From: Prauserella isguenensis
GTDB taxonomy: Bacteria; Actinomycetota; Actinomycetes; Mycobacteriales; Pseudonocardiaceae
Assembly (NCBI RefSeq): GCF_014191605.1
Contig: NZ_JACHWU010000003.1
Span: 620,001-684,000, forward strand
DNA: 64,000 nt
Direction: 5' to 3'
Positions 1 through 64,000 of the stretch are shown here, one piece after another; positions within the stretch are counted from its first letter, which is position 1; every line of letters starts with the position of its first letter. A program made the position numbers and the translations under genes. The notes beneath the pieces were generated by a model. The model was not told the DNA's origin. It saw only the letters and a list, made by a program, of their open reading frames with translations, and made no database searches.

Positions 1-1980
1 GAACTGGTCCCGCAGCAAGGCCGGATCGGGCGGTGTGCCGAACCGCGGCGACGCCGTGAACACGCCGACCCTGCCGCCCGCGTGGGTACGCAGCGTGGCC
101 GTGTGCACCTCGAGCGAGTTGAGCGCGAGCACGCCCGCCGCCGGGGTGAGCAGCTCGGCGCCCGCGGGGGCGGCGAACACGACCGTGGTGACCTCGCCCC
201 GCGGCCGCGACGGCGTGACCGTGACCTGTCCCCTCGTCGCACGGACCGCCTCGGCGACGAGCTCGCGCTGGGTCGCGTCGACGGCCTCCGGTTCGGGGAG
301 CGGCCTTCCTGCCAGCAGCGTGCGGGTACGGCTGACCAGCTCCGCCACGAGGCCGGCCTTCCAGTGGGTCCACACGCCGGGGCCGGTCGCCCGCGAGTCG
401 GCCTTCGCCAGCGCGTGCAGCAGGTCGAGCAGCAACGGGTCACCGTCGATGGTCTTGGCGACGCGTTCGACGGTCTCCGGTTCGCTGATGTCGCGCCGCG
501 TGGCCGTGTCCGGCAGGAGCAGGTGGTGCCGGGCCATGCCGACCACGAGGTTCGTGTCGCGTTCGGACAATCCGATACGGACGGCGACGTGGCCCGCGAT
601 CTCGGCGCCGAGTTCGGAATGGTCGGCCCGGCGCCCCTTGCCGATGTCGTGCAGCAGAGTGCCGAGCAGGAGCAGGTCGGGGCGCGCGACGGTGTCGGTC
701 AGGCCGGCCGCCTCGACGCACGCCTCCACCAGGTGCCGGTCGACCGTCCACGCATGCACGGGTGCCCGCGGCGGCAGGTCGCGGACCGCTCCCCACTCCG
801 GCAGCAACCGTGCCCAAAGGCCGGTGCGATCGAGTGCCTCGACGGCGTCGACGAGTCCGTCGCCCGCGCCGAGCAGTTCGGTCAACGCCCTCCTGGCCGA
901 CTCCGGCCACGGCGCCCGCAGTTCCGGCGCCGCATCGGCGAGCGTGCGCAGCGTGCCGTGCGAGATCGGGTTGCCGGTCCGCGCCGACGCGGCGGCGACC
1001 CGCAACAGCAGTCCGGGGTCCCGTGCGGGGACGGCGTCGCGGGCCAGCGCCACCTCGCCGGAGTGGAGCACCACGCCGTCGTCGAGCGGAGAACGGGACG
1101 GCCGCCTGCCGAACCTGCCCTTCGGCGGGTCGGCGGCACGCAGCGCGACGTCGACGGCGTACGCGACCGTCCTTCCCGCGCCGGAGAGCCTGCGGGCCAA
1201 CGCGAACCGGTCTCCGAGGTCGAGTTCCGACGCGACCACGGCGGCGTCCTCCGCGCTGAGCACGTCCCTGCTGCGGCGGGCCGTGCGCCGCAGGTCGGTC
1301 CGCACGTCCAGCAGCAGTTCCCGCGCGGCGGTCAGTTCCTCGCCCGGCCGGTCGGCCAGCTGTGCGGCGGCGAACGCGTCGAGCACCACCAGGTCCCGCA
1401 GACCGCCGCGGCCGTGTTTCAGGTCCGGTTCGGACGACTGCGCGATCTCGCCGCTGCGCCGCCAACGCTCCCGGGTGTACTCGAACAGTTCGGGAACGCG
1501 TTTCCTCGCCGTGCGCCGCCACTGGTCGCGGGCTGCGCCGACGAGTCGGGACGCCAGGTCGGCGTCACCCGCGATGAGCCTGCCGTCGAGCAGGCCCATG
1601 GCCGTGCGCAGATCCTCCGAGGCGACCTTCAGCGCCTCGGAGGGCGTGCGCACGGAATGGTCGAGACCGATGCGCGCATCCCACAGCGGGTACCAGAGCG
1701 CGTCCGCGATCTCACCGATGTTCGGGTGTCCATTGTGGATAAGAATGAGGTCGAGGTCGGAGAACGGCACGAGTTCCCGACGGCCGAGGCCACCGACGGC
1801 GACCAGCGCCACGCCGTCCGGGAGCACCCCGGAGGCGTCGGCGCCGGCCGCCGCGACGGCCTTGCTCAGCCAGAACTCGTAGAGGTCGACCAGCGCGGCC
1901 CGCAGTGCCGTGGCACCGAGCCTGCCGTGCCGGCCTTCCAGCAGCCTCTCGGCCGCCTCGACAAGTCCCCCTACGACCAC
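1..1980 (-). CDS. glnD: GlnD, PII uridylyl/adenylyltransferase (3' end beyond window)
   Basis: This is a bifunctional nucleotidyltransferase that modifies the PII protein in response to nitrogen status. About 660 codons are present and the C-terminus lies outside the window. The nucleotidyltransferase motif GGLGRREL..SDLD is at about residues 63-77. An HD hydrolase motif (LLHDIGKG) lies near residue 440, and the visible end reads like the start of the ACT domains. I chose the GTG at 1980 because the glnK stop is in the same frame 9 bp upstream and no other start fits. It is the third gene of amtB-glnK-glnD, the conserved actinobacterial order. In Streptomyces and Corynebacterium the enzyme adenylylates GlnK, so that chemistry is likely here; this is family knowledge, not visible in the sequence. 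Confidence 0.95.
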   Translation of the reverse strand, partial: MVVGGLVEAAERLLEGRHGRLGATALRAALVDLYEFWLSKAVAAAGADASGVLPDGVALVAVGGLGRRELVPFSDLDLILIHNGHPNIGEIADALWYPLWDARIGLDHSVRTPSEALKVASEDLRTAMGLLDGRLIAGDADLASRLVGAARDQWRRTARKRVPELFEYTRERWRRSGEIAQSSEPDLKHGRGGLRDLVVLDAFAAAQLADRPGEELTAARELLLDVRTDLRRTARRSRDVLSAEDAAVVASELDLGDRFALARRLSGAGRTVAYAVDVALRAADPPKGRFGRRPSRSPLDDGVVLHSGEVALARDAVPARDPGLLLRVAAASARTGNPISHGTLRTLADAAPELRAPWPESARRALTELLGAGDGLVDAVEALDRTGLWARLLPEWGAVRDLPPRAPVHAWTVDRHLVEACVEAAGLTDTVARPDLLLLGTLLHDIGKGRRADHSELGAEIAGHVAVRIGLSERDTNLVVGMARHHLLLPDTATRRDISEPETVERVAKTIDGDPLLLDLLHALAKADSRATGPGVWTHWKAGLVAELVSRTRTLLAGRPLPEPEAVDATQRELVAEAVRATRGQVTVTPSRPRGEVTTVVFAAPAGAELLTPAAGVLALNSLEVHTATLRTHAGGRVGVFTASPRFGTPPDPALLRDQF

Positions 1981-1989
1981 CGCGTGCGC

Positions 1990-3623
<1,634 letters not shown>

Positions 3624-3730
3624 GCTTCTCCTCCTTAAGAGAGCAGGCAGCCGAACTCGCGATTGCGGGACAGCATCGGGAAACCGTGTTGCGCCGAATG
3701 GCTCGTGGCGTTTCGGGTTCGTGAAGCGAT

Positions 3731-3757
3731 TCGTCGTCGTTGTTACTTCTGCGTTTC
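3731..3757 (-). promoter_or_regulatory. Candidate GlnR-binding site upstream of amtB
   Basis: Read on the minus strand this is GAAAC-n6-GTAAC-n6-GACGA. The alternating GAAAC and GTnAC half-sites with 6-bp spacers resemble the actinobacterial GlnR box; the third element is weaker. amtB-glnK-glnD operons are classical GlnR targets in Streptomyces and Mycobacterium. The match was made by eye and no promoter elements were resolved next to it. Confidence 0.4.
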
Positions 3758-3811
3758 TGCCGACCGGGGCGGATACGTCCGGTTGCGAAACCTCGTGGTC
3801 GAATAGGGCTC

Positions 3812-4678
3812 GTGACGACTCCGAACCGGCCGCCGCGTTCGCTGCCGCCCGCGGTCGTGAACGCGCTGCGCTGCTCCGTGTGCGCGGAGCCGTTGCACCC
3901 GGAAGGACGGTCGCTGCGCTGCGTGCGGCGGCATTCGTTCGACCTCGCGAAGCAGGGCTACGTGAACCTCCTCCGCGCCGGGGTCGATGCGGGCACCGCC
4001 GACACCGGCGAGATGGTCGCGGCCCGCGCGGACTTCCTGGCGACGGGCCGGTACGACCCGCTCGTGAAACTGCTCGCACGCGTGACGGCCGCGACCGGTG
4101 ATCCGGAGCTCGTCGTCGACGCCGGCGCGGGCACGGGCCACTACCTCGCGGGAGTGCTGGACCGGGTGGAGTCCGCGTGGGGCCTGGCGCTCGACGTGTC
4201 GGCCCCCGCCCTGCGGCGCGCGGCGAAGGCGCATCCGCGGATCGGCGCCGTGGTGTGGAATCTGTGGGAGTCGTGGCCGGTGGCCGACGGTGTCGCCGAC
4301 GTCGTGCTCGACGTCTTCGCACCGCGCAACGCCGCGGAGTTCCACCGCGTGTTGCGGCCCGGCGGGCTGCTCGCTGTCGCAACGCCCGGGGCGGGCCATC
4401 TGCACGAGCTCGTCACCGAGCTGGGCCTGCTCGACATCGCGGGCGACAAGGCCGACCGGGTCGCCGAGTCACTGGCAGGGCATTTCGAACCCGCCGGGGT
4501 GGAGAGGACCCGCCAGACCGCCGAGCTCGACGCCGACGAGGTGCGCAAACTCGTGCTCATGGGACCGAACGCCCACCATCTCCACCGCGACGGGCTCGGC
4601 GAGAGACTCGACGCGCTGACCGGTGGCGTGACGGTCACGATCGAGTTCGACGTCTCGGTGCTGCGCAGAAGGGGATGA
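3812..4678 (+). CDS. 23S rRNA (guanine-N1)-methyltransferase, RlmA/TlrB-like
   Basis: This is a 288-residue SAM-dependent methyltransferase of the RlmA family, which methylates G745 or G748 of 23S rRNA. An N-terminal zinc site is formed by C21, C24, C37 and H41, followed by the family stretch SFDLAKQGYVNLL. The SAM motif VVDAGAGTGHY is at about residue 98. The GTG at 3812 is chosen because homology begins just after it; the frame is open upstream to 3740. In Gram-positives the paralogue targeting G748 (TlrB) contributes to tylosin resistance, but I cannot separate the two specificities from sequence alone. It is divergent from amtB. Confidence 0.85.
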   Translation: MTTPNRPPRSLPPAVVNALRCSVCAEPLHPEGRSLRCVRRHSFDLAKQGYVNLLRAGVDAGTADTGEMVAARADFLATGRYDPLVKLLARVTAATGDPELVVDAGAGTGHYLAGVLDRVESAWGLALDVSAPALRRAAKAHPRIGAVVWNLWESWPVADGVADVVLDVFAPRNAAEFHRVLRPGGLLAVATPGAGHLHELVTELGLLDIAGDKADRVAESLAGHFEPAGVERTRQTAELDADEVRKLVLMGPNAHHLHRDGLGERLDALTGGVTVTIEFDVSVLRRRG

Positions 4679-4736
4679 GACAGGACAGGACGAGGCCCAC
4701 CCGTACGGTCGGGTACCGAGACGACGGGCTTGTGAC

Positions 4737-5393
4737 GTGGAGGCGAACGTGACCGAGCTGGCAGCGAGCGTGCTGGCCGACCGCACCTGGCTACGGGAGG
4801 ACCTGCGGCGCGCGGCGGGACTCTACGGAGAGGCGGGCGACCGGGTGCTGGGGACGATCCGGTGGTATTCGGCGTCGTCGATGCTCGTGGCGCCCGCGCT
4901 GGAATCACTGGTTCACACCGGCACGGCGACGGATCCGGCACTGGAGGCGGTGATGTTGGACGTTCACCACGACGGCCGGATTCTCGACGCGCGATCGGTG
5001 CGCCCCTTCGACGGCGACGTCCCACAGTTGGCACAGGCGTTCTCCGGCGCGCTGGGGGCCGCGGTCGAGGCGATCGCCGATGTCAGCGGAGCGACACCGC
5101 GATCGCTCTGGGCGATCGCGGCCGACTCGATCGGCAACCGCCTGTTGTGGGCCGGTGCGAGGCTCGGGGCCGCCGAGGACGCGATGCGGCTCGCCGGCGA
5201 GCTCGGTGACGGCATCGCAGCGACGGGCGCTCCCCTGCCCCGGCCGTTGTTCACCGAGGCGGGCGGCACCCCCGTGGTGCGGCGGACGTCCTGCTGCCTG
5301 ATCTACGAGATCCCCGGCGGCCAGAAGTGCGCCAGCTGTCCGAAGCAGACACCCGAGGAGCGGACCCGGCGACTGCGGTCCCTGCTCGGCTGA
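4737..5393 (+). CDS. FhuF-like (2Fe-2S) ferric-siderophore reductase family protein
   Basis: This 218-residue protein ends in the FhuF C-terminal iron-sulfur signature: adjacent cysteines at about 186-187 (TSCCLIYEIPGG) followed by CASC at about 198-201. FhuF proteins reduce ferric iron bound to hydroxamate siderophores in the cytoplasm. The N-terminal two thirds are alanine-rich and weakly conserved, as usual for the family. There is no siderophore transporter or synthesis gene beside it, so the substrate is unknown. Either GTG 4737 or GTG 4749 could be the start. Confidence 0.8.
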   Translation: MEANVTELAASVLADRTWLREDLRRAAGLYGEAGDRVLGTIRWYSASSMLVAPALESLVHTGTATDPALEAVMLDVHHDGRILDARSVRPFDGDVPQLAQAFSGALGAAVEAIADVSGATPRSLWAIAADSIGNRLLWAGARLGAAEDAMRLAGELGDGIAATGAPLPRPLFTEAGGTPVVRRTSCCLIYEIPGGQKCASCPKQTPEERTRRLRSLLG

Positions 5394-5443
5394 CCGCTTC
5401 CGGGGCTCGACTCGAGGGCCGAGGCGAGACAACCCGGAACCGG

Positions 5444-6454
5444 TCAGGACGCCACGTCGAACCGCTCGGCGAGTGCCGCACGCCCCGCGCTCGTCAGCGA
5501 GCCGAAGAGCCGCAACCTGGCCAGGCCGCCGTCCGGGTAGATGTCGAGACGCAGCCGGTTCGCGGGGTGGGCGCCGGTGATGGGGAACCGGTGCCGCGTG
5601 TCGGGCTGCAGCCGGGTCCTCGGGAGCAGTTCGAACCAGGTCTCGCCGTCGGTCGAACCACTCAGCGACGCCCAGCCGGGCGCGTTGCCGCGCAGGTTGC
5701 TGGTGTCGAGTTCGGCGAACCGCGGCACGCCCTCGGCCGCCAGGTCCAGGATCATCCAGTCGTTGCCGTCGTCCCTGCGGCGCGCTGTCTCCCAGCCTTC
5801 CGCCTGATGGGCGGCCAGCCCCGGGGCGAGGACGTTGTTCGGCGAGGAGTAGAACATGTCGCTGCACGCGGTGACGACGGCGCCGTTCTCCAGCGCGGCG
5901 AGGTCGACGGCTTCCGGGTCGACGAGCGCCGGATCGGGCACGACCGTGCCGTGCACGCGCAACCGCGCGATGCCCCCGTCGGGGTGCATCGTCAGCCGTA
6001 CGTGCGTGTACCGGCGCGCCGCCATCGCAGGGCTCATCGGGTAGAAGTTCTCCGTGTGCCCCTCCGCGGGCGCGCGGTCGACGAGCACGTCCCAGTCGGC
6101 GGCCGCCACCTCGTCGGCGTCGGGGTAGCCGGGTAGCGCGCACGCCTCCACCGAGACGTGCGGCGGGTAGTTTCCCTTGAAGAACGCCGTGTCGACGACG
6201 ACGCCCGTGACGGTGCCCGGTGCGCCGAGTCGCACGACGGCCCGGTCGTCGCCGGGGCCGCGGTGTCTGCGCGTCTCCCATCCGTCGTAGACCTGCCCCT
6301 TGGGGCCGAACGTCTCCGGCTGGTGCCGCGGCGGCCACGGGTTGACGAGGTTCTCCTTCTCGGCGAACAGCTCGTCGCTCGCCCACATGACCGTGCCGCC
6401 GAACCGGCGGGAGGCCAGGTCGGCCAGTGTTGTCCACTCCGGACGGTCGGTCAT
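5444..6454 (-). CDS. alc: Allantoicase
   Basis: This 336-residue enzyme hydrolyses allantoate to ureidoglycolate and urea. It shows the two tandem allantoicase jelly-roll repeats: each half contains a G(N)-A-P-x-x-V/A-S stretch, an F..LLPRT or F.GNYPP segment and an RLRVHG or RLRLFG ending. The start ATG overlaps the allB stop as ATGA, so it is translated with allB. Together with allB it completes urate breakdown begun by the uraD-uraH-uox operon 4 kb away. Confidence 0.95.
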
Positions 6455-7785
6455 GTGTCCTCCCTGGTCAGAAACTCTCCGAACGGCTCGGATCCGGGTT
6501 CGAAGTCGAGCTCGCGGCCGCGCAACCAGCTCGCGCGCACGACCCCCGCGAGCGCCCGGTCGTGGTAGGCGCTCACCGGGTTGCGGTGGTGCAGACTCGT
6601 GCGGTCGACGACGAACGCGTCGTCGGGGGCGAACACCGCGAAGTCCGCGTCGCAGCCGACGGCGATACGCCCCTTCCGCGATAGGCCGACCTGTTCGGCG
6701 GGGTTCCGGGCCATCCACCGCACGACGTCGTCGAGCGTGAACCCGCGTGCGCGGGCGCCCGTCCACACCGCGGGCAGGCCGACCTGCAGCCCGGCGATGC
6801 CGCCCCAGGCGTCGCCGAAATCCCCGGTGTCGAGCCGTTTCAGGTCGGGCGTGCACGGCGAATGGTCGGTCACGACGCAGTCGATCACGCCGTCGCCCAG
6901 CGCGCACCACAGCCGTTCCCGGTTGCCTGCCTCGCGGATGGGCGGGCAGCACTTGAACTCGGTGGCGCCGTCGCGGATCTCCTCGGCCACGAAGCTCAGG
7001 TAGTGCGGGCAGGTCTCGGCGGTGACGCGCACGCCGTCGGCGCGTGCCTGTGCGAGCAACGGCACCGCGTCCCCCGAGGCCAGGTGCAGGATGTGCACGC
7101 GCGCGCCCGTGCGGCGGGCGAGGTCGAGAACGCGGGCGATCGCCGTGTTCTCCGCGTCGCGGGGGCGGGAGCCGAGGAAGTCGGCGTACGCCCGGCCGTG
7201 GGCCGCGGGCGCGGCGTCGATCGTGTCGGCGTCCTCGGCGTGCACGATCAACAGCCCGTCGAAGTCGGCCAGTTCGCGCATCGCGTCCTCGAGCCCGGCC
7301 TCGTCGAGCGGGGCGAACTCGTCCACGCCCGAGTGCAGCAGGAAGCACTTGAACCCGAACACGCCCGCCTCGTGCAGTGGCCGCAGTTCGCCGCGGTTGC
7401 CCGGGACCGCGCCACCCCAGAACCCGACGTCGACGGCGATGCGCCCCGCGGCCGCGCGGCGTTTGACGTCGAGCGATGCGACGTCGACCGTCGGCGGCAG
7501 GCTGTTGAGCGGCATGTCGACGAGCGTGGTGACGCCGCCCGCGGCCGCTGCGCGCGTGGCGGTGTCGAAGCCCTCCCAGTCGCTGCGGCCGGGATCGTTG
7601 ACGTGGACGTGCGTGTCGACCAGGCCGGGCAGCAGCACCTCGTCGTCGCGCAGCTCCACCACGCGGTCGCCGGTGAGCGCGCCGTAGTCCTCGACCGCGG
7701 CGATGCGCCCTCCGGACACACCGACGCTGCAGGACCGCTCACCGTCGGGCATCACCGCACGCGGCGCGCGGAACACCAGGTCCAT
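6451..7785 (-). CDS. allB: Allantoinase
   Basis: This is a 444-residue cyclic amidohydrolase converting allantoin to allantoate. Metal ligands are visible in [10 protein letters not shown], the carboxylated lysine in [11 protein letters not shown], later histidines in HAED and HILHLAS, and the aspartate in VVTDHSPC. The ATG at 7785 follows GAGGAGGTG at ideal spacing; upstream in-frame starts are ignored. It is the first gene of allB-alc and is divergent from the XRE-cupin regulator, which probably controls it. Confidence 0.96.
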
Positions 7786-7827
7786 ACCCGCACCTCCTCG
7801 CCGTACGCTCCCTCGCAGCCAAGCACA

Positions 7828-7871
7828 TGTGAAGTCATGGGTAAACACCCGCATGAAGTGTTTCCTTCACA
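7828..7871. promoter_or_regulatory. Candidate operator in the allB / regulator divergent promoter
   Basis: The 145-bp gap between allB and the regulator contains the palindrome TGAAG-TGTTTC-CTTCA (7854-7869). A second TGTGAAG (7828-7834) is inverted relative to CTTCACA (7865-7871). Position between two divergent genes, one encoding an XRE-type regulator, suggests an operator. The call rests on symmetry only. Confidence 0.45.
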
Positions 7872-7930
7872 CCATGAACACGACCATGACCACGACCACG
7901 GCCCGCGCTCGACCCGCTAGATTCGACCTC

Positions 7931-8605
7931 GTGGCCACCGCCGACAACGCTCACTCCGCCGACGCCGAGCAGCCGGGCGACGCCGCACAGCTGGGCGCAC
8001 GCATCCGGTCGCTGCGCACCGCGCGCGCCGTGTCGCTGCGCGGACTGGCCGCCGACCTCGGGATCAGCCCGAGCGCGCTGTCACAGATCGAACGCGGCAG
8101 GATGCGTCCGTCGGTGACGCGGCTGCTGCAGATCATGTCGACGCTGAACGCCCCACTGTCCGCGGCGTTCGGAGAGCCGACCGGTGATGCGGTGTCGGGC
8201 GGGGCGGTGTCGGGCGGGGCGGCGGTTCTTGATGCGGACTCACCGGACGAGCACGCGGCGACCCGCGGCGACGCCGTCGTCGTCACCCGCGCCGGCGACG
8301 CCGCCGTGCTCTCACTGGGCGACGGCGTGACCTACCGGAGCCTCACACCCGTGCCGCTGGCGGAGGCGGAGGTGTACGAAACGGTGTACCCGCCCGGATC
8401 GACGTCGAGCCAGGACGCCGAGTACCTGCGCCACACCGGCCACGAGATGGGCACCGTGACGGCGGGCAGGCTGAGCGTCGACGTCGACGGCGTCCGGCAC
8501 GACCTCGGCCCGGGCGACAGCATCCGCTTCCCGTCCGCGACGCCGCACCGCATCCGCAACGACGGCGAGCACACCGCCACGGCGGTGTGGATCAACGTGC
8601 GCTGA
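7931..8605 (+). CDS. XRE-family regulator with C-terminal cupin domain
   Basis: This 224-residue protein has an N-terminal helix-turn-helix (about residues 22-76; the recognition region reads LGISPSALSQIERGRMRPS). Its C-terminal cupin fold (about 140-220) ends in GHEMGTVTAGRL...GPGDSIRFPSATPHR. Cupin-XRE regulators usually bind a small-molecule effector. Divergence from allB-alc suggests it controls allantoin use and senses a purine-pathway metabolite; that is inference. I take the GTG at 7931, which follows a TAGATT-like -10 at leaderless spacing. An upstream ATG at 7853 would overlap the candidate operator. Confidence 0.8.
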   Translation: MATADNAHSADAEQPGDAAQLGARIRSLRTARAVSLRGLAADLGISPSALSQIERGRMRPSVTRLLQIMSTLNAPLSAAFGEPTGDAVSGGAVSGGAAVLDADSPDEHAATRGDAVVVTRAGDAAVLSLGDGVTYRSLTPVPLAEAEVYETVYPPGSTSSQDAEYLRHTGHEMGTVTAGRLSVDVDGVRHDLGPGDSIRFPSATPHRIRNDGEHTATAVWINVR

Positions 8606-8627
8606 CCACGCGTACCGCCTGCGCCGT

Positions 8628-9449
8628 TCAGCGGATCCCGCGGCGCTCCCGCGGCAGCCAGTCGAGCGAACCGAGTGTGTCGGTGGACGGCAGGTACTCC
8701 AGTCCGACGAAGCCGTCGTAGCCCGCGGCTTCGAGTGCAGCGAGGTGCCGGTCCAGATCGGTGGTACCGCTGCCCGGTTCGCGGCGGCCGGGCGCGTCGG
8801 CCAACTGGACGTGCCCGGTGCGTCCGGCCTGCTCGGCCACCGTGTCGATGTCGCCCACGACGGCGCGGTGGTACAGGTCCGTGAGCAGCGTGAGTTCGGG
8901 CCTGCCGACCCGGTCGAGGACGGCGAGGGCGTCGGCGGTCGTGGTCAACGGGTACGCCGGGCGGCCGGACAGCGCCTCCAGCACGAGCTTCCCGTCGAAC
9001 TCGCCGACGCGGCGGGCGAGCGTGTCCAGGGTGGCGGCGGCGACCTCGTCCTGTTCCTCCGGATCCACGCCGTCGAGGCGGTTGCCGTACAGCGCGTTGA
9101 ACCGCCGCGTGCCGAGCCTGTCCGCGATGTCGAGCGCCACCTCCACGCTCTCGGCCAGTTCCTCCTGCCGGCCGGGCCACGACACGAGCCCGCTGTCGCC
9201 CGCCGCCATGTCGCCTGCGAAGAAGTTGAGGCTGACGAGCCGGACCCCGGCGTCGGTGATCGCGGAGACGAACGCGTCGACCGCGGCGTCCGACGGCACC
9301 GCCACGGCGTCGAACGGCCACCAGCACTCCACGGCGTCGAAACCGGCCTCGCGCGCCACTCGGGGGCGTTCGAGCAGGGGACGCTCCGTGAACAACGTCG
9401 ACAGATGGGCGTCGAAGGACAGGCCGTGCAGCGTGGGGTCGGGGGTCAT
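8628..9449 (-). CDS. hyi: Hydroxypyruvate isomerase family protein
   Basis: This 273-residue TIM-barrel protein of the AP endonuclease 2/xylose isomerase superfamily interconverts hydroxypyruvate and tartronate semialdehyde. Family stretches are GFDAVECWWPFD near the N-terminus, LVLEALSG, LLTDLYHR and HVQLADAPGRREPGSG, ending in GFVGLEYLP. In purine catabolism it processes glyoxylate-derived tartronate semialdehyde, which fits its place between the allantoin and urate genes. Glyoxylate carboligase is not in the window. Confidence 0.9.
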   Translation of the reverse strand: MTPDPTLHGLSFDAHLSTLFTERPLLERPRVAREAGFDAVECWWPFDAVAVPSDAAVDAFVSAITDAGVRLVSLNFFAGDMAAGDSGLVSWPGRQEELAESVEVALDIADRLGTRRFNALYGNRLDGVDPEEQDEVAAATLDTLARRVGEFDGKLVLEALSGRPAYPLTTTADALAVLDRVGRPELTLLTDLYHRAVVGDIDTVAEQAGRTGHVQLADAPGRREPGSGTTDLDRHLAALEAAGYDGFVGLEYLPSTDTLGSLDWLPRERRGIR

Positions 9450-9497
9450 GCGCCCATTCTGGCCCGCCCCGGCCGCGGCCACGTAACCTTCCCCCTC

Positions 9498-9971
9498 GTG
9501 GGACAGCTGGAGGCCGAGTTCACGAGCGAACCCTTCCACGGGGAGGGACCGCCGCCCGCGCACGCCGTCCGGGCACGTACCGCGGCCGAGGACGCCGGGC
9601 TGACCACCGAGTTCGGCCCGCTCGGCACGTCGGTCAGCGGCGAGGAGGACGCACTGCTCGACGCGCTGCCCGCCATCGCACGCGCGGCACTCGACGGCGG
9701 CGCCACCCGCCTCACCCTGCGGGTGCAACGGCCCGGCGCCGCGGTCGAAACCGGCGGCGGGGACCCCGGCAGCGTCCTCGACGGAATGGTGCGCCAGGTG
9801 GAGGCCGAACTCGGCACACGACTGTCCGAGCTGGACAGAGCCGGGAAACAGCGGGCGGTGCGACTCCTCGACGAACGGGGCGCGTTCCAGCTGCGCCGTT
9901 CCGTGGCCGCGGTCGCCGAGCAGCTCGGCGTCACCCGCTTCACGGTGTACAACTACCTCAACCGCGGCTGA
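9498..9971 (+). CDS. MTH1187/YkoF-like sensor domain fused to YheO-type HTH
   Basis: This 157-residue protein has two parts. The N-terminal half (GLTTEFGPLGTSVSGEEDA... GATRLTL) resembles the thiamine-binding MTH1187/YkoF fold. The C-terminal end (LDERGAFQLRRSVAAVAEQL.. TRFTVYNYLNR) matches the HTH_22 domain of YheO/DadR regulators. It is divergent from hyi with a 48-bp gap, so it likely regulates hyi or the neighbouring urate operon in response to a small ligand. Domain assignments are by eye; the GTG start is the only good one after the gap. Confidence 0.65.
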   Translation: MGQLEAEFTSEPFHGEGPPPAHAVRARTAAEDAGLTTEFGPLGTSVSGEEDALLDALPAIARAALDGGATRLTLRVQRPGAAVETGGGDPGSVLDGMVRQVEAELGTRLSELDRAGKQRAVRLLDERGAFQLRRSVAAVAEQLGVTRFTVYNYLNRG

Positions 9972-10045
9972 TCGACCCGCACCACGGCCGATATCGGGTC
10001 CCGCTCCCCGGCGCGCGATGCACTCTCGCCGAGTACACCCTGATT

Positions 10046-10085
10046 TCAACAAAATGTTGACGCACTGATGGGGCTCGCTTACTTT
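10046..10085 (+). promoter_or_regulatory. uraD promoter with overlapping palindromic operator
   Basis: The perfect palindrome TCAACA-AAA-TGTTGA (10046-10060) overlaps a clear -35 TTGACG (10057-10062). A 17-bp spacer then leads to -10 TACTTT (10080-10085). The predicted transcript start (about 10092) coincides with the uraD ATG at 10093, giving a leaderless mRNA. A repressor on the palindrome would block the -35. Which regulator binds is unknown; the two candidates encoded nearby start at 7931 and 9498. Confidence 0.75.
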
Positions 10086-10092
10086 GCAACGG

Positions 10093-10566
10093 ATGAGCCA
10101 CATTCGGCTGGCCGAATTCAACTCGGCCGATCCGGACCGCATCCGACCACTGCTGACCGAGTGCCTCGACGTCCCCCGGTGGGCCGATCACGTGCTCACG
10201 GGCCGCCCGTACGCCGACCTCGACACGCTGCTCGCCCACGCCCCCATCACCCTCGAACCGGCGGAGATCCACACCGCGATGGCGGCCCATCCCCGTATCG
10301 GTGAAAAACCGGCCACCGGGACGTCACGCTCCGAGCAGTCCGGTGTGGACGACGAGGACGCGAAGAAGTTCCGCGCCGCCAACGTCGAGTACGAGGAGCG
10401 TTTCGGCCACGTGTTCCTGGTGTGCGCAAGCGGCCGCAGCGGCGCTGAGCTCCTCGAGAACCTCCGCGGCCGGCTCGGCAACGACCCCGACACCGAATTG
10501 CGCATCGCCGGCGAGGAACTGGTCAAGATCGCGCTGCTGCGCCTGGAGAAAGCGGTGACCGCATGA
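10093..10566 (+). CDS. uraD: OHCU decarboxylase
   Basis: This 157-residue enzyme decarboxylates 2-oxo-4-hydroxy-4-carboxy-5-ureidoimidazoline to S-allantoin, the third step of urate oxidation. Family motifs are HPRIGEK, SRSEQSGV and the C-terminal FGHVFLVCASGRS...IAGEEL.KIALLRL. The ATG at 10093 sits at the predicted transcript start; a TTG at 10084 would lie inside the -10. Its stop overlaps the uraH start as ATGA. Confidence 0.95.
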   Translation: MSHIRLAEFNSADPDRIRPLLTECLDVPRWADHVLTGRPYADLDTLLAHAPITLEPAEIHTAMAAHPRIGEKPATGTSRSEQSGVDDEDAKKFRAANVEYEERFGHVFLVCASGRSGAELLENLRGRLGNDPDTELRIAGEELVKIALLRLEKAVTA

Positions 10567-10886
10567 GCCACGTGACCACTCACGTCCTCGACACCGCCCG
10601 CGGGCACCCCGCCGCGGGCATCCCCGTGCGCCTGGACGCGCGCGACGACGACTGGTCGACCATCGCCACCGCCGCCACCGACGACGACGGCCGCGTCCGC
10701 GATCTCGGCCCGGAATCGTTGCCCGCGGGGGTGTACCGGCTGGTGTTCGACACCGAGTCCTACCTGGGCGGAGACTGTTTCCTGCCCGAGGTCACGGTCG
10801 CGTTCCGCATCACCGATCCGACTGCGCACTACCACGTGCCCGTGCTGCTGAGCCCGTTCTCCTACTCCACCTACCGAGGGAGCTGA
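10563..10886 (+). CDS. uraH: 5-hydroxyisourate hydrolase
   Basis: This 107-residue transthyretin-related protein hydrolyses 5-hydroxyisourate to OHCU. The N-terminal TTHVLDTARGHPA and the C-terminal signature YRGS, which closes the active site and distinguishes the enzyme from transthyretin, are both intact, as is HYHVPVLLSPF. It overlaps uraD by 4 bp and is followed by uox after 6 bp. Confidence 0.97.
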   Translation: MSHVTTHVLDTARGHPAAGIPVRLDARDDDWSTIATAATDDDGRVRDLGPESLPAGVYRLVFDTESYLGGDCFLPEVTVAFRITDPTAHYHVPVLLSPFSYSTYRGS

Positions 10887-10892
10887 TTCGAC

Positions 10893-11789
10893 GTGGGTAT
10901 CGCCCTGGGGCCCAACCAGTACGGCAAGGCCGAGGTTCGGCTCGTCACCGTCGACCGGCAGGGGCCGGTGCACCACCTCAAAGACGTCACGGTGTCGACG
11001 TCGCTGCGCGGTGGCCTGGAACGCACGCATCTGACCGGCGACAACACCGACGTCGTGGCCACGGACACGCAGAAGAACACCGTTTACGCGTTCGCCGCCG
11101 ACGGCGTCGGCCAGATCGAGGACTTCGCGCTGCGGCTCGCCGAGCACTTCACCGGCGCGTTCGAACACATCACCGGCGCCAGAATGCTGATCTCCGAGCA
11201 CGGCTGGAACCGCATCGACGTCGACGGCACGCCACACGAGCACGCCTTCAGCCGCGCTGGCGGCGAGGAACGCACCACGGCCGTCACCGTGCAGGACGGC
11301 AGGGCCTGGGTCGTGTCCGGCCTGACCGGGCTGACGGTGCTGAAATCCACCGGATCGGAGTTCCACGGCTTCCCTCGCGACGAGTACACCACGCTCGCCG
11401 AAACCACCGACCGGATTCTTGCGACGGCGGTCACGGCACGCTGGCGTTATTCCGCCGCGAGCGGTATCGACTGGGCCCTGTCGTTCGACGAGATCCGCCG
11501 CACGCTGCTCGAGGCGTTCGCCGCGAAACACAGCCTGTCGCTGCAGCAGACCCTGTACGCGATGGGCGAGGCCGTGCTCGAGGCACGGCCCGAGGTCGCC
11601 GAGATCCGGCTGTCCCTGCCGAACAAGCACCATTTCCTCGTGGACCTGAGCCCGTTCGGGCTGTCCAACGAGAACGAGGTGTTCCACGCCGCAGACCGCC
11701 CGTACGGCCTCATCGAAGGCACCGTGATCCGGGACGACGAGCCCGCCGACGCGGCCGGACTCGCCTGGTACTCGCTGCCGGAGTTCTGA
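10893..11789 (+). CDS. uox: Urate oxidase (uricase)
   Basis: This 298-residue cofactor-independent oxidase converts urate to 5-hydroxyisourate. Typical blocks are YGKAEVRL near the N-terminus, THLTGDNTDVVATDTQKNTVYAF (two stretches forming the substrate site), SGLTGLTVLKSTGSEFHGF and the C-terminal LPNKHHFLVDLSPFG. The GTG start follows GGGAG. It is the third gene of uraD-uraH-uox, and length is normal. Confidence 0.97.
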   Translation: MGIALGPNQYGKAEVRLVTVDRQGPVHHLKDVTVSTSLRGGLERTHLTGDNTDVVATDTQKNTVYAFAADGVGQIEDFALRLAEHFTGAFEHITGARMLISEHGWNRIDVDGTPHEHAFSRAGGEERTTAVTVQDGRAWVVSGLTGLTVLKSTGSEFHGFPRDEYTTLAETTDRILATAVTARWRYSAASGIDWALSFDEIRRTLLEAFAAKHSLSLQQTLYAMGEAVLEARPEVAEIRLSLPNKHHFLVDLSPFGLSNENEVFHAADRPYGLIEGTVIRDDEPADAAGLAWYSLPEF

Positions 11790-11826
11790 GGCGCGGAGGG
11801 GGTTCCACCCGGCGCCACCCGCCGGG

Positions 11827-11854
11827 CCTGCCGCCCGCCGGGCACGCCGGCAGG
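11827..11854 (+). terminator. Hairpin between uox and permease
   Basis: The 105-bp gap contains CCTGCCG (11827-11833) and CGGCAGG (11848-11854), a 7-bp stem with a 14-nt loop and no T-tract. It may be a weak terminator or a transcript-stability element that separates the enzyme genes from the permease. Confidence 0.3.
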
Positions 11855-11894
11855 GTCCTCACCGTCAGGCCACCGACCACTTTGGAGCGTTCCC

Positions 11895-13268
11895 GTGCAT
11901 CCCGTCGACGCGAAACCGCCGTTACCGCAACTGATCGCCGGAGGCCTGCAGCACGTCGCGGCCATGTACGCGGGTGTCGTGGCGCCGCCGCTGATCATCG
12001 GTGGCGCGGTCGGCCTCTCCCCCGGCCAGCTGAGCCTGCTGATCAGCGCGAGCCTGTTCACCGCGGGCCTGGCGACGCTGTTGCAAACGCTGGGCGTGTG
12101 GCGGTTCGGTGCACGGCTGCCGCTGGTGAACGGCGTGACGTTCGCGACCGTCGCACCGGTGCTGGCCATCGTGGAGCAGCACGGGCCGGAGGCCTCACTC
12201 GGCGTGGTGTACGGCGCGACGCTCGTCGCGGGCGCGCTGATCGTGCTGGCAGCTCCGTTCTTCTCCCGGCTGACCCGGTTCTTCCCGCCGATCGTCACAG
12301 GCACGGTCATCACCCTCATCGGGGTGTCGCTGCTGCCGGTGGCCGTCGGGTGGGTCTCGAACCAGGAGGAGTCGGCGAGCGGCACGAACCTGCTGCTGGC
12401 GGGCATCACACTCGTGGCGGTCCTGGCGTTCAACCGGTTCCTGTCCGGTTTCTGGAGCAGGGTCGCACTGTTGCTGGGGCTCGTGCTCGGCACGCTCGTG
12501 GCCTGGCCACTGGGCGAGGTCGACACGTCGACACTCGCGGAGGCGCCCGCGTTCGGCATCGTCACGCCGTTCCACTTCGGCGCGCCGGTGTTCGACATCG
12601 CGGCGATCGTGTCCATGGCGATCGTGGCGCTGGTGATCATGGCCGAGAGCACGGCGGACATGCTCGCCCTCGGCGAGATCGTCGAACGCCCCACGTCCGA
12701 GCGCACGCTCGCGGACGGACTGCGCGCCGACGGGTTCGGCACCGCCGTGGCGACCGTGTTCGGCGGTTTCGCCTGCACGGCGTTCGCGCAGAACGTCGGA
12801 CTCGTCGCGCTGACACGCATGGTGAGCCGGTACGTCGTAGCTGCCAGTGGACTGATCCTCGTGCTGCTGGGCATGTTCCCGGTGACGGGTGGGGTCGTCG
12901 CACTCGTGCCGCAGCCGGTACTCGGCGGCGCCGGACTGGTGCTGTTCGGCAGCGTGGCGGTGTCCGGTCTGCGGACACTGGCGAAGGCATCGTTCGAACG
13001 GCCCGCCAACGTCACGATCGTCGCGGCGGCCCTCGGTATCGGCCTCATCCCGATCGCCGCGCCCGAGTTCTACGCCGGGTTCCCGTCGGCCTTCCGCACA
13101 GTGCTCGACTCCGGCATCAGTGCCGGCTGCCTCGCCGCCGTGATCCTCAACCTCGTGTTCGGCGACCGCGTGCGACGGTCCACTCCGGACACCGCCGGCG
13201 ACTCGGAGTCCGCGGACCGGACGGCGACGGCGCGTGCGGAAGCCGGGGAGCACGCGGACGAGGCATGA
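11895..13268 (+). CDS. NCS2-family purine (urate/xanthine/uracil) permease
   Basis: This 457-residue membrane transporter of the nucleobase-cation symporter-2 family has about 14 membrane segments. Family motifs are QHVAAMYAGVVAPPL near the N-terminus, MAESTADMLALGEI in the substrate region, and QNVGLVALTRMVSRYV, the conserved NCS2 QNxGxxxxTxxxSR motif. The C-terminal 35 residues are hydrophilic. Location after uox suggests urate or xanthine uptake; specificity cannot be read reliably. The GTG start follows the family N-terminus. Confidence 0.92.
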   Translation: MHPVDAKPPLPQLIAGGLQHVAAMYAGVVAPPLIIGGAVGLSPGQLSLLISASLFTAGLATLLQTLGVWRFGARLPLVNGVTFATVAPVLAIVEQHGPEASLGVVYGATLVAGALIVLAAPFFSRLTRFFPPIVTGTVITLIGVSLLPVAVGWVSNQEESASGTNLLLAGITLVAVLAFNRFLSGFWSRVALLLGLVLGTLVAWPLGEVDTSTLAEAPAFGIVTPFHFGAPVFDIAAIVSMAIVALVIMAESTADMLALGEIVERPTSERTLADGLRADGFGTAVATVFGGFACTAFAQNVGLVALTRMVSRYVVAASGLILVLLGMFPVTGGVVALVPQPVLGGAGLVLFGSVAVSGLRTLAKASFERPANVTIVAAALGIGLIPIAAPEFYAGFPSAFRTVLDSGISAGCLAAVILNLVFGDRVRRSTPDTAGDSESADRTATARAEAGEHADEA

Positions 13269-13269
13269 T

Positions 13270-13677
13270 GCGTACCTCGGCGATCGGCCGGGTACGCCGA
13301 AGGACATGGCGAATGACGCGGCGAAGTTCGTTCCGCCCGAGCGCGGCAAACGGCGGATCCACCAGAAACCCTCCCGGACCGAGGTCGTCGCGTGCCGGCC
13401 GTGGCTCACGGCCGAGCTGGCAGCCGTGCGCCCGGACGTGGTGGTGCTGTTGGGCGCGACCGCGGCGCAGGCGGTGTTCGGCACGTCGTTCCGCGTCACA
13501 CAGCGCCGCGGCGAGGTGATCGACATGCCGGACGACACCACGCCTGACGACACCGCCGCCTCGCCTGCGCGAGCGGTGGCGACAGTGCACCCGTCGTCGG
13601 TGCTGCGTTCCCGCGACCGCGACGCCGACTACGAGGCGCTCGTCGACGACCTCCGGCAGGCGCGGGAAGCCCTCTAG
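13270..13677 (+). pseudogene. Truncated UdgX-type uracil-DNA glycosylase remnant
   Basis: The frame encodes the C-terminal half of a UdgX-like glycosylase. It keeps the R-loop GKRRIHQKPSRTEVVACRPWL, whose histidine forms the covalent DNA link in UdgX, then RPDVVVLLGATAAQ and the HPSSVLR motif. The N-terminal ~100 residues with the GEQPG motif A and the Fe-S cysteines are absent; upstream is the permease. The first recognisable residues (GDRPG) may be a residue of motif A fused to the middle by deletion. Possible starts are ATG 13306 or the GTG at 13234 inside the permease gene. Probably non-functional as a glycosylase. Confidence 0.75.
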
Positions 13678-13780
13678 GACCGGCCCGGCATCGGGACCGG
13701 GCCGGGCGACAGGACCGGCGCGGCATCAGGACCGGCGCGGCATCAGGGCCGAAGCTGCGTCAGGGCCGGAGTTGCGTCAC
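13678..13780. repeat. Degenerate 17-bp tandem repeat
   Basis: Six units of about 17 bp follow the UdgX remnant directly. Two identical copies of GACCGGCGCGGCATCAG (13713-13729 and 13730-13746) are flanked by diverged units. The last unit and part of the one before encode the C-terminal residues of the minus-strand hydrolase. Confidence 0.8.
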
Positions 13781-14641
13781 CGGCGTGTCGGCGATGAACT
13801 CCCGCAGGGCACGCGCGAGGAACTCCGGGTTGTCCTCGGGGATCAGCGTGCGACTGTCGGGCACCTCGACGAGCCGGCCTTCCGGGAACAGATCCGCCAG
13901 CCTGCGTCCGTGGTCACGCGGCATGAGCTTGTCCTCCGCGGCCCATGCGACCAGCACCGGCCGGTCGAACGAGCTCATCTCCGCGGCCCACTCCCGCAGG
14001 GTGCGCTTCGGTGGGATACCTCTGCCGTATCTGATCAGGTCGCGGCGCACCGCAGCGTCCGTGCGGCCCGGCGTGAACCAGTCCCGTTGCACGTCCCGGG
14101 GAATCGGGCGTTTCGACATCCAGCCCCACCCGCCGGGTGCACGCTGCACGGCACGGAACCGCAACAGCTGCAGCAGCGCCGCGATGCCTCCGGGGACGCG
14201 GCCGAGGACGCCGAGCAGTTTCCCGGGAATCCCCGGCGGATAGTTGTCGAACGCCTCGCACGAGGTCAGCACGACCCGCGCGAGACGGTCGGTGCGCCGC
14301 TCGGTGAGCAGGACCTGCCCACCACCCCAGTCGTTGAGCACCAGTGTGACCTCGCGCAGGTCGAGTCGTTCGAGGAACTCGCCCACGAGCAGGCCGAGAC
14401 CGCGCAGGCTCAGGTCGGCGTCGGCGCGCATGGGGATCCGGTGACCACCCAGCGGCCACGTCGGCAGGACGCAGCGGTACTCGCCCGGCAGCTCGGCGAC
14501 GACCCTGCGCCACACCGTCGCGTTCATCGGCGGGCCGTGCAGCATCACCAACACGGGCCCGTCACCTCCGGTATCGGTGTACTCGATGGTGCCTGCGGAC
14601 AGCTCCACGCTCCGACGTTCGCCGGGTAAGCGGTCGACCAT
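13760..14641 (-). CDS. Alpha/beta hydrolase, haloalkane-dehalogenase-like
   Basis: This 293-residue alpha/beta hydrolase has the oxyanion motif LHGPPMNATVWR and an Asp nucleophile in LVLNDWGGGQ, as in haloalkane dehalogenases, rather than the usual Ser. An acid residue is plausible in AAEDKLMP. The position where the catalytic His is expected reads DSRTLIPEDNP, with Thr instead. It may therefore be a non-classical member. It is divergent from a TetR regulator at 14802, which probably controls it. Confidence 0.75.
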   Translation of the reverse strand: MVDRLPGERRSVELSAGTIEYTDTGGDGPVLVMLHGPPMNATVWRRVVAELPGEYRCVLPTWPLGGHRIPMRADADLSLRGLGLLVGEFLERLDLREVTLVLNDWGGGQVLLTERRTDRLARVVLTSCEAFDNYPPGIPGKLLGVLGRVPGGIAALLQLLRFRAVQRAPGGWGWMSKRPIPRDVQRDWFTPGRTDAAVRRDLIRYGRGIPPKRTLREWAAEMSSFDRPVLVAWAAEDKLMPRDHGRRLADLFPEGRLVEVPDSRTLIPEDNPEFLARALREFIADTPVTQLRP

Positions 14642-14762
14642 GGCTGCTCCTTTGCGAGGCCGGTCGTCGGTGGCGACGGCGGTGCAGGGCCGACCACCAC
14701 GGGACGGCCACTACGGGACGGCCACTGCGGTCACGGCCACAGGGATCACGGTAAGTTCTAGA

Positions 14763-14794
14763 TAGATCGCTCTAGTGAGAGAGTAGCGTAGACT
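14763..14794 (+). promoter_or_regulatory. TetR operator and promoter between hydrolase and regulator
   Basis: The palindrome TAGA-TCGC-TCTA (14763-14774) lies in a longer CTAGA..TCTAG symmetry. It resembles TAGACC-type operators of LmrA/YxaF-like TetR proteins. A -10-like TAGACT (14789-14794) places the transcript start at the regulator ATG (14802), so the mRNA is probably leaderless and autoregulated. Confidence 0.55.
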
Positions 14795-14801
14795 GCCCCG
14801 C

Positions 14802-15404
14802 ATGGCGAGCACGCGCGAACGGATCGTGACGGCGACGGCCGAGTTGTTCCGGCGCAACGGCTACACGGGTACGGGCCTGAAGCAGATAGTCGGCCGCGCC
14901 GAGGCGCCGTTCGGATCGCTGTACCACTTCTTCCCCGGCGGCAAGAAACAGCTCGGTGCCGAGGTGATCCGCGAGGCGGGGCTGCCGTATGCCGCACTGT
15001 TCGACATCTACATCGCCTCCGCCGACGACCTCGTGGCCGGCATCGAGCAGGCTTTCGCCGGCGCCGGCGAGACGCTGGTCGAGACCGACTACGCCGACGC
15101 CTGCCCCATCGCGACCGTCGCCCTCGAAGTGGCGAGTACCGACGACGGCCTGCGCCGGGCGACCGCCGAGGTCTTCGAGGCCTGGCTCGCAACGGGCACC
15201 GAGGCCTGCTCCACCTTCGGACTGTCGCGCGAGGCTGCGCGCGCGCTCGCCATCGCAACCGTGACCAGCCTCGAAGGCGCGTTCGTGCTCAGCCGGTCAC
15301 TGCGCAGCACCGAACCGCTCGACGCCGCGGGCGCGACCGTGGCAGCGAGGGCCAGGGAGCTGCTGTCGACGTCGGCCGGCTCCGCCCGACACCCCCGCGG
15401 CTGA
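14802..15404 (+). CDS. TetR-family regulator, LmrA/YxaF-like
   Basis: This 200-residue repressor has an N-terminal TetR HTH (IVTATAELFRRNGYTGTGL.. ..GSLYHFFPGGKKQL, about residues 7-50). The ligand domain with PIATVALEVAS is typical of the LmrA/YxaF branch. It is divergent from the Asp-nucleophile hydrolase and probably regulates it and itself through the palindrome between them. Confidence 0.88.
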   Translation: MASTRERIVTATAELFRRNGYTGTGLKQIVGRAEAPFGSLYHFFPGGKKQLGAEVIREAGLPYAALFDIYIASADDLVAGIEQAFAGAGETLVETDYADACPIATVALEVASTDDGLRRATAEVFEAWLATGTEACSTFGLSREAARALAIATVTSLEGAFVLSRSLRSTEPLDAAGATVAARARELLSTSAGSARHPRG

Positions 15405-15505
15405 CCTTCCTACGTAGCGCACACCGGCCTTCCGAGCGGAGGGGTCACCCCCGGCCGATGCGTACGCCACCCGGGACGTGGCCGGGCAGCGGCTTCCGGG
15501 AAGCG

Positions 15506-15554
15506 ACAACACGGCCCCCGGAAGCTGCAACACGGTCCCCGGAAAGCGCAACAC
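15506..15554 (-). repeat. GTGTTGC 21-bp-period array, three units
   Basis: GCAACAC on the plus strand (GTGTTGC on the minus strand) occurs at 15506 (variant ACAACAC), 15527 and 15548, exactly 21 bp apart, separated by GG(T/C)CCCCGGAAG-like sequence. The array lies between the convergent 3' ends of the TetR gene and the next minus-strand gene. Confidence 0.85.
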
Positions 15555-15573
15555 GGCGGTTCGCTGGTTCGGC

Positions 15574-16374
15574 TTACCGGGGAGCGCCCCCGTCGCCGTC
15601 GTCGGCGTCGTCCCCTCGGGGACCGTCGTCGGCCGGAAGGCCCGCGACTTGACGCACCAGGCCGCGGAACTCGACCAGCGTGATCGCGTTGTCGGGTGCA
15701 GCGACGGCGGTCTCGACACGGCGCAGCCGCTCTGCGGCGAGGCGTTCGCCGAGCGTCACGTCGAGGGGCAGGAACGTCATCGTGGTGCGGGAGAACTCGT
15801 CGACCTCGGACAGCAGCGGGTGGTGCACCGCGACGTCGACGAGGCCGGCGTCGTCGTCGACCTGCGCCACGACACGCACGTCGTCGAGGTCGAACCGCTG
15901 TCCCGCGAAGTTCACCGCGACACCCGCAGGGTCGGGCACGGGCGGCACCGAGTCGTGGAACTCCCAGATCGCGTCGTCCGGCGGCGCGGCCTGCCGCCAC
16001 GCGTCGGTGTAGGGCCGCAGTTCCGGATCCTCGCGGCTGCTGACCACGAGCGCGTAGATCGCGCGGCCGCCGCGGTCGACGCTGAACTGGAGCCCGGGGT
16101 GCACGGCCGCCACCGGTTCGACGAGCAGGTTCTCCGCACGCTCGGTGTCGCCCTCCCCCAGCGCCGCACTCAGGTGCGGTAACAGCTCGGCCCACGTGGA
16201 CCAGAACTCCGCAGCCGCGGCGTGCGGGTCGTCCGGGACGGGCTGCTCCGGCCACGGTGTGCGCGGGTCGGGCGCATCCCCGACCGGCGTACTCTCCGCG
16301 GCGACTCCGGTGCCGTCGTCACCCCGGTGTCCGACGCCGTCCGCACCGGACCGTTTCCTGCGGAACAACCCCAT
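15574..16374 (-). CDS. Hypothetical protein, DUF695-like N-terminal part
   Basis: This 266-residue soluble protein starts MGLFRRKRSG, with a disordered, acidic N-terminal 45 residues. It has no membrane segment. The block EFWSTWAELLPHL... VHPGLQFSV ... ARSTY-like then LRPYTDAWRQAAPPDDAIWEFHDSVPP resembles proteins with DUF695-type domains; function is unknown. The C-terminus is again acidic and glycine-rich. It is followed by an array of 21-bp repeats. The start lies 11 bp from the 3' end of the MetE-like gene and both are on the minus strand, so they may form an operon. Confidence 0.6.
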   Translation of the reverse strand: MGLFRRKRSGADGVGHRGDDGTGVAAESTPVGDAPDPRTPWPEQPVPDDPHAAAAEFWSTWAELLPHLSAALGEGDTERAENLLVEPVAAVHPGLQFSVDRGGRAIYALVVSSREDPELRPYTDAWRQAAPPDDAIWEFHDSVPPVPDPAGVAVNFAGQRFDLDDVRVVAQVDDDAGLVDVAVHHPLLSEVDEFSRTTMTFLPLDVTLGERLAAERLRRVETAVAAPDNAITLVEFRGLVRQVAGLPADDGPRGDDADDGDGGAPR

Positions 16375-16385
16375 GACGTCCCCTC

Positions 16386-17423
16386 CTACCACCGTTCCGG
16401 CGGTTCGACGAATGCCCTGCCGACGTCGCGGGTCAGTGCGAGGGCGCGGCGCAACCAGCCTCCGGTCGCGCCCGCCAGACCACACGTCGGCGTCACGAGC
16501 GCGCGTTCGGCCAGGATCGACCGGTTGAACCCGAGGCGGTCGACGAGATCGAGCGCGGGCCGCGCCACCCGCGACAGATCGGGCCACACGGCGGGCGGTT
16601 CGGCGGGAACCAGCCCGAGCCCGAGCTGCACCCCGGCGTCCCACGTCTCGCCGAGCTCGTCGAGCAGACTGCCCGGCGCGCCGTCGAGCAGCGTCGCGTC
16701 GAGGGCGATGGCGTGCGCACCCGCCGAACGCAACAGCGCCACGGGAGGCCTGCGCGCGCAGCAGTGCACGACCACCGGGTTGCCGGTGATCTCGGCCGCG
16801 CGCGTGATGACGTGGTGCAGCAGTTCGCGCGCCTCGGGTTCGGGCACCGCGCCGACCGTGCCGTAACCGGACGGCGTCGGCAACGAGCCCGCCAGCACGT
16901 CGGGCAGCATCGGCTCGTCGAACTGCACCACGACACCCGCGCCGGTGCGTTCCGACAGCTCGGCGGCGTGTGCGGCGATCCCTTCGAGCAGCGACTCGAC
17001 GACGTCGCGGGTGGCGCCGTGGTCGGTCAGCACCCGGTGCCCGCGGGCGAGCTCGATTCCCGCGGCGGCCGTCCACGGACCGGCGACCTGCGTCTTCACC
17101 GCCCACGGCGTGGCACCCGCGTGGTCGGCCGCCTCCGTCACCGCGTCGACGTCCCACCGCCGCAGATCCACGGCCCGCCGGTGATGGCGCCCGGGACGGT
17201 CGGTGATGCGGTACCCCGTCGGCACGAGGTCCACCGCGATGTCGACCAGAAGCCCGGCCGTGCGCCCGATGAGGTCCGCACCGACCCCGCGATCGGGCAG
17301 CTCCGGTACATGAGGCAGGTCCGGCAGTTCTCCGAACACGATCGCCGCCGCCTCGGCGATGTCCGTGCCCGGCATCGATCCGATCCCCGTCGCCACGCCG
17401 CTCGGCCACACTCGCTGTTCCAC
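16386..17423 (-). CDS. MetE-like (cobalamin-independent methionine synthase C-terminal) protein
   Basis: This 345-residue protein corresponds to the catalytic zinc domain of cobalamin-independent methionine synthase, at about half the length of full MetE. It resembles the mycobacterial Rv3015c family. It starts ATGIGSMPGTD and contains VQFDEPMLPD; the zinc ligands are likely in VVVHCCA and PTCGLAG. Stand-alone C-terminal versions transfer methyl groups between unknown partners, so calling it methionine synthase would overstate what is known. The GTG at 17423 is chosen just before the homology begins. Confidence 0.8.
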   Translation of the reverse strand: MEQRVWPSGVATGIGSMPGTDIAEAAAIVFGELPDLPHVPELPDRGVGADLIGRTAGLLVDIAVDLVPTGYRITDRPGRHHRRAVDLRRWDVDAVTEAADHAGATPWAVKTQVAGPWTAAAGIELARGHRVLTDHGATRDVVESLLEGIAAHAAELSERTGAGVVVQFDEPMLPDVLAGSLPTPSGYGTVGAVPEPEARELLHHVITRAAEITGNPVVVHCCARRPPVALLRSAGAHAIALDATLLDGAPGSLLDELGETWDAGVQLGLGLVPAEPPAVWPDLSRVARPALDLVDRLGFNRSILAERALVTPTCGLAGATGGWLRRALALTRDVGRAFVEPPERW

Positions 17424-17512
17424 GGACCCGATTGTTTCCCATTCGCCCGTCGCCGCGTTGCGGCACCCGCCGATCGACGGCCGACGCGCCCACGCGCCGG
17501 AGCGGCAGGGCG

Positions 17513-18406
17513 TCAGCGGGTCGGTGTCAGCAGGTCGGCGAACCGCTCGACCCCCGGGGACTCGATCGGAAAGTGACCGGCCGCCTCGAGCGGCACGTAC
17601 TCCTTCGACGCGGCGATCCGGTCGAAGAACCGCAGGCTCAGCTCCGCCGGGGTCCAACGGTCGGCGGCCGGATGCGCCAGCACCACGTGCGGTCCCGTCG
17701 CCGCCTCCGGTTCGACCGCGGGCGCCGACTCGAAGAAGCTCCGGAAGAAGCCGAGCGGCATCCGGTTGCCCCCGCCCCGGCGGTCCGACAGCACGACGGC
17801 GACCAGCGCGGGGTCGTTGGCGATCGCGCTCATGTGGGTGAGCCACCGCAACGGCACCGCAGCGCCCGCCAGCGGCCCCGCCGAGAGCCGCAACAACGGC
17901 CCGGCGACCGCACCCAACCACGGGTGGCGCGCCGCGGCCCTGCGCGCATCGGCGTCCCTCGGATCGAGCAGGCACGTCGCGATCAGCCGGTCCACACCAC
18001 CGACCCGCGTGGCGGCGTCGTACGCGAGCATCCCGCCCATGCTCGCGCCGACGAGCTGCAGCGGGCCGTCGTGGGCCTCGCGCTCGGCCGACGTCAACGC
18101 GCACGCCATGTCGACCCAGTCCGGATAGCGGATCGCCGACCGGGCGGCCACGCGGGTGCGTCCGTAGCCGGGCAGGTCCGGGACGACGACGTGGATTCCG
18201 CGGGCGGCGGCGAGCGCAGCGTACGGCCACATCAGCGCGGCATGCCCGCCTGCGCCGTGGAAGACGATCGCCCGATCCGGCGCGGCGGGGTCGCCGATCC
18301 GCTCCACGTGGACGTCCGTGTCCCGCCACCGCCACCACGTCGACTCCCGATGCGGCGGTTCCACGCGCAGTTCCGAGGGCAGGAAACGACGGTAGGCTTC
18401 GTGCAT
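17513..18406 (-). CDS. Alpha/beta hydrolase (Ser nucleophile)
   Basis: This 297-residue hydrolase has the oxyanion motif FHGAGGHAALMWPY, nucleophile elbow GASMGG and a C-terminal His in EAAGHFPIESPG. The acid is probably in AHPAADRWTP. No signal peptide is seen. It is divergent from a TetR regulator whose start is 53 bp away. The substrate is unknown; neighbours do not indicate a pathway. ATG 18406 is used; an in-frame ATG near 18462 would overlap the regulator start. Confidence 0.85.
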   Translation of the reverse strand: MHEAYRRFLPSELRVEPPHRESTWWRWRDTDVHVERIGDPAAPDRAIVFHGAGGHAALMWPYAALAAARGIHVVVPDLPGYGRTRVAARSAIRYPDWVDMACALTSAEREAHDGPLQLVGASMGGMLAYDAATRVGGVDRLIATCLLDPRDADARRAAARHPWLGAVAGPLLRLSAGPLAGAAVPLRWLTHMSAIANDPALVAVVLSDRRGGGNRMPLGFFRSFFESAPAVEPEAATGPHVVLAHPAADRWTPAELSLRFFDRIAASKEYVPLEAAGHFPIESPGVERFADLLTPTR

Positions 18407-18438
18407 ACGCCCATCCCAGCCCCACTCGCGGTACGGGA

Positions 18439-18450
18439 CAACTCGCGTTG
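18439..18450. promoter_or_regulatory. Candidate TetR operator
   Basis: The perfect palindrome CAAC-TCGC-GTTG lies in the 52-bp gap between the divergent hydrolase and TetR genes, 9 bp before the TetR ATG. It shares the TCGC centre with the other TetR palindrome at 14763. Position and symmetry are the only evidence. Confidence 0.45.
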
Positions 18451-18458
18451 GGACCGCC

Positions 18459-19106
18459 ATGGACACCCCCAGAAAACGCCCACGCCAGCAGCGATCCCGG
18501 TTCACGGTCGATGCGGTCCTCGAAGCGGCTGCTCGGGTTTTCCAGCGCGAAGGCATGGCGGCGACCACCAATCGCATCGCCGAACGCGCCGGTTTCTCCA
18601 TCGGCACCCTGTACCAGTACTTCCCCAACAAGGTCGCGTTGCTGAGCGCGCTGGCCGAGCGGCACATCGAGGACGCGGCCGCCGCCCTGCGCGCCACCTT
18701 CGCCGAACTCGACGACTCGCGACCGGGCTGGGAGGACACCGTCCGGGCACTCGCCGCGACGCTGGCGGCGCTGCACGCCGACCGGCCGCGGCTGCACACC
18801 GTGCTGTACGACCTCGCTCCACGGGTGCCCGACGGCGTGGCACGCCTGCACGCACTCCACGCCGAGACCACGACGTCACTCGCCCGGCACGTGCGCCGGT
18901 GCGGAGTCGCCCCTGTCGGTGACGGTGGCGCTGGTGCCGGCGAGCAGGAGCAGGCGGACCGCACCGCGGCGCTGTTGGTGCAGACCGCTGAGGTCACCGT
19001 CCACCGCATCGTGCTGGCCGACACCGCTTCCGGCGCCGCAACCGACGACGTCGCCGCACCTCTGGCCAAGACGCTGCTGGCCCTCGTCCCGGCACCTACC
19101 CGCTGA
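18459..19106 (+). CDS. TetR-family transcriptional regulator
   Basis: This 215-residue protein has a clear TetR HTH at about residues 15-60 (AVLEAAARVFQREGMAATT...ERAGFSIGTLYQYFPNKVAL). The C-terminal ligand domain is not informative. It is divergent from an alpha/beta hydrolase gene, a likely target. Its 3' end overlaps the 3' end of the acyl-CoA ligase on the other strand by 11 bp. Confidence 0.9.
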   Translation: MDTPRKRPRQQRSRFTVDAVLEAAARVFQREGMAATTNRIAERAGFSIGTLYQYFPNKVALLSALAERHIEDAAAALRATFAELDDSRPGWEDTVRALAATLAALHADRPRLHTVLYDLAPRVPDGVARLHALHAETTTSLARHVRRCGVAPVGDGGAGAGEQEQADRTAALLVQTAEVTVHRIVLADTASGAATDDVAAPLAKTLLALVPAPTR

Positions 19107-20721
19107 AGCGGTCGCGCAGTTCCCGTTTGAGAATCTTGCCCGACGCGTTACGCGGCAGGTCGTCGACGAAGCGCACCTGCTTGGGCACCTTGAACGTTGC
19201 CAACCGGTCCTTGACCCACTGCGTCAGCTCGTCCTCCGCGGGCGCGCCGCCGCCCTTCGGGACCACCACGGCGGTGATGGCCTCGATCCACTTCTCGTCG
19301 GGCAGGCCGACCACGGCCACCTCGCCGACGTCCGGATGCGTGTACAGCGCGTCCTCGACCTCACGCGAGGCCACCATGACGCCGCCGGTGTTGATCACGT
19401 CCTTGATGCGGTCGACGACGAAGACGTAGCCCTCCTCGTCCAGCCGCACCAGATCACCCGAGTGGAACCAGCCGCCCGCGAAAACCTCCTCCGTCTCCTC
19501 CGGCTTGTCCCAGTAGCCGAGGCACAGCTGCGGCGACCGGTAGACGATCTCGCCCTCGCCGCCGGGAGGGACGTCGCCTCCCTCGGCGTCGACGACCCGC
19601 GCCTCGACGAACAGTGCGGGACGGCCCGCGGACTCGGGTCGGGTCTCGTGGTCCTCGGGACGCAGCACGGTCGCCAGCGGGCCGATCTCCGACTGGCCGA
19701 AGCAGTTGTAGAACCCGAGTTCCGGCAGCTTCTCGCGGAGCCGCTGCAGGATCGGACCCGGCATGATGGACGCGCCGTAGTACGCCTTGCGCAGCGCGGA
19801 GAGGTCACGGGCGCCGAAGTCCGCGTGGTTGGCGATCGCCACCCACAGGGTCGGCGCGGCGAAGAACGCACCGTGCCGGTCGTCGGCCATGCGGCGGAGC
19901 ACATCGGCCGGGTCGGGGGTTTCGACGATCGTGTTGGTGGCACCGACCGCCAACCACGGCATGAGGAACACGTGCATCTGCGCCGAGTGGTACAGCGGCA
20001 TGACGTGCAGCGGATCGTCGTCGGCCGCGAGGTCCAGGTCGACGATGCACGAGAGGTACTCGTGCACGAGGGCGCGGTGCGTCATCATCGCGCCCTTGGG
20101 CTTCGACGTCGTACCGGACGTGTAGAGCAGCTGGGCGAGGTCGGTGTCCGCGACCGGGGTGTCGAGCACCGCGTCGAGGTCTGCGCCGTCTCCGGTGCTC
20201 GCCACCGCCAACAGCGAGTCGTCCGGGGTGTCCCGCAGCGGCAGGATGCGCTCGACGGGCAGGTCGAGGGCGTCCAGGTTGCCTCGCAGTGCCGGGTCGG
20301 TCAGCACGACGCGACTGCCGGACTGGGTGATCAGGTACGCGAGCTCGTCACCGGTGAGGTTGTAGTTGACGGGCACGTGGACCAGTCCCGCGCGGGCACA
20401 CGCGAGGAACCCGATGAGGAAGGCGTCGGAGTTCTTGCCGTAGGCGGCGACGCGGTCGCCGTGGTGCAGGCCCAGCGAGAGCAGGTACGCGGCGGCGCGG
20501 CTCACGGCGGCGTCCAGCTCGGCGTATGTCCACGTTCGGTCGGCGAAGCGGATCGCCACCCGATGCGGCGTCCGCGAGGCACTGCGCCGCGGGATGTCGG
20601 CGATCGTGCTGGACCGAAGCGCGCTCGAGGCGGCGCCGGTGGAGGCGCCGACCGGGGCCGCGGACGAGGTGGCGCTTCCGGACGTGGCACCGCCGGCCGT
20701 GGTGGACCCTGCGTTCGACAT
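19096..20721 (-). CDS. Acyl-CoA synthetase (AMP-forming fatty-acid CoA ligase)
   Basis: This 541-residue member of the ANL superfamily activates a carboxylic acid to acyl-AMP and then acyl-CoA. The P-loop motif YTSGTTSKPKGA is near residue 198. Then come GQSEIGPL, the hinge YVFVVDRIKDVINTGG and the catalytic lysine motif PRNASGKILKREL near the C-terminus. The first 45 residues are Ser/Ala/Gly-rich and atypical. ATG 20721 follows GGAGGAG at ideal spacing, although the frame is open into the repeat region upstream. The acid substrate is not evident. Confidence 0.92.
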   Translation of the reverse strand: MSNAGSTTAGGATSGSATSSAAPVGASTGAASSALRSSTIADIPRRSASRTPHRVAIRFADRTWTYAELDAAVSRAAAYLLSLGLHHGDRVAAYGKNSDAFLIGFLACARAGLVHVPVNYNLTGDELAYLITQSGSRVVLTDPALRGNLDALDLPVERILPLRDTPDDSLLAVASTGDGADLDAVLDTPVADTDLAQLLYTSGTTSKPKGAMMTHRALVHEYLSCIVDLDLAADDDPLHVMPLYHSAQMHVFLMPWLAVGATNTIVETPDPADVLRRMADDRHGAFFAAPTLWVAIANHADFGARDLSALRKAYYGASIMPGPILQRLREKLPELGFYNCFGQSEIGPLATVLRPEDHETRPESAGRPALFVEARVVDAEGGDVPPGGEGEIVYRSPQLCLGYWDKPEETEEVFAGGWFHSGDLVRLDEEGYVFVVDRIKDVINTGGVMVASREVEDALYTHPDVGEVAVVGLPDEKWIEAITAVVVPKGGGAPAEDELTQWVKDRLATFKVPKQVRFVDDLPRNASGKILKRELRDRFSG

Positions 20722-20828
20722 TGAGCTCCTCCGTGATCGCGACGCGTTCGACCGTGCGTCGTGAACGCGATCCTCCCCCAGCCGAATGAACCGTTCAACA
20801 CCCCCACGCCTGCACCCAGCCGCGGGCC

Positions 20829-21038
20829 GTGTTGCAGGCTCCGGGGGCCTTGTTGCGGGTACCAGGGATCGTGTTGCGAGTTCCGGTGGCTGTGTTGCGG
20901 GTACCAGGGGTCGTGTTGCGAGTTCCGGTGGCTGTGTTGCAGGTTCCAGGGGTCGTGTTGCGAGTTCCGGGGGCTGTGTTGCAGATTCCAGGGGTCGTGT
21001 TGCGAGTTCCGGGGGCTGTGTTGCGGGTTCCGGGTACC
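20829..21038 (+). repeat. Main GTGTTGC 21-bp-period array, ten units
   Basis: GTGTTGC heads start at 20829, 20850 (TTGTTGC), 20871, 20892, 20913, 20934, 20955, 20976, 20997 and 21018, exactly 21 bp apart. The rest of the unit is about GNGTTCCNGGGGNC. Alternate units are more alike (one reads GAGTTCCGG, the next GGGTACCAGG or AGATTCCAGG), giving a 42-bp higher-order period in part of the array. Confidence 0.95.
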
Positions 21039-21187
21039 GGCGGCGGAGATGGCAAGTCTGGCTGTTGCGATGTTTGACTCCGACCGACCCGGCGACGCTG
21101 CCCACGACATGCCGCCTCACGCCCCGAAACCGCGTGGCCCCAAGCCCGACTGATTCCGGGACGGGTTCGGCGGCTGCGCTCGAAGGA

Positions 21188-21295
21188 GCAACACGGCACC
21201 GTGTCAATGCGGGGTGGTGGCCGGGCACAACACGGCCCCCGCAAAGGCAACACGGCCCCCGCAAAGCGCAACACGGCCTCCGGAGGGCGCAACAC
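21188..21295 (-). repeat. Opposed GTGTTGC 21-bp-period array, about five units
   Basis: On the plus strand GCAACAC occurs at 21188, 21227 (variant ACAACAC), 21247, 21268 and 21289. The last three are 21 bp apart, with GGCCCCCGCAAAG-like linkers. It points toward the ten-unit array, so the two face each other across about 150 bp. Confidence 0.85.
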
Positions 21296-21360
21296 GGCCG
21301 CCGGGGGCACGTGCGTCCGGGTGCAGGACATGCGCGTAGGACGGGTTGCGCCTAGGAAGG

Positions 21361-22452
21361 TTACGCCGTGGCGGCGATCTTCGCGCTGCCGAGGACGACG
21401 TCTCCCGCCTCGGCGTCGGGTCGGTAGAGGACGGCGACCTGCCCCGGCGCGACGCCCGTGAGCGGTTCGCGCAGCGACATGCGCACCGCGTCGCCGTCGA
21501 CCTCCGCCACGGCCGGGGCCATGCCGCCGTGCGCGCGTACCTGTACGACGCACTCGGTCGGGCCGGACAGCGGCTGCTCCGACGGCCAGATCGCGCGGTC
21601 GGCGTCGATCGTGGACACGGAGAGCTCCTCCGAGGAACCGACCTTCACGGTCCCGGAGACCGGTTCGAGCGAGAGCACGTACCGCGGCTTGCCGTCGGCC
21701 GCGGGCGCGTCGATGCCGAGGCCCTTGCGCTGGCCGACCGTGAAGCCGTGAACCCCCGTGTGCTGTCCGAGCACGGCACCGGTCTCGGCGTCGACGAGGT
21801 CGCCGGGACGCTCGCCGAGCCGGTTCTCGAGGAACTTCTTCGTGTCGCCGTCGGGGATGAAGCAGATGTCGTGGCTGTCGGGCTTCTCGGCGACGGCGAG
21901 GCCCCGATCGGCCGCCTCCTCACGCACGTCGGGCTTGCGCGAACCGCCGAGCGGGAACATGGCGTGCCGCAGCTGCTCCGGTGTCAGCGACGCCAGCACG
22001 TACGACTGGTCCTTGTGGTCGTCGGCGCTGCGGCGCAGTTCCGGCACGCCGCCGGAAACGGACAGCCGGGCGTAGTGCCCGGTGCACACCGCGTCGAAGC
22101 CGAGCGCGATCGCCTTCTCCAGCAGCGCTTCGAACTTGATCTTCTCGTTGCAGGTCACGCACGGGTTGGGGGTCCGGCCCGCCGCGTACTCGCCGACGAA
22201 GGTCTCCACGACCTCCTCGGTGAACCGCTCGGCGAAGTCCCACACGTAGAACGGGATGCCGAGGATGTCGGCGGCCCGCCGGGCGTCGCGGGAGTCCTCG
22301 ATGGTGCAGCACCCGCGCGCGCCGGTGCGCAGCGTGCCGGGCTTCGCCGACAACGCCAGGTGCACACCCGTCACGTCGTGTCCGGCCTCGACGGCACGCG
22401 CCGCCGCCACCGCCGAGTCCACGCCCCCGCTCATCGCGGCCAGTACGCGCAT
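21361..22452 (-). CDS. mnmA: tRNA-specific 2-thiouridylase MnmA
   Basis: This 363-residue enzyme thiolates U34 of Lys, Glu and Gln tRNAs. The PP-loop SGGVDSAV is at residues 8-15. The catalytic cysteines are in [12 protein letters not shown] and CFIPDGD, and GHYARL and VGQRKGLGI are family blocks. The stop of the upstream cysteine desulfurase gene lies 4 bp from its start, so the sulfur donor and the thiolase are cotranscribed. Confidence 0.97.
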
Positions 22453-22456
22453 CGGC

Positions 22457-23656
22457 TCATGCCTCCTGCTTCTGCTTGCGCATGCCGGCGAGACCCGCCT
22501 GGCGTGCCCTGTCGACGGCGCCGCGGAGTTCCCGCGCCAGCGCGTCGACGTCGTCCCTGGTGGATGTGTGGCCCAGCGAGAACCGCAGCGAACCGCGGGC
22601 CGCCGTCTCGTCGGCGCCCATCGCGGTGAGCACGTGGCTCGGTTCGGCCACGCCGGCGGTGCACGCCGAGCCGGTGGAGCACTCGATGCCCTTCGCGTCG
22701 AGCAACATCAACAGGCTGTCACCCGCGCAGCCGGGGAACGTGAAGTGCGCGATGCCGGGCAGCCGATCCGGCGAGTCGCCCGGAAGGCCGTTCAGCACGG
22801 CATCCGGCACCTCGGCGCGCACGGCGGCGATCAGCTCGTCGCGGAGCTTGATCATCCGGTCGGTGGACTCGCGGTGGCTCTCGACCGAGACCCGCACGGC
22901 CGTGGCGAACGCGTGGATGCCGGGCACGTCGAGTGTACCGGAGCGCACCTCACGCTCCTGCCCGCCGCCGTGCAACAGTGGCACGGCGGTCGTCGTCCGG
23001 TCCAGCAGCAGCGCGCCGACCCCGTAGGGCCCGCCGATCTTGTGGCCGGTGAGCGTCAGCGCCTGCGCGCCCGAGGCCGCGAACCCGACGTCCACGCCGC
23101 CGACGGCCTGTACCGCGTCGGTGTGGAGCGGGACGTCGTACTCGGCGCAGACGGCCGCGAGTTCGGGGACCGGGTTGACGGTGCCCACCTCGTTGTTCGC
23201 CCACATGACGGTCGCGAGCGCGATGTCGTCGTGACCCTGTTCGAAGGCGGCGCGCACCGTGTCCGGGCACACCCGGCCGTGCTCGTCGACCTCGAGCCAC
23301 GTCAGCTCGGCGCCCTCGTGGTCGGCCAGCCAGTGGACGGCGTCGAGCACGGCGTGGTGTTCGACGGCGCTGACCAGGATCCGCCTGCGTGCGGGGTCGG
23401 CGTCCCTGCGCGCCCAGAACGTGCCCTTGACGGCGAGGTTGTCGCTCTCCGTCCCGCCGCCGGTGAAGATCACCTCGGATGGGCGGGCGTCCAGCGCCTC
23501 GGCCACCACCTCCCTGGCCTCCTCGACGACGCGTCGTGCCCGGCGCCCCGAGGAATGCAACGATGACGCGTTGCCCACGGTGGACATCGCGTCACTCATC
23601 GCCGCAATGGCGTCCGGCAACATGGGGGTGGTCGCCGCATGGTCGAGGTAGGTCAT
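22457..23656 (-). CDS. Cysteine desulfurase (NifS/IscS family)
   Basis: This 399-residue PLP enzyme releases sulfur from cysteine to an active-site persulfide. It has YLDHAATTP at the start, HTDAVQAVG, the PLP lysine in [11 protein letters not shown] and the catalytic cysteine in [10 protein letters not shown]. The mnmA gene follows after 4 bp, so its main role is probably sulfur supply for tRNA thiolation; Fe-S assembly is also possible. Confidence 0.96.
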
Positions 23657-23704
23657 CGCCTTTCCAGGGTAGTCGGACCGTCACGGCGAACGCTGCGGCA
23701 TCGC

Positions 23705-25081
23705 TCACTGGCCGCTGCCCTGCCGTCGCGCCCCCGCGAGCGCGCCGCCCACCGCGGCCAGCAGTGTCAGCGAGGCGGCGAGCACCACGATCGGCCAACC
23801 GGGCGCCGCCGCGGACCCGAGCACGCCGAGCAGCACCCCACCGAAGCCGATGACCAGCGCAGACGTCACCCAGTCGCCGAGCTGCATGGCCGAACTGGCG
23901 AACCCGCGCTCCGACTCGGCAGCGCGCCGCAGCATCAGGACCTGCACCGAGGGGAACGCCATGCCCATCCCGGCTCCGGCGACGACCGCCGCCGCGAACG
24001 CCACCCATCCGGGGCAGCCCGGCACCGCGACGCAGCCGAACAGCGCCACCCCGGCCCCGACCAGCACGAACCCCGCCCGTACCAGCCGGTCACGGTCCCA
24101 GCCCGGGAAGCGCCCCTGCACCGCGGACCCGACCGACCAGCTCAGCGCCGAGACGGTCAGCGGCAGGCCCGCGAGCGCGGGCCCGTAGCCGTGCACGCCG
24201 GACATCGTCAGCGGGAGGAACGCCTCCATCCCGGCGAACGTGCCTGCCAACAGCGCCCGCGAACGCACCAGCCCACCGAGCCCGCGCCGGTCGGTGAGTG
24301 TCCCTGCGGGCAACAGCCTGCGCAGCGCGAACCCGACCGCGGCCAGCCCCGCCGCGCCGTAGCCGAGCGACAGCGCCGACGGGTGCTGCGCGGCCCACGT
24401 CAGCGCAGCCACCCCCGCCGCGGCCGTGACGGCGGCGGGCACGCTCGCCACCCGTCCGCTCGGCGGTGGCCGATACGTCGCGATGCGGCGTGTCACCGGC
24501 ACCAGCAGCGCGAGCCCCACGAGGACGAGCGGCACCAGGCCGTGGAACACCCAGCGCCAGCCGACGGTGTCGGTGACCAGGCCGGCGACGGACGGTCCGA
24601 CCACGGCGGGCAGTACCCAGGCCGCCGCGTTGGCGGCGTAGATCACCGGACGTTCGGCGTCGGTGAACACGAGCGCGACCAGCAGCGACGTGGCGACCAG
24701 CACGGTTCCGGTGCCCAGGCCCTGCAGGAACCGTCCCGCCAGCAGCACGGCCATGTTCGGCGCGAACCCGGCCGCCAGCAGGCCGACGAGGAACACCACG
24801 GGACCGCCGAGCAACGACGGCACCGGGCCCCGGCGGTCGCACACGCGGCCGGACAGCACGGTCGCCACCACGCTGGCGACCAGGAACGCCGTGAACGGCC
24901 ACGAGTACAGCGCACCGCCGTCGAGGTCCGCGACCATCGTGGGCATAGCGGTCGCCACGCCGAGGTTCTCGAAGGCCATCAGCGTGACGAGCAGCAGCAC
25001 GCCCAGGGTGGTCGTCCGGTGTTCGGGGCTCCACAGCACGCTGCGCCGCGGACTCCGCGGTTCCGGCGCGGTCGTCGTCAT
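23705..25081 (-). CDS. MFS transporter, probable drug/proton antiporter
   Basis: This 458-residue major facilitator has about 14 hydrophobic segments, a pattern common in DHA2-type exporters. MFS features include GRVCDRRGPVPSLLGG between segments 2 and 3 and the motif GPSVAGLVTDTVGWRWVF (motif C-like). ATG 25081 is preferred over upstream starts because the cytoplasmic tail there is short and hydrophilic. No regulator or substrate gene accompanies it. Confidence 0.88.
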   Translation of the reverse strand: MTTTAPEPRSPRRSVLWSPEHRTTTLGVLLLVTLMAFENLGVATAMPTMVADLDGGALYSWPFTAFLVASVVATVLSGRVCDRRGPVPSLLGGPVVFLVGLLAAGFAPNMAVLLAGRFLQGLGTGTVLVATSLLVALVFTDAERPVIYAANAAAWVLPAVVGPSVAGLVTDTVGWRWVFHGLVPLVLVGLALLVPVTRRIATYRPPPSGRVASVPAAVTAAAGVAALTWAAQHPSALSLGYGAAGLAAVGFALRRLLPAGTLTDRRGLGGLVRSRALLAGTFAGMEAFLPLTMSGVHGYGPALAGLPLTVSALSWSVGSAVQGRFPGWDRDRLVRAGFVLVGAGVALFGCVAVPGCPGWVAFAAAVVAGAGMGMAFPSVQVLMLRRAAESERGFASSAMQLGDWVTSALVIGFGGVLLGVLGSAAAPGWPIVVLAASLTLLAAVGGALAGARRQGSGQ

Positions 25082-25204
25082 GCCGGCAACGATGCAACTT
25101 CGAGCGCACTGCAGGTCCAGCACCGATCTCCGGATCACGTCGACGCCGGGCCGGGATGGCGGAAACCGCTCCTACGGTGGCGCCGACCGTCGTAGCCTGC
25201 CACG

Positions 25205-26071
25205 GTGGACACCTTCCCCGTCGCCGCGGCGTGCGCCCGCGAAGGCATCACCGGCCTTCCGGTGAGCCCGTTGCCCACCGGTTCGCTGCCGGTCTTCGCG
25301 ATCGGCGACGCACTGGTCCTGAAGGGTTATCCCGCCGACGACGTCGACGAGGCGCTCACCGAGCTGGCGACCCTCAGGGCCGTCGACGGCAGGCTCGGCG
25401 TCGAGACGCCCCGCGTCGAGGGCGAGGGCGAGATCGACGAGTGGCGCTACATCGTGATGCGCCGACTGCCGGGTGTCGACGTCGCGACGGCCTGGCCTTC
25501 GATGTCCACATCGGACCGGGTGGGCCTGATGCGCGAGCTCGGCGGTCTGCTGGCACAGCTCCACGCCGTCCCGCCGCCGGACCTGTGGCCCGCGGACTGG
25601 TCGCGGTTCCTGGCCGACCGCCGCGGTGGGGTGATGGCACACCAGGGCGGCCTCGGCCTCGCCGGGTGGTGGCGCGAGCAGATCCCCGCCTTCCTGGACT
25701 CGGTCGATCTCGGCGAGCCCGAACCGGTGCTGCTCCACACCGAGGTCATGCCCGAGCACGTGTTCGTCGACCCGGACACGTTCGTGCCCACGGGACTGCT
25801 CGACTTCGAACCCGCGATGCAGGGCGCACCGGAGTACGAGTTCTCGTCGGTCGGCGTGTTCCTCACGGCGGGCGACACGGGCCTGCTGCGGGAGCTGCTG
25901 CTCGGTTACGGCTACGCCGGGACCGAACTCGACGAGGACCTGGCGCGCAGGCTGCTGGCCTACACGCTGCTGCACCGGTATTCGAACCTGTCGACGTACC
26001 TGCGGCTCCTGCCCGCCCCGGACGACCCCACACTGCCGTCACTCGCCCGCCGCTGGTTCCTGCCCACCTGA
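25205..26071 (+). CDS. APH-like phosphotransferase family protein with altered catalytic loop
   Basis: This 288-residue protein has the aminoglycoside phosphotransferase fold: GDALVLKGYP (nucleotide lysine) and IVMRRLPGVD, then a catalytic loop at about residue 178 and GLLDFEPA (metal Asp). The loop reads HTEVMPEHVFVD where active kinases have H-x-D-x-x-x-x-N, so the catalytic Asp is Glu and the Asn is His. It may be a distinct subfamily or inactive. The substrate is unknown and resistance should not be assumed. The GTG start follows a 123-bp gap. Confidence 0.75.
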   Translation: MDTFPVAAACAREGITGLPVSPLPTGSLPVFAIGDALVLKGYPADDVDEALTELATLRAVDGRLGVETPRVEGEGEIDEWRYIVMRRLPGVDVATAWPSMSTSDRVGLMRELGGLLAQLHAVPPPDLWPADWSRFLADRRGGVMAHQGGLGLAGWWREQIPAFLDSVDLGEPEPVLLHTEVMPEHVFVDPDTFVPTGLLDFEPAMQGAPEYEFSSVGVFLTAGDTGLLRELLLGYGYAGTELDEDLARRLLAYTLLHRYSNLSTYLRLLPAPDDPTLPSLARRWFLPT

Positions 26072-26226
26072 GCGGCGAGCCGGCCCCTCGGGGAACCGGT
26101 CATCACGCGAACGGCTGATGCCGACTCAGCGGTTGATCAGCGAGTGCGGGGAGTGCGAGGCTCGGATCCGTCCGCAACGGAGCGCGACGCGGCGGTCGGC
26201 CGCGCGACGACACCTGGAGCTCGCCG

Positions 26227-27525
26227 ATGACATCCGGTTCGCCGAAGACCCAGTACCTGAACGAGACCGTGTTCACCTGGGGTGCGACGCCGCTGAAGTT
26301 CGGCGCGGGCGCGGTCGACGAGATCGGCTGGGACCTCGCGCAGCTGGGCGCGCAGCGCGTGCTGATCGTCACCGACCCGGACGTCGCCGCCACCGGCGTG
26401 CCGCAACGCGTCGCCGACGCGGCGAAGGCGGGCGGACTGACCGTCGAGATCTACGACCGCGTGCACGTCGAGCCGACCGACCGGAGCATCCGCGACGCGA
26501 TCGACTTCGCGAGCGAGTCCACGTGGGACGGGTTCATCGGCGTCGGCGGCGGTTCGTCCATCGACACGGCCAAGGCGGTCAACCTCTTCACGACGTACCC
26601 GGCGGACCTCTACGACTACGTCAACAAGCCGATCGGCCAGGGCAAGGCACCCGACGGCCCGCTGAAACCGCTCGTCGCGGTCCCGACCACAGCGGGCACC
26701 GGTTCGGAGACGACGCCGGTGTGCGTCATGGACTTCCTCGACCTGCAGGTCAAGTCCGGTATCAGCCACGCCCACCTGCGGCCGAACCTCGCCGTGATCG
26801 ACCCGCTGCTGACCCTGTCCATGCCGCCGGAGGTCACCGCGGCCAGCGGGATGGACGTGCTGTGTCACGCTCTCGAGTCCTACACCGCGCGCCCGTTCCA
26901 CTCGTTCCCGCGGCACGAGCCGGAGACGCGCGTGGCCTACAACGGCTCGAACCCCATCTCGGACGCCTGGACCGAGCAGGCACTGCAGTTGCTGGCGCGG
27001 TCGTTCCGCAAGGCCGTCCTCAACGGCGGCGACCTCGACGCCCGCACCGACATGATGCTCGCCGCGACGTTCGCGGGCATGGGGTTCGGCAATGCGGGCG
27101 TGCACGTGCCGCACGCGTGCGCCTATCCGATCGCGGGCCGCGTGCGCGAGTACCGGCCGGCCAACTATCCGCAGGAGCTCGCGCTCGTGCCGCACGGTGA
27201 GTCCGTGTCGCTGACGGCACCGGCCGCGTTCCGCTTCACCTTCCCGACCGACCCGGGCAAGCACCTGCGGGCCGCCGACATCCTCGACCCGCGCGCACAG
27301 CGGACCACCCCGGACGACCGCGAGCGACTGCCCGCGGCACTGACGTCGCTGATGCGCGACATCGGCATCCCCAACGGGCTCGCCGGCGTCGGCTACGGCC
27401 GCTCCGACATCGGCGCGCTCGTGGAGGGCACGATGCAGCAGCAGCGACTGCTGGCCGTCGCGCCCCGCACGGTGCGCGAGGAGGACGTCGAGGCCGTTCT
27501 CACCGAGTCGCTCGAGAACTGGTGA
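26227..27525 (+). CDS. Hydroxyacid-oxoacid transhydrogenase (iron-type ADH)
   Basis: This 432-residue group III iron-dependent dehydrogenase is closest in layout to ADHFE1. It would oxidise 4-hydroxybutyrate to succinate semialdehyde while reducing 2-oxoglutarate to D-2-hydroxyglutarate. Nucleotide motif GVGGGSSIDTAKAVN and PTTAGTGSETT are present; metal ligands are likely in DVLCHALESYTARPFH and GVHVPHACAYP. The following gene encodes a D-2-hydroxyglutarate dehydrogenase-like protein after 25 bp, which supports the assignment. Confidence 0.85.
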   Translation: MTSGSPKTQYLNETVFTWGATPLKFGAGAVDEIGWDLAQLGAQRVLIVTDPDVAATGVPQRVADAAKAGGLTVEIYDRVHVEPTDRSIRDAIDFASESTWDGFIGVGGGSSIDTAKAVNLFTTYPADLYDYVNKPIGQGKAPDGPLKPLVAVPTTAGTGSETTPVCVMDFLDLQVKSGISHAHLRPNLAVIDPLLTLSMPPEVTAASGMDVLCHALESYTARPFHSFPRHEPETRVAYNGSNPISDAWTEQALQLLARSFRKAVLNGGDLDARTDMMLAATFAGMGFGNAGVHVPHACAYPIAGRVREYRPANYPQELALVPHGESVSLTAPAAFRFTFPTDPGKHLRAADILDPRAQRTTPDDRERLPAALTSLMRDIGIPNGLAGVGYGRSDIGALVEGTMQQQRLLAVAPRTVREEDVEAVLTESLENW

Positions 27526-27550
27526 TGCCGCGACGCCTACGGTGGGCGCC

Positions 27551-30520
27551 GTGAGCGATCCCGTCAACGAAGCCGCCGCAACGCCCACCGACCCGTCCCG
27601 GCCCGGCCCGGCACACCCCGGCGCCGAGCGGACCGGCACCGCACCCGCCGACGCCGAGCGGCTCGCAGCCCGGCTCCGCGCCGCGGTGACCGGCGACGTC
27701 GAGGCCGATCCGACCGCGCGCGCCGTCTTCAGCATGGACGCGTCCAACTACCGCCACGTCCCGCGTGCCGTCGTGTTCCCGCGCGATGCCGGCGACGTGC
27801 GGGCGACCCTGCGCGTCTGCCGGGAACTCGGCGTGCCGATCACGGCACGCGGTGCGGGCACGAGCATCGCGGGGCAGGCCGTCGGCGAAGGCGTCGTGCT
27901 CGATCACACGCGGTACATGAATCGCATCCTCGACATCGATCCGCAGGCGCGCACGGCGAGGGTGCAGCCCGGCGTCGTGCTCGACGCGCTGCGCGCCGAG
28001 GCATCCCGGTACGGGTTGACGTTCGGACCGGACCCGTCGACGCACAGCCGCTGCACGCTCGGCGGCATGATCGGCAACGACTCGTGCGGTTCGCATTCGG
28101 TGGCGTGGGGTCGTACGACGCACAACGTCGTGGCGCTGGACGTGCTGTCCGCCGACGGGACGTCGATGACGTTCGGACCCGGCGAGGCCCCCGACAACGC
28201 CCACACCCGGGCGCTGAAGTCGCTCGTCGACGACAACCTGGCCACCATTCGGCAGGGCTTCCCGTCGCTGCCGCGCCGCGTGTCCGGCTACGCGCTGGAT
28301 CGCCTGCTTCCCGAGAACGGTTTCGACGTCGCCCGCGCACTGGTGGGCAGCGAGGGCACCTGCGCGCTGCTCACCGAGGCGACCGTGCGCCTCGTGCCCG
28401 CTCCGGCCGTGCGGGTGCTGCTCGTCGCCGGGTACGCCGACGACGTCGCCGCCGCCGACGCCGTCCCCCACGTCCTGCCGCTCGAACCTCTCACGCTGGA
28501 GGGGATGGGCTCGGACATGATCGACGCCCTGTTGGTGCGAGGCCGCAGGCCCGCCGCGCTGGACCGGCTTCCCGAGGGCGGCGGCTGGCTGTTCGCCGAG
28601 ATCGGCGGCCACGACCTCGCCGACGCACGGGACCGCGCGGAACGGATCGCGGCCACGCTGACGACCGAGACGGGCGCCGCGACGTCGATCGCCGACGACC
28701 CCGCGGACCAGAAGCAGCTGTGGTCGATCCGCGAGGCCGCCTCGGGCATCGCCACCCGCATCCCCACGCCGGAGGGCAGCGCCGAGGCGTGGCCGGGCTG
28801 GGAGGACGCCGCCGTGCCGCCGGAGCGCCTCGGGGCGTACCTGCGGGAGTTCCGGCAGCTGCTCGTCGACCACGGCCTGCGCGGCATTCCCTACGGCCAC
28901 TTCGGCGAGGGCTGCGTCCACGTGCGCATCGACTTCACACTCACCGACGACGACGGCCGCGCGCGGTTCCGGTCGTTCATGGAGGACGCGGGCGATCTCG
29001 TCGTCGCGCACGGCGGATCACTGTCCGGTGAGCACGGCGACGGGCAGGCGCGTGCCGAGCTGCTGCCACGGATGTACTCACCTGAGGTCCTGCGCCTGTT
29101 CGAGGCCTTCAAGGCGATCTGGGACCCCGGCGACCTGCTGAACCCGGGCGTGCTCGTGCGCCCACGTCCGATGGACGCCGACCTGCGGTTCGACGGCCCG
29201 GTGCGGGAACTGCCGCTCACGCTGAAGTACCCACACGACGGCGGCAGTCTCGCCGTCGCAGCGCGCCGCTGCGTCGGCGTCGGCAAGTGCATCGACACCT
29301 CGACCGGCGTGATGTGCCCGAGCTACATGGCGACGGGCCGCGAGGAACACTCCACGCGCGGGCGCGCGAGGATGCTGTCGGAGATGATGCGCGGCGAGAC
29401 CGTGCCGGACGGCTGGCGTTCCACCGAGGTCCGCGACGCGCTGGATCTGTGCCTGGCGTGCAAGGGGTGCCTGTCCGACTGTCCGGTCAATGTGGACATG
29501 GCTTCGTACAAGGCCGAGTTCCTGCACCAGCACTACCGGCGCCGGGTGCGTCCCGCCGCGCACTACTCGCTCGGCTTCCTGCCGCTGTGGTCGCGCCTCG
29601 CCGCCGTGGCTCCCCGTGCGGCCAACGCGGTGCTCGGTTCCCGAACCCTGTCACGCGCGCTGACGCGGCTCGGCGGCATCGCGCCGGAACGTTCCCTGCC
29701 CCGCTTCGCGCGCCGAACGCTGCGCAAACGCCTGCGCACCCGCGGGGAGGCCGCACCCGCCACGTTCACCCGCCCGCGCGTGGTGCTGTGGCCGGACACG
29801 TTCACCGACCACTTCTCCCCCGACGTGGGCCTCGCCGCGGCGCGGGTGCTCGATCACGCGGGGTTCGACGTCGTGCTCCCGCGTTCGTCCGTCTGCTGTG
29901 GACTGACGTGGATCTCGACCGGCCAGCTCGGTGTCGCCCGCACGGTGCTGCGCCGGACGCTGAGGGTCCTCGGCCCGGAGATCGCCGCAGGCACGCCGAT
30001 CGTCGCGCTGGAGCCGAGCTGCCTCGCCGTGCTGCGCCACGACATCCACGACCTGTTCGATCCCGGGGAGATCGGCGCCGAGGACGGCCGCATCAACGCC
30101 CTGACCCTCGCGGAGTTCCTCGAGCGGTACGCACCCGACGTCGACTTCCCCCATCTGGACCCCGACGGTCCGACACAGGCGATCACCCAGCAGCACTGCC
30201 ACCAGCACGCCGTCGCGGGCAACGCCGCCGACCAGCGGGTGATGGCCAAGGCCGGGGTCTCCTGCCGCACGCTGGACTCCGGCTGCTGCGGGCTGGCAGG
30301 CAATTTCGGGATGGAGCGCGGCCACTACGGCGTGTCCGTCGCCGCCGCCGAACGGATGCTCGTCCCCGAGGTCGAGGCCGCTGCCGACGACACGCTCGTC
30401 CTCGCCGACGGGTTCAGCTGCCGCACGCAGATCGCCGACCTCACGTCCCGGCGCGCGGTGCACCTGGCGGAGATCCTCGACCGCGCTCTGCGCCATGGGA
30501 GTCGGCGAACGTCCCGGTGA
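27551..30520 (+). CDS. FAD/Fe-S D-2-hydroxyacid dehydrogenase fusion (YdiJ-type D-2-hydroxyglutarate dehydrogenase)
   Basis: This 989-residue fusion has an FAD-binding N-terminal half (TARGAGTSIAGQAV, then a C-terminal FAD-linked domain with GEHGDGQAR). Next is a ferredoxin-like region with two 4Fe-4S sets (VGVGKCIDTSTGVMCPSY and CLACKGCLSDCPVNVD). A CCG heterodisulfide-type module follows (SVCCGLTW, SGCCGLAGNFGM). This architecture matches E. coli YdiJ. It would return D-2-hydroxyglutarate made by the upstream transhydrogenase to 2-oxoglutarate. The start could be GTG 27542 or 27551. Confidence 0.88.
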   Translation: MSDPVNEAAATPTDPSRPGPAHPGAERTGTAPADAERLAARLRAAVTGDVEADPTARAVFSMDASNYRHVPRAVVFPRDAGDVRATLRVCRELGVPITARGAGTSIAGQAVGEGVVLDHTRYMNRILDIDPQARTARVQPGVVLDALRAEASRYGLTFGPDPSTHSRCTLGGMIGNDSCGSHSVAWGRTTHNVVALDVLSADGTSMTFGPGEAPDNAHTRALKSLVDDNLATIRQGFPSLPRRVSGYALDRLLPENGFDVARALVGSEGTCALLTEATVRLVPAPAVRVLLVAGYADDVAAADAVPHVLPLEPLTLEGMGSDMIDALLVRGRRPAALDRLPEGGGWLFAEIGGHDLADARDRAERIAATLTTETGAATSIADDPADQKQLWSIREAASGIATRIPTPEGSAEAWPGWEDAAVPPERLGAYLREFRQLLVDHGLRGIPYGHFGEGCVHVRIDFTLTDDDGRARFRSFMEDAGDLVVAHGGSLSGEHGDGQARAELLPRMYSPEVLRLFEAFKAIWDPGDLLNPGVLVRPRPMDADLRFDGPVRELPLTLKYPHDGGSLAVAARRCVGVGKCIDTSTGVMCPSYMATGREEHSTRGRARMLSEMMRGETVPDGWRSTEVRDALDLCLACKGCLSDCPVNVDMASYKAEFLHQHYRRRVRPAAHYSLGFLPLWSRLAAVAPRAANAVLGSRTLSRALTRLGGIAPERSLPRFARRTLRKRLRTRGEAAPATFTRPRVVLWPDTFTDHFSPDVGLAAARVLDHAGFDVVLPRSSVCCGLTWISTGQLGVARTVLRRTLRVLGPEIAAGTPIVALEPSCLAVLRHDIHDLFDPGEIGAEDGRINALTLAEFLERYAPDVDFPHLDPDGPTQAITQQHCHQHAVAGNAADQRVMAKAGVSCRTLDSGCCGLAGNFGMERGHYGVSVAAAERMLVPEVEAAADDTLVLADGFSCRTQIADLTSRRAVHLAEILDRALRHGSRRTSR

Positions 30521-30571
30521 CCGGAACGCCGTCCTTGCCGCCCCGAACCCCCGACCCGGAATGTGAGCCCC

Positions 30572-31372
30572 ATGAACGCCATCGACGCCGCCACCATCGG
30601 AGACCTCGCGAAACGCCTGCGGCAGGCCTACGAGACCGGCACCCCGATCGACCCGCTCGTCGACGAGCGACCGGAGCTCACGATCACCGACGCCTACCGG
30701 ATCCAGCAGGAGCAGGTCCGAGGCTGGGTCGAGGCGGGAGAGGCCGTCAAAGGCCACAAGGTCGGCCTGTCCTCGCCGGCGATGCAGCAGCAGATGGGTG
30801 TCGCCCAACCGGACTTCGGCCATCTCACGAGTGGCATGTTCCACCTCGAACACCGGCCGATCACGGCGCCGTTCCTGCAGCCGCGCATCGAACCGGAGGT
30901 GGCGTTCGTCCTCGGCCGGGAGCTGACCGGGCCGGGCGTCACGGTGGCGGACGCGGCGAGGGCGGTCGAGTTCGTGCTGCCCGCGCTCGAGATCGTCGAC
31001 TCGCGCATCCGTGACTGGAAGATCTCGATCGTCGACACCGTGGCCGACAACGCCTCCTCGGGCGGCGTCGTGCTCGGCACGAAGCCGACCCCGCTCTCGG
31101 CCGTCGACCTGCGACTGATGGGGTGCTCGCTGTACCGGTCGGGCGAGCTGCTGGGTACCGGCACCGGCAGCGCGGTGCTCGGCTCGCCGCTCAACGCCCT
31201 GGTGTGGCTGGCGAACACGATCGGCCCGCTCGGCATCGCGATCGAACCGGGCCACGTCGTGCTTCCCGGAACGATGACGCAGGCCTTCTTCGTACACCCG
31301 GGCGAGACCGTTGTCGCCCACATGGATGGTCTCGGCGACGTCACCGCGGTGTTCGGCCAGGAATCGGAGTAA
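30572..31372 (+). CDS. 2-keto-4-pentenoate hydratase-like protein (FAH superfamily)
   Basis: This 266-residue protein resembles MhpD/HpcG hydratases: GHKVGLSSPAMQQQMGV, LQPRIEPEVAFVLGREL, ALEIVDSRI and the C-terminal GTGTGSAVLG..LNALVWLAN. Metal ligands would be the Glu residues of IEPEVAF. It normally acts in meta-cleavage of aromatic compounds, but no ring-cleavage gene is nearby. It follows the dehydrogenase after 51 bp and may act on a related keto acid. ATG 30572 is chosen; GTG 30563 is possible. Confidence 0.8.
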   Translation: MNAIDAATIGDLAKRLRQAYETGTPIDPLVDERPELTITDAYRIQQEQVRGWVEAGEAVKGHKVGLSSPAMQQQMGVAQPDFGHLTSGMFHLEHRPITAPFLQPRIEPEVAFVLGRELTGPGVTVADAARAVEFVLPALEIVDSRIRDWKISIVDTVADNASSGGVVLGTKPTPLSAVDLRLMGCSLYRSGELLGTGTGSAVLGSPLNALVWLANTIGPLGIAIEPGHVVLPGTMTQAFFVHPGETVVAHMDGLGDVTAVFGQESE

Positions 31373-31851
31373 CCGTGGTCCGCACCTGCTGAGAACTCAG
31401 CCGTTTTCGCAGGTCAAAGCGGGTTTTCTGGGATCCACCAGTTGACGGACGGCCGTCAATCCCGCAGTGTTGTATCCCACGAGCGCTCACTGAGAAGTCC
31501 CGATAACGGCGATTTCACATTACTGTCATAAGACCGGTTAACCCCGGGATGTTCAGCGCGCGCCGCATGCGGCAGGCGAACCCTGCCTGTGTCGGCGCGT
31601 GTCTGCGCACCAGCGCCGTTCGCCACCACGGACGGCGCGCACCCGGCTCATCCGAGCCAGACAGGATCCACACAACGGCGTGTGGTCGACGTTTCGGTGT
31701 CATGCCCGCCGCCGGAAGGTGGACGGGCCGCCATCGACGAGTCCCCTACTGACCTATCGCACCACCAGGCCGCACCGTTAGCCGACCGGACCACACCCCG
31801 GCCGGCTGGCAGCGCGGCCTGGCTGTGCCGAGCCAAGGAGGGCGGCAAGCC
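31373..31851. other. 479-bp gap upstream of gltB
   Basis: No gene is supported. Seen are a perfect inverted repeat TTGACGG-ACGG-CCGTCAA (31442-31459), an 8-bp palindrome GGTTAACC (31536-31543) and a relatively A/T-rich stretch (31500-31545) that could hold the gltB promoter. I found no convincing -35/-10 pair or GlnR box. Short open frames here look random. Confidence 0.6.
31442..31459. promoter_or_regulatory. Perfect inverted repeat between hydratase and gltB
   Basis: TTGACGG and CCGTCAA are 7-bp perfect arms with a 4-bp spacer. It lies 70 bp after the hydratase stop and 393 bp before gltB. It could be a terminator stem, but with no T-tract and a -35-like TTGACG inside one arm an operator is as likely. 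Confidence 0.4.
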
Positions 31852-36380
<4,529 letters not shown>

Positions 36381-36393
<13 letters not shown>

Positions 36394-36477
36394 CAATCGC
36401 GGAGTTTACGAAGCGGCAGCCATGAGCCCCGACCGGGCGTGGGTGTCCCACAAGACACAGGAGGCGGCTCATGGCTG
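36381..36477 (+). promoter_or_regulatory. Direct-inverted-direct 12-bp repeats at the gltB-gltD junction
   Basis: GGCTCATGGCTG (36381-36392, gltB end), its exact complement CAGCCATGAGCC (36417-36428) and GGCTCATGGCTG again (36466-36477, including the gltD ATG) form two mutually exclusive 12-bp stems. The second stem would cover the gltD start codon and lie next to its AGGAGG. The flanking direct copies extend to 19 bp (GAGGCGGCTCATGGCTGAC), suggesting an 85-bp segment was duplicated or inserted between formerly overlapping genes. Confidence 0.75.
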
Positions 36478-37925
36478 ACCCCAAGGGTTTTCTGAACACG
36501 AAGCGGGAGACGCCGAAGTCTCGTCCCGTCGACATCCGGATCAAGGACTGGCGTGAGGTCTACGAGGACTTCGAACGTACGAAGCTGAAGGACCAGGCGG
36601 GCCGCTGCATGGACTGCGGCATCCCGTTCTGCCATCAGGGGTGCCCGCTGGGGAACCTGATCCCCGAGTGGAACACCCTGACATGGCGGGACGACTGGGC
36701 CGACGCGATCGAGCGGCTGCACGCGACGAACAACTTCCCGGAGTTCACGGGCACGCTGTGCCCCGCGCCGTGCGAGACGGCGTGTGTGCTGGGGATCAAC
36801 GACGATCCGGTGACGATCAAGCGCGTCGAGATCTCGATCATCGACCGCGCGTGGGAGGAAGGCTGGGTCACGCCGCAGCCGCCGACCACGAAGACGGGCA
36901 AGAAGGTCGCGGTCGTCGGGTCGGGCCCGTCGGGCCTGGCGGCGGCGCAGCAGTTGACGCGTGCGGGACACGACGTGGTCGTGCTCGAGCGGGCCGACGC
37001 GATCGGCGGGCTGCTGCGCTACGGCATCCCCGAGTTCAAGATGGAGAAGCACCGCCTGGACCGGCGTCTCGACCAGATGCGCGCGGAGGGCACCGAGTTC
37101 CGCACCAACGTGAACGTCGGTGTGGACATCACCGCGGACGAGCTGCGCGCGCAGTACGACGCGGTCGTGCTGGCGGGCGGGGCGACGGCGTGGCGCGACC
37201 TGCCCGCGCCCGGCCGTGAGGCCACAGGCGTCTACCAGGCGATGGAGTACCTGCCGCCGGCGAACAAGGTGGCGAGCGGCGAGCTCGACGTCTCGCCGCT
37301 CGACGCGGCGGGCAAGGACGTCGTGGTCATCGGCGGCGGCGACACCGGCGCCGACTGTGTGGGCACGGCCCATCGGCAGGGCGCCAGGTCGGTGACGCAG
37401 CTGGAGATCATGCCGAAGCCGCCGGAGTCGCGCGCCGAGGCGCACCCGTGGCCGACGTACCCGATGATCTACCGCGTCTCCTCGGCCCACGAGGAGGGCG
37501 GCGAGCGGCTGTACTCGGTGAACACGCAGGAGTTCGTCGCCGACGCCGACGGCAATCTGCAGGCGTTGCGGATCGTCGAGGTGCAGCGCGCCGAGAGCGG
37601 CGGGTTCGAACCGGTCGAGGGCACCGAGAAGGAACTGCCCGCGCAGTTGGTGCTGCTGGCGATGGGCTTCGTCGGGCCGCAGAAGCAGGGCCTGATCGAG
37701 GACCTCGGCGTCGAGCTGGACGAGCGCGGCAACGTCGCGCGGGACGCGGATTTCCGCACGAGCGTGGACAACGTGTTCGTGGCCGGCGACATGGGCCGCG
37801 GGCAGTCGCTGATCGTGTGGGCGATCGCCGAGGGCAGGTCGGCGGCCGCGGGCGTCGACGCGCATCTCACCGACCGGGACATGCTCCCGGCGCCGATCGC
37901 GCCGACGGACCGTCCGATGTCGTAA
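36471..37925 (+). CDS. gltD: Glutamate synthase (NADPH) small subunit
   Basis: This 484-residue subunit feeds NADPH electrons to GltB. The N-terminal 4Fe-4S cysteines are in GRCMDCGIPFCHQGCPLGN and LCPAPCETACVLG. The FAD motif VVGSGPSGLAAAQQL is at about residue 147, the NADPH motif VIGGGDTGADCVGTA at about 287, and the C-terminal GDMGRGQSLIVWA binds FAD. It follows gltB after 77 bp rather than overlapping it. Confidence 0.98.
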   Translation: MADPKGFLNTKRETPKSRPVDIRIKDWREVYEDFERTKLKDQAGRCMDCGIPFCHQGCPLGNLIPEWNTLTWRDDWADAIERLHATNNFPEFTGTLCPAPCETACVLGINDDPVTIKRVEISIIDRAWEEGWVTPQPPTTKTGKKVAVVGSGPSGLAAAQQLTRAGHDVVVLERADAIGGLLRYGIPEFKMEKHRLDRRLDQMRAEGTEFRTNVNVGVDITADELRAQYDAVVLAGGATAWRDLPAPGREATGVYQAMEYLPPANKVASGELDVSPLDAAGKDVVVIGGGDTGADCVGTAHRQGARSVTQLEIMPKPPESRAEAHPWPTYPMIYRVSSAHEEGGERLYSVNTQEFVADADGNLQALRIVEVQRAESGGFEPVEGTEKELPAQLVLLAMGFVGPQKQGLIEDLGVELDERGNVARDADFRTSVDNVFVAGDMGRGQSLIVWAIAEGRSAAAGVDAHLTDRDMLPAPIAPTDRPMS

Positions 37926-37944
37926 CACCGCAGGTTCGACACCC

Positions 37945-37993
37945 GGCGGCGGGTGGGCGCGCGTTCCCGACGGAGCCGCGCCCACCCGCCGCC
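37945..37993 (+). terminator. Strong hairpin terminator after gltD
   Basis: GGCGGCGGGTGGGCGCG (37945-37961) and its exact complement (37977-37993) form a 17-bp perfect GC stem with a 15-nt loop, 20 bp after the gltD stop. There is no T-tract, which is common for actinobacterial terminators. Confidence 0.85.
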
Positions 37994-37994
37994 C

Positions 37995-38064
37995 GTGTTC
38001 CGGGTCCCGGGGCCTGTGTTGCGGATTCCGGGGCCTGTGTTGCGGCTTCCGGGGATCGTGTTGC
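37995..38064 (+). repeat. GTGTTGC 21-bp-period array, four units
   Basis: Heads occur at 37995 (GTGTTCC), 38016, 38037 and 38058, exactly 21 bp apart, starting 1 bp after the gltD terminator stem. Two adjacent units are almost identical (GATTCCGGGGCCT). Confidence 0.9.
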
Positions 38065-38116
38065 GGTCCGCACACGCTGCGTCGCAGGTCTCGATCCGGT
38101 CGCGGTGAACGCGCAA

Positions 38117-38137
38117 ATGTTCAGCATTGCTCAACAT
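38117..38137. promoter_or_regulatory. Near-perfect 21-bp palindrome upstream of phosphoesterase gene
   Basis: ATGTTCAGCATTGCTCAACAT pairs at every position except one C-C mismatch. It lies 43 bp before the ATG, in an A/T-richer pocket, and fits a dimeric repressor site. No regulator gene is adjacent. Confidence 0.5.
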
Positions 38138-38180
38138 CCGTGCCACCCGACGTCCAACGGTGACGGCGAGACTGCGACGT

Positions 38181-40022
38181 ATGTCCCCTTCCGGAGTATC
38201 CCGACGTTCCGTCCTGTCCGCCGCCGCCGTCACCCCCGCGGTCGTGGCGGCTTCCGGCGCCGTCACCGCGGCGCCGGCACAGGCCGCCCCGCACGGCCAC
38301 CCGTCATCCGAGGGCGTGAGGTTCACGTTCGCCGTCCTGCCCGACATCCAGTACCTCATCGACGAGGGTGGTTCGGACCACGAGCCGGTGCGCGAAAGTC
38401 TGCGATGGGCCGTGCGGGAGCGACGCAACCGCAACGTCGCGTTCCTCGCCCAGCTCGGCGACCTGACCGAGCACGGCACCGAGGCCGAGATGCGCATCGC
38501 CGACAAGGTCTTCCGTACCGGTATCGACGGCAGGCTGCCCTACAGCGTGCTGGCGGGCAACCACGACGTGTCCGGTGACGACCAACGCGGCGACACGCCG
38601 TACCTGCGCACGTTCGGACCCGAGCGGTTCGCTGGGTCCGGCTCCTACGGCGGCTCGTCTCCCGAGGGCTACAACAGCTTCCACACCTTCGAAGGCGGCG
38701 GCCGCACGTGGCTGGTACTCGCCCTCGACTGGCGCGTCTCCGACGCGGGAATCCGTTGGGCGCAGGGAGTTCTGGACCGGCATCCGAAGCTTCCGGCGAT
38801 CCTGACGACGCATGACATCGTGTGGGCCGACGAGTCCGGCGACGCCACGCTGTCCGATCACGGCAGGCACCTGTGGGACGGGCTGGTCCGCGGCAACGAC
38901 CAGATCTTCCTCGCACTGGGCGGGCACTACTGGCCGTGCGGGCGGACGACGCTCACCAACGACGCGGGAAATCCGGTCCACGTGCACATCACGAACTACC
39001 AGGACCGCTACTACGGCGGTGCGGGCATGCTGCGGACGTACGCGTTCGACGTCGCCCGCGGCCGCATCGACGTCGAGACGTTCTCGCCGTGGCTGCTGGG
39101 CAAGAAGGACCGCACGCCGTTGGAAGCCGAGACGGTGGAGCTGACCGGTGACGTCGACCGGTTCAGCATCGAGATCCCGTTCACCGAACGGTTCGCGGGG
39201 TTCGCACCTCCCGCGAACCCGCCGTCACGGCCGGCCTCGGAGATGCTCGTCGCGGGGACGACGGCGTACTGGCGGTTCGACGAGGAGGGATTCGCCGGTG
39301 CGGGCGAGGACGGCGCACCGGTGACCGGCGGCGCGGTGGCCCGTGACCTGTCCGGCAACGGCAACGACCTCGTCGCCCTGCGGCTCCACGACGGCCCCGC
39401 CGACGTGCTGACGTGGTCGGCCGACCACCACGTCGGCGCACCCGCCCACGCCGGTGTCCGGTTCGACGGCGGCAAGAATCCGGACCGCGGCGCGGTGCTG
39501 CACACCCGTTCGGGCGCACCGGTCAACACGGCGACGTTCGAACACGGCTACACCATCGAGACCTTCTTCCGCCTGCCCGAGCCGTTCGAGGGCGACCACG
39601 CGTGGATGGGCGTCCTCAGCTGGGAGGGCCGCGCGGGCGACGCGGGCAAGGACGGTGGCTACTCCACCGACGACGCCGTGTGCAGCCTGAACGTCACGAG
39701 CGAACGCTTCCTGCAGTACGTCGTGTACCCGACGTCGAGCAACGACGATCCCACCTGCTGGAGTCACGCCGTCCCGATCGGACGGTGGACGCACGTCGCG
39801 ATCGTCAACGACGGCGAGCACACGGTGGTCTACGTCGACGGGTCGAAGATCAGCCGCAACGCGGTGCAGCGGTCGAAGGGCATCTCGACGGTCGGCAAGC
39901 CGTTCGCGATCGGCGGCACCCAATCGGGTGGACGCTTCGGGCAGGGTTTCTACGGCCACATCGGTGACACGCGCATCGTGTCGCGGGCCCTGTCACCGAA
40001 GGATTTCATGCTGCCCGGCTGA
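38181..40022 (+). CDS. Tat-exported metallophosphoesterase with C-terminal LamG-like domain
   Basis: This 613-residue secreted protein has a Tat signal (SRRSVLSAAAVTPAVVAASG...AQA, cleavage near residue 36). A calcineurin-like phosphoesterase domain follows: VLPDIQY, AQLGDLTEHG, LAGNHDV, THDIVWAD and GGHYWPC are the metal-ligand blocks, with an unusual Q in the first. The C-terminal ~230 residues form a concanavalin/LamG-like fold (YWRFDEEG...GYTIETFFRLP...HVAIVNDGEHTVVYVDG). It probably cleaves a phosphoester on an extracellular polymer or lipid; the substrate is unknown. ATG 38181 gives the proper Tat N-region. Confidence 0.85.
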   Translation: MSPSGVSRRSVLSAAAVTPAVVAASGAVTAAPAQAAPHGHPSSEGVRFTFAVLPDIQYLIDEGGSDHEPVRESLRWAVRERRNRNVAFLAQLGDLTEHGTEAEMRIADKVFRTGIDGRLPYSVLAGNHDVSGDDQRGDTPYLRTFGPERFAGSGSYGGSSPEGYNSFHTFEGGGRTWLVLALDWRVSDAGIRWAQGVLDRHPKLPAILTTHDIVWADESGDATLSDHGRHLWDGLVRGNDQIFLALGGHYWPCGRTTLTNDAGNPVHVHITNYQDRYYGGAGMLRTYAFDVARGRIDVETFSPWLLGKKDRTPLEAETVELTGDVDRFSIEIPFTERFAGFAPPANPPSRPASEMLVAGTTAYWRFDEEGFAGAGEDGAPVTGGAVARDLSGNGNDLVALRLHDGPADVLTWSADHHVGAPAHAGVRFDGGKNPDRGAVLHTRSGAPVNTATFEHGYTIETFFRLPEPFEGDHAWMGVLSWEGRAGDAGKDGGYSTDDAVCSLNVTSERFLQYVVYPTSSNDDPTCWSHAVPIGRWTHVAIVNDGEHTVVYVDGSKISRNAVQRSKGISTVGKPFAIGGTQSGGRFGQGFYGHIGDTRIVSRALSPKDFMLPG

Positions 40023-40153
40023 CACGGCTGCACGCGACGAAGCAGCCGCGGGTCGGCGCCGTCGGGTCGTGGCCGGGTGCCGAATGCACCACACGCGGTG
40101 CCGAGTGGAGGGCACGCACAACGGGAAGGACGAGCGGTGCGGGCCACATCGCG

Positions 40154-40183
40154 TTGACTTCCCGCGCCGGGCGGGCCTAGCCT
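40154..40183 (+). promoter_or_regulatory. Promoter of cbtB-cbtA
   Basis: TTGACT (40154-40159) and TAGCCT (40178-40183) are separated by 18 bp, giving a transcript start near 40190 just before the riboswitch. Confidence 0.65.
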
Positions 40184-40189
40184 CGAACG

Positions 40190-40290
40190 GCTCATGCGAT
40201 GACGGCTGGAAGCCGGTGAGAACCCGGTACGGTCGCGCCACTGTGATCGGGCGTGTGCGCAACTTCGCGCGCCCCGTAGTCAGACCCACC
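40190..40290 (+). ncRNA. Cobalamin riboswitch (cbtB leader)
   Basis: The conserved core is present: AAGCCGGTGAGAACCCGG (40210-40227), the B12 box GCCACTGTGA (from 40237) and the closing AGTCAGAC (40278-40285). B12 binding would reduce expression of the cobalt uptake genes that follow. The 3' boundary is approximate; the cbtB SD lies about 50 bp further on. Confidence 0.93.
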
Positions 40291-40340
40291 GCCATCGCCA
40301 CCCACCGACCGGGCCGCGACAAGCCCAAGGAGGTACCGCG

Positions 40341-40568
40341 ATGTCGCAGACGCACGTCGTCTCCGTCCCCCGTTCCACCGCCCATCCGGGTGCCGTCCGT
40401 ATCCCGCTGCGGGAGATCGTGCCGTGGGCGGTCTTCACCACCGTGCTGGCGCTGCTCGTGCTGCTGTTCGTCACCACCGAGGCGGGCGCCGTCTCGGTGG
40501 TGTCGGACGGTCTGGTCCACGAGTTCGTCCACGACGGCCGGCACTTGCTGGCCTTCCCCTGCCACTGA
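40341..40568 (+). CDS. cbtB: CbtB, cobalt transporter small subunit
   Basis: This 75-residue protein has one membrane segment (VPWAVFTTVLALLVLLFV). A C-terminal histidine-containing tail (VHEFVHDGRHLLAFPCH) is typical of CbtB. The ATG follows AAGGAGG. With CbtA it forms a B12-regulated cobalt uptake system; the riboswitch directly upstream confirms the link to cobalamin. Confidence 0.92.
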   Translation: MSQTHVVSVPRSTAHPGAVRIPLREIVPWAVFTTVLALLVLLFVTTEAGAVSVVSDGLVHEFVHDGRHLLAFPCH

Positions 40569-40584
40569 CCGGGCGGGGGAAACG

Positions 40585-41505
40585 ATGATGAGGACCTTGT
40601 TGGTCCGCGGCATGCTCGCGGGCCTCGCCGCCGGACTGCTCGCGACCGTGTTCGCCTTCTTCGTGGGTGAACCGCCGGTCGACACCGCCATCGGACTCGA
40701 GGACTCCCCCAGCACGGAATCCCACGCCGACACACGCGGCGAAGCCCGACCCGGCCACAGCGCGCCACACGACGACACGGCGTCCCACGGCCACAGCGCG
40801 CCACACGACCACAGCGCCCCACACGACCACGCCGCCCCGCACGACCACGCCGAATCCTCCGGCCATGCCGCGGAATCCGGCGCCACATCCGGACACGCGC
40901 ACGGTGACGACGCGCTCGTCGGCCGTGGGGTGCAGAGCACGTTCGGTCTGCTGACCGGCGTGACCGGGTACGCCGTCGCGGTGGGTGGCCTGTTCGCGAT
41001 CGCGTTCGCCGTCCTGCAGGGCAGGGTGACCACGCTGCCGCCCCGCGTGTCGGCGGCGCTGCTCGCCGCGGGCGGATTCACCGTGGTGGTGCTGGTGCCG
41101 TTCCTGAAGTATCCGGCGAATCCGCCTGCGGTGGGCCAGGCCGGAACGATCGAGGACCGCACCGCCCTCTACTTCGGATTCCTGGCGCTGTCGGTGGTCG
41201 CCGCGATACTGGCGATGGCCGCCGGCAGAGCGGCGGCCGACCGCGTCGGTGCCGCGAGCGGCGGCCTGCTGGGCGTGGGTGCCTACGTCACCGTGATGGC
41301 CGTGGCGGGGGCGCTCCTACCCGCGGTCGACGAGGTGCCGAACGACTTCCCCGGCTCCCTGCTGTGGGACTTCCGCCTCGCCTCGCTCGGCACGCAGGTA
41401 GTGCTGTGGGGCGCGCTCGGCGTCACCTTCGCCGTGCTGGCCGAGAAGGCCCTCGGGTCCCGGGCGCCGCAGGGAACCGGCGGCCCGGTTGCGGTGCGTC
41501 AGTGA
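40585..41505 (+). CDS. cbtA: CbtA, cobalt transporter membrane subunit
   Basis: This 306-residue membrane protein has about five to six segments. The first (GMLAGLAAGLLATVFAFFV) is followed by a long extracytoplasmic His/Asp-rich loop with repeated APHDH units, then GYAVAVGGLFAIAFAVLQ and later spans. The loop is well suited to bind cobalt. It follows cbtB after 16 bp. The start is the first of two adjacent ATGs. Its 3' end converges with cobD, with which it overlaps by 7 bp. Confidence 0.9.
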   Translation: MMRTLLVRGMLAGLAAGLLATVFAFFVGEPPVDTAIGLEDSPSTESHADTRGEARPGHSAPHDDTASHGHSAPHDHSAPHDHAAPHDHAESSGHAAESGATSGHAHGDDALVGRGVQSTFGLLTGVTGYAVAVGGLFAIAFAVLQGRVTTLPPRVSAALLAAGGFTVVVLVPFLKYPANPPAVGQAGTIEDRTALYFGFLALSVVAAILAMAAGRAAADRVGAASGGLLGVGAYVTVMAVAGALLPAVDEVPNDFPGSLLWDFRLASLGTQVVLWGALGVTFAVLAEKALGSRAPQGTGGPVAVRQ

Positions 41506-42443
41506 CGGCGGATCGCGGCGACGCCCGCGGTGACGGTCAACGAGGCCAGCCCGACGAGCCTCGACAGGCGCACGGCGCGTCCGAGGTCTGCGGCTTGCGG
41601 CGACGGACCGTCACCGAGCGTGCCGCGGTCCTCGGTGCGCCCGCCGTAGACGTTGGTTCCGCCCAGCCGCACACCGAGCGCGCCCGCGAACGCGGCCTCG
41701 ACGGGACCGGCGTTGGGGCTCGGGTGCCGATGGGCGTCACGGCGCCACACCCGCAGTGCACGGGCGGGCCGCCCTCCGACGCCGGGTGCGGTGACGGCGG
41801 CGGCCAGCGCCGACAACCGCGAGGGGACGAGGTTCGCGACGTCGTCGGCCCGCGCGGCCGCCCAACCGAAGCGTTCGTACCGGGCGCAGCGGTGCCCGAC
41901 CATCGCGTCGAGGGTGTTCAGTGCGCGGTAGCCGAGCAGCCCGGGCAGGCCCGCGAGCCCGCCCCACACGAGCGGCGCGACGACCGCGTCCGAGGTGTTC
42001 TCGGCGATCGATTCAGTCGCGGCGCGGGCGAGTCCCGTGCCGTCGAGTTCGGTGGCGTCACGCCCGCACAGGTGGCCGAGCCGGGCGCGCGCTCCGGGCA
42101 GGTCGCCCGCCTCCAGGTGTCGGGCCATGACGTCGCCCTCGCGGGCCAGTCCCGTCCCGCCGAGCACGGCCCACGTGGTGACGGCGGTGGCGGCGAACCG
42201 GGCCGCCGGCCTGCGCCGGGTCACGGCCGACAACGCCGCTCCGGCCGCGACCGCGCCGCCCGCACACACTCCCGCGTACGCCAAGCCGCGCAGGCGGGAG
42301 TCGGCCCACATGCGCCTCTCGAGGGCCGCCGCAGCAGTGCCGAACAGCGCGACGGGGTGTCCCCGCCGAGGGTCGCCGCCGACGACGTCGGCCGCGTACC
42401 CGGCAACGATCCCGGCGACGGTGACAGCTTGAACACGGATCAC
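41499..42443 (-). CDS. cobD: Adenosylcobinamide-phosphate synthase (CobD/CbiB)
   Basis: This 314-residue membrane protein attaches aminopropanol or its phosphate to adenosylcobyrate. Family blocks are VVGGDPRRGHPVALFG at the N-terminus, ATESIAENTSDAVVAPLVWG, YRALNTLDAMVGHR, RADDVANLVPSRLSAL and SPNAGPVEAAFAGALGVRLGG. Alternative GTGs lie close together; 42443 gives the usual N-terminus. It is divergent from cobU with a 36-bp gap. Confidence 0.95.
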   Translation of the reverse strand: MIRVQAVTVAGIVAGYAADVVGGDPRRGHPVALFGTAAAALERRMWADSRLRGLAYAGVCAGGAVAAGAALSAVTRRRPAARFAATAVTTWAVLGGTGLAREGDVMARHLEAGDLPGARARLGHLCGRDATELDGTGLARAATESIAENTSDAVVAPLVWGGLAGLPGLLGYRALNTLDAMVGHRCARYERFGWAAARADDVANLVPSRLSALAAAVTAPGVGGRPARALRVWRRDAHRHPSPNAGPVEAAFAGALGVRLGGTNVYGGRTEDRGTLGDGPSPQAADLGRAVRLSRLVGLASLTVTAGVAAIRRH

Positions 42444-42479
42444 AGCGCTCACCCTAACGAGTGGTCCAGAATGCCCTGC

Positions 42480-43124
42480 ATGACGAACGATGCGAAGAGG
42501 CGTCTCGCCGAGTCCGCGGCTCGCCGCCTCGAGGCCGCGGCCTCGGCGCTGCGCGGCCGCGGGCAGCCCACGAAGCGGGTCAACGACGTCGACGGCGGCA
42601 AGACGCTCGTGCTCGGCGGCGTGCGTTCGGGCAAGTCGCGGTACGCCGAGGAGCTCGCGGGCAGGTATCCCGCGGTGACCTACATCGCCGCCGGGATGCC
42701 GCCGAGCGACGACGACCCCGAGTGGAGCGCCCGCGTGGCCGCCCACCGCGCGCGCAGGCCGTCGCACTGGACGACCGTGGAGACCGGCGACGTCACGGCC
42801 GCCCTGCGCGACGCCGACTCCCCGGTGCTCATCGACTGCCTCGGAACGTGGTTGACGCGCGTGCTCGACGAGTCCGGGGCGTGGGAGCAACGCGACGGCT
42901 GGCAGCAACGCGTGGACGAACGGCTCGGTGCGTTCGCCGACGCGTGGCGGCAGGCCGCCGTGCCCGCGATCGCGGTGAGCAACGAGGTCGGCAGCGGCGT
43001 CGTTCCCGCGTCGGCCTCGGGCCGCATCTTCCGTGACGTGCTCGGGGCCCTGAACACCGCCGTGGCCACGCATTCCGACGCGGTCCGGCTGATCGTCGCC
43101 GGCCGTGTGCTGACGCTGGAATAG
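42480..43124 (+). CDS. cobU: Adenosylcobinamide kinase / guanylyltransferase
   Basis: This 214-residue enzyme phosphorylates adenosylcobinamide and then attaches GMP. The P-loop LVLGGVRSGKSRYAEELA is at about residues 43-60. DCLGTWLTR and VSNEVGSGVVPAS are conserved. The first ~38 residues are an extension not usual in the family. ATG 42480 is used; ATG 42471 is possible. It heads cobU-cobT-cobS. Confidence 0.95.
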   Translation: MTNDAKRRLAESAARRLEAAASALRGRGQPTKRVNDVDGGKTLVLGGVRSGKSRYAEELAGRYPAVTYIAAGMPPSDDDPEWSARVAAHRARRPSHWTTVETGDVTAALRDADSPVLIDCLGTWLTRVLDESGAWEQRDGWQQRVDERLGAFADAWRQAAVPAIAVSNEVGSGVVPASASGRIFRDVLGALNTAVATHSDAVRLIVAGRVLTLE

Positions 43125-43133
43125 GAGAACACC

Positions 43134-44153
43134 GTGCAGATCCCCCCACTCGACGACCGCGCCCGCGACGAGGCGCTGCAGCAGCTCGACGGGCTGGTCA
43201 AGCCGGTCGGCGCACTCGGCAGGCTCGAGCACCTGGCCGCCTGGCTGTGTGCCGCACACGGTGAGGTGCCGCCGCGCCGGCTGGACGACGTGCGGGTCGT
43301 GGTGTTCGCGGGCGACCACGGGGTGTCGGTCTCCGGGGCGGTGTCGGCGTACCCGCGGCATCTGACGGCGGCGATGGTGCGGGTGTTCCTGGCGGGTGAG
43401 TCCGGCGTGAACGTGCTGGCCCGCGAGGTCGGCGCCCGGGTGCGGGTGCTGGACCTGGCGGTGGACGACCCGCTCGACGACGTGCCCGACGACGTGCGGC
43501 GGCACAAGGTCCGGCGCGGTTCCGGCTCGATCGACGTCGCGGACGCGCTCGAACCCGGTCAGGCGCGGCAGGCGTTCGACGGGGGTGCCGCGGCCGCCGA
43601 CGCCGACATCGACGACGGGGCGGACCTGCTCGTTCCCGGCGACATGGGCATCGGCAACACGACGATCGCCTCGGCGCTCGTGGCCGCGGTGCTGGGGCTG
43701 CCTGCCGAGGACGTGGTCGGCACGGGCACCGGTGTCGACGGCGACGGCCGCGCCCGCAAGGTGGCGGTACTCGAGCGAGCACTCGCGCGCGCAGCCACCG
43801 ACGATCCGTTCGCGGTGCTGACCTCGCTGGGGAGTGCGTGCGCGGCGGCGACGGCGGGGTTCCTGGTGCGTGCGGCCGAGCGGAAGGTTCCGGTGGTGCT
43901 GGACGGCGTGTTCCCGTGCGCGGCCGCGGTCGTGGCACGGGAGATCGCACCGGGTGCCGAACGGTGGTGGGTCGCCGGGCACCGGTCGACCGAACCGGCG
44001 CAAGCGTTTGCCCTCAAAGCCTTGGGTCTGGAACCGATTCTCGACCTGGGGTTGCGACTGGGCGAGGGCAGCGGCGCCGTGCAGGCCGTTCCGGTCCTGC
44101 GCAACGCCCGCGCCGTGCTGGCGGGCATGGGACGGCTGGCCGACCTTGGGTGA
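43134..44153 (+). CDS. cobT: Nicotinate-nucleotide-DMB phosphoribosyltransferase
   Basis: This 339-residue enzyme makes alpha-ribazole phosphate from dimethylbenzimidazole. Blocks seen are LDGLVKPVGALGRLE, VFAGDHGVSVSGAVSAYP, DMGIGNTTIASAL, GTGTGVDG and LDLGLRLGEGSGA with its catalytic Glu. The GTG start follows GGAG. Gap to cobU 9 bp; cobS overlaps its 3' end. Confidence 0.96.
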   Translation: MQIPPLDDRARDEALQQLDGLVKPVGALGRLEHLAAWLCAAHGEVPPRRLDDVRVVVFAGDHGVSVSGAVSAYPRHLTAAMVRVFLAGESGVNVLAREVGARVRVLDLAVDDPLDDVPDDVRRHKVRRGSGSIDVADALEPGQARQAFDGGAAAADADIDDGADLLVPGDMGIGNTTIASALVAAVLGLPAEDVVGTGTGVDGDGRARKVAVLERALARAATDDPFAVLTSLGSACAAATAGFLVRAAERKVPVVLDGVFPCAAAVVAREIAPGAERWWVAGHRSTEPAQAFALKALGLEPILDLGLRLGEGSGAVQAVPVLRNARAVLAGMGRLADLG

Positions 44154-44967
44154 GCACGAACCCACCACCGGCTCGGGCCCGGAAGACGGTGCGGCGTCCG
44201 GGCCTGCCGCGGGCGACGGCCTGCGCATGGCGTTCGGCACGCTGACGGCGTTGCCCGTGCCCGCACCGACCGCCATCGACCGCCGCGTCGCGGGAACGGC
44301 CATGACGGCCGCGCCGCTCGCGGGACTCGCACTCGCCGCGGCCGCGGGCATCGTCGTCTGGGTCGGGGGGCTGATCCAGCTGCCGTCGTTCGTCGTGGCG
44401 GCACTGGCGCTCGCAACGGTGGCGCTGACGACCCGTGGACTGCACCTCGACGGCCTCGCCGACACCGCCGACGGGCTGAGCGCCTCCTACGACCGCGGGC
44501 GAGCGCTCGACATCATGCGCCGCGGCGACGCCGGACCGACGGGCGTCGCCACCCTGGTGCTGACGCTGCTGATCCAGACCGGTGCGTTGGCGGGCGTGGT
44601 CGCGGCCGGCGCCGGTGTCACGGGCATCGTCGTGGCTCTGGTCGCCAGCCGTGTGGTCCTGCCGCTGTGCTGTACGCGGTTCGTACCGTCGGCGCGGCCG
44701 GAAGGTCTGGGTGCGGCGGTGGCCGGCGCGGTCCCGGTGCCGGTCGCCGCGGCGGTCGCGCTGACGGTGGCGGCGCTGTCGGTGCTGGCCGGATTCGACC
44801 CGGCGATCGCGTGGTGGCAGGGCCCTGCCGCGGTGCTGGCAGGGTGGTGCGTGGCGGGCGCGCTGCTCGGGCGATGCGTGCGGCGGCTCGGCGGCATCAC
44901 CGGCGATGTCCTCGGCGCCTGCGTCGAGACCGCCCTCGCCGCAACGCTGGCGATCCTCAGCATCTGA
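44146..44967 (+). CDS. cobS: Adenosylcobinamide-GDP ribazoletransferase (cobalamin synthase)
   Basis: This is a membrane enzyme of about 273 residues joining alpha-ribazole to adenosylcobinamide-GDP. Blocks seen are MAFGTLTALPVPAP, TRGLHLDGLADTADGL and IMRRGDAGPTGVATLVL, then several membrane segments and GGITGDVLGACVE. The start is uncertain: TTG 44146 overlaps the cobT stop, and the only ATG (44227) lies just inside conserved sequence. Confidence 0.9.
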   Translation: MGEHEPTTGSGPEDGAASGPAAGDGLRMAFGTLTALPVPAPTAIDRRVAGTAMTAAPLAGLALAAAAGIVVWVGGLIQLPSFVVAALALATVALTTRGLHLDGLADTADGLSASYDRGRALDIMRRGDAGPTGVATLVLTLLIQTGALAGVVAAGAGVTGIVVALVASRVVLPLCCTRFVPSARPEGLGAAVAGAVPVPVAAAVALTVAALSVLAGFDPAIAWWQGPAAVLAGWCVAGALLGRCVRRLGGITGDVLGACVETALAATLAILSI

Positions 44968-45125
44968 CCCGGGACAACAACCCCGCGCGTGTGCTGCACT
45001 CGGCTACGCGTCACCCGGCCCTCCCCACGAGGACACAGCTCCGACCGCGTCAGCCGTTATCTCTGAGGTCATCGACATGCGTCGTCACCGCCACCGATCA
45101 TGGTGCCGAGAAGAGAGGGGCAGCG

Positions 45126-45980
45126 ATGACCACGACCGCATGGTCCGAGTTCGACACCGACACCGCCGTCACCGCATCCGGGGACGGCCACTACTCCACG
45201 ACCGTCTCGGACCGCTGGGCGATACGCGAGGGCGTGGCCAACGGCGGATATCTGCTGGCATTGTGTGTGCGGGCGCTCGGCGATCAGATGGCGATGCCCG
45301 ACCCGCTGGTGGTGTCGGCACACTTCGTGCGGCCCGGCACACCCGGCCCCGCCGAGATCGCCACCGAGGTCGTGAAACAGGGCCGCAGAACGGCGACCGG
45401 CTGTGCCCGTCTGTCCCAGCAGGGCGGCGCGGTGCTGCTCGCGCAGGCCACGTACGCCGACCTCGAGGGGGTGTCCGCTCCGGCCGCCGGCAACGGCCCG
45501 GTCGCCCCGCACGACTCCGTCGCCCCACCCGAATCGGTCGCGTTCACCAACACCGCACCCGCGCTCGCCGGACCGGAGACCTGTACGGATCCGCTGACGC
45601 TGAGCGAGCAGCCCGGCGCCACCGTGGCCGCGCGCATCGAGTACCGGCTCGATCGGGTCCCCGGTTTCTGGTACGGCACGCCGTCCGGGGAGCCGATCTC
45701 CGAGTTCTGGATGCGGTTCGCCGACGGGCGCGACGCCGACACGACCGCCCTCGCGATGCTCGTCGACGCCGCTGCCCCCGTCGCGCTCGACCTCGGCGTG
45801 GGTGGATCGTCGACGATCGAGCTCACCGTGCACGTCCGGGCCAGGCCCGCACCGGGTTGGCTCGCCTGCCGCGCGTTCACGAAGCATCTGTCCGGCGGAC
45901 ACCACGAGGAGGACTTCGAGATCTGGGACTCGCGCGGCGTGCTGGTCGCCCAGTCCCGGCAGCTCGCCCTCGTCCGGTGA
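45126..45980 (+). CDS. TesB-like acyl-CoA thioesterase
   Basis: This 284-residue double hotdog protein has an N-terminal hotdog with VANGGYLLALCVRALGD and HFVRPGTPGPAEIATEVVKQGR. The C-terminal hotdog has FWMRFADGRDADTTALAMLVDAAAP and TVHVRARPAPGWLACR. This matches the actinobacterial TesB/4HBT_3 family. It probably hydrolyses acyl-CoA; chain length is unknown. It is unrelated to the flanking cobalamin genes. The ATG follows GAGAGGGG. Confidence 0.88.
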   Translation: MTTTAWSEFDTDTAVTASGDGHYSTTVSDRWAIREGVANGGYLLALCVRALGDQMAMPDPLVVSAHFVRPGTPGPAEIATEVVKQGRRTATGCARLSQQGGAVLLAQATYADLEGVSAPAAGNGPVAPHDSVAPPESVAFTNTAPALAGPETCTDPLTLSEQPGATVAARIEYRLDRVPGFWYGTPSGEPISEFWMRFADGRDADTTALAMLVDAAAPVALDLGVGGSSTIELTVHVRARPAPGWLACRAFTKHLSGGHHEEDFEIWDSRGVLVAQSRQLALVR

Positions 45981-46063
45981 CCGCGCAGCCGGACGTGGAA
46001 CGCCCCGTCCGAACGCACCACGGAATGCGGCGTGCTCGCGGGGCGGACGGCCGGCCGCCGAAT

Positions 46064-46111
46064 GCAGAACATGCTGCCCGAAGGCAGAACGTGCGGGGCT
46101 GAGTGCAGGAC
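46064..46111 (-). repeat. Decayed 21-bp-period array, three units
   Basis: GCAGAAC occurs at 46064 and 46084, and GCAGGAC at 46105, with 20- and 21-bp spacing. The heads differ from GCAACAC by one or two bases. It sits between the convergent thioesterase and cobC genes, like other arrays of the family. Confidence 0.5.
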
Positions 46112-46117
46112 AGGCGG

Positions 46118-47173
46118 TTACAGGAGAACCGCCAGCGCGTCGAGGAAGTCGTCCATGTCGGAGCGCACGGCGATACGCAGCCAATCCGGGCCGAGTCCGG
46201 GGAACGTGTCCGCGCGCCGCACGGCGTAACCCGCCTCGCGCAACGCCAGCCGGATCTTCTCCCCACCCGGCACCCGTACCAGCACGAACGGCGCGCGCGG
46301 CGTGCCTGCCACCTCGACGCCGAGATTCCGCAACCGGGAGACCAGCCGGTCCCGGTCCGCCTCGGCCTCCCGGGCCAGCGCCTCCGCCTCGGCCACCGCA
46401 CCCGGCCTGCTGCAGGCCGTCATCGCCACGGCCGCCGGGGTCGACACCGACCACGGCGGCTGAAGCCCGCGCAACCGTTCGACGACCACGGGTTCGGCGA
46501 GCACATAGCCCGCGCGCAGCCCGGCGATGCCCCACGTCTTCGTCAGACTGCGCACCACGGCCACGCCCGGGATCCGTTCCGGTGCGAGGCTTTCCGGTTC
46601 GCCCGGCACCGCGTCGAGGAACGCCTCGTCGACGACGACGAGCCTGCCGGGTCGCGCCAAGGCCCGGATCGACGCCGCCGGGTGCAGCACCGACGTGGGG
46701 TTCGTCGGGTTGCCCACGAACACCAGGTCGGCGTCGGCGGGCACCAGGTCGGCGTCGAGCGCGAACCCGCCGGATTCGGTCAACTCCACACGGGTCACGT
46801 CGTGGCCCGCGGCGAGCAGCGCCGCCTCGGGCTCGGTGAACTGCGGGTGCACCACGACCGGCCTGCATCCGGGCCACGCCCGCGCCAGCAGCGTGAACGC
46901 CTCCGCACCGCCCGCGGTCGGCAGCACGTCCTCCCGGCTCCTGCCGTGCCGCGCCGCGATCGCCTCGACCGCCCCGGCCACGTCGGGGTAGGCGGCCACG
47001 GCCGACAGACTGTCGCGTAGCTCGGCCAACAGCCACTCCGGCGGCTGCGGCACACGGACGTTCACGGCGAGGTCCACGAGGCCGTCACCGACCTCGCGGT
47101 CGCCGTGATGCCACAGATCGACGTCGTGAGCCACTCTGCCGTCCCCGCCCGCGCTGCCCTCCGTGCCGATCAT
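46118..47173 (-). CDS. cobC: L-threonine-O-3-phosphate decarboxylase / CobC-type aminotransferase
   Basis: This 351-residue fold-type I PLP protein is homologous to CobC and Salmonella CobD, which supply aminopropanol phosphate for the nucleotide loop. It begins with the typical DLAVNVRVPQPPEWL and has GNPTNPTS, VVDEAFLD and the PLP lysine in RSLTKTWGIAGLRAGY. The ATG overlaps the cobB stop as ATGA. It is the last gene of the chelatase-cobO-cobB-cobC operon. Confidence 0.9.
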   Translation of the reverse strand: MIGTEGSAGGDGRVAHDVDLWHHGDREVGDGLVDLAVNVRVPQPPEWLLAELRDSLSAVAAYPDVAGAVEAIAARHGRSREDVLPTAGGAEAFTLLARAWPGCRPVVVHPQFTEPEAALLAAGHDVTRVELTESGGFALDADLVPADADLVFVGNPTNPTSVLHPAASIRALARPGRLVVVDEAFLDAVPGEPESLAPERIPGVAVVRSLTKTWGIAGLRAGYVLAEPVVVERLRGLQPPWSVSTPAAVAMTACSRPGAVAEAEALAREAEADRDRLVSRLRNLGVEVAGTPRAPFVLVRVPGGEKIRLALREAGYAVRRADTFPGLGPDWLRIAVRSDMDDFLDALAVLL

Positions 47174-48510
47174 CGGGCCGCCCTCCGGTGCACCGCGTCG
47201 GCGAACGTCCGTGCCAGCTCGGGATGTCCCGCCCAGTGGACGTGCAGATAGGACGCGTGCAGCGTCGGACTCGCGAACCCCTCCGACTCGCCGTTCCAGC
47301 GCCACGCAGCCGTCGCGCCCGCGCGTGGTTCGACGACGGTGCGGTGGAACTCGTGCCCGCGCGCGGGGTCGCCCTCGGCGGCGAGCAGGTTGTCGGACGC
47401 CGCGGTGGCCGTCCGGTAGCCGAGCGCGCCCCGCCGGGTCATGCGGGCCGTGGCGTCCAGCGCGCCGACCATCGGCAGTCCGTCCAGTTCCCGGCACAGA
47501 TACAGCAGGCCCGCGCATTCGGCGACCGCGGGCATGCCGCCGGCGAGGGCGTCGCCGATCGCGATGCGCAGCGGCTCGTTCGCCGACAGCCGCTCGAGAT
47601 GCGCCTCGGGGAACCCGCCACCGAAGTACATGCCGGCACACTCGGGCGGCAACGCCTCGTCCCGCAGCGGGTCGAAGTCCACGACGTCGACGCCGTGGGC
47701 CGCGAGCAGCTCGACGGTCTCGGTGTAGCGGAACGTGAACGCCTCACCGGCCGCGGCGGCCACCACGGCGCGTGGTCCGCTGTGGACCGGGCCCGGTGAC
47801 CACGGCTCGGCGGTCAGTGGCCGCGCTCCCCGAGCGACGCCCATGACCGCGTCGAGGTCCACCCCGCCCGAGATCCAGTCGGCCAGTTTGGGCAGCAGCT
47901 CCCGCGCGTCGGTCTCCCGCTCACCGGCGGGAACGAGTCCGAGGTGCCTGCTCGGCGCGTGGATGTCGTCGCTGCGACGGAGCGCGCCCAGCACGGGAAT
48001 GCCCGTCGGCGCGAGCGCCCCACGGATCTCGTCCTCGTGCCGCTGCGAGCCCAGCTTGTTGAGGATCACGCCGGCGAGCTCGAGGTCCGGGTCGTAACGC
48101 GCGAACCCCAGCACGAGCGCCGCGACACTCCGGCTGGCCGCACTGGCATCGACGACCAGCACCACCGGGGCGTCGATCAGCCGTGCGACGTGCGCCGTCG
48201 AGGCGTAGCCGTCGGTGCCCAGCGCACCGTCGAACAGGCCCATCACGCCTTCGACGACCGCGACGTCGGCGCCGCTCGATCCGTGCTGCAACAACGGCAC
48301 GACGCGGTGCTCTCCCTGCAAGAACGGGTCCAGGTTGCGGGCGGGTCTGCCGGTGGCCATCGCGTGGTAGCTCGGATCGATGAAATCGGGGCCGACCTTG
48401 TGCCCGGAGACCGCCGTACCGCGATCCCGGAGCGCGGCCATCAGTCCGGTCGCGACGGTCGTCTTCCCGTGCCCGGACCCGGGCGCGGCGATGACGACGC
48501 GCGCTACCAC
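47170..48510 (-). CDS. cobB: Cobyrinate a,c-diamide synthase
   Basis: This 446-residue enzyme amidates the a and c side chains of (hydrogeno)byrinate using glutamine and ATP. The N-terminal P-loop APGSGHGKTTVATGL and HKVGPDFIDPSYH are clear, as is the C-terminal class I glutaminase cysteine in AECAGLLYL. YFGGGFPEAH also matches the family. The GTG overlaps the cobO stop by 7 bp. Confidence 0.96.
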   Translation of the reverse strand: MVARVVIAAPGSGHGKTTVATGLMAALRDRGTAVSGHKVGPDFIDPSYHAMATGRPARNLDPFLQGEHRVVPLLQHGSSGADVAVVEGVMGLFDGALGTDGYASTAHVARLIDAPVVLVVDASAASRSVAALVLGFARYDPDLELAGVILNKLGSQRHEDEIRGALAPTGIPVLGALRRSDDIHAPSRHLGLVPAGERETDARELLPKLADWISGGVDLDAVMGVARGARPLTAEPWSPGPVHSGPRAVVAAAAGEAFTFRYTETVELLAAHGVDVVDFDPLRDEALPPECAGMYFGGGFPEAHLERLSANEPLRIAIGDALAGGMPAVAECAGLLYLCRELDGLPMVGALDATARMTRRGALGYRTATAASDNLLAAEGDPARGHEFHRTVVEPRAGATAAWRWNGESEGFASPTLHASYLHVHWAGHPELARTFADAVHRRAAR

Positions 48511-49106
48511 TCGATGCCCCGCTGGCCCTTTTGCCCGGCGTCCATGGGGTGTTTGACCTTCGACATCTCGGCGACGAGATCGGCGGAGTCCAGCAAGGCC
48601 TGCGGAGCGTTGCGGCCGGTGATCACCACGTGCTGACGGCCGGGCCGGTCCCGCAGCGTCTCCACCACGTCGTCGACGTCGACCCAGCCCCAATGCAGCG
48701 GGTAGGTGAACTCGTCGAGCACGTAGAAGTCGTGCGTCTCCTCGCCGAGCCTGCGTTTGATCTCCGTCCAGCCCTCGCGGGCGCTGGCGGCGTGGTCCTC
48801 GTCGGTGCCCTTCTTGCGGGACCAGCTCCAGCCCTCGCCCATCTTGTGCCACTCGACGGGGCCGCCCTGGCCTGTCTCGCCGAGCGTGCGCAGCGCGTTC
48901 TCCTCACCCACACGCCACTTGGCGGACTTGACGAACTGGAACACACCGATGTTCCAGCCCTGGTTCCACGCCCGCAGCGCCATACCGAACGCCGCGGTGG
49001 ACTTGCCCTTCATCGATCCCGTGTGGACCGCCACGATCGGGCGGTTGCGCCGCTGCCGCGTGGTCAGTCCGTCGTCCGGCACCGCGGCCGGCTTCCCCTG
49101 CGGCAT
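48504..49106 (-). CDS. cobO: Corrinoid adenosyltransferase CobO
   Basis: This 200-residue enzyme adenosylates cob(I)yrinate a,c-diamide. The P-loop is VHTGSMKGKSTAAFGM (Walker A); ENALRTLGETGQGG, YVLDEFTYPLHWGW and ITGRNAPQALLDSADLV are family blocks, ending KGQRGIEW. It sits between the chelatase subunit gene (stop and start share the overlap TGATG) and cobB. Confidence 0.97.
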   Translation of the reverse strand: MPQGKPAAVPDDGLTTRQRRNRPIVAVHTGSMKGKSTAAFGMALRAWNQGWNIGVFQFVKSAKWRVGEENALRTLGETGQGGPVEWHKMGEGWSWSRKKGTDEDHAASAREGWTEIKRRLGEETHDFYVLDEFTYPLHWGWVDVDDVVETLRDRPGRQHVVITGRNAPQALLDSADLVAEMSKVKHPMDAGQKGQRGIEW

Positions 49107-51193
49107 CAGGCCGCCCTCCGTTTCACCTCGTCGGTCAACTTCTCCGCCGCCACGTCCCCGACAGCCACGTGTTCCGCTCCGAGCCGGCCCGCCAGGGTCT
49201 TCGCCAGGCCGAGCCGCATGCGGCCGGTCTCACAGTCCATGACCACAGTGGACACGCCCGTGCGCGCCAGGCCGTCCGCGGCGGTGTGCGCACGGGCCAG
49301 CGCCTCCGGCCCGCTGGTGGCGCGGCCGTCGGTCACCACCACCAGCAACGGCCTGCGGTCGCCGTCGCGCAGCGCCTCGACCCGCAGCACCTCGGCGGCC
49401 CGCGTCAGCCCTTCGGCGAGCGGCGTGCGCCCACCGGTCGGCAACTGCTCCAGCCGGGCGGCCGCGACGTCGACGCTGCCCGTCGGCGGCAGCGCCACCT
49501 CCGCCTCGGACGCGCGGAACGTGACCAACCCGACCTTGTCCCTGCGCTGGTAAGCGTCCAGCAGCAACGACAGGACGGCGGTCTTCACCTCACGGATCCG
49601 TGCTTTCGACCCCATCGAGCCGGACGCGTCGACACACAGCAGGACGAGGTTGCCCTCCTTGCCTTCCCGCCGGGCGAAGCGCAGATCCCGGGGCAGCACG
49701 ACCGGGCCGGCACCGTCGGCGCGTGGGCCACGCTGCGGCCGGTGCCGGGCCGCCGCACGCAAGGTGGCGACGAGGTGCGGCGATCCGCTCCGGGTGCCGT
49801 CGGGCCGGACGCCGACGATCCGGCCCCGCTCCCCTTCGGACCGGGAACGCCTGCCGTCCGCGCCGGAACCGGCGCCGTCCACGGTGAACAGCTTCGCCCG
49901 GTACGGCGTGTCCGTGCCTGCGCGCTGCTCGGTGCGCGGTGCGGCACCGTCCTGGCTCCCCGCGTCCGCGTCGCCGTGTTGCGGGCCCGGGGGCTCGTGT
50001 TGCGGATTCCGGGGCTCGTGTTGCGGGTTCTCGTCGGGCGCTCCCCCGCCGGGGCCGCCGTCGGGACCACTGTCGTCGGGACCACTGTCGTCGGGTCCAC
50101 CATCGTCGGGACCCTCCGGGTCGCCCTCGCCCCCGTCGTCCGGGCCGTCGCCGTCCGGGCCGTCGCCGTCGGGGTCGTCCTCCGGTGGCTGGGCGTCCTG
50201 CAACGCCTGTTCGAGCTGTTCGGAGTCGATTCCCGGCGCGTCGAACGGGTTGCGCCTGCGCCGGTGCGGCAACGCCAGCCTCGCCGCGACGCGGATGTCC
50301 TCTGTGGACACAGTCGTGCGGCCGCACCAGGCCGCGTGCGCCACGGCGGTGCGTGCCGTGACGATGTCGGCCCGCATACCGTCGACCTCGAACGCCGCGC
50401 ACACCTCGGCGATCTGCAGCAGCGCCTCGTCGGTCAACTCCACCGACGGCAACAGTTTGCGCGCCGCGGCGATCTCGGCGGCAAGGGAGGCGTCGTCGTC
50501 GGCATAGCCCGCGGCGAACGCGTCCGGATCCGATTCGTACGCGAGTCGCCGCCGCACGACCTCGACCCGCTCGGCGGCGTCGCGGCTGGACGAGACCTCG
50601 ACGGTCAGCCCGAATCGGTCGAGCAGCTGGGGCCGCAGTTCGCCTTCCTCGGGGTTCATCGTTCCGATGAGCACGAACCGAGCGGCGTGCGAGACCGACG
50701 CACCTTCCCGCTCGACCGTCACCCGGCCCATCGCCGCCGCGTCGAGCAGCGTGTCGACCAGGTGGTCGTGCAGCAGGTTGACCTCGTCGACGTAGAGCAT
50801 CCCGCGGTGCGCACCCGCGAGCAGGCCGGGCTGGAAGTCCGTGACCCCGTCGCGCAGCGCGCGTTCCAGGTCGAGCGAGCCGACGACGCGCTCCTCGGCG
50901 GCCCCGACGGGAAGTTCCACCAGCCGCGCGGGCCGCTGGGACGACGAGACCGTCCGGTGTGGACCGTCGGGACACGACGGGTCGGGCGCCTCCGGGTCAC
51001 ACGAGAACCGGCAACCGTCGACGACGTCCACATCGGGCAGCAGCCCCGCGAGGGCGCGCACCATGGTGGACTTCGCCGTGCCCTTCTCCCCGCGTACCAG
51101 CACGCCGCCGATCGACGGTGAGATGGTGCACAACAGGAGCGCCAGGCGCAGTTCGGCCATTCCGACGACTGCCGTGAACGGGTACGGCCGCAT
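49106..51193 (-). CDS. Fused ChlI/ChlD-type chelatase AAA+/VWA subunit
   Basis: This 695-residue protein has an N-terminal AAA+ ATPase (Walker A GEKGTAKST, Walker B GMLYVDEVNLL). A long acidic Asp/Gly/Pro linker spans about residues 340-450. A C-terminal VWA domain carries the MIDAS motif DASGSMGSK and TDGRATSG. It resembles mycobacterial Rv2850c, also upstream of cobO-cobB, and probably works with CobN (not in window) to insert cobalt. The linker contains three 21-bp GTGTTGC repeats in frame, encoding PQHEP-type peptides (49976-50024). A B12 riboswitch lies upstream. Confidence 0.9.
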   Translation of the reverse strand: MRPYPFTAVVGMAELRLALLLCTISPSIGGVLVRGEKGTAKSTMVRALAGLLPDVDVVDGCRFSCDPEAPDPSCPDGPHRTVSSSQRPARLVELPVGAAEERVVGSLDLERALRDGVTDFQPGLLAGAHRGMLYVDEVNLLHDHLVDTLLDAAAMGRVTVEREGASVSHAARFVLIGTMNPEEGELRPQLLDRFGLTVEVSSSRDAAERVEVVRRRLAYESDPDAFAAGYADDDASLAAEIAAARKLLPSVELTDEALLQIAEVCAAFEVDGMRADIVTARTAVAHAAWCGRTTVSTEDIRVAARLALPHRRRRNPFDAPGIDSEQLEQALQDAQPPEDDPDGDGPDGDGPDDGGEGDPEGPDDGGPDDSGPDDSGPDGGPGGGAPDENPQHEPRNPQHEPPGPQHGDADAGSQDGAAPRTEQRAGTDTPYRAKLFTVDGAGSGADGRRSRSEGERGRIVGVRPDGTRSGSPHLVATLRAAARHRPQRGPRADGAGPVVLPRDLRFARREGKEGNLVLLCVDASGSMGSKARIREVKTAVLSLLLDAYQRRDKVGLVTFRASEAEVALPPTGSVDVAAARLEQLPTGGRTPLAEGLTRAAEVLRVEALRDGDRRPLLVVVTDGRATSGPEALARAHTAADGLARTGVSTVVMDCETGRMRLGLAKTLAGRLGAEHVAVGDVAAEKLTDEVKRRAA
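49976..50024 (+). repeat. GTGTTGC 21-bp-period array inside the chelatase gene
   Basis: Heads at 49976, 49997 and 50018 are exactly 21 bp apart and lie within the coding linker, antisense to the gene. They encode repeats of the form R/E-NPQHEP. Three units equal 21 codons, so the frame is kept. Confidence 0.92.
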
Positions 51194-51239
51194 GCAGACT
51201 CCCTTGCTCGACGGCGGGTTTCCACGCCCACCGGGCTTC

Positions 51240-51390
51240 ACACCACGCAAGCATTCCCGCGGCCACCGAAGCTCTGACTTCCCCGACCCGTAGGCCGGTC
51301 ACAGTGGCGGGACCGTCCCGGATTCGCACCGGGTTCCACGGCGACCGCTTCCCGCGCATCATCGCACACGTTCCACCGCCCGCGGGTGTT
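51240..51390 (-). ncRNA. Cobalamin riboswitch (chelatase-cobO-cobB-cobC leader)
   Basis: On the minus strand the leader reads GAACCCGGTGCGAATCCGGG, then the B12 box GCCACTGTGACC (51308 downwards) and GGAAGTCAGAG (to 51272), the expected core order. It ends about 45-80 bp before the ATG at 51193. B12 would shut off the operon. The outer ends are approximate. Confidence 0.93.
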
Positions 51391-51418
51391 CGCCGCAACA
51401 CAACTACCGTGACTCGAC

Positions 51419-52609
51419 GTGACAATCACCGTGGTGGGCATCGGCGCGGACGGGTGGCGGGCGCTGCCTCCGGCCTCGCGTGCGGAGCTCGAGACGTGCG
51501 ACGTACTGCTCGGCGGGCCCCGGCAGCTCGACCTGGTCCCGGACGGCCCGTACGAGAAACGCCCCTGGCCCAGTCCGCTGCTGCCCGCGCTGGACGACGT
51601 GCTGGCCGAGCTGACCGGCCGCCGGGTCGGCGTGCTGGCCAGCGGGGATCCGCTGCTGTCGGGCATCGGCGGGACGCTGGTGCGCAGGCTCGGCGCCGAC
51701 GCGGTCCGGATCGTGCCCGCGGTGTCCTCGGTCACCCTGGCCCGTGCGCGACTGGGCTGGACCGCGGAGGAGACCGACGTCGTCAGCGCCGTCGGCCGCG
51801 ACGCCCGCAAGGTGCTGCGCGTGCTCGCCCCGGGCAGGCGGGTGCTCGTGCTCAGCTCCGGGGCCGACACCCCCGGACGCGTCGCGGCACTGCTGGCCGA
51901 CCACGGGTTCGGCGACAGCACCCTGACCGTCCTCGAGAATCTTGGTTCGCCCGAGGAACGCAGACTCGACGGCACCGCCCGCGACTGGCCGCACGACGCG
52001 GTCGCACCGCTCAACGTCGTCGCGATCACCTGCACCGGTCGGGCGTACTCGCTGTTGGCCGGCTTGCCCGACGAGGCGTTCGACCACGACGGCCAGCTCA
52101 CCAAACGCGACCTGCGGGCGAGCGCACTCGCCCGGCTCGCCCCGACGCCCGGCGAGCTGCTGTGGGACGTCGGCGCGGGCGCGGGCAGCGTCGCGATCGA
52201 GTGGTGCCGCGCGCACCCGGTCAACCGGGCGATCGCCGTGGAGTCGCGGCCCGAACGCGCCGATCGCATCGCCCGCAACGGGGCGAACCTCGGAGTGCCC
52301 GACATCGAGGTCGTCACCGGCAGGGCTCCCGATGCGCTCACGGGCCTGGCCGTCCCCGACGCCGTGTTCGTCGGCGGCGGCGTCGCCGGCGCGGGCGTGC
52401 TGTCCGCCTGCTGGGACGCCCTGCGCCCCGGCGGCAGACTGGTGGCCCACGGCGTGACGCTCGAGGCCGAGCAGGCCCTCGCCGCGCAGTACGCCGACCG
52501 CGGCGGCGAACTGACCAGGATCTCCGTCGAACGCGCCGCACCGCTGGGCGGCCTGACCGGGTGGAGTCCCGCCCGTGCCGTAACGCAATGGAGTGTGAGA
52601 AAGCCGTGA
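51419..52609 (+). CDS. cobL: Precorrin-6Y C5,15-methyltransferase (decarboxylating)
   Basis: This 396-residue two-domain enzyme has an N-terminal tetrapyrrole methylase (VVGIGADGW, VLASGDPLLSGIG, IVPAVSSVTLA). The C-terminal SAM domain (LTKRDLRASALARL, LLWDVGAGAGSVAIEW, FVGGGV) methylates and decarboxylates. The GTG lies 9 bp after a TACCGT -10-like site, so the transcript may be leaderless. It is divergent from the riboswitch operon, and cobM overlaps its stop. Confidence 0.96.
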   Translation: MTITVVGIGADGWRALPPASRAELETCDVLLGGPRQLDLVPDGPYEKRPWPSPLLPALDDVLAELTGRRVGVLASGDPLLSGIGGTLVRRLGADAVRIVPAVSSVTLARARLGWTAEETDVVSAVGRDARKVLRVLAPGRRVLVLSSGADTPGRVAALLADHGFGDSTLTVLENLGSPEERRLDGTARDWPHDAVAPLNVVAITCTGRAYSLLAGLPDEAFDHDGQLTKRDLRASALARLAPTPGELLWDVGAGAGSVAIEWCRAHPVNRAIAVESRPERADRIARNGANLGVPDIEVVTGRAPDALTGLAVPDAVFVGGGVAGAGVLSACWDALRPGGRLVAHGVTLEAEQALAAQYADRGGELTRISVERAAPLGGLTGWSPARAVTQWSVRKP

Positions 52610-53391
52610 CCGTCCATTTCATCGGTGCCGGACCGGGCGCCGCCGACCTGATCACCGTCCGCGGGCAGCAACAGCTCGCGAGCTGCGGCGTCTGTCTCTA
52701 CCCGGGCAGCCTCACGCCGACCGACCTGCTCGCACACTGCCCGGACGGCGCCGCACTGGTCGACACCGCCGACCTGACGCTCGACGACATCATCGGCAGG
52801 CTGATCGAGGCCCACGAAGCGGGCCACGACGTCGCCCGGCTGTGCTCCGGCGACCCCGCCGTCTACAGCGCCGTCGCCGAGCAGATGCGCCGCCTCGACG
52901 CGGCAGGAGTGCCCTACGACGTCACCCCCGGAGTGCCCGCGTTCTCCGCCGCCGCCGCGGTGCTGGGCCGCGAGCTGACCGTGCCGACCGTCGGCCAGAG
53001 CCTCGTCCTCACCCGGGCGCAGGCACGGTCGACGTCGATGCCCGAGGGCGAGGACCTGGCCACGCTGAGCGCGTCGGGGACGACGCTGGCCCTGCACCTG
53101 GCGATCAACCGCGTCGAGCAGGTGGTCGACGAACTGCTGCCGCACTACGGCGCGGACTGCCCCGCCGCCGTGGTGGCCAAGGCGACCCAGCCGGGCGAAA
53201 CGGTGCTGCGCGGAACGCTCGGCGACATCGCAGGCCAGGTCCGCGAGGCCGGACTGAACCGCGCGGCGATGATCTTCGTCGGCAAGGTCCTCGCGGCCGA
53301 GAACTTCCCCGACAGCTTCCTCTACTCGGCGGGACGGGAACGACACGCGCCCGGTGACCCCTACTGCGAGAACGGGGGCGGGCCCCACTGA
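52606..53391 (+). CDS. cobM: Precorrin-4 C11-methyltransferase
   Basis: This 261-residue tetrapyrrole methylase has VHFIGAGPGAADLITVRG, the family block LCSGDPAVYSAVAEQ, VTPGVPAFSAAAAVLG and a C-terminal FIGK-like VGKVL. The GTG overlaps the cobL stop as GTGA; ATG 52588 upstream is possible. It forms a two-gene operon with cobL. Confidence 0.96.
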   Translation: MTVHFIGAGPGAADLITVRGQQQLASCGVCLYPGSLTPTDLLAHCPDGAALVDTADLTLDDIIGRLIEAHEAGHDVARLCSGDPAVYSAVAEQMRRLDAAGVPYDVTPGVPAFSAAAAVLGRELTVPTVGQSLVLTRAQARSTSMPEGEDLATLSASGTTLALHLAINRVEQVVDELLPHYGADCPAAVVAKATQPGETVLRGTLGDIAGQVREAGLNRAAMIFVGKVLAAENFPDSFLYSAGRERHAPGDPYCENGGGPH

Positions 53392-53423
53392 CAGGGCTGC
53401 CGTCGGCCGCGATCGTGGAGGAC

Positions 53424-54032
53424 ATGACGGGCGACCTCCTGGGCAGTACGTGGCTCCTGCCGTTGCTGGCACTCGCCGTGCTGGCCGACGGCCCACTGCC
53501 GTTCCTGCCGAGTGAACCCGTGCTGCTGTCGTCGGTCGCGGCCGCTGGCGATGCGGGCCGGGTCGCCGCGCTCGCGGCCGCGGCCTTCGCGGGATCGCTC
53601 GCCGGCGACGCCCTGCTGTACACGCTCGGCCGGTCGTCGCACCGGTTCCTTCGTGGCAAGCGCGACGACACCCGGGTACGCAGGTGGTTGCACCGGAGGC
53701 CGGTACTCACGCTCGTGGCCGTGCGATTCCTGCCGGGCGGCCGCCTCGTCAGCGTCGCCGCGGCGGGCCGCGTACACATCCCCGTGGCGCGCTTCGTCCC
53801 GGCGACGCTCGTCAGCTCCGCCGTGTGGTGCGGGTACATGACGGGCATGGGACTGCTGATCACACCGGTCACCCACGGCGACCCGGTGCTGTCGCTGCTC
53901 GCCGGGATCGGCATGGCCACGGTCATCGGCGCCGCGGGCGAGACCGTCCGGCGGATCGTCTCTCGCCGCCGGGCCGCCGTACCGGCAACTGTTCCGCCAG
54001 CGCGTGCAGCGCTGCCCACTGCCGTGCGGTGA
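53424..54032 (+). CDS. DedA/VTT-family membrane protein
   Basis: This 202-residue membrane protein has LADGPLPFLPSEPVLLSSV in place of the usual DedA Pro/Glu region and RFLPGGRLVSVAAAGRVHIPVARFVPAT, matching the DedA F/Y-x-R-x-x-P-x-x-R block. There are about four to five membrane segments. DedA proteins affect lipid flipping and envelope homeostasis. The last 110 bp overlap the 3' end of the erm gene on the other strand. A GTG at 53415 is an alternative start. Confidence 0.8.
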   Translation: MTGDLLGSTWLLPLLALAVLADGPLPFLPSEPVLLSSVAAAGDAGRVAALAAAAFAGSLAGDALLYTLGRSSHRFLRGKRDDTRVRRWLHRRPVLTLVAVRFLPGGRLVSVAAAGRVHIPVARFVPATLVSSAVWCGYMTGMGLLITPVTHGDPVLSLLAGIGMATVIGAAGETVRRIVSRRRAAVPATVPPARAALPTAVR

Positions 54033-54744
54033 GTCCTCGAGGCAGCACCGTCGGCGGCACGCCGTTGTCCGCAAGCCACCGGCCCACCGCTGCGCGGTGG
54101 CCGAACCGGCGCGTCAGGATGTCCTCGATGCCGCGCCCCGGTCCCGTGAACACGTCGTGGACGAGGTCGGCGTAGTCGCGGCGCTGCGCCTGCGGGACGA
54201 ACGGCCGCGGGCGGCGGGTGATCGTCAGCAGGCCGCCGTCGACGTCGGGACGAGGTGTGAACGCCGACGCCGGGACGCGGCGGTCCAGGCCGAACTCGAA
54301 CCACGGCCACCACTGGGCGGTCATCATGGTGGCCCCGCCGACGCCCGCACGCCGCCGCGCCACCTCCCACTGGACGAGCAGCACGGCATCGGTCCAGTGG
54401 TCCGCGGCCAGCACCCGGCGCAGCATGCCGGTGGTGCGGTGGAACGGCAGGTTGCCGACGATCACGTGCGGCGTGCGGGGTAGGTCGAAGCCACCGAAGT
54501 CGGCGTGCACGACGCGGGTCCGCCGCACCCGCGGCCGGAGCGTGGCGACGAGCCGTCCGTCGAGTTCGACGGCGGTGATCGGCCTGTCGAGCGTTTCGAG
54601 CGGGAGCGTGACGGCGCCCTCTCCGGCGCCGATCTCGATGATCGGGCCATCGGTGCGGGCGACGTGGTCGACGATGCGGGCGATCGTGGCCCGGTCGGTG
54701 AGGAAGTTCTGGCCGAGTTCGTGTCGGCCGCTGTGACGAGACAC
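53923..54744 (-). CDS. erm: Erm-family 23S rRNA (adenine-N6)-methyltransferase
   Basis: This 273-residue rRNA methyltransferase has the Erm/KsgA core: HELGQNFLTDRATI, the SAM motif IIEIGAGEGAVTLPL, AVELDGRL, HADFGGF and the catalytic IVGNLPFH. WEVARRRAG and FTPRPDVDGGLL support Erm rather than KsgA. It would methylate A2058 of 23S rRNA and protect from macrolide-type drugs. The GTG at 54744 follows GGAG, which is buried in a leader hairpin. The C-terminal ~30 residues are Arg-rich and overlap the dedA gene. Confidence 0.9.
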   Translation of the reverse strand: MSRHSGRHELGQNFLTDRATIARIVDHVARTDGPIIEIGAGEGAVTLPLETLDRPITAVELDGRLVATLRPRVRRTRVVHADFGGFDLPRTPHVIVGNLPFHRTTGMLRRVLAADHWTDAVLLVQWEVARRRAGVGGATMMTAQWWPWFEFGLDRRVPASAFTPRPDVDGGLLTITRRPRPFVPQAQRRDYADLVHDVFTGPGRGIEDILTRRFGHRAAVGRWLADNGVPPTVLPRGLTARQWAALHALAEQLPVRRPGGERRSAGRSRPRRR

Positions 54745-54752
54745 GGGTGTTT

Positions 54753-54807
54753 CTCCGGGTGCCGTGGGATGACCCGGGCAGCACGAAGCGGGCCGCCCGG
54801 CAGGACA
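54753..54807 (-). promoter_or_regulatory. Attenuator hairpins before erm
   Basis: On the minus strand CCGGGT (54777-54772) pairs with ACCCGG (54760-54755), overlapping the erm Shine-Dalgarno GGAG (54756-54753). An upstream CCGGGC can instead pair with GCCCGG, which overlaps the first arm. These alternatives are the hallmark of drug-induced erm attenuation. Pairing was judged by eye. Confidence 0.6.
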
Positions 54808-54859
54808 TACCGAGGACGGCCGGCGCACGGAGGAGTCGAGCGATACGCCGAGGCCGCCG

Positions 54860-54913
54860 CTATGCGCGGCGCAACCTCACGAAGAACGCGACGAAGAAGG
54901 CACCTGAACCCAT
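54860..54913 (-). CDS. erm leader peptide (17 aa)
   Basis: The small frame encodes MGSGAFFVAFFVRLRRA. It contains the Arg-x-Arg (RLR) motif known from macrolide-dependent ribosome stalling in other erm leaders (ErmD and ErmX type). It ends 115 bp before the erm start. A 6-bp stem (54866-54871 with 54855-54860) overlaps the codons just after RLR. Its ATG coincides with the predicted transcript start. Confidence 0.75.
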   Translation of the reverse strand: MGSGAFFVAFFVRLRRA

Positions 54914-54920
54914 GGCGGCC

Positions 54921-54957
54921 AACCTAGCGCACCCCTACAGCCCGGTCGACCGAATTT
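54921..54957 (-). promoter_or_regulatory. WhiB7-like promoter of the erm leader
   Basis: Minus-strand -10 TAGGTT (54926-54921) and -35 GTCGAC (54950-54945) are 18 bp apart. An A/T-rich AAATTC (54957-54952) lies just above the -35, where WhiB7-dependent promoters carry an A/T-rich box. Start site near 54914. Confidence 0.5.
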
Positions 54958-55042
54958 CCCACTACACCACGTAACCGCCCTCGCGCCGGGAATGCTCACC
55001 GGATCCCCGCCTGCCACGCAGGGATGTTGCGAGAGTGTGGGG

Positions 55043-56110
55043 TCAGCCTGCGCGGCCGACGATCGTGCCCGCGCGGTCGATGGCGACGACGTCGACGTGC
55101 ACGGGCGCCTCGCCCAGCACCTCGACGGCCTGCCGGCGGGCACGTTCCGCGACGAGATCGCCCAGCTCCAGGCCGGCCTCTCGCGCCAGTTCCAGCGCGT
55201 GCAGCGCCGTGTTCGCCCCGCCGATCACGGTCGCCAGCTCACCCCGGCCCGCCTCCTCGGCAATGCCAGCCAGCAATCCGAAGTCCACCTGTGACCGCTT
55301 CGAGTGCAGGTCCAGGTGACCCGCCCCGAGTTTCGACAGCTTCGCGAACCCGCCCGACAGCGTCAGCCGCGGCACCGGATTCCTACGCAGGTACTTCAGC
55401 ACCGCACCCGCGAAGTCACCCATGTCGAGCAGCGCCTCGTCCGGCAGGTCGTACAGCTCCTTCGCCACCCGCTCGGACGTCGATCCCACCGCGCCTGCGA
55501 CGTGCTCCAGTCCCAGCGCCCGGGCGACGTCGATCCCCCTGCGGATGCTGTCGATCCACGCCGAGCAGGAGTACGGCACCACCACGCCCGTGGTGCCGAG
55601 CACCGACAGGCCGCCGACGATGCCGAGCCGCGGGTTCCACGTGTGCCGAGCCATCTCCTCGCCGCCGTCGATACCGATCTCGACGACGACGTCGGGGGAC
55701 GCGCCGTGCTCCGCGGCCACGCGCTCCACCGCCTCGGTCATCAGCCGCCGCGGCACGGGGTTGATCGCGGCCTCGCCGACGTCCAGCGGCAGGCCGGGCA
55801 ACGTCACCGTCCCGACGCCCGCGCCCGCCCGGAAGGTGACCCCGCTGCCCTCGTCGCCCGGGCGCACTGTGGCGATCACCAGCGCACCGTGCGTGACGTC
55901 CGGATCGTCACCGGCGTCCTTGATCACACCGGCACTGGCCTCGCCGTCGCCGAGTCGTTCGGTGGCCAGCGCGAACGACGGGCGCCGGTCCTTCGGAAGC
56001 CGGACCTCGACCGGGTCGGGGAACCCGCCGGTCAGCAGCGCGGTGTAGGCGGCCGTCGTCGCCGCGGTCGCGCACGCGCCCGTCGTCCAGCCGTACCGGA
56101 GCTCGGTCAC
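55043..56110 (-). CDS. cbiD: Cobalt-precorrin-5B C1-methyltransferase CbiD
   Basis: This 355-residue enzyme methylates C1 during ring contraction. Family blocks: RYGWTTGACATAATTAAY, VGTVTLPGLPLDVGEAAINPVPRRL (two stretches), GTTGVVVPYSCSAWIDSI and LSGGFAKLSKLGAGHLDLHS. CbiD belongs to the anaerobic route and is here in a pathway with aerobic CobG; it likely stands in for CobF. The GTG start is 77 bp from divergent cobK. Confidence 0.95.
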   Translation of the reverse strand: MTELRYGWTTGACATAATTAAYTALLTGGFPDPVEVRLPKDRRPSFALATERLGDGEASAGVIKDAGDDPDVTHGALVIATVRPGDEGSGVTFRAGAGVGTVTLPGLPLDVGEAAINPVPRRLMTEAVERVAAEHGASPDVVVEIGIDGGEEMARHTWNPRLGIVGGLSVLGTTGVVVPYSCSAWIDSIRRGIDVARALGLEHVAGAVGSTSERVAKELYDLPDEALLDMGDFAGAVLKYLRRNPVPRLTLSGGFAKLSKLGAGHLDLHSKRSQVDFGLLAGIAEEAGRGELATVIGGANTALHALELAREAGLELGDLVAERARRQAVEVLGEAPVHVDVVAIDRAGTIVGRAG

Positions 56111-56187
56111 ACAATCACTCCGTCACGCGCTCGCTTACGTCACACATTCGCCCGGCCGGGCGGGCGGCTCGGTCAGACTGTCCGGTC

Positions 56188-56946
56188 ATGGGAAGTATCG
56201 CTCCACGGGTGCTGATCCTCGGCGGCACCTCCGAGGCTCGCGCGCTCGCCGCCGAACTCGTCGCCCGCGACATCCCGGTGACATCGTCCCTCGCGGGCCG
56301 TGTGGCCGAGCCACGCCTCCCGGAGGGTGACATCCGAGTGGGTGGTTTCGGCGGCCCCGGGGGGCTCGCGCGGTGGCTGGCCGACCACGATGTCCGGGCT
56401 GTGGTCGACGCGACGCATCCGTTCGCGCGGCGCATCTCCGAGTCCGCCGCCGTCGCGACCGCGGCTGCGGGCGTGCCCGTGCTGCGTCTCGAACGGCCCG
56501 GGTGGCAGGCGGGCGAGGCCGACGACTGGCACTGGGCCGACACGCTCGCCGACGCCGCACGGCTCCTGCCCCACCTCGGCACGAGAGCGCTGCTGACCAC
56601 CGGCAGGCAGGGACTCGCCGAGTTCGCCGGACTCGACATGTGGCTGCTCGCCCGCTGTGTCGACCCGCCGGACGAGTCCGACGGACCGCTTCCCCCGCGG
56701 CTCGAGGTGATCCTGTCGCGCGGTCCGTACCAGCTCGCCGGCGAGTCCGAGCTGCTCCGGCGCCACCGCATCGACGTGCTCGTCACGAAGGACAGCGGCG
56801 GAGACATGACCGCGGCGAAGCTTCACGCGGCACGCGAGGCCCGGATTCCGGTGATCGTCGTACGCCGTCCACCGCGTCCGGATATGCCCCGTTCGGCCGA
56901 TGTGAAATCCGCCGTGTGCTGGGTTGTCGACCACACGAAGCGATAG
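56188..56946 (+). CDS. cobK: Precorrin-6A reductase
   Basis: This 252-residue NADPH-dependent reductase has VLILGGTSEARALAAEL at the start, VDATHPFA and the C-terminal VLVTKDSGGDMTAAKL...IPVIVVRRP. It is divergent from cbiD, so a shared control region of 77 bp (56111-56187) lies between two successive pathway steps. Confidence 0.95.
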   Translation: MGSIAPRVLILGGTSEARALAAELVARDIPVTSSLAGRVAEPRLPEGDIRVGGFGGPGGLARWLADHDVRAVVDATHPFARRISESAAVATAAAGVPVLRLERPGWQAGEADDWHWADTLADAARLLPHLGTRALLTTGRQGLAEFAGLDMWLLARCVDPPDESDGPLPPRLEVILSRGPYQLAGESELLRRHRIDVLVTKDSGGDMTAAKLHAAREARIPVIVVRRPPRPDMPRSADVKSAVCWVVDHTKR

Positions 56947-56991
56947 CCCCGCGGACGTGGTGTCTTCGGGCTGCCGCTAGCGTGACGTCCG

Positions 56992-59900
56992 ATGCCGCCA
57001 GCGAACTCGACTTCGACGGACAATTCCGGCACACAGCCGGATTCCGGCGCGTCCGCCGGATCGCCGGGCCTTCGCGCGAACACGCAGAAGAAATGGCTCG
57101 CGACGATCCTGGGGCTCGTCGCCGCCCTATGCGCCGTGGCGTACCCGTTCCTGCCAGTGGTCCAGGACACCGCGCAGATCAGCTGGCCCGCGGGCGGCAA
57201 CACCGAACAGGTGAACGCGCCGCTCGCCGGGTACTGGGCCCAGGAACTGACCGCCGAGGTCCCCTGCGCCACGGCACGGTCGCTCGACGCCCGCACCTCG
57301 GGCGAGACGAATCTGCTGTCGACCGTTCCGCCGGAGCGACTCGAAGACGGCGCCGGCATGCAGCTGCGTGTGAACGACCACACGCTCATCGCGTTCAGCC
57401 GCGGCGAACAGGTCGCCCGCCAGCCGCTCCCCGCGGGTGACTGCACCATCTCGGTCTCCTCGACCGCCGAGCACACGAGCCTGTCGGTCAACGGCACGCC
57501 GGTGTATTCAGAGGACGGCGATGTGCGGCCGCGCGTCGTCGGCATCTACTCGACGATCGAAGCCGGACAGGACCCGACCGACGGGCTCGGAGTGTCGATC
57601 ACACCGGACACTCGCTACCAGTCCGAACCGACGGCGCTGAAACTCGCCGTGGGCGCGGTCGCGGTCGTCGCGTTGCTGGCGTGCCTGTTCGTGGTCAACC
57701 GGCTCGACCGCGGATTCGCCCGCCGTGCACCACGGTGGGCCCCGGTCGGCTGGTGGCGGTTGACGGGCCGCGACGCCGTCGTCATCGGCATGCTCACCAT
57801 ATGGGTGTTCATCGGCCCGGTGACGGCCGACGACGGCTACATCCTGTCGATGGCCCGCGTCGCCGAGGACGCCGGTTACCTCACGAACTATCACCGATGG
57901 TTCGGCGTCGCGGAGGCGCCGTTCGGCTGGTTCTACCACGTCTACGAGCTGATGGCGCACGTCAGCACGGTCGCACCGTGGATCAGAGTGCCTTCCTTCC
58001 TGCTCGGCGTGCTCAGCTGGCTACTCATCAGCCGCGAGGTGATGCCGCGCCTCGGCAAGGAGGTCCGGTCCAGCCGCGCCGCCGGGTGGGCCGCGGCGAT
58101 GGTCTTCCTCGTCTGGTGGATGACCTACAACACCGGCACCCGCCCCGAGCCGGTCGCCGCGCTCGGTTCGCTGCTCGCGATCTGCGCCGTCGAGCGTGCG
58201 CTCGTCACGCGGCGGCTGCTGCCCGTCTGCCTCGGCCTGCTCGCCGCGGCATTCACCCTGGCAGCGACGCCGACGGGGCTCATCGCGGTCGCCCCGTTCC
58301 TGGTGGCGGCGAAACCGTTGTTCCAGCTGCTCCGCCAGCGCGCCCGCGACAACGGGTGGCGTCCGGTGCTCACGCCGATCGCGGGCGCGGGCCTGCTGGT
58401 GCTGGTCGTCGTGTTCGCCGACCAGACATTCGCGACGGTGCTGGAGGGCACGCGACTGCGCACCGCGGTCGGACCGAACCTGTCGTGGTTCCAGGAGCTG
58501 AACCGCTACGATCTGCTGTTCACCGATTCCGCGGACGGTTCGGCGACCCGCCGGTTCCCCGTGCTGTTGCTGCTGCTGTGCACCGCGGCGTGTCTGGCGG
58601 TGCTGCTGCGGCGCAGCCGGATCAAGGGTGCCGCGCTCGGGCCGAGTCGCCGCCTGATCGGCACGACGGCGGTGTTCTTCCTGCTCATGGCGCTGACGCC
58701 GACCAAGTTCACGCACCACTTCGGCGCGTTCGCCGCCGTGGGTGCGGCGATGGCCGCCCTGACGGCGCTGGCGGTGAGCGCGTCGGTGCTGCGGTCACGG
58801 CGCAACCAGGCCCTGTTCGTCGCGGGCCTGCTGGGCGTCTCCGCGCTGGCACTGACCGGCCCGAACGCCTACTGGTTCATCTCACGCCTCGGCGTGCCGT
58901 GGTGGAACATGCCGCCCCAGATGTTCGGCATCAAGCTCGCCACGGTGCTGCTGGCGGGCGCGGGGCTGTTCGCCCTGTACGCGTTCGTGGAGAACATCCG
59001 CGCGGGACGGCCACAGGCGCCGCAACCGTCACAACGTCGGATGCTGTTCCGCGGCTCGCTCGCGTTCGTCGTGGTCAGCGGACTGTTCGTGGCCGCCGAG
59101 GTCGGTTCCATGGCCAAGGCGCTCCACGAACAGCGCGACACCTATTCGTTCGGCAAGGCCAACATCGAACACGCACTCGGCTCCAGCTGCGGCCTCGGCG
59201 ACTATGTGATGGTCGAACGCGACCCCGTGTCGAGCATGCTCACGCGGTTGCCACCGGGACAGCAGCGCACCGCCCCGCAGCAGGAGGAGCAGCCGGAGCA
59301 GAACCGGCCCGGCAACGAGCTGCCCGAACCGGAGCAGGCGACCGGCCCCGTGCAGGCGGGCTTCCACATGCAACCGATCAGCGACGGCGACGCACTGGCC
59401 GAACCGCCACACGGGTTCACGCCCGAGACGGTGCCCATGTGGAGCAGCTACAACGAGCAGGCCAACCCGACCGGCCAACTGCGCACCGCGTGGTTCGGGC
59501 TCGGCGACCGCGCCGAGGGCGACCAGGTGGCGCTGTCGGCGTACGCGCCGAGCGGCAAGGCGACGCAGATCGAGTTGGAGTTCGGCCGGTCCACACCGCA
59601 GGGCTTCGAGGTCGTCGGCACCGAGGCGGTACTCGGCTCCGGCGACGGCGAGGGCAAGTGGAAGGACCTGCGGCTGAAGCTCGACAAGGCGCCGGACACG
59701 GCCACGGCTGTGCGCGTCGCGGCCAACGACGACGACCTCACCGAGGACGGCTGGGTCGCCGTGACCGGCCCCCGCGTGCCCGAGTTCACCACGCTGACCG
59801 AACGCATCGGCGACGAACCGGTGTACATCGACTGGCCCGCCTCGTTCGTCTACCCGTGCCTGAACCCGATGAAGATCCGCAACGGCATCTACGAGATGCC

Positions 59901-60180
59901 CGAGTACCGGATCGTCGCCGAGCCCCTGGCCCACGAGTCGAACATCGCCAGCAGCCAGGGCGGCGGACCGATCGGCAATCTCGACGAGGTCGCCGACGAC
60001 CCCGAGGTGCCGAGCTACGTGAAGGGCAAGCCCAGCCAGGCGTGGGGCTCGCTGTACGAGGTCAGGCCGTACATCCAGGGCACGGAACCGGCCGTGGAGA
60101 CAGGCGAGCGGACCATGTGGGGCTGGGAGTCCCCCGGTCTCGGACCGCAACAGCCGGACGGCAACTCCAAGAGCCGCTGA
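56992..60180 (+). CDS. Cell-wall arabinosyltransferase (EmbA/B/C family)
   Basis: This 1062-residue GT-C membrane enzyme polymerises arabinose from decaprenyl-phosphoarabinose into arabinan. After the first membrane span come an extracellular N-terminal domain and about 12 more spans. The catalytic GT-C motif ADDGYILSMARVAEDAGYL is after the second span (about residue 281). A large extracellular C-terminal carbohydrate-binding domain follows span 13, with a Gln/Glu/Pro-rich insert at about 750-780. Only one copy is in the window, unlike the mycobacterial embCAB triad. Its presence implies an arabinogalactan-type wall. Confidence 0.95.
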   Translation: MPPANSTSTDNSGTQPDSGASAGSPGLRANTQKKWLATILGLVAALCAVAYPFLPVVQDTAQISWPAGGNTEQVNAPLAGYWAQELTAEVPCATARSLDARTSGETNLLSTVPPERLEDGAGMQLRVNDHTLIAFSRGEQVARQPLPAGDCTISVSSTAEHTSLSVNGTPVYSEDGDVRPRVVGIYSTIEAGQDPTDGLGVSITPDTRYQSEPTALKLAVGAVAVVALLACLFVVNRLDRGFARRAPRWAPVGWWRLTGRDAVVIGMLTIWVFIGPVTADDGYILSMARVAEDAGYLTNYHRWFGVAEAPFGWFYHVYELMAHVSTVAPWIRVPSFLLGVLSWLLISREVMPRLGKEVRSSRAAGWAAAMVFLVWWMTYNTGTRPEPVAALGSLLAICAVERALVTRRLLPVCLGLLAAAFTLAATPTGLIAVAPFLVAAKPLFQLLRQRARDNGWRPVLTPIAGAGLLVLVVVFADQTFATVLEGTRLRTAVGPNLSWFQELNRYDLLFTDSADGSATRRFPVLLLLLCTAACLAVLLRRSRIKGAALGPSRRLIGTTAVFFLLMALTPTKFTHHFGAFAAVGAAMAALTALAVSASVLRSRRNQALFVAGLLGVSALALTGPNAYWFISRLGVPWWNMPPQMFGIKLATVLLAGAGLFALYAFVENIRAGRPQAPQPSQRRMLFRGSLAFVVVSGLFVAAEVGSMAKALHEQRDTYSFGKANIEHALGSSCGLGDYVMVERDPVSSMLTRLPPGQQRTAPQQEEQPEQNRPGNELPEPEQATGPVQAGFHMQPISDGDALAEPPHGFTPETVPMWSSYNEQANPTGQLRTAWFGLGDRAEGDQVALSAYAPSGKATQIELEFGRSTPQGFEVVGTEAVLGSGDGEGKWKDLRLKLDKAPDTATAVRVAANDDDLTEDGWVAVTGPRVPEFTTLTERIGDEPVYIDWPASFVYPCLNPMKIRNGIYEMPEYRIVAEPLAHESNIASSQGGGPIGNLDEVADDPEVPSYVKGKPSQAWGSLYEVRPYIQGTEPAVETGERTMWGWESPGLGPQQPDGNSKSR

Positions 60181-60225
60181 CCCGGCCGTGACGGACGGAG
60201 CCGGTACCCGTGCCGGCCCCGGCCG

Positions 60226-60783
60226 TCAGTCGTGCCAGGTCAGCAGTTCGGACACCGAGCGTCTGCCCGTCGGCACCGCGGACGTACCCGGCGCAGCACC
60301 TGCCGCCGGTGCCGGGTCGCCGCCCTGTGCGCGGCCCACGGACAGGGCGTGTTCGGCGTGCCACGGCCCGTCGAGGCCCAGCAGCAGATCCGCGGCGCGA
60401 ACATTGTCTTGGGGGTAGAACGTGGCGAGGCACGAGTCGTACCCCAGCGCCGACGCGGCGAGGACGAGCGACTGGGCGACCCTGCCCAGATCGAAGGGCG
60501 TGTCACGGAACCCGTCGGCGCGTGTCAGCAGCACCAGCACCAGCGGTGCACCCGTGAGGTGCCCGGCGTAGGCACCACAGCCTGCAAGGCCGCTGCGCAC
60601 GGTGGCGTCGGTGACCGCGACGAACCGCCACGGTTGCCGGTTCCGTGCCGAGCCGGTGCGGCGCGCGAGGTCGATCATGCGCTCGACGTCCTCGCGCGGC
60701 ACCGGGTCGGCCGTGAAACGGCGCCGCGACGGCCTGCCGACGAGTTCGCGCAGGCCGTCCACGGGGTCTCCGCCACCGGACAT
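60226..60783 (-). CDS. Nitroreductase-family flavoprotein
   Basis: This 185-residue FMN-binding protein has the nitroreductase core: RPSRRRFTADPVPREDVERMIDLA, then NRQPWRFVAVTD, FDLGRVAQSLVLAASALGYDSC and a short C-terminus. Its start is 16 bp after the cobIJ stop, as the last gene of cobG-cobH-cobIJ. It could be an analogue of BluB (dimethylbenzimidazole synthesis), also of this superfamily, but BluB-specific features are not obvious. Function is open. Confidence 0.8.
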   Translation of the reverse strand: MSGGGDPVDGLRELVGRPSRRRFTADPVPREDVERMIDLARRTGSARNRQPWRFVAVTDATVRSGLAGCGAYAGHLTGAPLVLVLLTRADGFRDTPFDLGRVAQSLVLAASALGYDSCLATFYPQDNVRAADLLLGLDGPWHAEHALSVGRAQGGDPAPAAGAAPGTSAVPTGRRSVSELLTWHD

Positions 60784-60799
60784 CGGTCGCTCCCGGGCG

Positions 60800-62323
60800 T
60801 CAGTCGTAGCTGCGCGGCGTCCAGACGATCGAGGTTCCGTCCGACTGGGTGCGCACCCGCGTCCGCGACGACCCGACGATGAGCACGCACCGCATGTCGA
60901 CCTCCGCCGGGTCGAAGCCGCCCAGCGTCTCCACCCTGACGGACTCCTCGGCACCCCCGATGTCGCGGGCGATCACGACCGGCGTCTCCGGGTTGCGGTG
61001 CCGCAGCAGCACCTCGCGCGCCGTCACGAGCTGCGTCGTACGGCTGCGCGAAGCGGGGTTGTACAACGCCACGACGAGATCCGCCTGCCCCGCGGCATCG
61101 AGCCTGCGCTCGATGATGTCCCACGGTTTGAGGCGGTCCGACAGCGACACCATCGCGAAGTCGTGCCCGAGCGGGGCGCCCACCCGGGAGGCGGCGGCGT
61201 GCGCCGCGGTCACGCCGGGCACGACCCGCACCGAGACGTCGGCGAACTCGTCGGCCTCGGCCTGTTCCAGAACGGCCGAGGCCATGGCGAACACGCCGGG
61301 GTCTCCCGACGACACGACGGCCACCCGCGCACCGCCTGAGGCCAGCTGCAGGGCCTCCCGGGCCCGATCGGCCTCCACGCGGTTGCCCGACGCGTGACGC
61401 TGCTGCCCCGCCCGCTGCGGCACCTTCGCCACGTAAGGTCCGTAACCCACGAGGTGTTCGGCCTCCCGGAGGGCCTCGTCGGCCTCGGGGGTCAGCCACT
61501 CCGGACCCGCCGGGCCGAGCCCCACGACCACGACGGCACCCCCGGCCTGGTCGTTCTTCGGTGCGGGCGCCTCGTCGGCGCCGGCCTTGCGCGAGGCGTA
61601 GGCGGGGCTCGGCACCACGGCGAGCGAGAAGTACGGCACCGTCTCGGGGTCGACGTCGGTCAACGGTTCGACCCGCTGGACCTGCCAACTCGCGCGTTCG
61701 ACGTAGTACGCCTCGTCGAGCCGGCCCGCCTCGCTCAGTGCCTCGTGCACGGCGCCGAACGTGCGCCCGAGCTTCAGCACAGCGGCGGCCTCGGTGTCGG
61801 CCAGCCTGCGGGCGAGCTCCGGTGCGGGCAGCGTGCCGGGCAGCAGGGTGAGCACCTCGTCGCGCTGCACCAACGGTCGGCCGAGCTCGGCCGAGGCGCC
61901 GCTCACGGACGTCACACCGGGTACGACGTGGGCCTCGTAGCGGTCGGCGAGGCGCTCGTGCATGTACATGTACGAGCCGTAGAAGAACGGGTCCCCCTCG
62001 CACAGCAGGACGACGTCGCGGCCCTCGTCGAGGTGTTCGGCCAGCCGCTTCGCCGCGAGCTCGTAGAACTCGGCGATCGCTCCCTCGTAGCCGCCGGGGT
62101 GGTTCGTCGTCTCCGTCGTGACCGGGTACATGAGCCGCTCTTCGAGCTGCCCGTCACGCAGGTAGGGTTCCGCGACCGACCGTGCGATGCTCCGCCCGTG
62201 GCGCGCGCAGTGGTACGCGATGACGTCCGCCTCGGAGATCAGCCGCGCGGCCTTGACCGTCACCAGTTCCGGGTCTCCGGGCCCGAGCCCCACCCCGTAC
62301 AGCACGCCGGTTCCGGAGCTCAC
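60800..62323 (-). CDS. cobIJ: CobI-CobJ fusion (precorrin-2 C20- and precorrin-3B C17-methyltransferase)
   Basis: This 507-residue fusion is near the length of mycobacterial CobIJ. The CobI half starts LYGVGLGPGDPELVTVKAARL and contains LCEGDPFFYGSYMYMHERL and PGVTSVSGASAELG. After a linker (about 240-260) the CobJ half has VVVVGLGPAGPEWLTPEA, LVGYGPYVAKVP, VVSSGDPGVFAMASAV and LYNPASRSR. The GTG follows AGGAG and overlaps the cobH stop as GTGA. Confidence 0.97.
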   Translation of the reverse strand: MSSGTGVLYGVGLGPGDPELVTVKAARLISEADVIAYHCARHGRSIARSVAEPYLRDGQLEERLMYPVTTETTNHPGGYEGAIAEFYELAAKRLAEHLDEGRDVVLLCEGDPFFYGSYMYMHERLADRYEAHVVPGVTSVSGASAELGRPLVQRDEVLTLLPGTLPAPELARRLADTEAAAVLKLGRTFGAVHEALSEAGRLDEAYYVERASWQVQRVEPLTDVDPETVPYFSLAVVPSPAYASRKAGADEAPAPKNDQAGGAVVVVGLGPAGPEWLTPEADEALREAEHLVGYGPYVAKVPQRAGQQRHASGNRVEADRAREALQLASGGARVAVVSSGDPGVFAMASAVLEQAEADEFADVSVRVVPGVTAAHAAASRVGAPLGHDFAMVSLSDRLKPWDIIERRLDAAGQADLVVALYNPASRSRTTQLVTAREVLLRHRNPETPVVIARDIGGAEESVRVETLGGFDPAEVDMRCVLIVGSSRTRVRTQSDGTSIVWTPRSYD

Positions 62324-62949
62324 AGGATCTCCTCCTTCGTGGCCAGCGCGTTGACGGCGGCGACGGCCATCGCGCTGCCTCCGCGGCGCCCGCGCACGGC
62401 CAGGTACGGCGCCGGGCCGCGCGTGATGAGCAGGTCCTTCGACTCGACGGCACCGACGAACCCGACGGGGACGCCGATGATCGCCGCGGGCTTGCCGACG
62501 CCCTCGTTGATCAGCTCCAGCAGCCGGAACAGCGCCGTGGGGGCGTTGCCGATCGCGACGACCGAGCCCGGCAGCCGGTCCCGCCACAGTTCGAGCGCAG
62601 CCGCCGAGCGCGTGTTGTTCAGCTGCTCGGCCAGCCGCGGGACCCGGTCGTCGGACAACGTGCAGATGACCTCGTTGTCTGCGGGCAACCGCTTACGGGT
62701 GATACCGCTGGCGATCATGTTCGCGTCGCACAGGATCGGCGCGCCCGCCTCGAGCGCCCTGCGGCCCGCCTCCACGAAGTCCAGGCTGTAGGCGAGGTCG
62801 TCGACGAGATCCGTCATGCCACACGTGTGGATCATCCGTACCGCCACACCTGCGACGTCGTCCGGCAACACGGCGAGATCGGCCTCCTCCCGGATCGTCG
62901 CGAACGAGTGGCGGTAGATCTCCGCTCCGTCGCGGATGTAGTCGATCAC
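62320..62949 (-). CDS. cobH: Precorrin-8X methylmutase
   Basis: This 209-residue enzyme moves a methyl from C11 to C12. It has DYIRDGAEIYRHSFATIR, the catalytic His in RMIHTCGM, ILCDANMIASGITRKRLP, AIGNAPTALFRLLE and GVPVGFVGAVESK. The GTG at 62949 gives the standard N-terminus, 55 bp after the cobG stop. Confidence 0.96.
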   Translation of the reverse strand: MIDYIRDGAEIYRHSFATIREEADLAVLPDDVAGVAVRMIHTCGMTDLVDDLAYSLDFVEAGRRALEAGAPILCDANMIASGITRKRLPADNEVICTLSDDRVPRLAEQLNNTRSAAALELWRDRLPGSVVAIGNAPTALFRLLELINEGVGKPAAIIGVPVGFVGAVESKDLLITRGPAPYLAVRGRRGGSAMAVAAVNALATKEEIL

Positions 62950-63004
62950 TGCTGTCCTTCCCGTGTCGTGCGGTCGAGTGGTCGCGCGCCTGCCGACGAG
63001 GTCG

Positions 63005-64000
63005 TCATCGGCGCTGCGCGGACAGGGCCTCGGCGACCCGGTCGAGCCCGACGAACGTACCCCCGACGTGATAGCCGCCCTCCGCGGCGACCACGTCGAT
63101 GTGAGATCCGCCCGGTCTGCCGCACCGCCGTGAACACCCAGCGAAGTGGGCGCCGACCCCCGCGGGCGCGAGTGCAGCCGCGTCGGCACGCACGTCGGCG
63201 TGGGATTTCGCGCACCGCGGGGCGCCGATACAGGCGCTCACCCCGAGTAACGGGTCAGCGGGATCGACGACCAGGTCCGGCAGCTCGGCGAGCTCGTCGG
63301 CCGACGTGTCGTGGACGACGACGGTGCGCCACGGGGTGACCGTGACCGCTCTGTCGGCAGCGTGCCCTGCGAGGGCACGCCCGCCCAGCTCGTACAGGGT
63401 GGCCGCGGACAGTTCCCCGAACCGCGGTGCGGCGACGACCGCCCGGGCGCCCGGGACGGGCCCGACCGGTGCCGGTGGTGCGAACCGCTGTGGCACGGGC
63501 TCGACGTCGGCGCTCGCATGCGGGCGCAGGGCCTCGACCACCGGTGCCGGGTCGATCTCTCGGAGTCGCCACGCCGATGCGCGTACCTCGTCGAACGCGC
63601 GCGCACCCGCGACCATCGCCTCGGCCGCACCGGATGCGGGCACCCGCAGTCCGGTGTCGGTACCGGCCACGAGCACGGCACCGGTGTCGGCGGTGGTCGC
63701 GCGCCAGCACAGGTCGGCGTCGGCCGCGACGTCGCCGCTGCCGTCGTCCAGGGCGAACAGGAACCTGCCGGGCAGTCCGGTCAGCCCGGGTGTGGCGCAC
63801 ACCACCTCGTCGAGTTCACTCACGAGCGGTCGGATGTCGGCGACCCTCGCGGACGTGCCCGGTTCGACGACCGCGGTCGCGCCCTCCTCGTCGGCCTCCT
63901 CGCGCGGCGGGACACCAGACAGCGGCGAGCCCAGGATGTTGCGGATGCGCTCGTGCCCTGGCGACGGCAACAGACCCGCGTCGGCCAACCGTCCGACGAG
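63005..64000 (-). CDS. cobG: Precorrin-3B synthase CobG (5' end beyond window)
   Basis: This is the C-terminal part of the aerobic, oxygen-dependent ring-contraction enzyme; the N-terminus lies past position 64000. The visible block LLPSPGHERIRNILGSPLSG is family-specific. The 4Fe-4S/siroheme cysteines are in CIGAPRC and HFAGCSRRCGRPGGSH near the C-terminus. An ATG at 63988 is internal to the gene, not its start. It is the first visible gene of cobG-cobH-cobIJ-nitroreductase. Confidence 0.93.
   Translation of the reverse strand, partial: LVGRLADAGLLPSPGHERIRNILGSPLSGVPPREEADEEGATAVVEPGTSARVADIRPLVSELDEVVCATPGLTGLPGRFLFALDDGSGDVAADADLCWRATTADTGAVLVAGTDTGLRVPASGAAEAMVAGARAFDEVRASAWRLREIDPAPVVEALRPHASADVEPVPQRFAPPAPVGPVPGARAVVAAPRFGELSAATLYELGGRALAGHAADRAVTVTPWRTVVVHDTSADELAELPDLVVDPADPLLGVSACIGAPRCAKSHADVRADAAALAPAGVGAHFAGCSRRCGRPGGSHIDVVAAEGGYHVGGTFVGLDRVAEALSAQRR

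Follow-up and report, generated by a model that had tools for sequence, protein, structure and literature searches.

The best-known high-copy repeats at bacterial gene ends are palindromic elements of the REP type. In plasmid iterons, a handful of direct repeats, each spanning some two helical turns, are bound on one face of the DNA at a replication origin. TTF-I acts as a DNA-bound roadblock at the rDNA, and TRIT terminators are known from M. tuberculosis. REPs are palindromes of 20-40 bp with a tetranucleotide tag, which lie downstream of genes, between tandem or convergent genes and sometimes within genes; the GTAG type is tied to RAYT transposases (PMC3733652, in excerpt). Term-seq ends in Streptomyces clavuligerus comprise two stem-loop classes, with and without a U-rich tract, and one class without a stem-loop (PMC8269248, in excerpt). 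Roadblocks formed by Rap1 or dCas9 are orientation-dependent (review PMC10310618, in excerpt).

In this study, we describe arrays of phased direct repeats in Prauserella isguenensis and other Pseudonocardiaceae. Like REP and BIME elements (GTAG- and CGTC-tagged), the arrays occur in many intergenic copies downstream of genes, in tandem and convergent gaps and occasionally within genes, with a tetranucleotide at one end of the unit. Unlike the palindromic REPs, they are direct repeats of an exact 21-bp period, and the Prauserella GTGTTGC type is neither palindromic nor shows covariation. The terminators of S. clavuligerus likewise lie behind genes, but the P. isguenensis arrays have no conserved stem. 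In gene-end placement and in a possible role in supercoiling, the arrays resemble the gyrase sites of E. coli BIME-2, from which they differ in not being REP-based and in having lineage-specific units; a role of gyrase would be by analogy. By a similar analogy, DNA-bound roadblocks and insulators (LacI, yeast Reb1, Rap1) are protein-bound sites in the path of the polymerase, as we propose for the arrays. Both gyrase at BIME-2 and the roadblock proteins are comparisons of how the arrays might work only. The roadblock cases in the excerpted part of PMC10310618 include no strictly phased arrays at numerous bacterial gene ends. No description of arrays of this kind was found in titles and abstracts of the open-access literature, which is weak evidence of absence; within that literature, none of the known kinds with testable defining features fits the arrays.

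Phased arrays in the window and in the genome

The window is the whole stretch of 64,000 nt that was analysed, and positions without a contig or locus name refer to it or, where stated, to the genome of P. isguenensis. Its arrays and the genes next to or containing them are:

15492..15554, minus strand: array of three units in a convergent gap, 19 bp past the end of gene 15574-16374 (minus)
19096..20721, minus strand: AMP-binding enzyme gene, whose 5' end adjoins the plus array
20829..21038, plus strand: array of ten 21-bp units with GTGTTGC heads, partly a 42-bp higher-order repeat
21188..21194, minus strand: stray GTGTTGC, out of register
21213..21295, minus strand: array with four heads, facing the array at 20829-21038
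21361..22452, minus strand: mnmA-like gene with Pfam tRNA_Me_trans domains, whose 3' end adjoins the arrays
37995..38099, plus strand: array of about five units, the outermost degenerate, 69 bp past gene 36471-37925 (plus)
49106..51193, minus strand: AAA / VWA Mg-chelatase-like gene, which holds the 49976 array
49976..50038, plus strand: array of three units, antisense within the coding gene 49106..51193, in its linker

Genes were called by a purpose-written simple Markov gene finder, whose starts are approximate and whose stops are exact where the call is right. The start of the AMP-binding gene near 20721 was inferred from orthologue N-termini, the gene finder having given 20559.

The initial annotation reported ten heads at strict 21-bp steps from 20829 to 21018, about five opposed units at 21188-21295 and a gap without genes. 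The plus array is as described: its heads start at 20829, 20850, 20871 and so on to 21018 in exact 21-bp steps throughout, the second (20850) reading TTGTTGC with one mismatch. The opposite-strand array exists but is smaller, with three to four units plus one stray. Its exact heads lie at 21289-21295, 21268-21274 and 21247-21253 in 21-bp steps; the fourth, GTGTTGT, follows 20 bp on. Both arrays do occupy the gene-free gap between the AMP-binding enzyme gene and mnmA. That two arrays face each other, to which the annotation had drawn attention, is nothing special, such pairs being frequent in the genome and the relatives having one array, both or neither. Elsewhere in P. isguenensis (G000:C1:100419-100474), two facing arrays of one convergent gap run into each other head on, GTGTTGC and its complement together giving GTGTTGCGCAACAC. 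The window holds 20 head pairs (at most 2 mismatches) as compared to a mean of 0.46 across 100 dinucleotide shuffles; the pair at 7749 is probably due to chance. Tandem repeats of other periods are also present: 18 bp at 40744-40852 and 45501-45541 (CCACAGCGCGCCACACGA-like; GTCGCCCCACACGAATCC), possibly a second repeat family, and 17 bp at 13676-13779 (AGGACCGGCCCGGCATC and TCAGGGCCGAAGCTGCG).

A genome scan for GTGTTGC-N14-GTGTTGC, which the annotation had suggested, was positive. The 4,949,102-bp genome of P. isguenensis contains 202 exact pairs (104 forward, 98 reverse) and no match to the reversed control pattern. A 1.26-Mb sample of this genome held 52 arrays; 51 of the 52 comprise 2-6 units (42-126 bp). 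Its exact heads form 118 pairs at 21 bp, 2 at 20 bp and 1 each at 22, 23 and 24 bp. The sample consists of the contiguous first 0.8 Mb of contig 1, the window, which was chosen by the finding itself, a further 0.2 Mb and ten stretches picked after arrays had been listed, mostly at listed arrays. Iterons share with the arrays direct repeats of about two helical turns; an iteron cluster is confined to a replication origin, and the 52 arrays and 202 genomic pairs are dispersed.

Head and period are constrained more than the linker. Among 168 P. isguenensis units, information content is 1.67-2.0 bits in the head columns and 1.91 in column 16, and it falls below 0.5 in columns 9, 10 and 19. Neighbouring units (386 pairs) differ at 0.18 of 7 head positions as compared to 3.69 of 14 linker positions, a comparison which favours the head, heads having been admitted with up to 2 mismatches. 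This agrees with the earlier proposal that the head is selected while linkers vary. Exact 21-bp steps separate 511 of 548 neighbouring heads lying 17-25 bp apart (159/174 in P. isguenensis, 352/374 in the named Prauserella species). In the arrays, one length change thus corresponds to about 55 linker substitutions (548 x 3.69 / 37), as compared to 4.1 in other intergenic DNA aligned between P. isguenensis and the named species (3019 substitutions, 741 short gaps). Length changes between heads are thus about thirteen-fold rarer than expected from other intergenic DNA, a rough estimate since the array ratio comes from within arrays and the intergenic ratio from between species. Near-invariant heads together with this depletion make core and period look selected.

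The period also emerged from a motif-free self-similarity search of gaps of at least 80 bp. In P. isguenensis, 42 of 497 gaps contained 21-bp tandems, 37 of them with GTGT-17-GTGT. Period 20 gave 5 gaps and period 22 gave 1; periods 15-19 gave 8-27, which we would put down to shorter windows clearing the threshold more readily. Relatives with 21-bp-tandem gaps (those with GTGT in brackets) were G186 with 2 (2), G149 with 8 (5), G003 with 4 (4), G067 with 4 (4), G133 with 3 (2), G033 with 3 (3), G116 with 4 (4) and G095 with 3 (3). In four genomes where GTGT arrays are rare or absent (G021, G043, G113, G027), 21-bp tandems occurred in 2 of 163 gaps at identity 0.64, none with GTGT, and in no gap at identity 0.67 in 100 kb of each. 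One of these stretches (G021:C1:1000001-1100000) showed a rise in intergenic lag-21 self-similarity (z 3.0), without tandems at identity 0.67. Ahead of the first head, GTGT was not enriched at -21 in the P. isguenensis sample; in the named loci it was, standing at -21 in 14 of 108 cases and at -20 and -22 in 3 each.

Unit types and orthologous places in the Pseudonocardiaceae

Arrays with the full head were seen in part of one genus only. Among 200 family genomes, GTGTTGC pairs number 202 in P. isguenensis and 85-471 in five of the six other genomes of its genus; the sixth (G149) lacks them, and counts in other genera are 0-5. A stricter pattern found 74 stretches in a collection of named genomes, all 74 in Prauserella (rugosa, aidingensis, halophila, alba, salsuginis). 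The initial annotation had suggested a scan of related Pseudonocardiaceae for GTGTTGC pairs. Beyond that part of the genus, the feature that keeps returning is GTGT with the 21-bp period. A second unit type, GTGTYCTGC, forms 187 pairs in G116, 58 in G067, 57 in G033 and 16 in P. isguenensis among 120 genomes, and in genus g4 61 in G003, 63 in G103, 9 in G049 and 0 in G081.

The wider class was therefore defined by four GTGT at exact 21-bp steps with all other positions free. G149 has 277 matches to this pattern. At least 20 matches occur in 24 of 200 Pseudonocardiaceae genomes from eight genera (g1 7/7, g4 4/4, g10 1/1, g21 1/2, g25 7/10, g27 2/10, g32 1/6, g17 1/5), whose reversed-pattern counts are 0-20 (G160 20, G003 13, G148 11; G086 of g17 has 8 as compared to 25). 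Any match is found in 66 of the 200 genomes and none in 134, including sister species of array-rich ones (for example in g27 and g32), so that the signal is dispensable. G137 has 28 forward matches to the reversed control pattern and none to the four-GTGT pattern; its repeat is of a different nature. Of 394 genomes sampled across the class (P. isguenensis, one further member of the family, 392 from other families), 43 gave any match; outside P. isguenensis these were, among the matches listed (ten each for G293 and G498), single repetitive loci, often equalled by the control count. Among the matches listed, multi-locus arrays were seen in Pseudonocardiaceae only. The exact Prauserella pattern had no match in the viral_contigs collection.

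Units are alike within a genome and different between lineages. The following consensuses are each based on 12-31 units from 3-8 arrays, with GTGT imposed by the search:

G149: GTGTCAGCAnyynGCGTCGCC
G003: GTGTCCkGCrnTCnsGACGyy
G186: GTGTTnGCyGsysCsGGCGsC
G197: GTGTTkGCCGyTCCsGnCrsC
G160: GTGTCCGCAsyTCCyGCACGC
G009: GTGTyCGCsnkyCnyGynssC
G020: GTGTCCGCsryCTGyGCACsC
G148: GTGTCGyCCCsysrCGTmGCC

Outside GTGT, these eight consensuses and the P. isguenensis unit have in common a pyrimidine at position 5 and a G at position 16; many units of the GTGTYCTGC type, on the other hand, lack G16.

At some loci the place of an array is conserved while its units are swapped. Relatives were compared in windows of about 60 kb around mnmA, picked without regard to arrays there. 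The mnmA gap carries a plus array in P. isguenensis, G067, G133 and G095 (GTGTTGC) and in G116 (GTGTCCTGC units), a minus array in P. isguenensis, G133, G033 and G095 (likewise GTGTTGC), and no array in G149. Past gene 36471-37925, plus arrays lie in the same orientation in P. isguenensis, G067, G033 and G095; in G067 and G033 the array opens with GTGTYCTGC units, to which GTGTTGC units are chained. The place matching 49976 holds a plus array in G067, G133 and G033. For some window arrays, such as 15492, no counterpart was found at the orthologous place of the compared relatives, where most neighbours of 15492 had no reciprocal match; these cases are neutral evidence. In comparison with the named Prauserella loci, two P. 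isguenensis arrays on contig C1, 223770 (plus) and 224651 (minus), recur in L051 and L123, the latter also in L098; 337239 (plus) recurs in L072 and L106, and 347696 (plus) in L076 and L101. Recurring arrays share gap and orientation and differ in unit number. Arrays of L056 and L118 are missing in P. isguenensis, and that of L062 is reversed relative to 246710. These examples come from loci chosen for carrying arrays and are given without a formal count, and the named loci and the numbered relatives are apparently overlapping sets.

An alternative is a selfish or neutral minisatellite, whose units would spread and expand by recombination or slippage, homogenise and survive where they do least harm, behind genes and in protein linkers. 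In its favour, the distribution is patchy between sister species, unit number varies at orthologous places, the window array contains the 42-bp higher-order repeat and one array sits in a coding linker. The mnmA gap is short where units are few or absent (150 bp in G116, 100 bp in G149) and at least 390 bp as called where arrays are longer. Neutral homogenisation, however, would hit the whole unit, yet heads are near-invariant and linkers vary, and length changes are depleted to the extent given above. Orientation bias and the persistence of places with swapped units would need extra assumptions, and we regard this explanation as rather doubtful.

Placement, orientation and folding

The arrays are mainly a gene-end element. 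The initial annotation had proposed mapping the copies relative to gene ends and had itself missed this point. In 1.064 Mb of P. isguenensis (start of contig 1, the 0.2 Mb and the window), counting gaps of at least 40 bp, arrays were present in 15 of 118 where the genes converge, 15 of 335 between tandem genes and 3 of 157 where the genes diverge (convergent vs divergent, p = 0.0004). The first head lies a median of 22 nt past the same-strand stop (41 P. isguenensis arrays, of which the 20829 array is measured from a 56-residue ORF taken as spurious). A total of 204 pooled arrays divides into 103 in convergent gaps, 46 tandem sense, 16 tandem antisense, 10 in divergent gaps, 12 in predicted ORFs and 17 at locus edges.

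Since a convergent array always follows a same-strand gene by geometry, only the tandem sense and antisense counts and the stop distances in convergent gaps are informative on orientation. Pooled tandem arrays are sense in 46 and antisense in 16 cases (p = 0.0002), and 70 of 103 convergent arrays are nearer the stop they follow, 33 nearer the other (p = 0.0003). Both p values are too small, because some loci are orthologous and the named loci and those of G148, G197, G020, G160 and G009 were fetched for carrying arrays; nor are the two tests independent data. By set, the tandem sense to antisense and the convergent own-stop to other-stop counts are 13:6 and 22:6 in P. isguenensis (52 arrays), 26:6 and 34:16 in the named Prauserella (110 arrays, 74 loci) and 4:0 and 11:4 in G148, G197, G020, G160 and G009 (23 arrays from 19 non-overlapping loci of 30 fetched). 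The sense bias is absent from G003, G149 and G186 (19 arrays; 3:4 and 3:7), which would suit a minisatellite. The placement expected of roadblock sites, behind genes with an orientation preference, is thus found in the pooled arrays and not in this last set. Back-to-back arrays, minus then plus and a few bp apart, recur in G197 (C1:3514868-3515016; L246, L251); Prauserella pairs face each other.

Some arrays read against their gene recur in relatives, namely 337239, the plus array beside mnmA and 49976. The sequences neighbouring 16 divergent or antisense arrays were inspected, and no common regulator was evident. As 21 is a multiple of 3, ORFs run through the 20829 array in several frames on both strands, and array 49976-50038 is translated as a 7-residue repeat of the NPQHEPR type in the Mg-chelatase-like protein linker. 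A general coding reading was rejected: the offset from stop to array keeps no fixed frame (11, 18 and 12 in the three phases) and the variable unit columns are not every third one. The same linker also contains a 15-bp tandem repeat at 50059-50113.

A preference for gene ends and convergent gaps, together with an exact two-turn period, is what a topological element would show as well, in which phased sites attract DNA gyrase or a nucleoid protein to absorb positive supercoils ahead of the polymerase leaving a gene. DNA gyrase is universal, whereas the arrays are patchy with units differing between genera; an orientation bias, as seen in the pool, is not expected of a two-fold symmetric enzyme, and nearly all P. 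isguenensis arrays span just two to six units. We consider this possibility unlikely, even though BIME-2 and the regions downstream of highly transcribed operons are enriched in gyrase cleavage sites and the motif of the enzyme shows a phased 10-bp G/C variation (PMC6379681, in excerpt).

We found little sign of a conserved RNA structure. Adjacent linkers of P. isguenensis units pair at 0.751, as do permuted ones (0.751; 386 pairs), without covariation; pairing of the variable columns 10 and 19 is at chance and intra-unit pairing likewise at the permuted level. Tandem hairpins with a GTGTTGC loop, suggested by the self-complementary look of the consensus linker GGNTTCCGGGGNCC, were rejected for the P. 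isguenensis type, in which pairing is at the permuted value; folding also changes sign between lineages. Whole P. isguenensis arrays (49) fold with z of -1.2 in sense and -0.8 in antisense. When two-unit stretches were compared with mononucleotide shuffles, they folded better in P. isguenensis, G186 and G003; G197 and G009 were about on a par with their shuffles, and G149, G160, G020 and G148 showed no advantage. With single units there was some advantage over shuffles in G186, G197, G003 and G148, and those of P. isguenensis folded worse. There is accordingly no structure common to all lineages; a weak one may exist in some.

Nor do the arrays look like ordinary terminators. The best 45-nt fold at gene ends is -25.9 with arrays (n=26) and -25.1 without (n=369), shuffled values being -22.9 and -20.8. 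Hairpins are no scarcer where a gene end has an array, and the arrays are therefore no visible replacement for hairpin terminators. The stable conserved stem-loop of intrinsic terminators, with or without a U tract, was not found in the P. isguenensis type, and other lineages are mixed. Between 15000 and 22500 of the window, 2 terminator-like sites were found as compared to 2.0 in shuffles, one of which overlaps the minus array. An Rfam search of 20700-21400 gave one sub-threshold match (22.6 bits, gathering 100) and none above threshold. Concerning other RNAs of P. isguenensis, ARAGORN called a selenocysteine tRNA at L036:15738-15826, and no 5S rRNA was found in the assembly. The head GTGTTGC resembles a TGYG pause consensus; in other lineages, however, GTGT is followed by different letters, and a reading as pause site was dropped.

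These results bear on two further explanations. The transcribed repeat might be a linear 3'-UTR signal for termination of the Rho/NusG type or for RNA turnover. The mostly sense orientation in the pool and the short distance past the stop speak for it. Against it stand the missing linker covariation, the modest whole-array fold scores and the two-unit stretches of four lineages that fold no better than shuffles; moreover, a linear RNA signal needs no exact 21-nt period, and antisense arrays recur in relatives. We judge such an element to be quite improbable. Mobilisation by a RAYT transposase, as for REP/BIME-type elements, is very improbable indeed. Single units of four lineages do fold somewhat better than shuffles; those of P. 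isguenensis fold worse and lack covariation, and a search with PF01797 (Y1_Tnp) gave no match in the P. isguenensis genome, the model being found in 5 of 14 control genomes. The habit of location is alike, REPs lying downstream of genes in tandem and convergent gaps (PMC3733652, in excerpt).

A putative DNA signal at gene ends

What speaks for a signal at the level of DNA is that the period is exactly two turns, that the core is conserved and that covariation is lacking. Gene-end placement and the orientation bias of the pool speak for a function in transcription as it leaves genes. We therefore favour, at a probability of about 0.4, the reading that the arrays are phased sites for a putative DNA-binding protein which limits transcription at gene ends. 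The arrays would be DNA-level signals chiefly at the 3' ends of genes, in which the core of each 21-bp unit (GTGT in the lineages found) recurs on one face of the helix. A putative sequence-specific DNA-binding protein would occupy the units side by side; cooperative binding on one helix face is compatible with the arrays. The row of bound protein might stop or slow an RNA polymerase leaving the gene, or an antisense polymerase entering it, and neighbouring genes, above all convergent ones, would thereby be insulated. Copy number, period, core, gene-end placement, the orientation bias of the pool, lineage-specific units and, at some loci, a conserved place with swapped units are observed; protein binding, its polarity and its effect on transcription are inferred. 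What counts most against a simple terminator are the arrays in antisense, divergent or intragenic positions, the set lacking an orientation bias and the patchiness of the distribution; a roadblock likewise has to contend with 16 of 62 tandem-gap arrays being antisense, 10 of 204 lying in divergent gaps and 12 of 204 inside predicted genes.

That units are uniform within a genome and change between lineages argues for a reader changing along with them, or for drive; likeness within and difference between genomes are expected if array and reader evolve together. Species-specific rDNA terminators, and satellite DNA with its binding proteins, offer a comparable co-evolution. Tentatively, although we hold this to be rather doubtful, the Pseudonocardiaceae may possess a system in which a fast-evolving DNA-binding protein co-evolves with many helically phased arrays that mark and insulate gene ends. 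Place, direction, GTGT core and 21-bp phase would be kept over species, and the remaining unit would be rewritten genome-wide when the specificity of the reader shifts.

If the arrays are selfish, they represent a minisatellite whose core and helical phase sit under unexplained constraint. As direct repeats in phase and without conserved pairing, the arrays would mark or insulate gene ends in a manner different from REP-type palindromes. The arrays point to an undescribed DNA signal at gene ends of one actinobacterial family. With units swapped at fixed places while period and core persist, the joint change of a genome-wide signal and its reader, a question usually put to eukaryotic satellites and rDNA terminators, would become directly testable in culturable bacteria.
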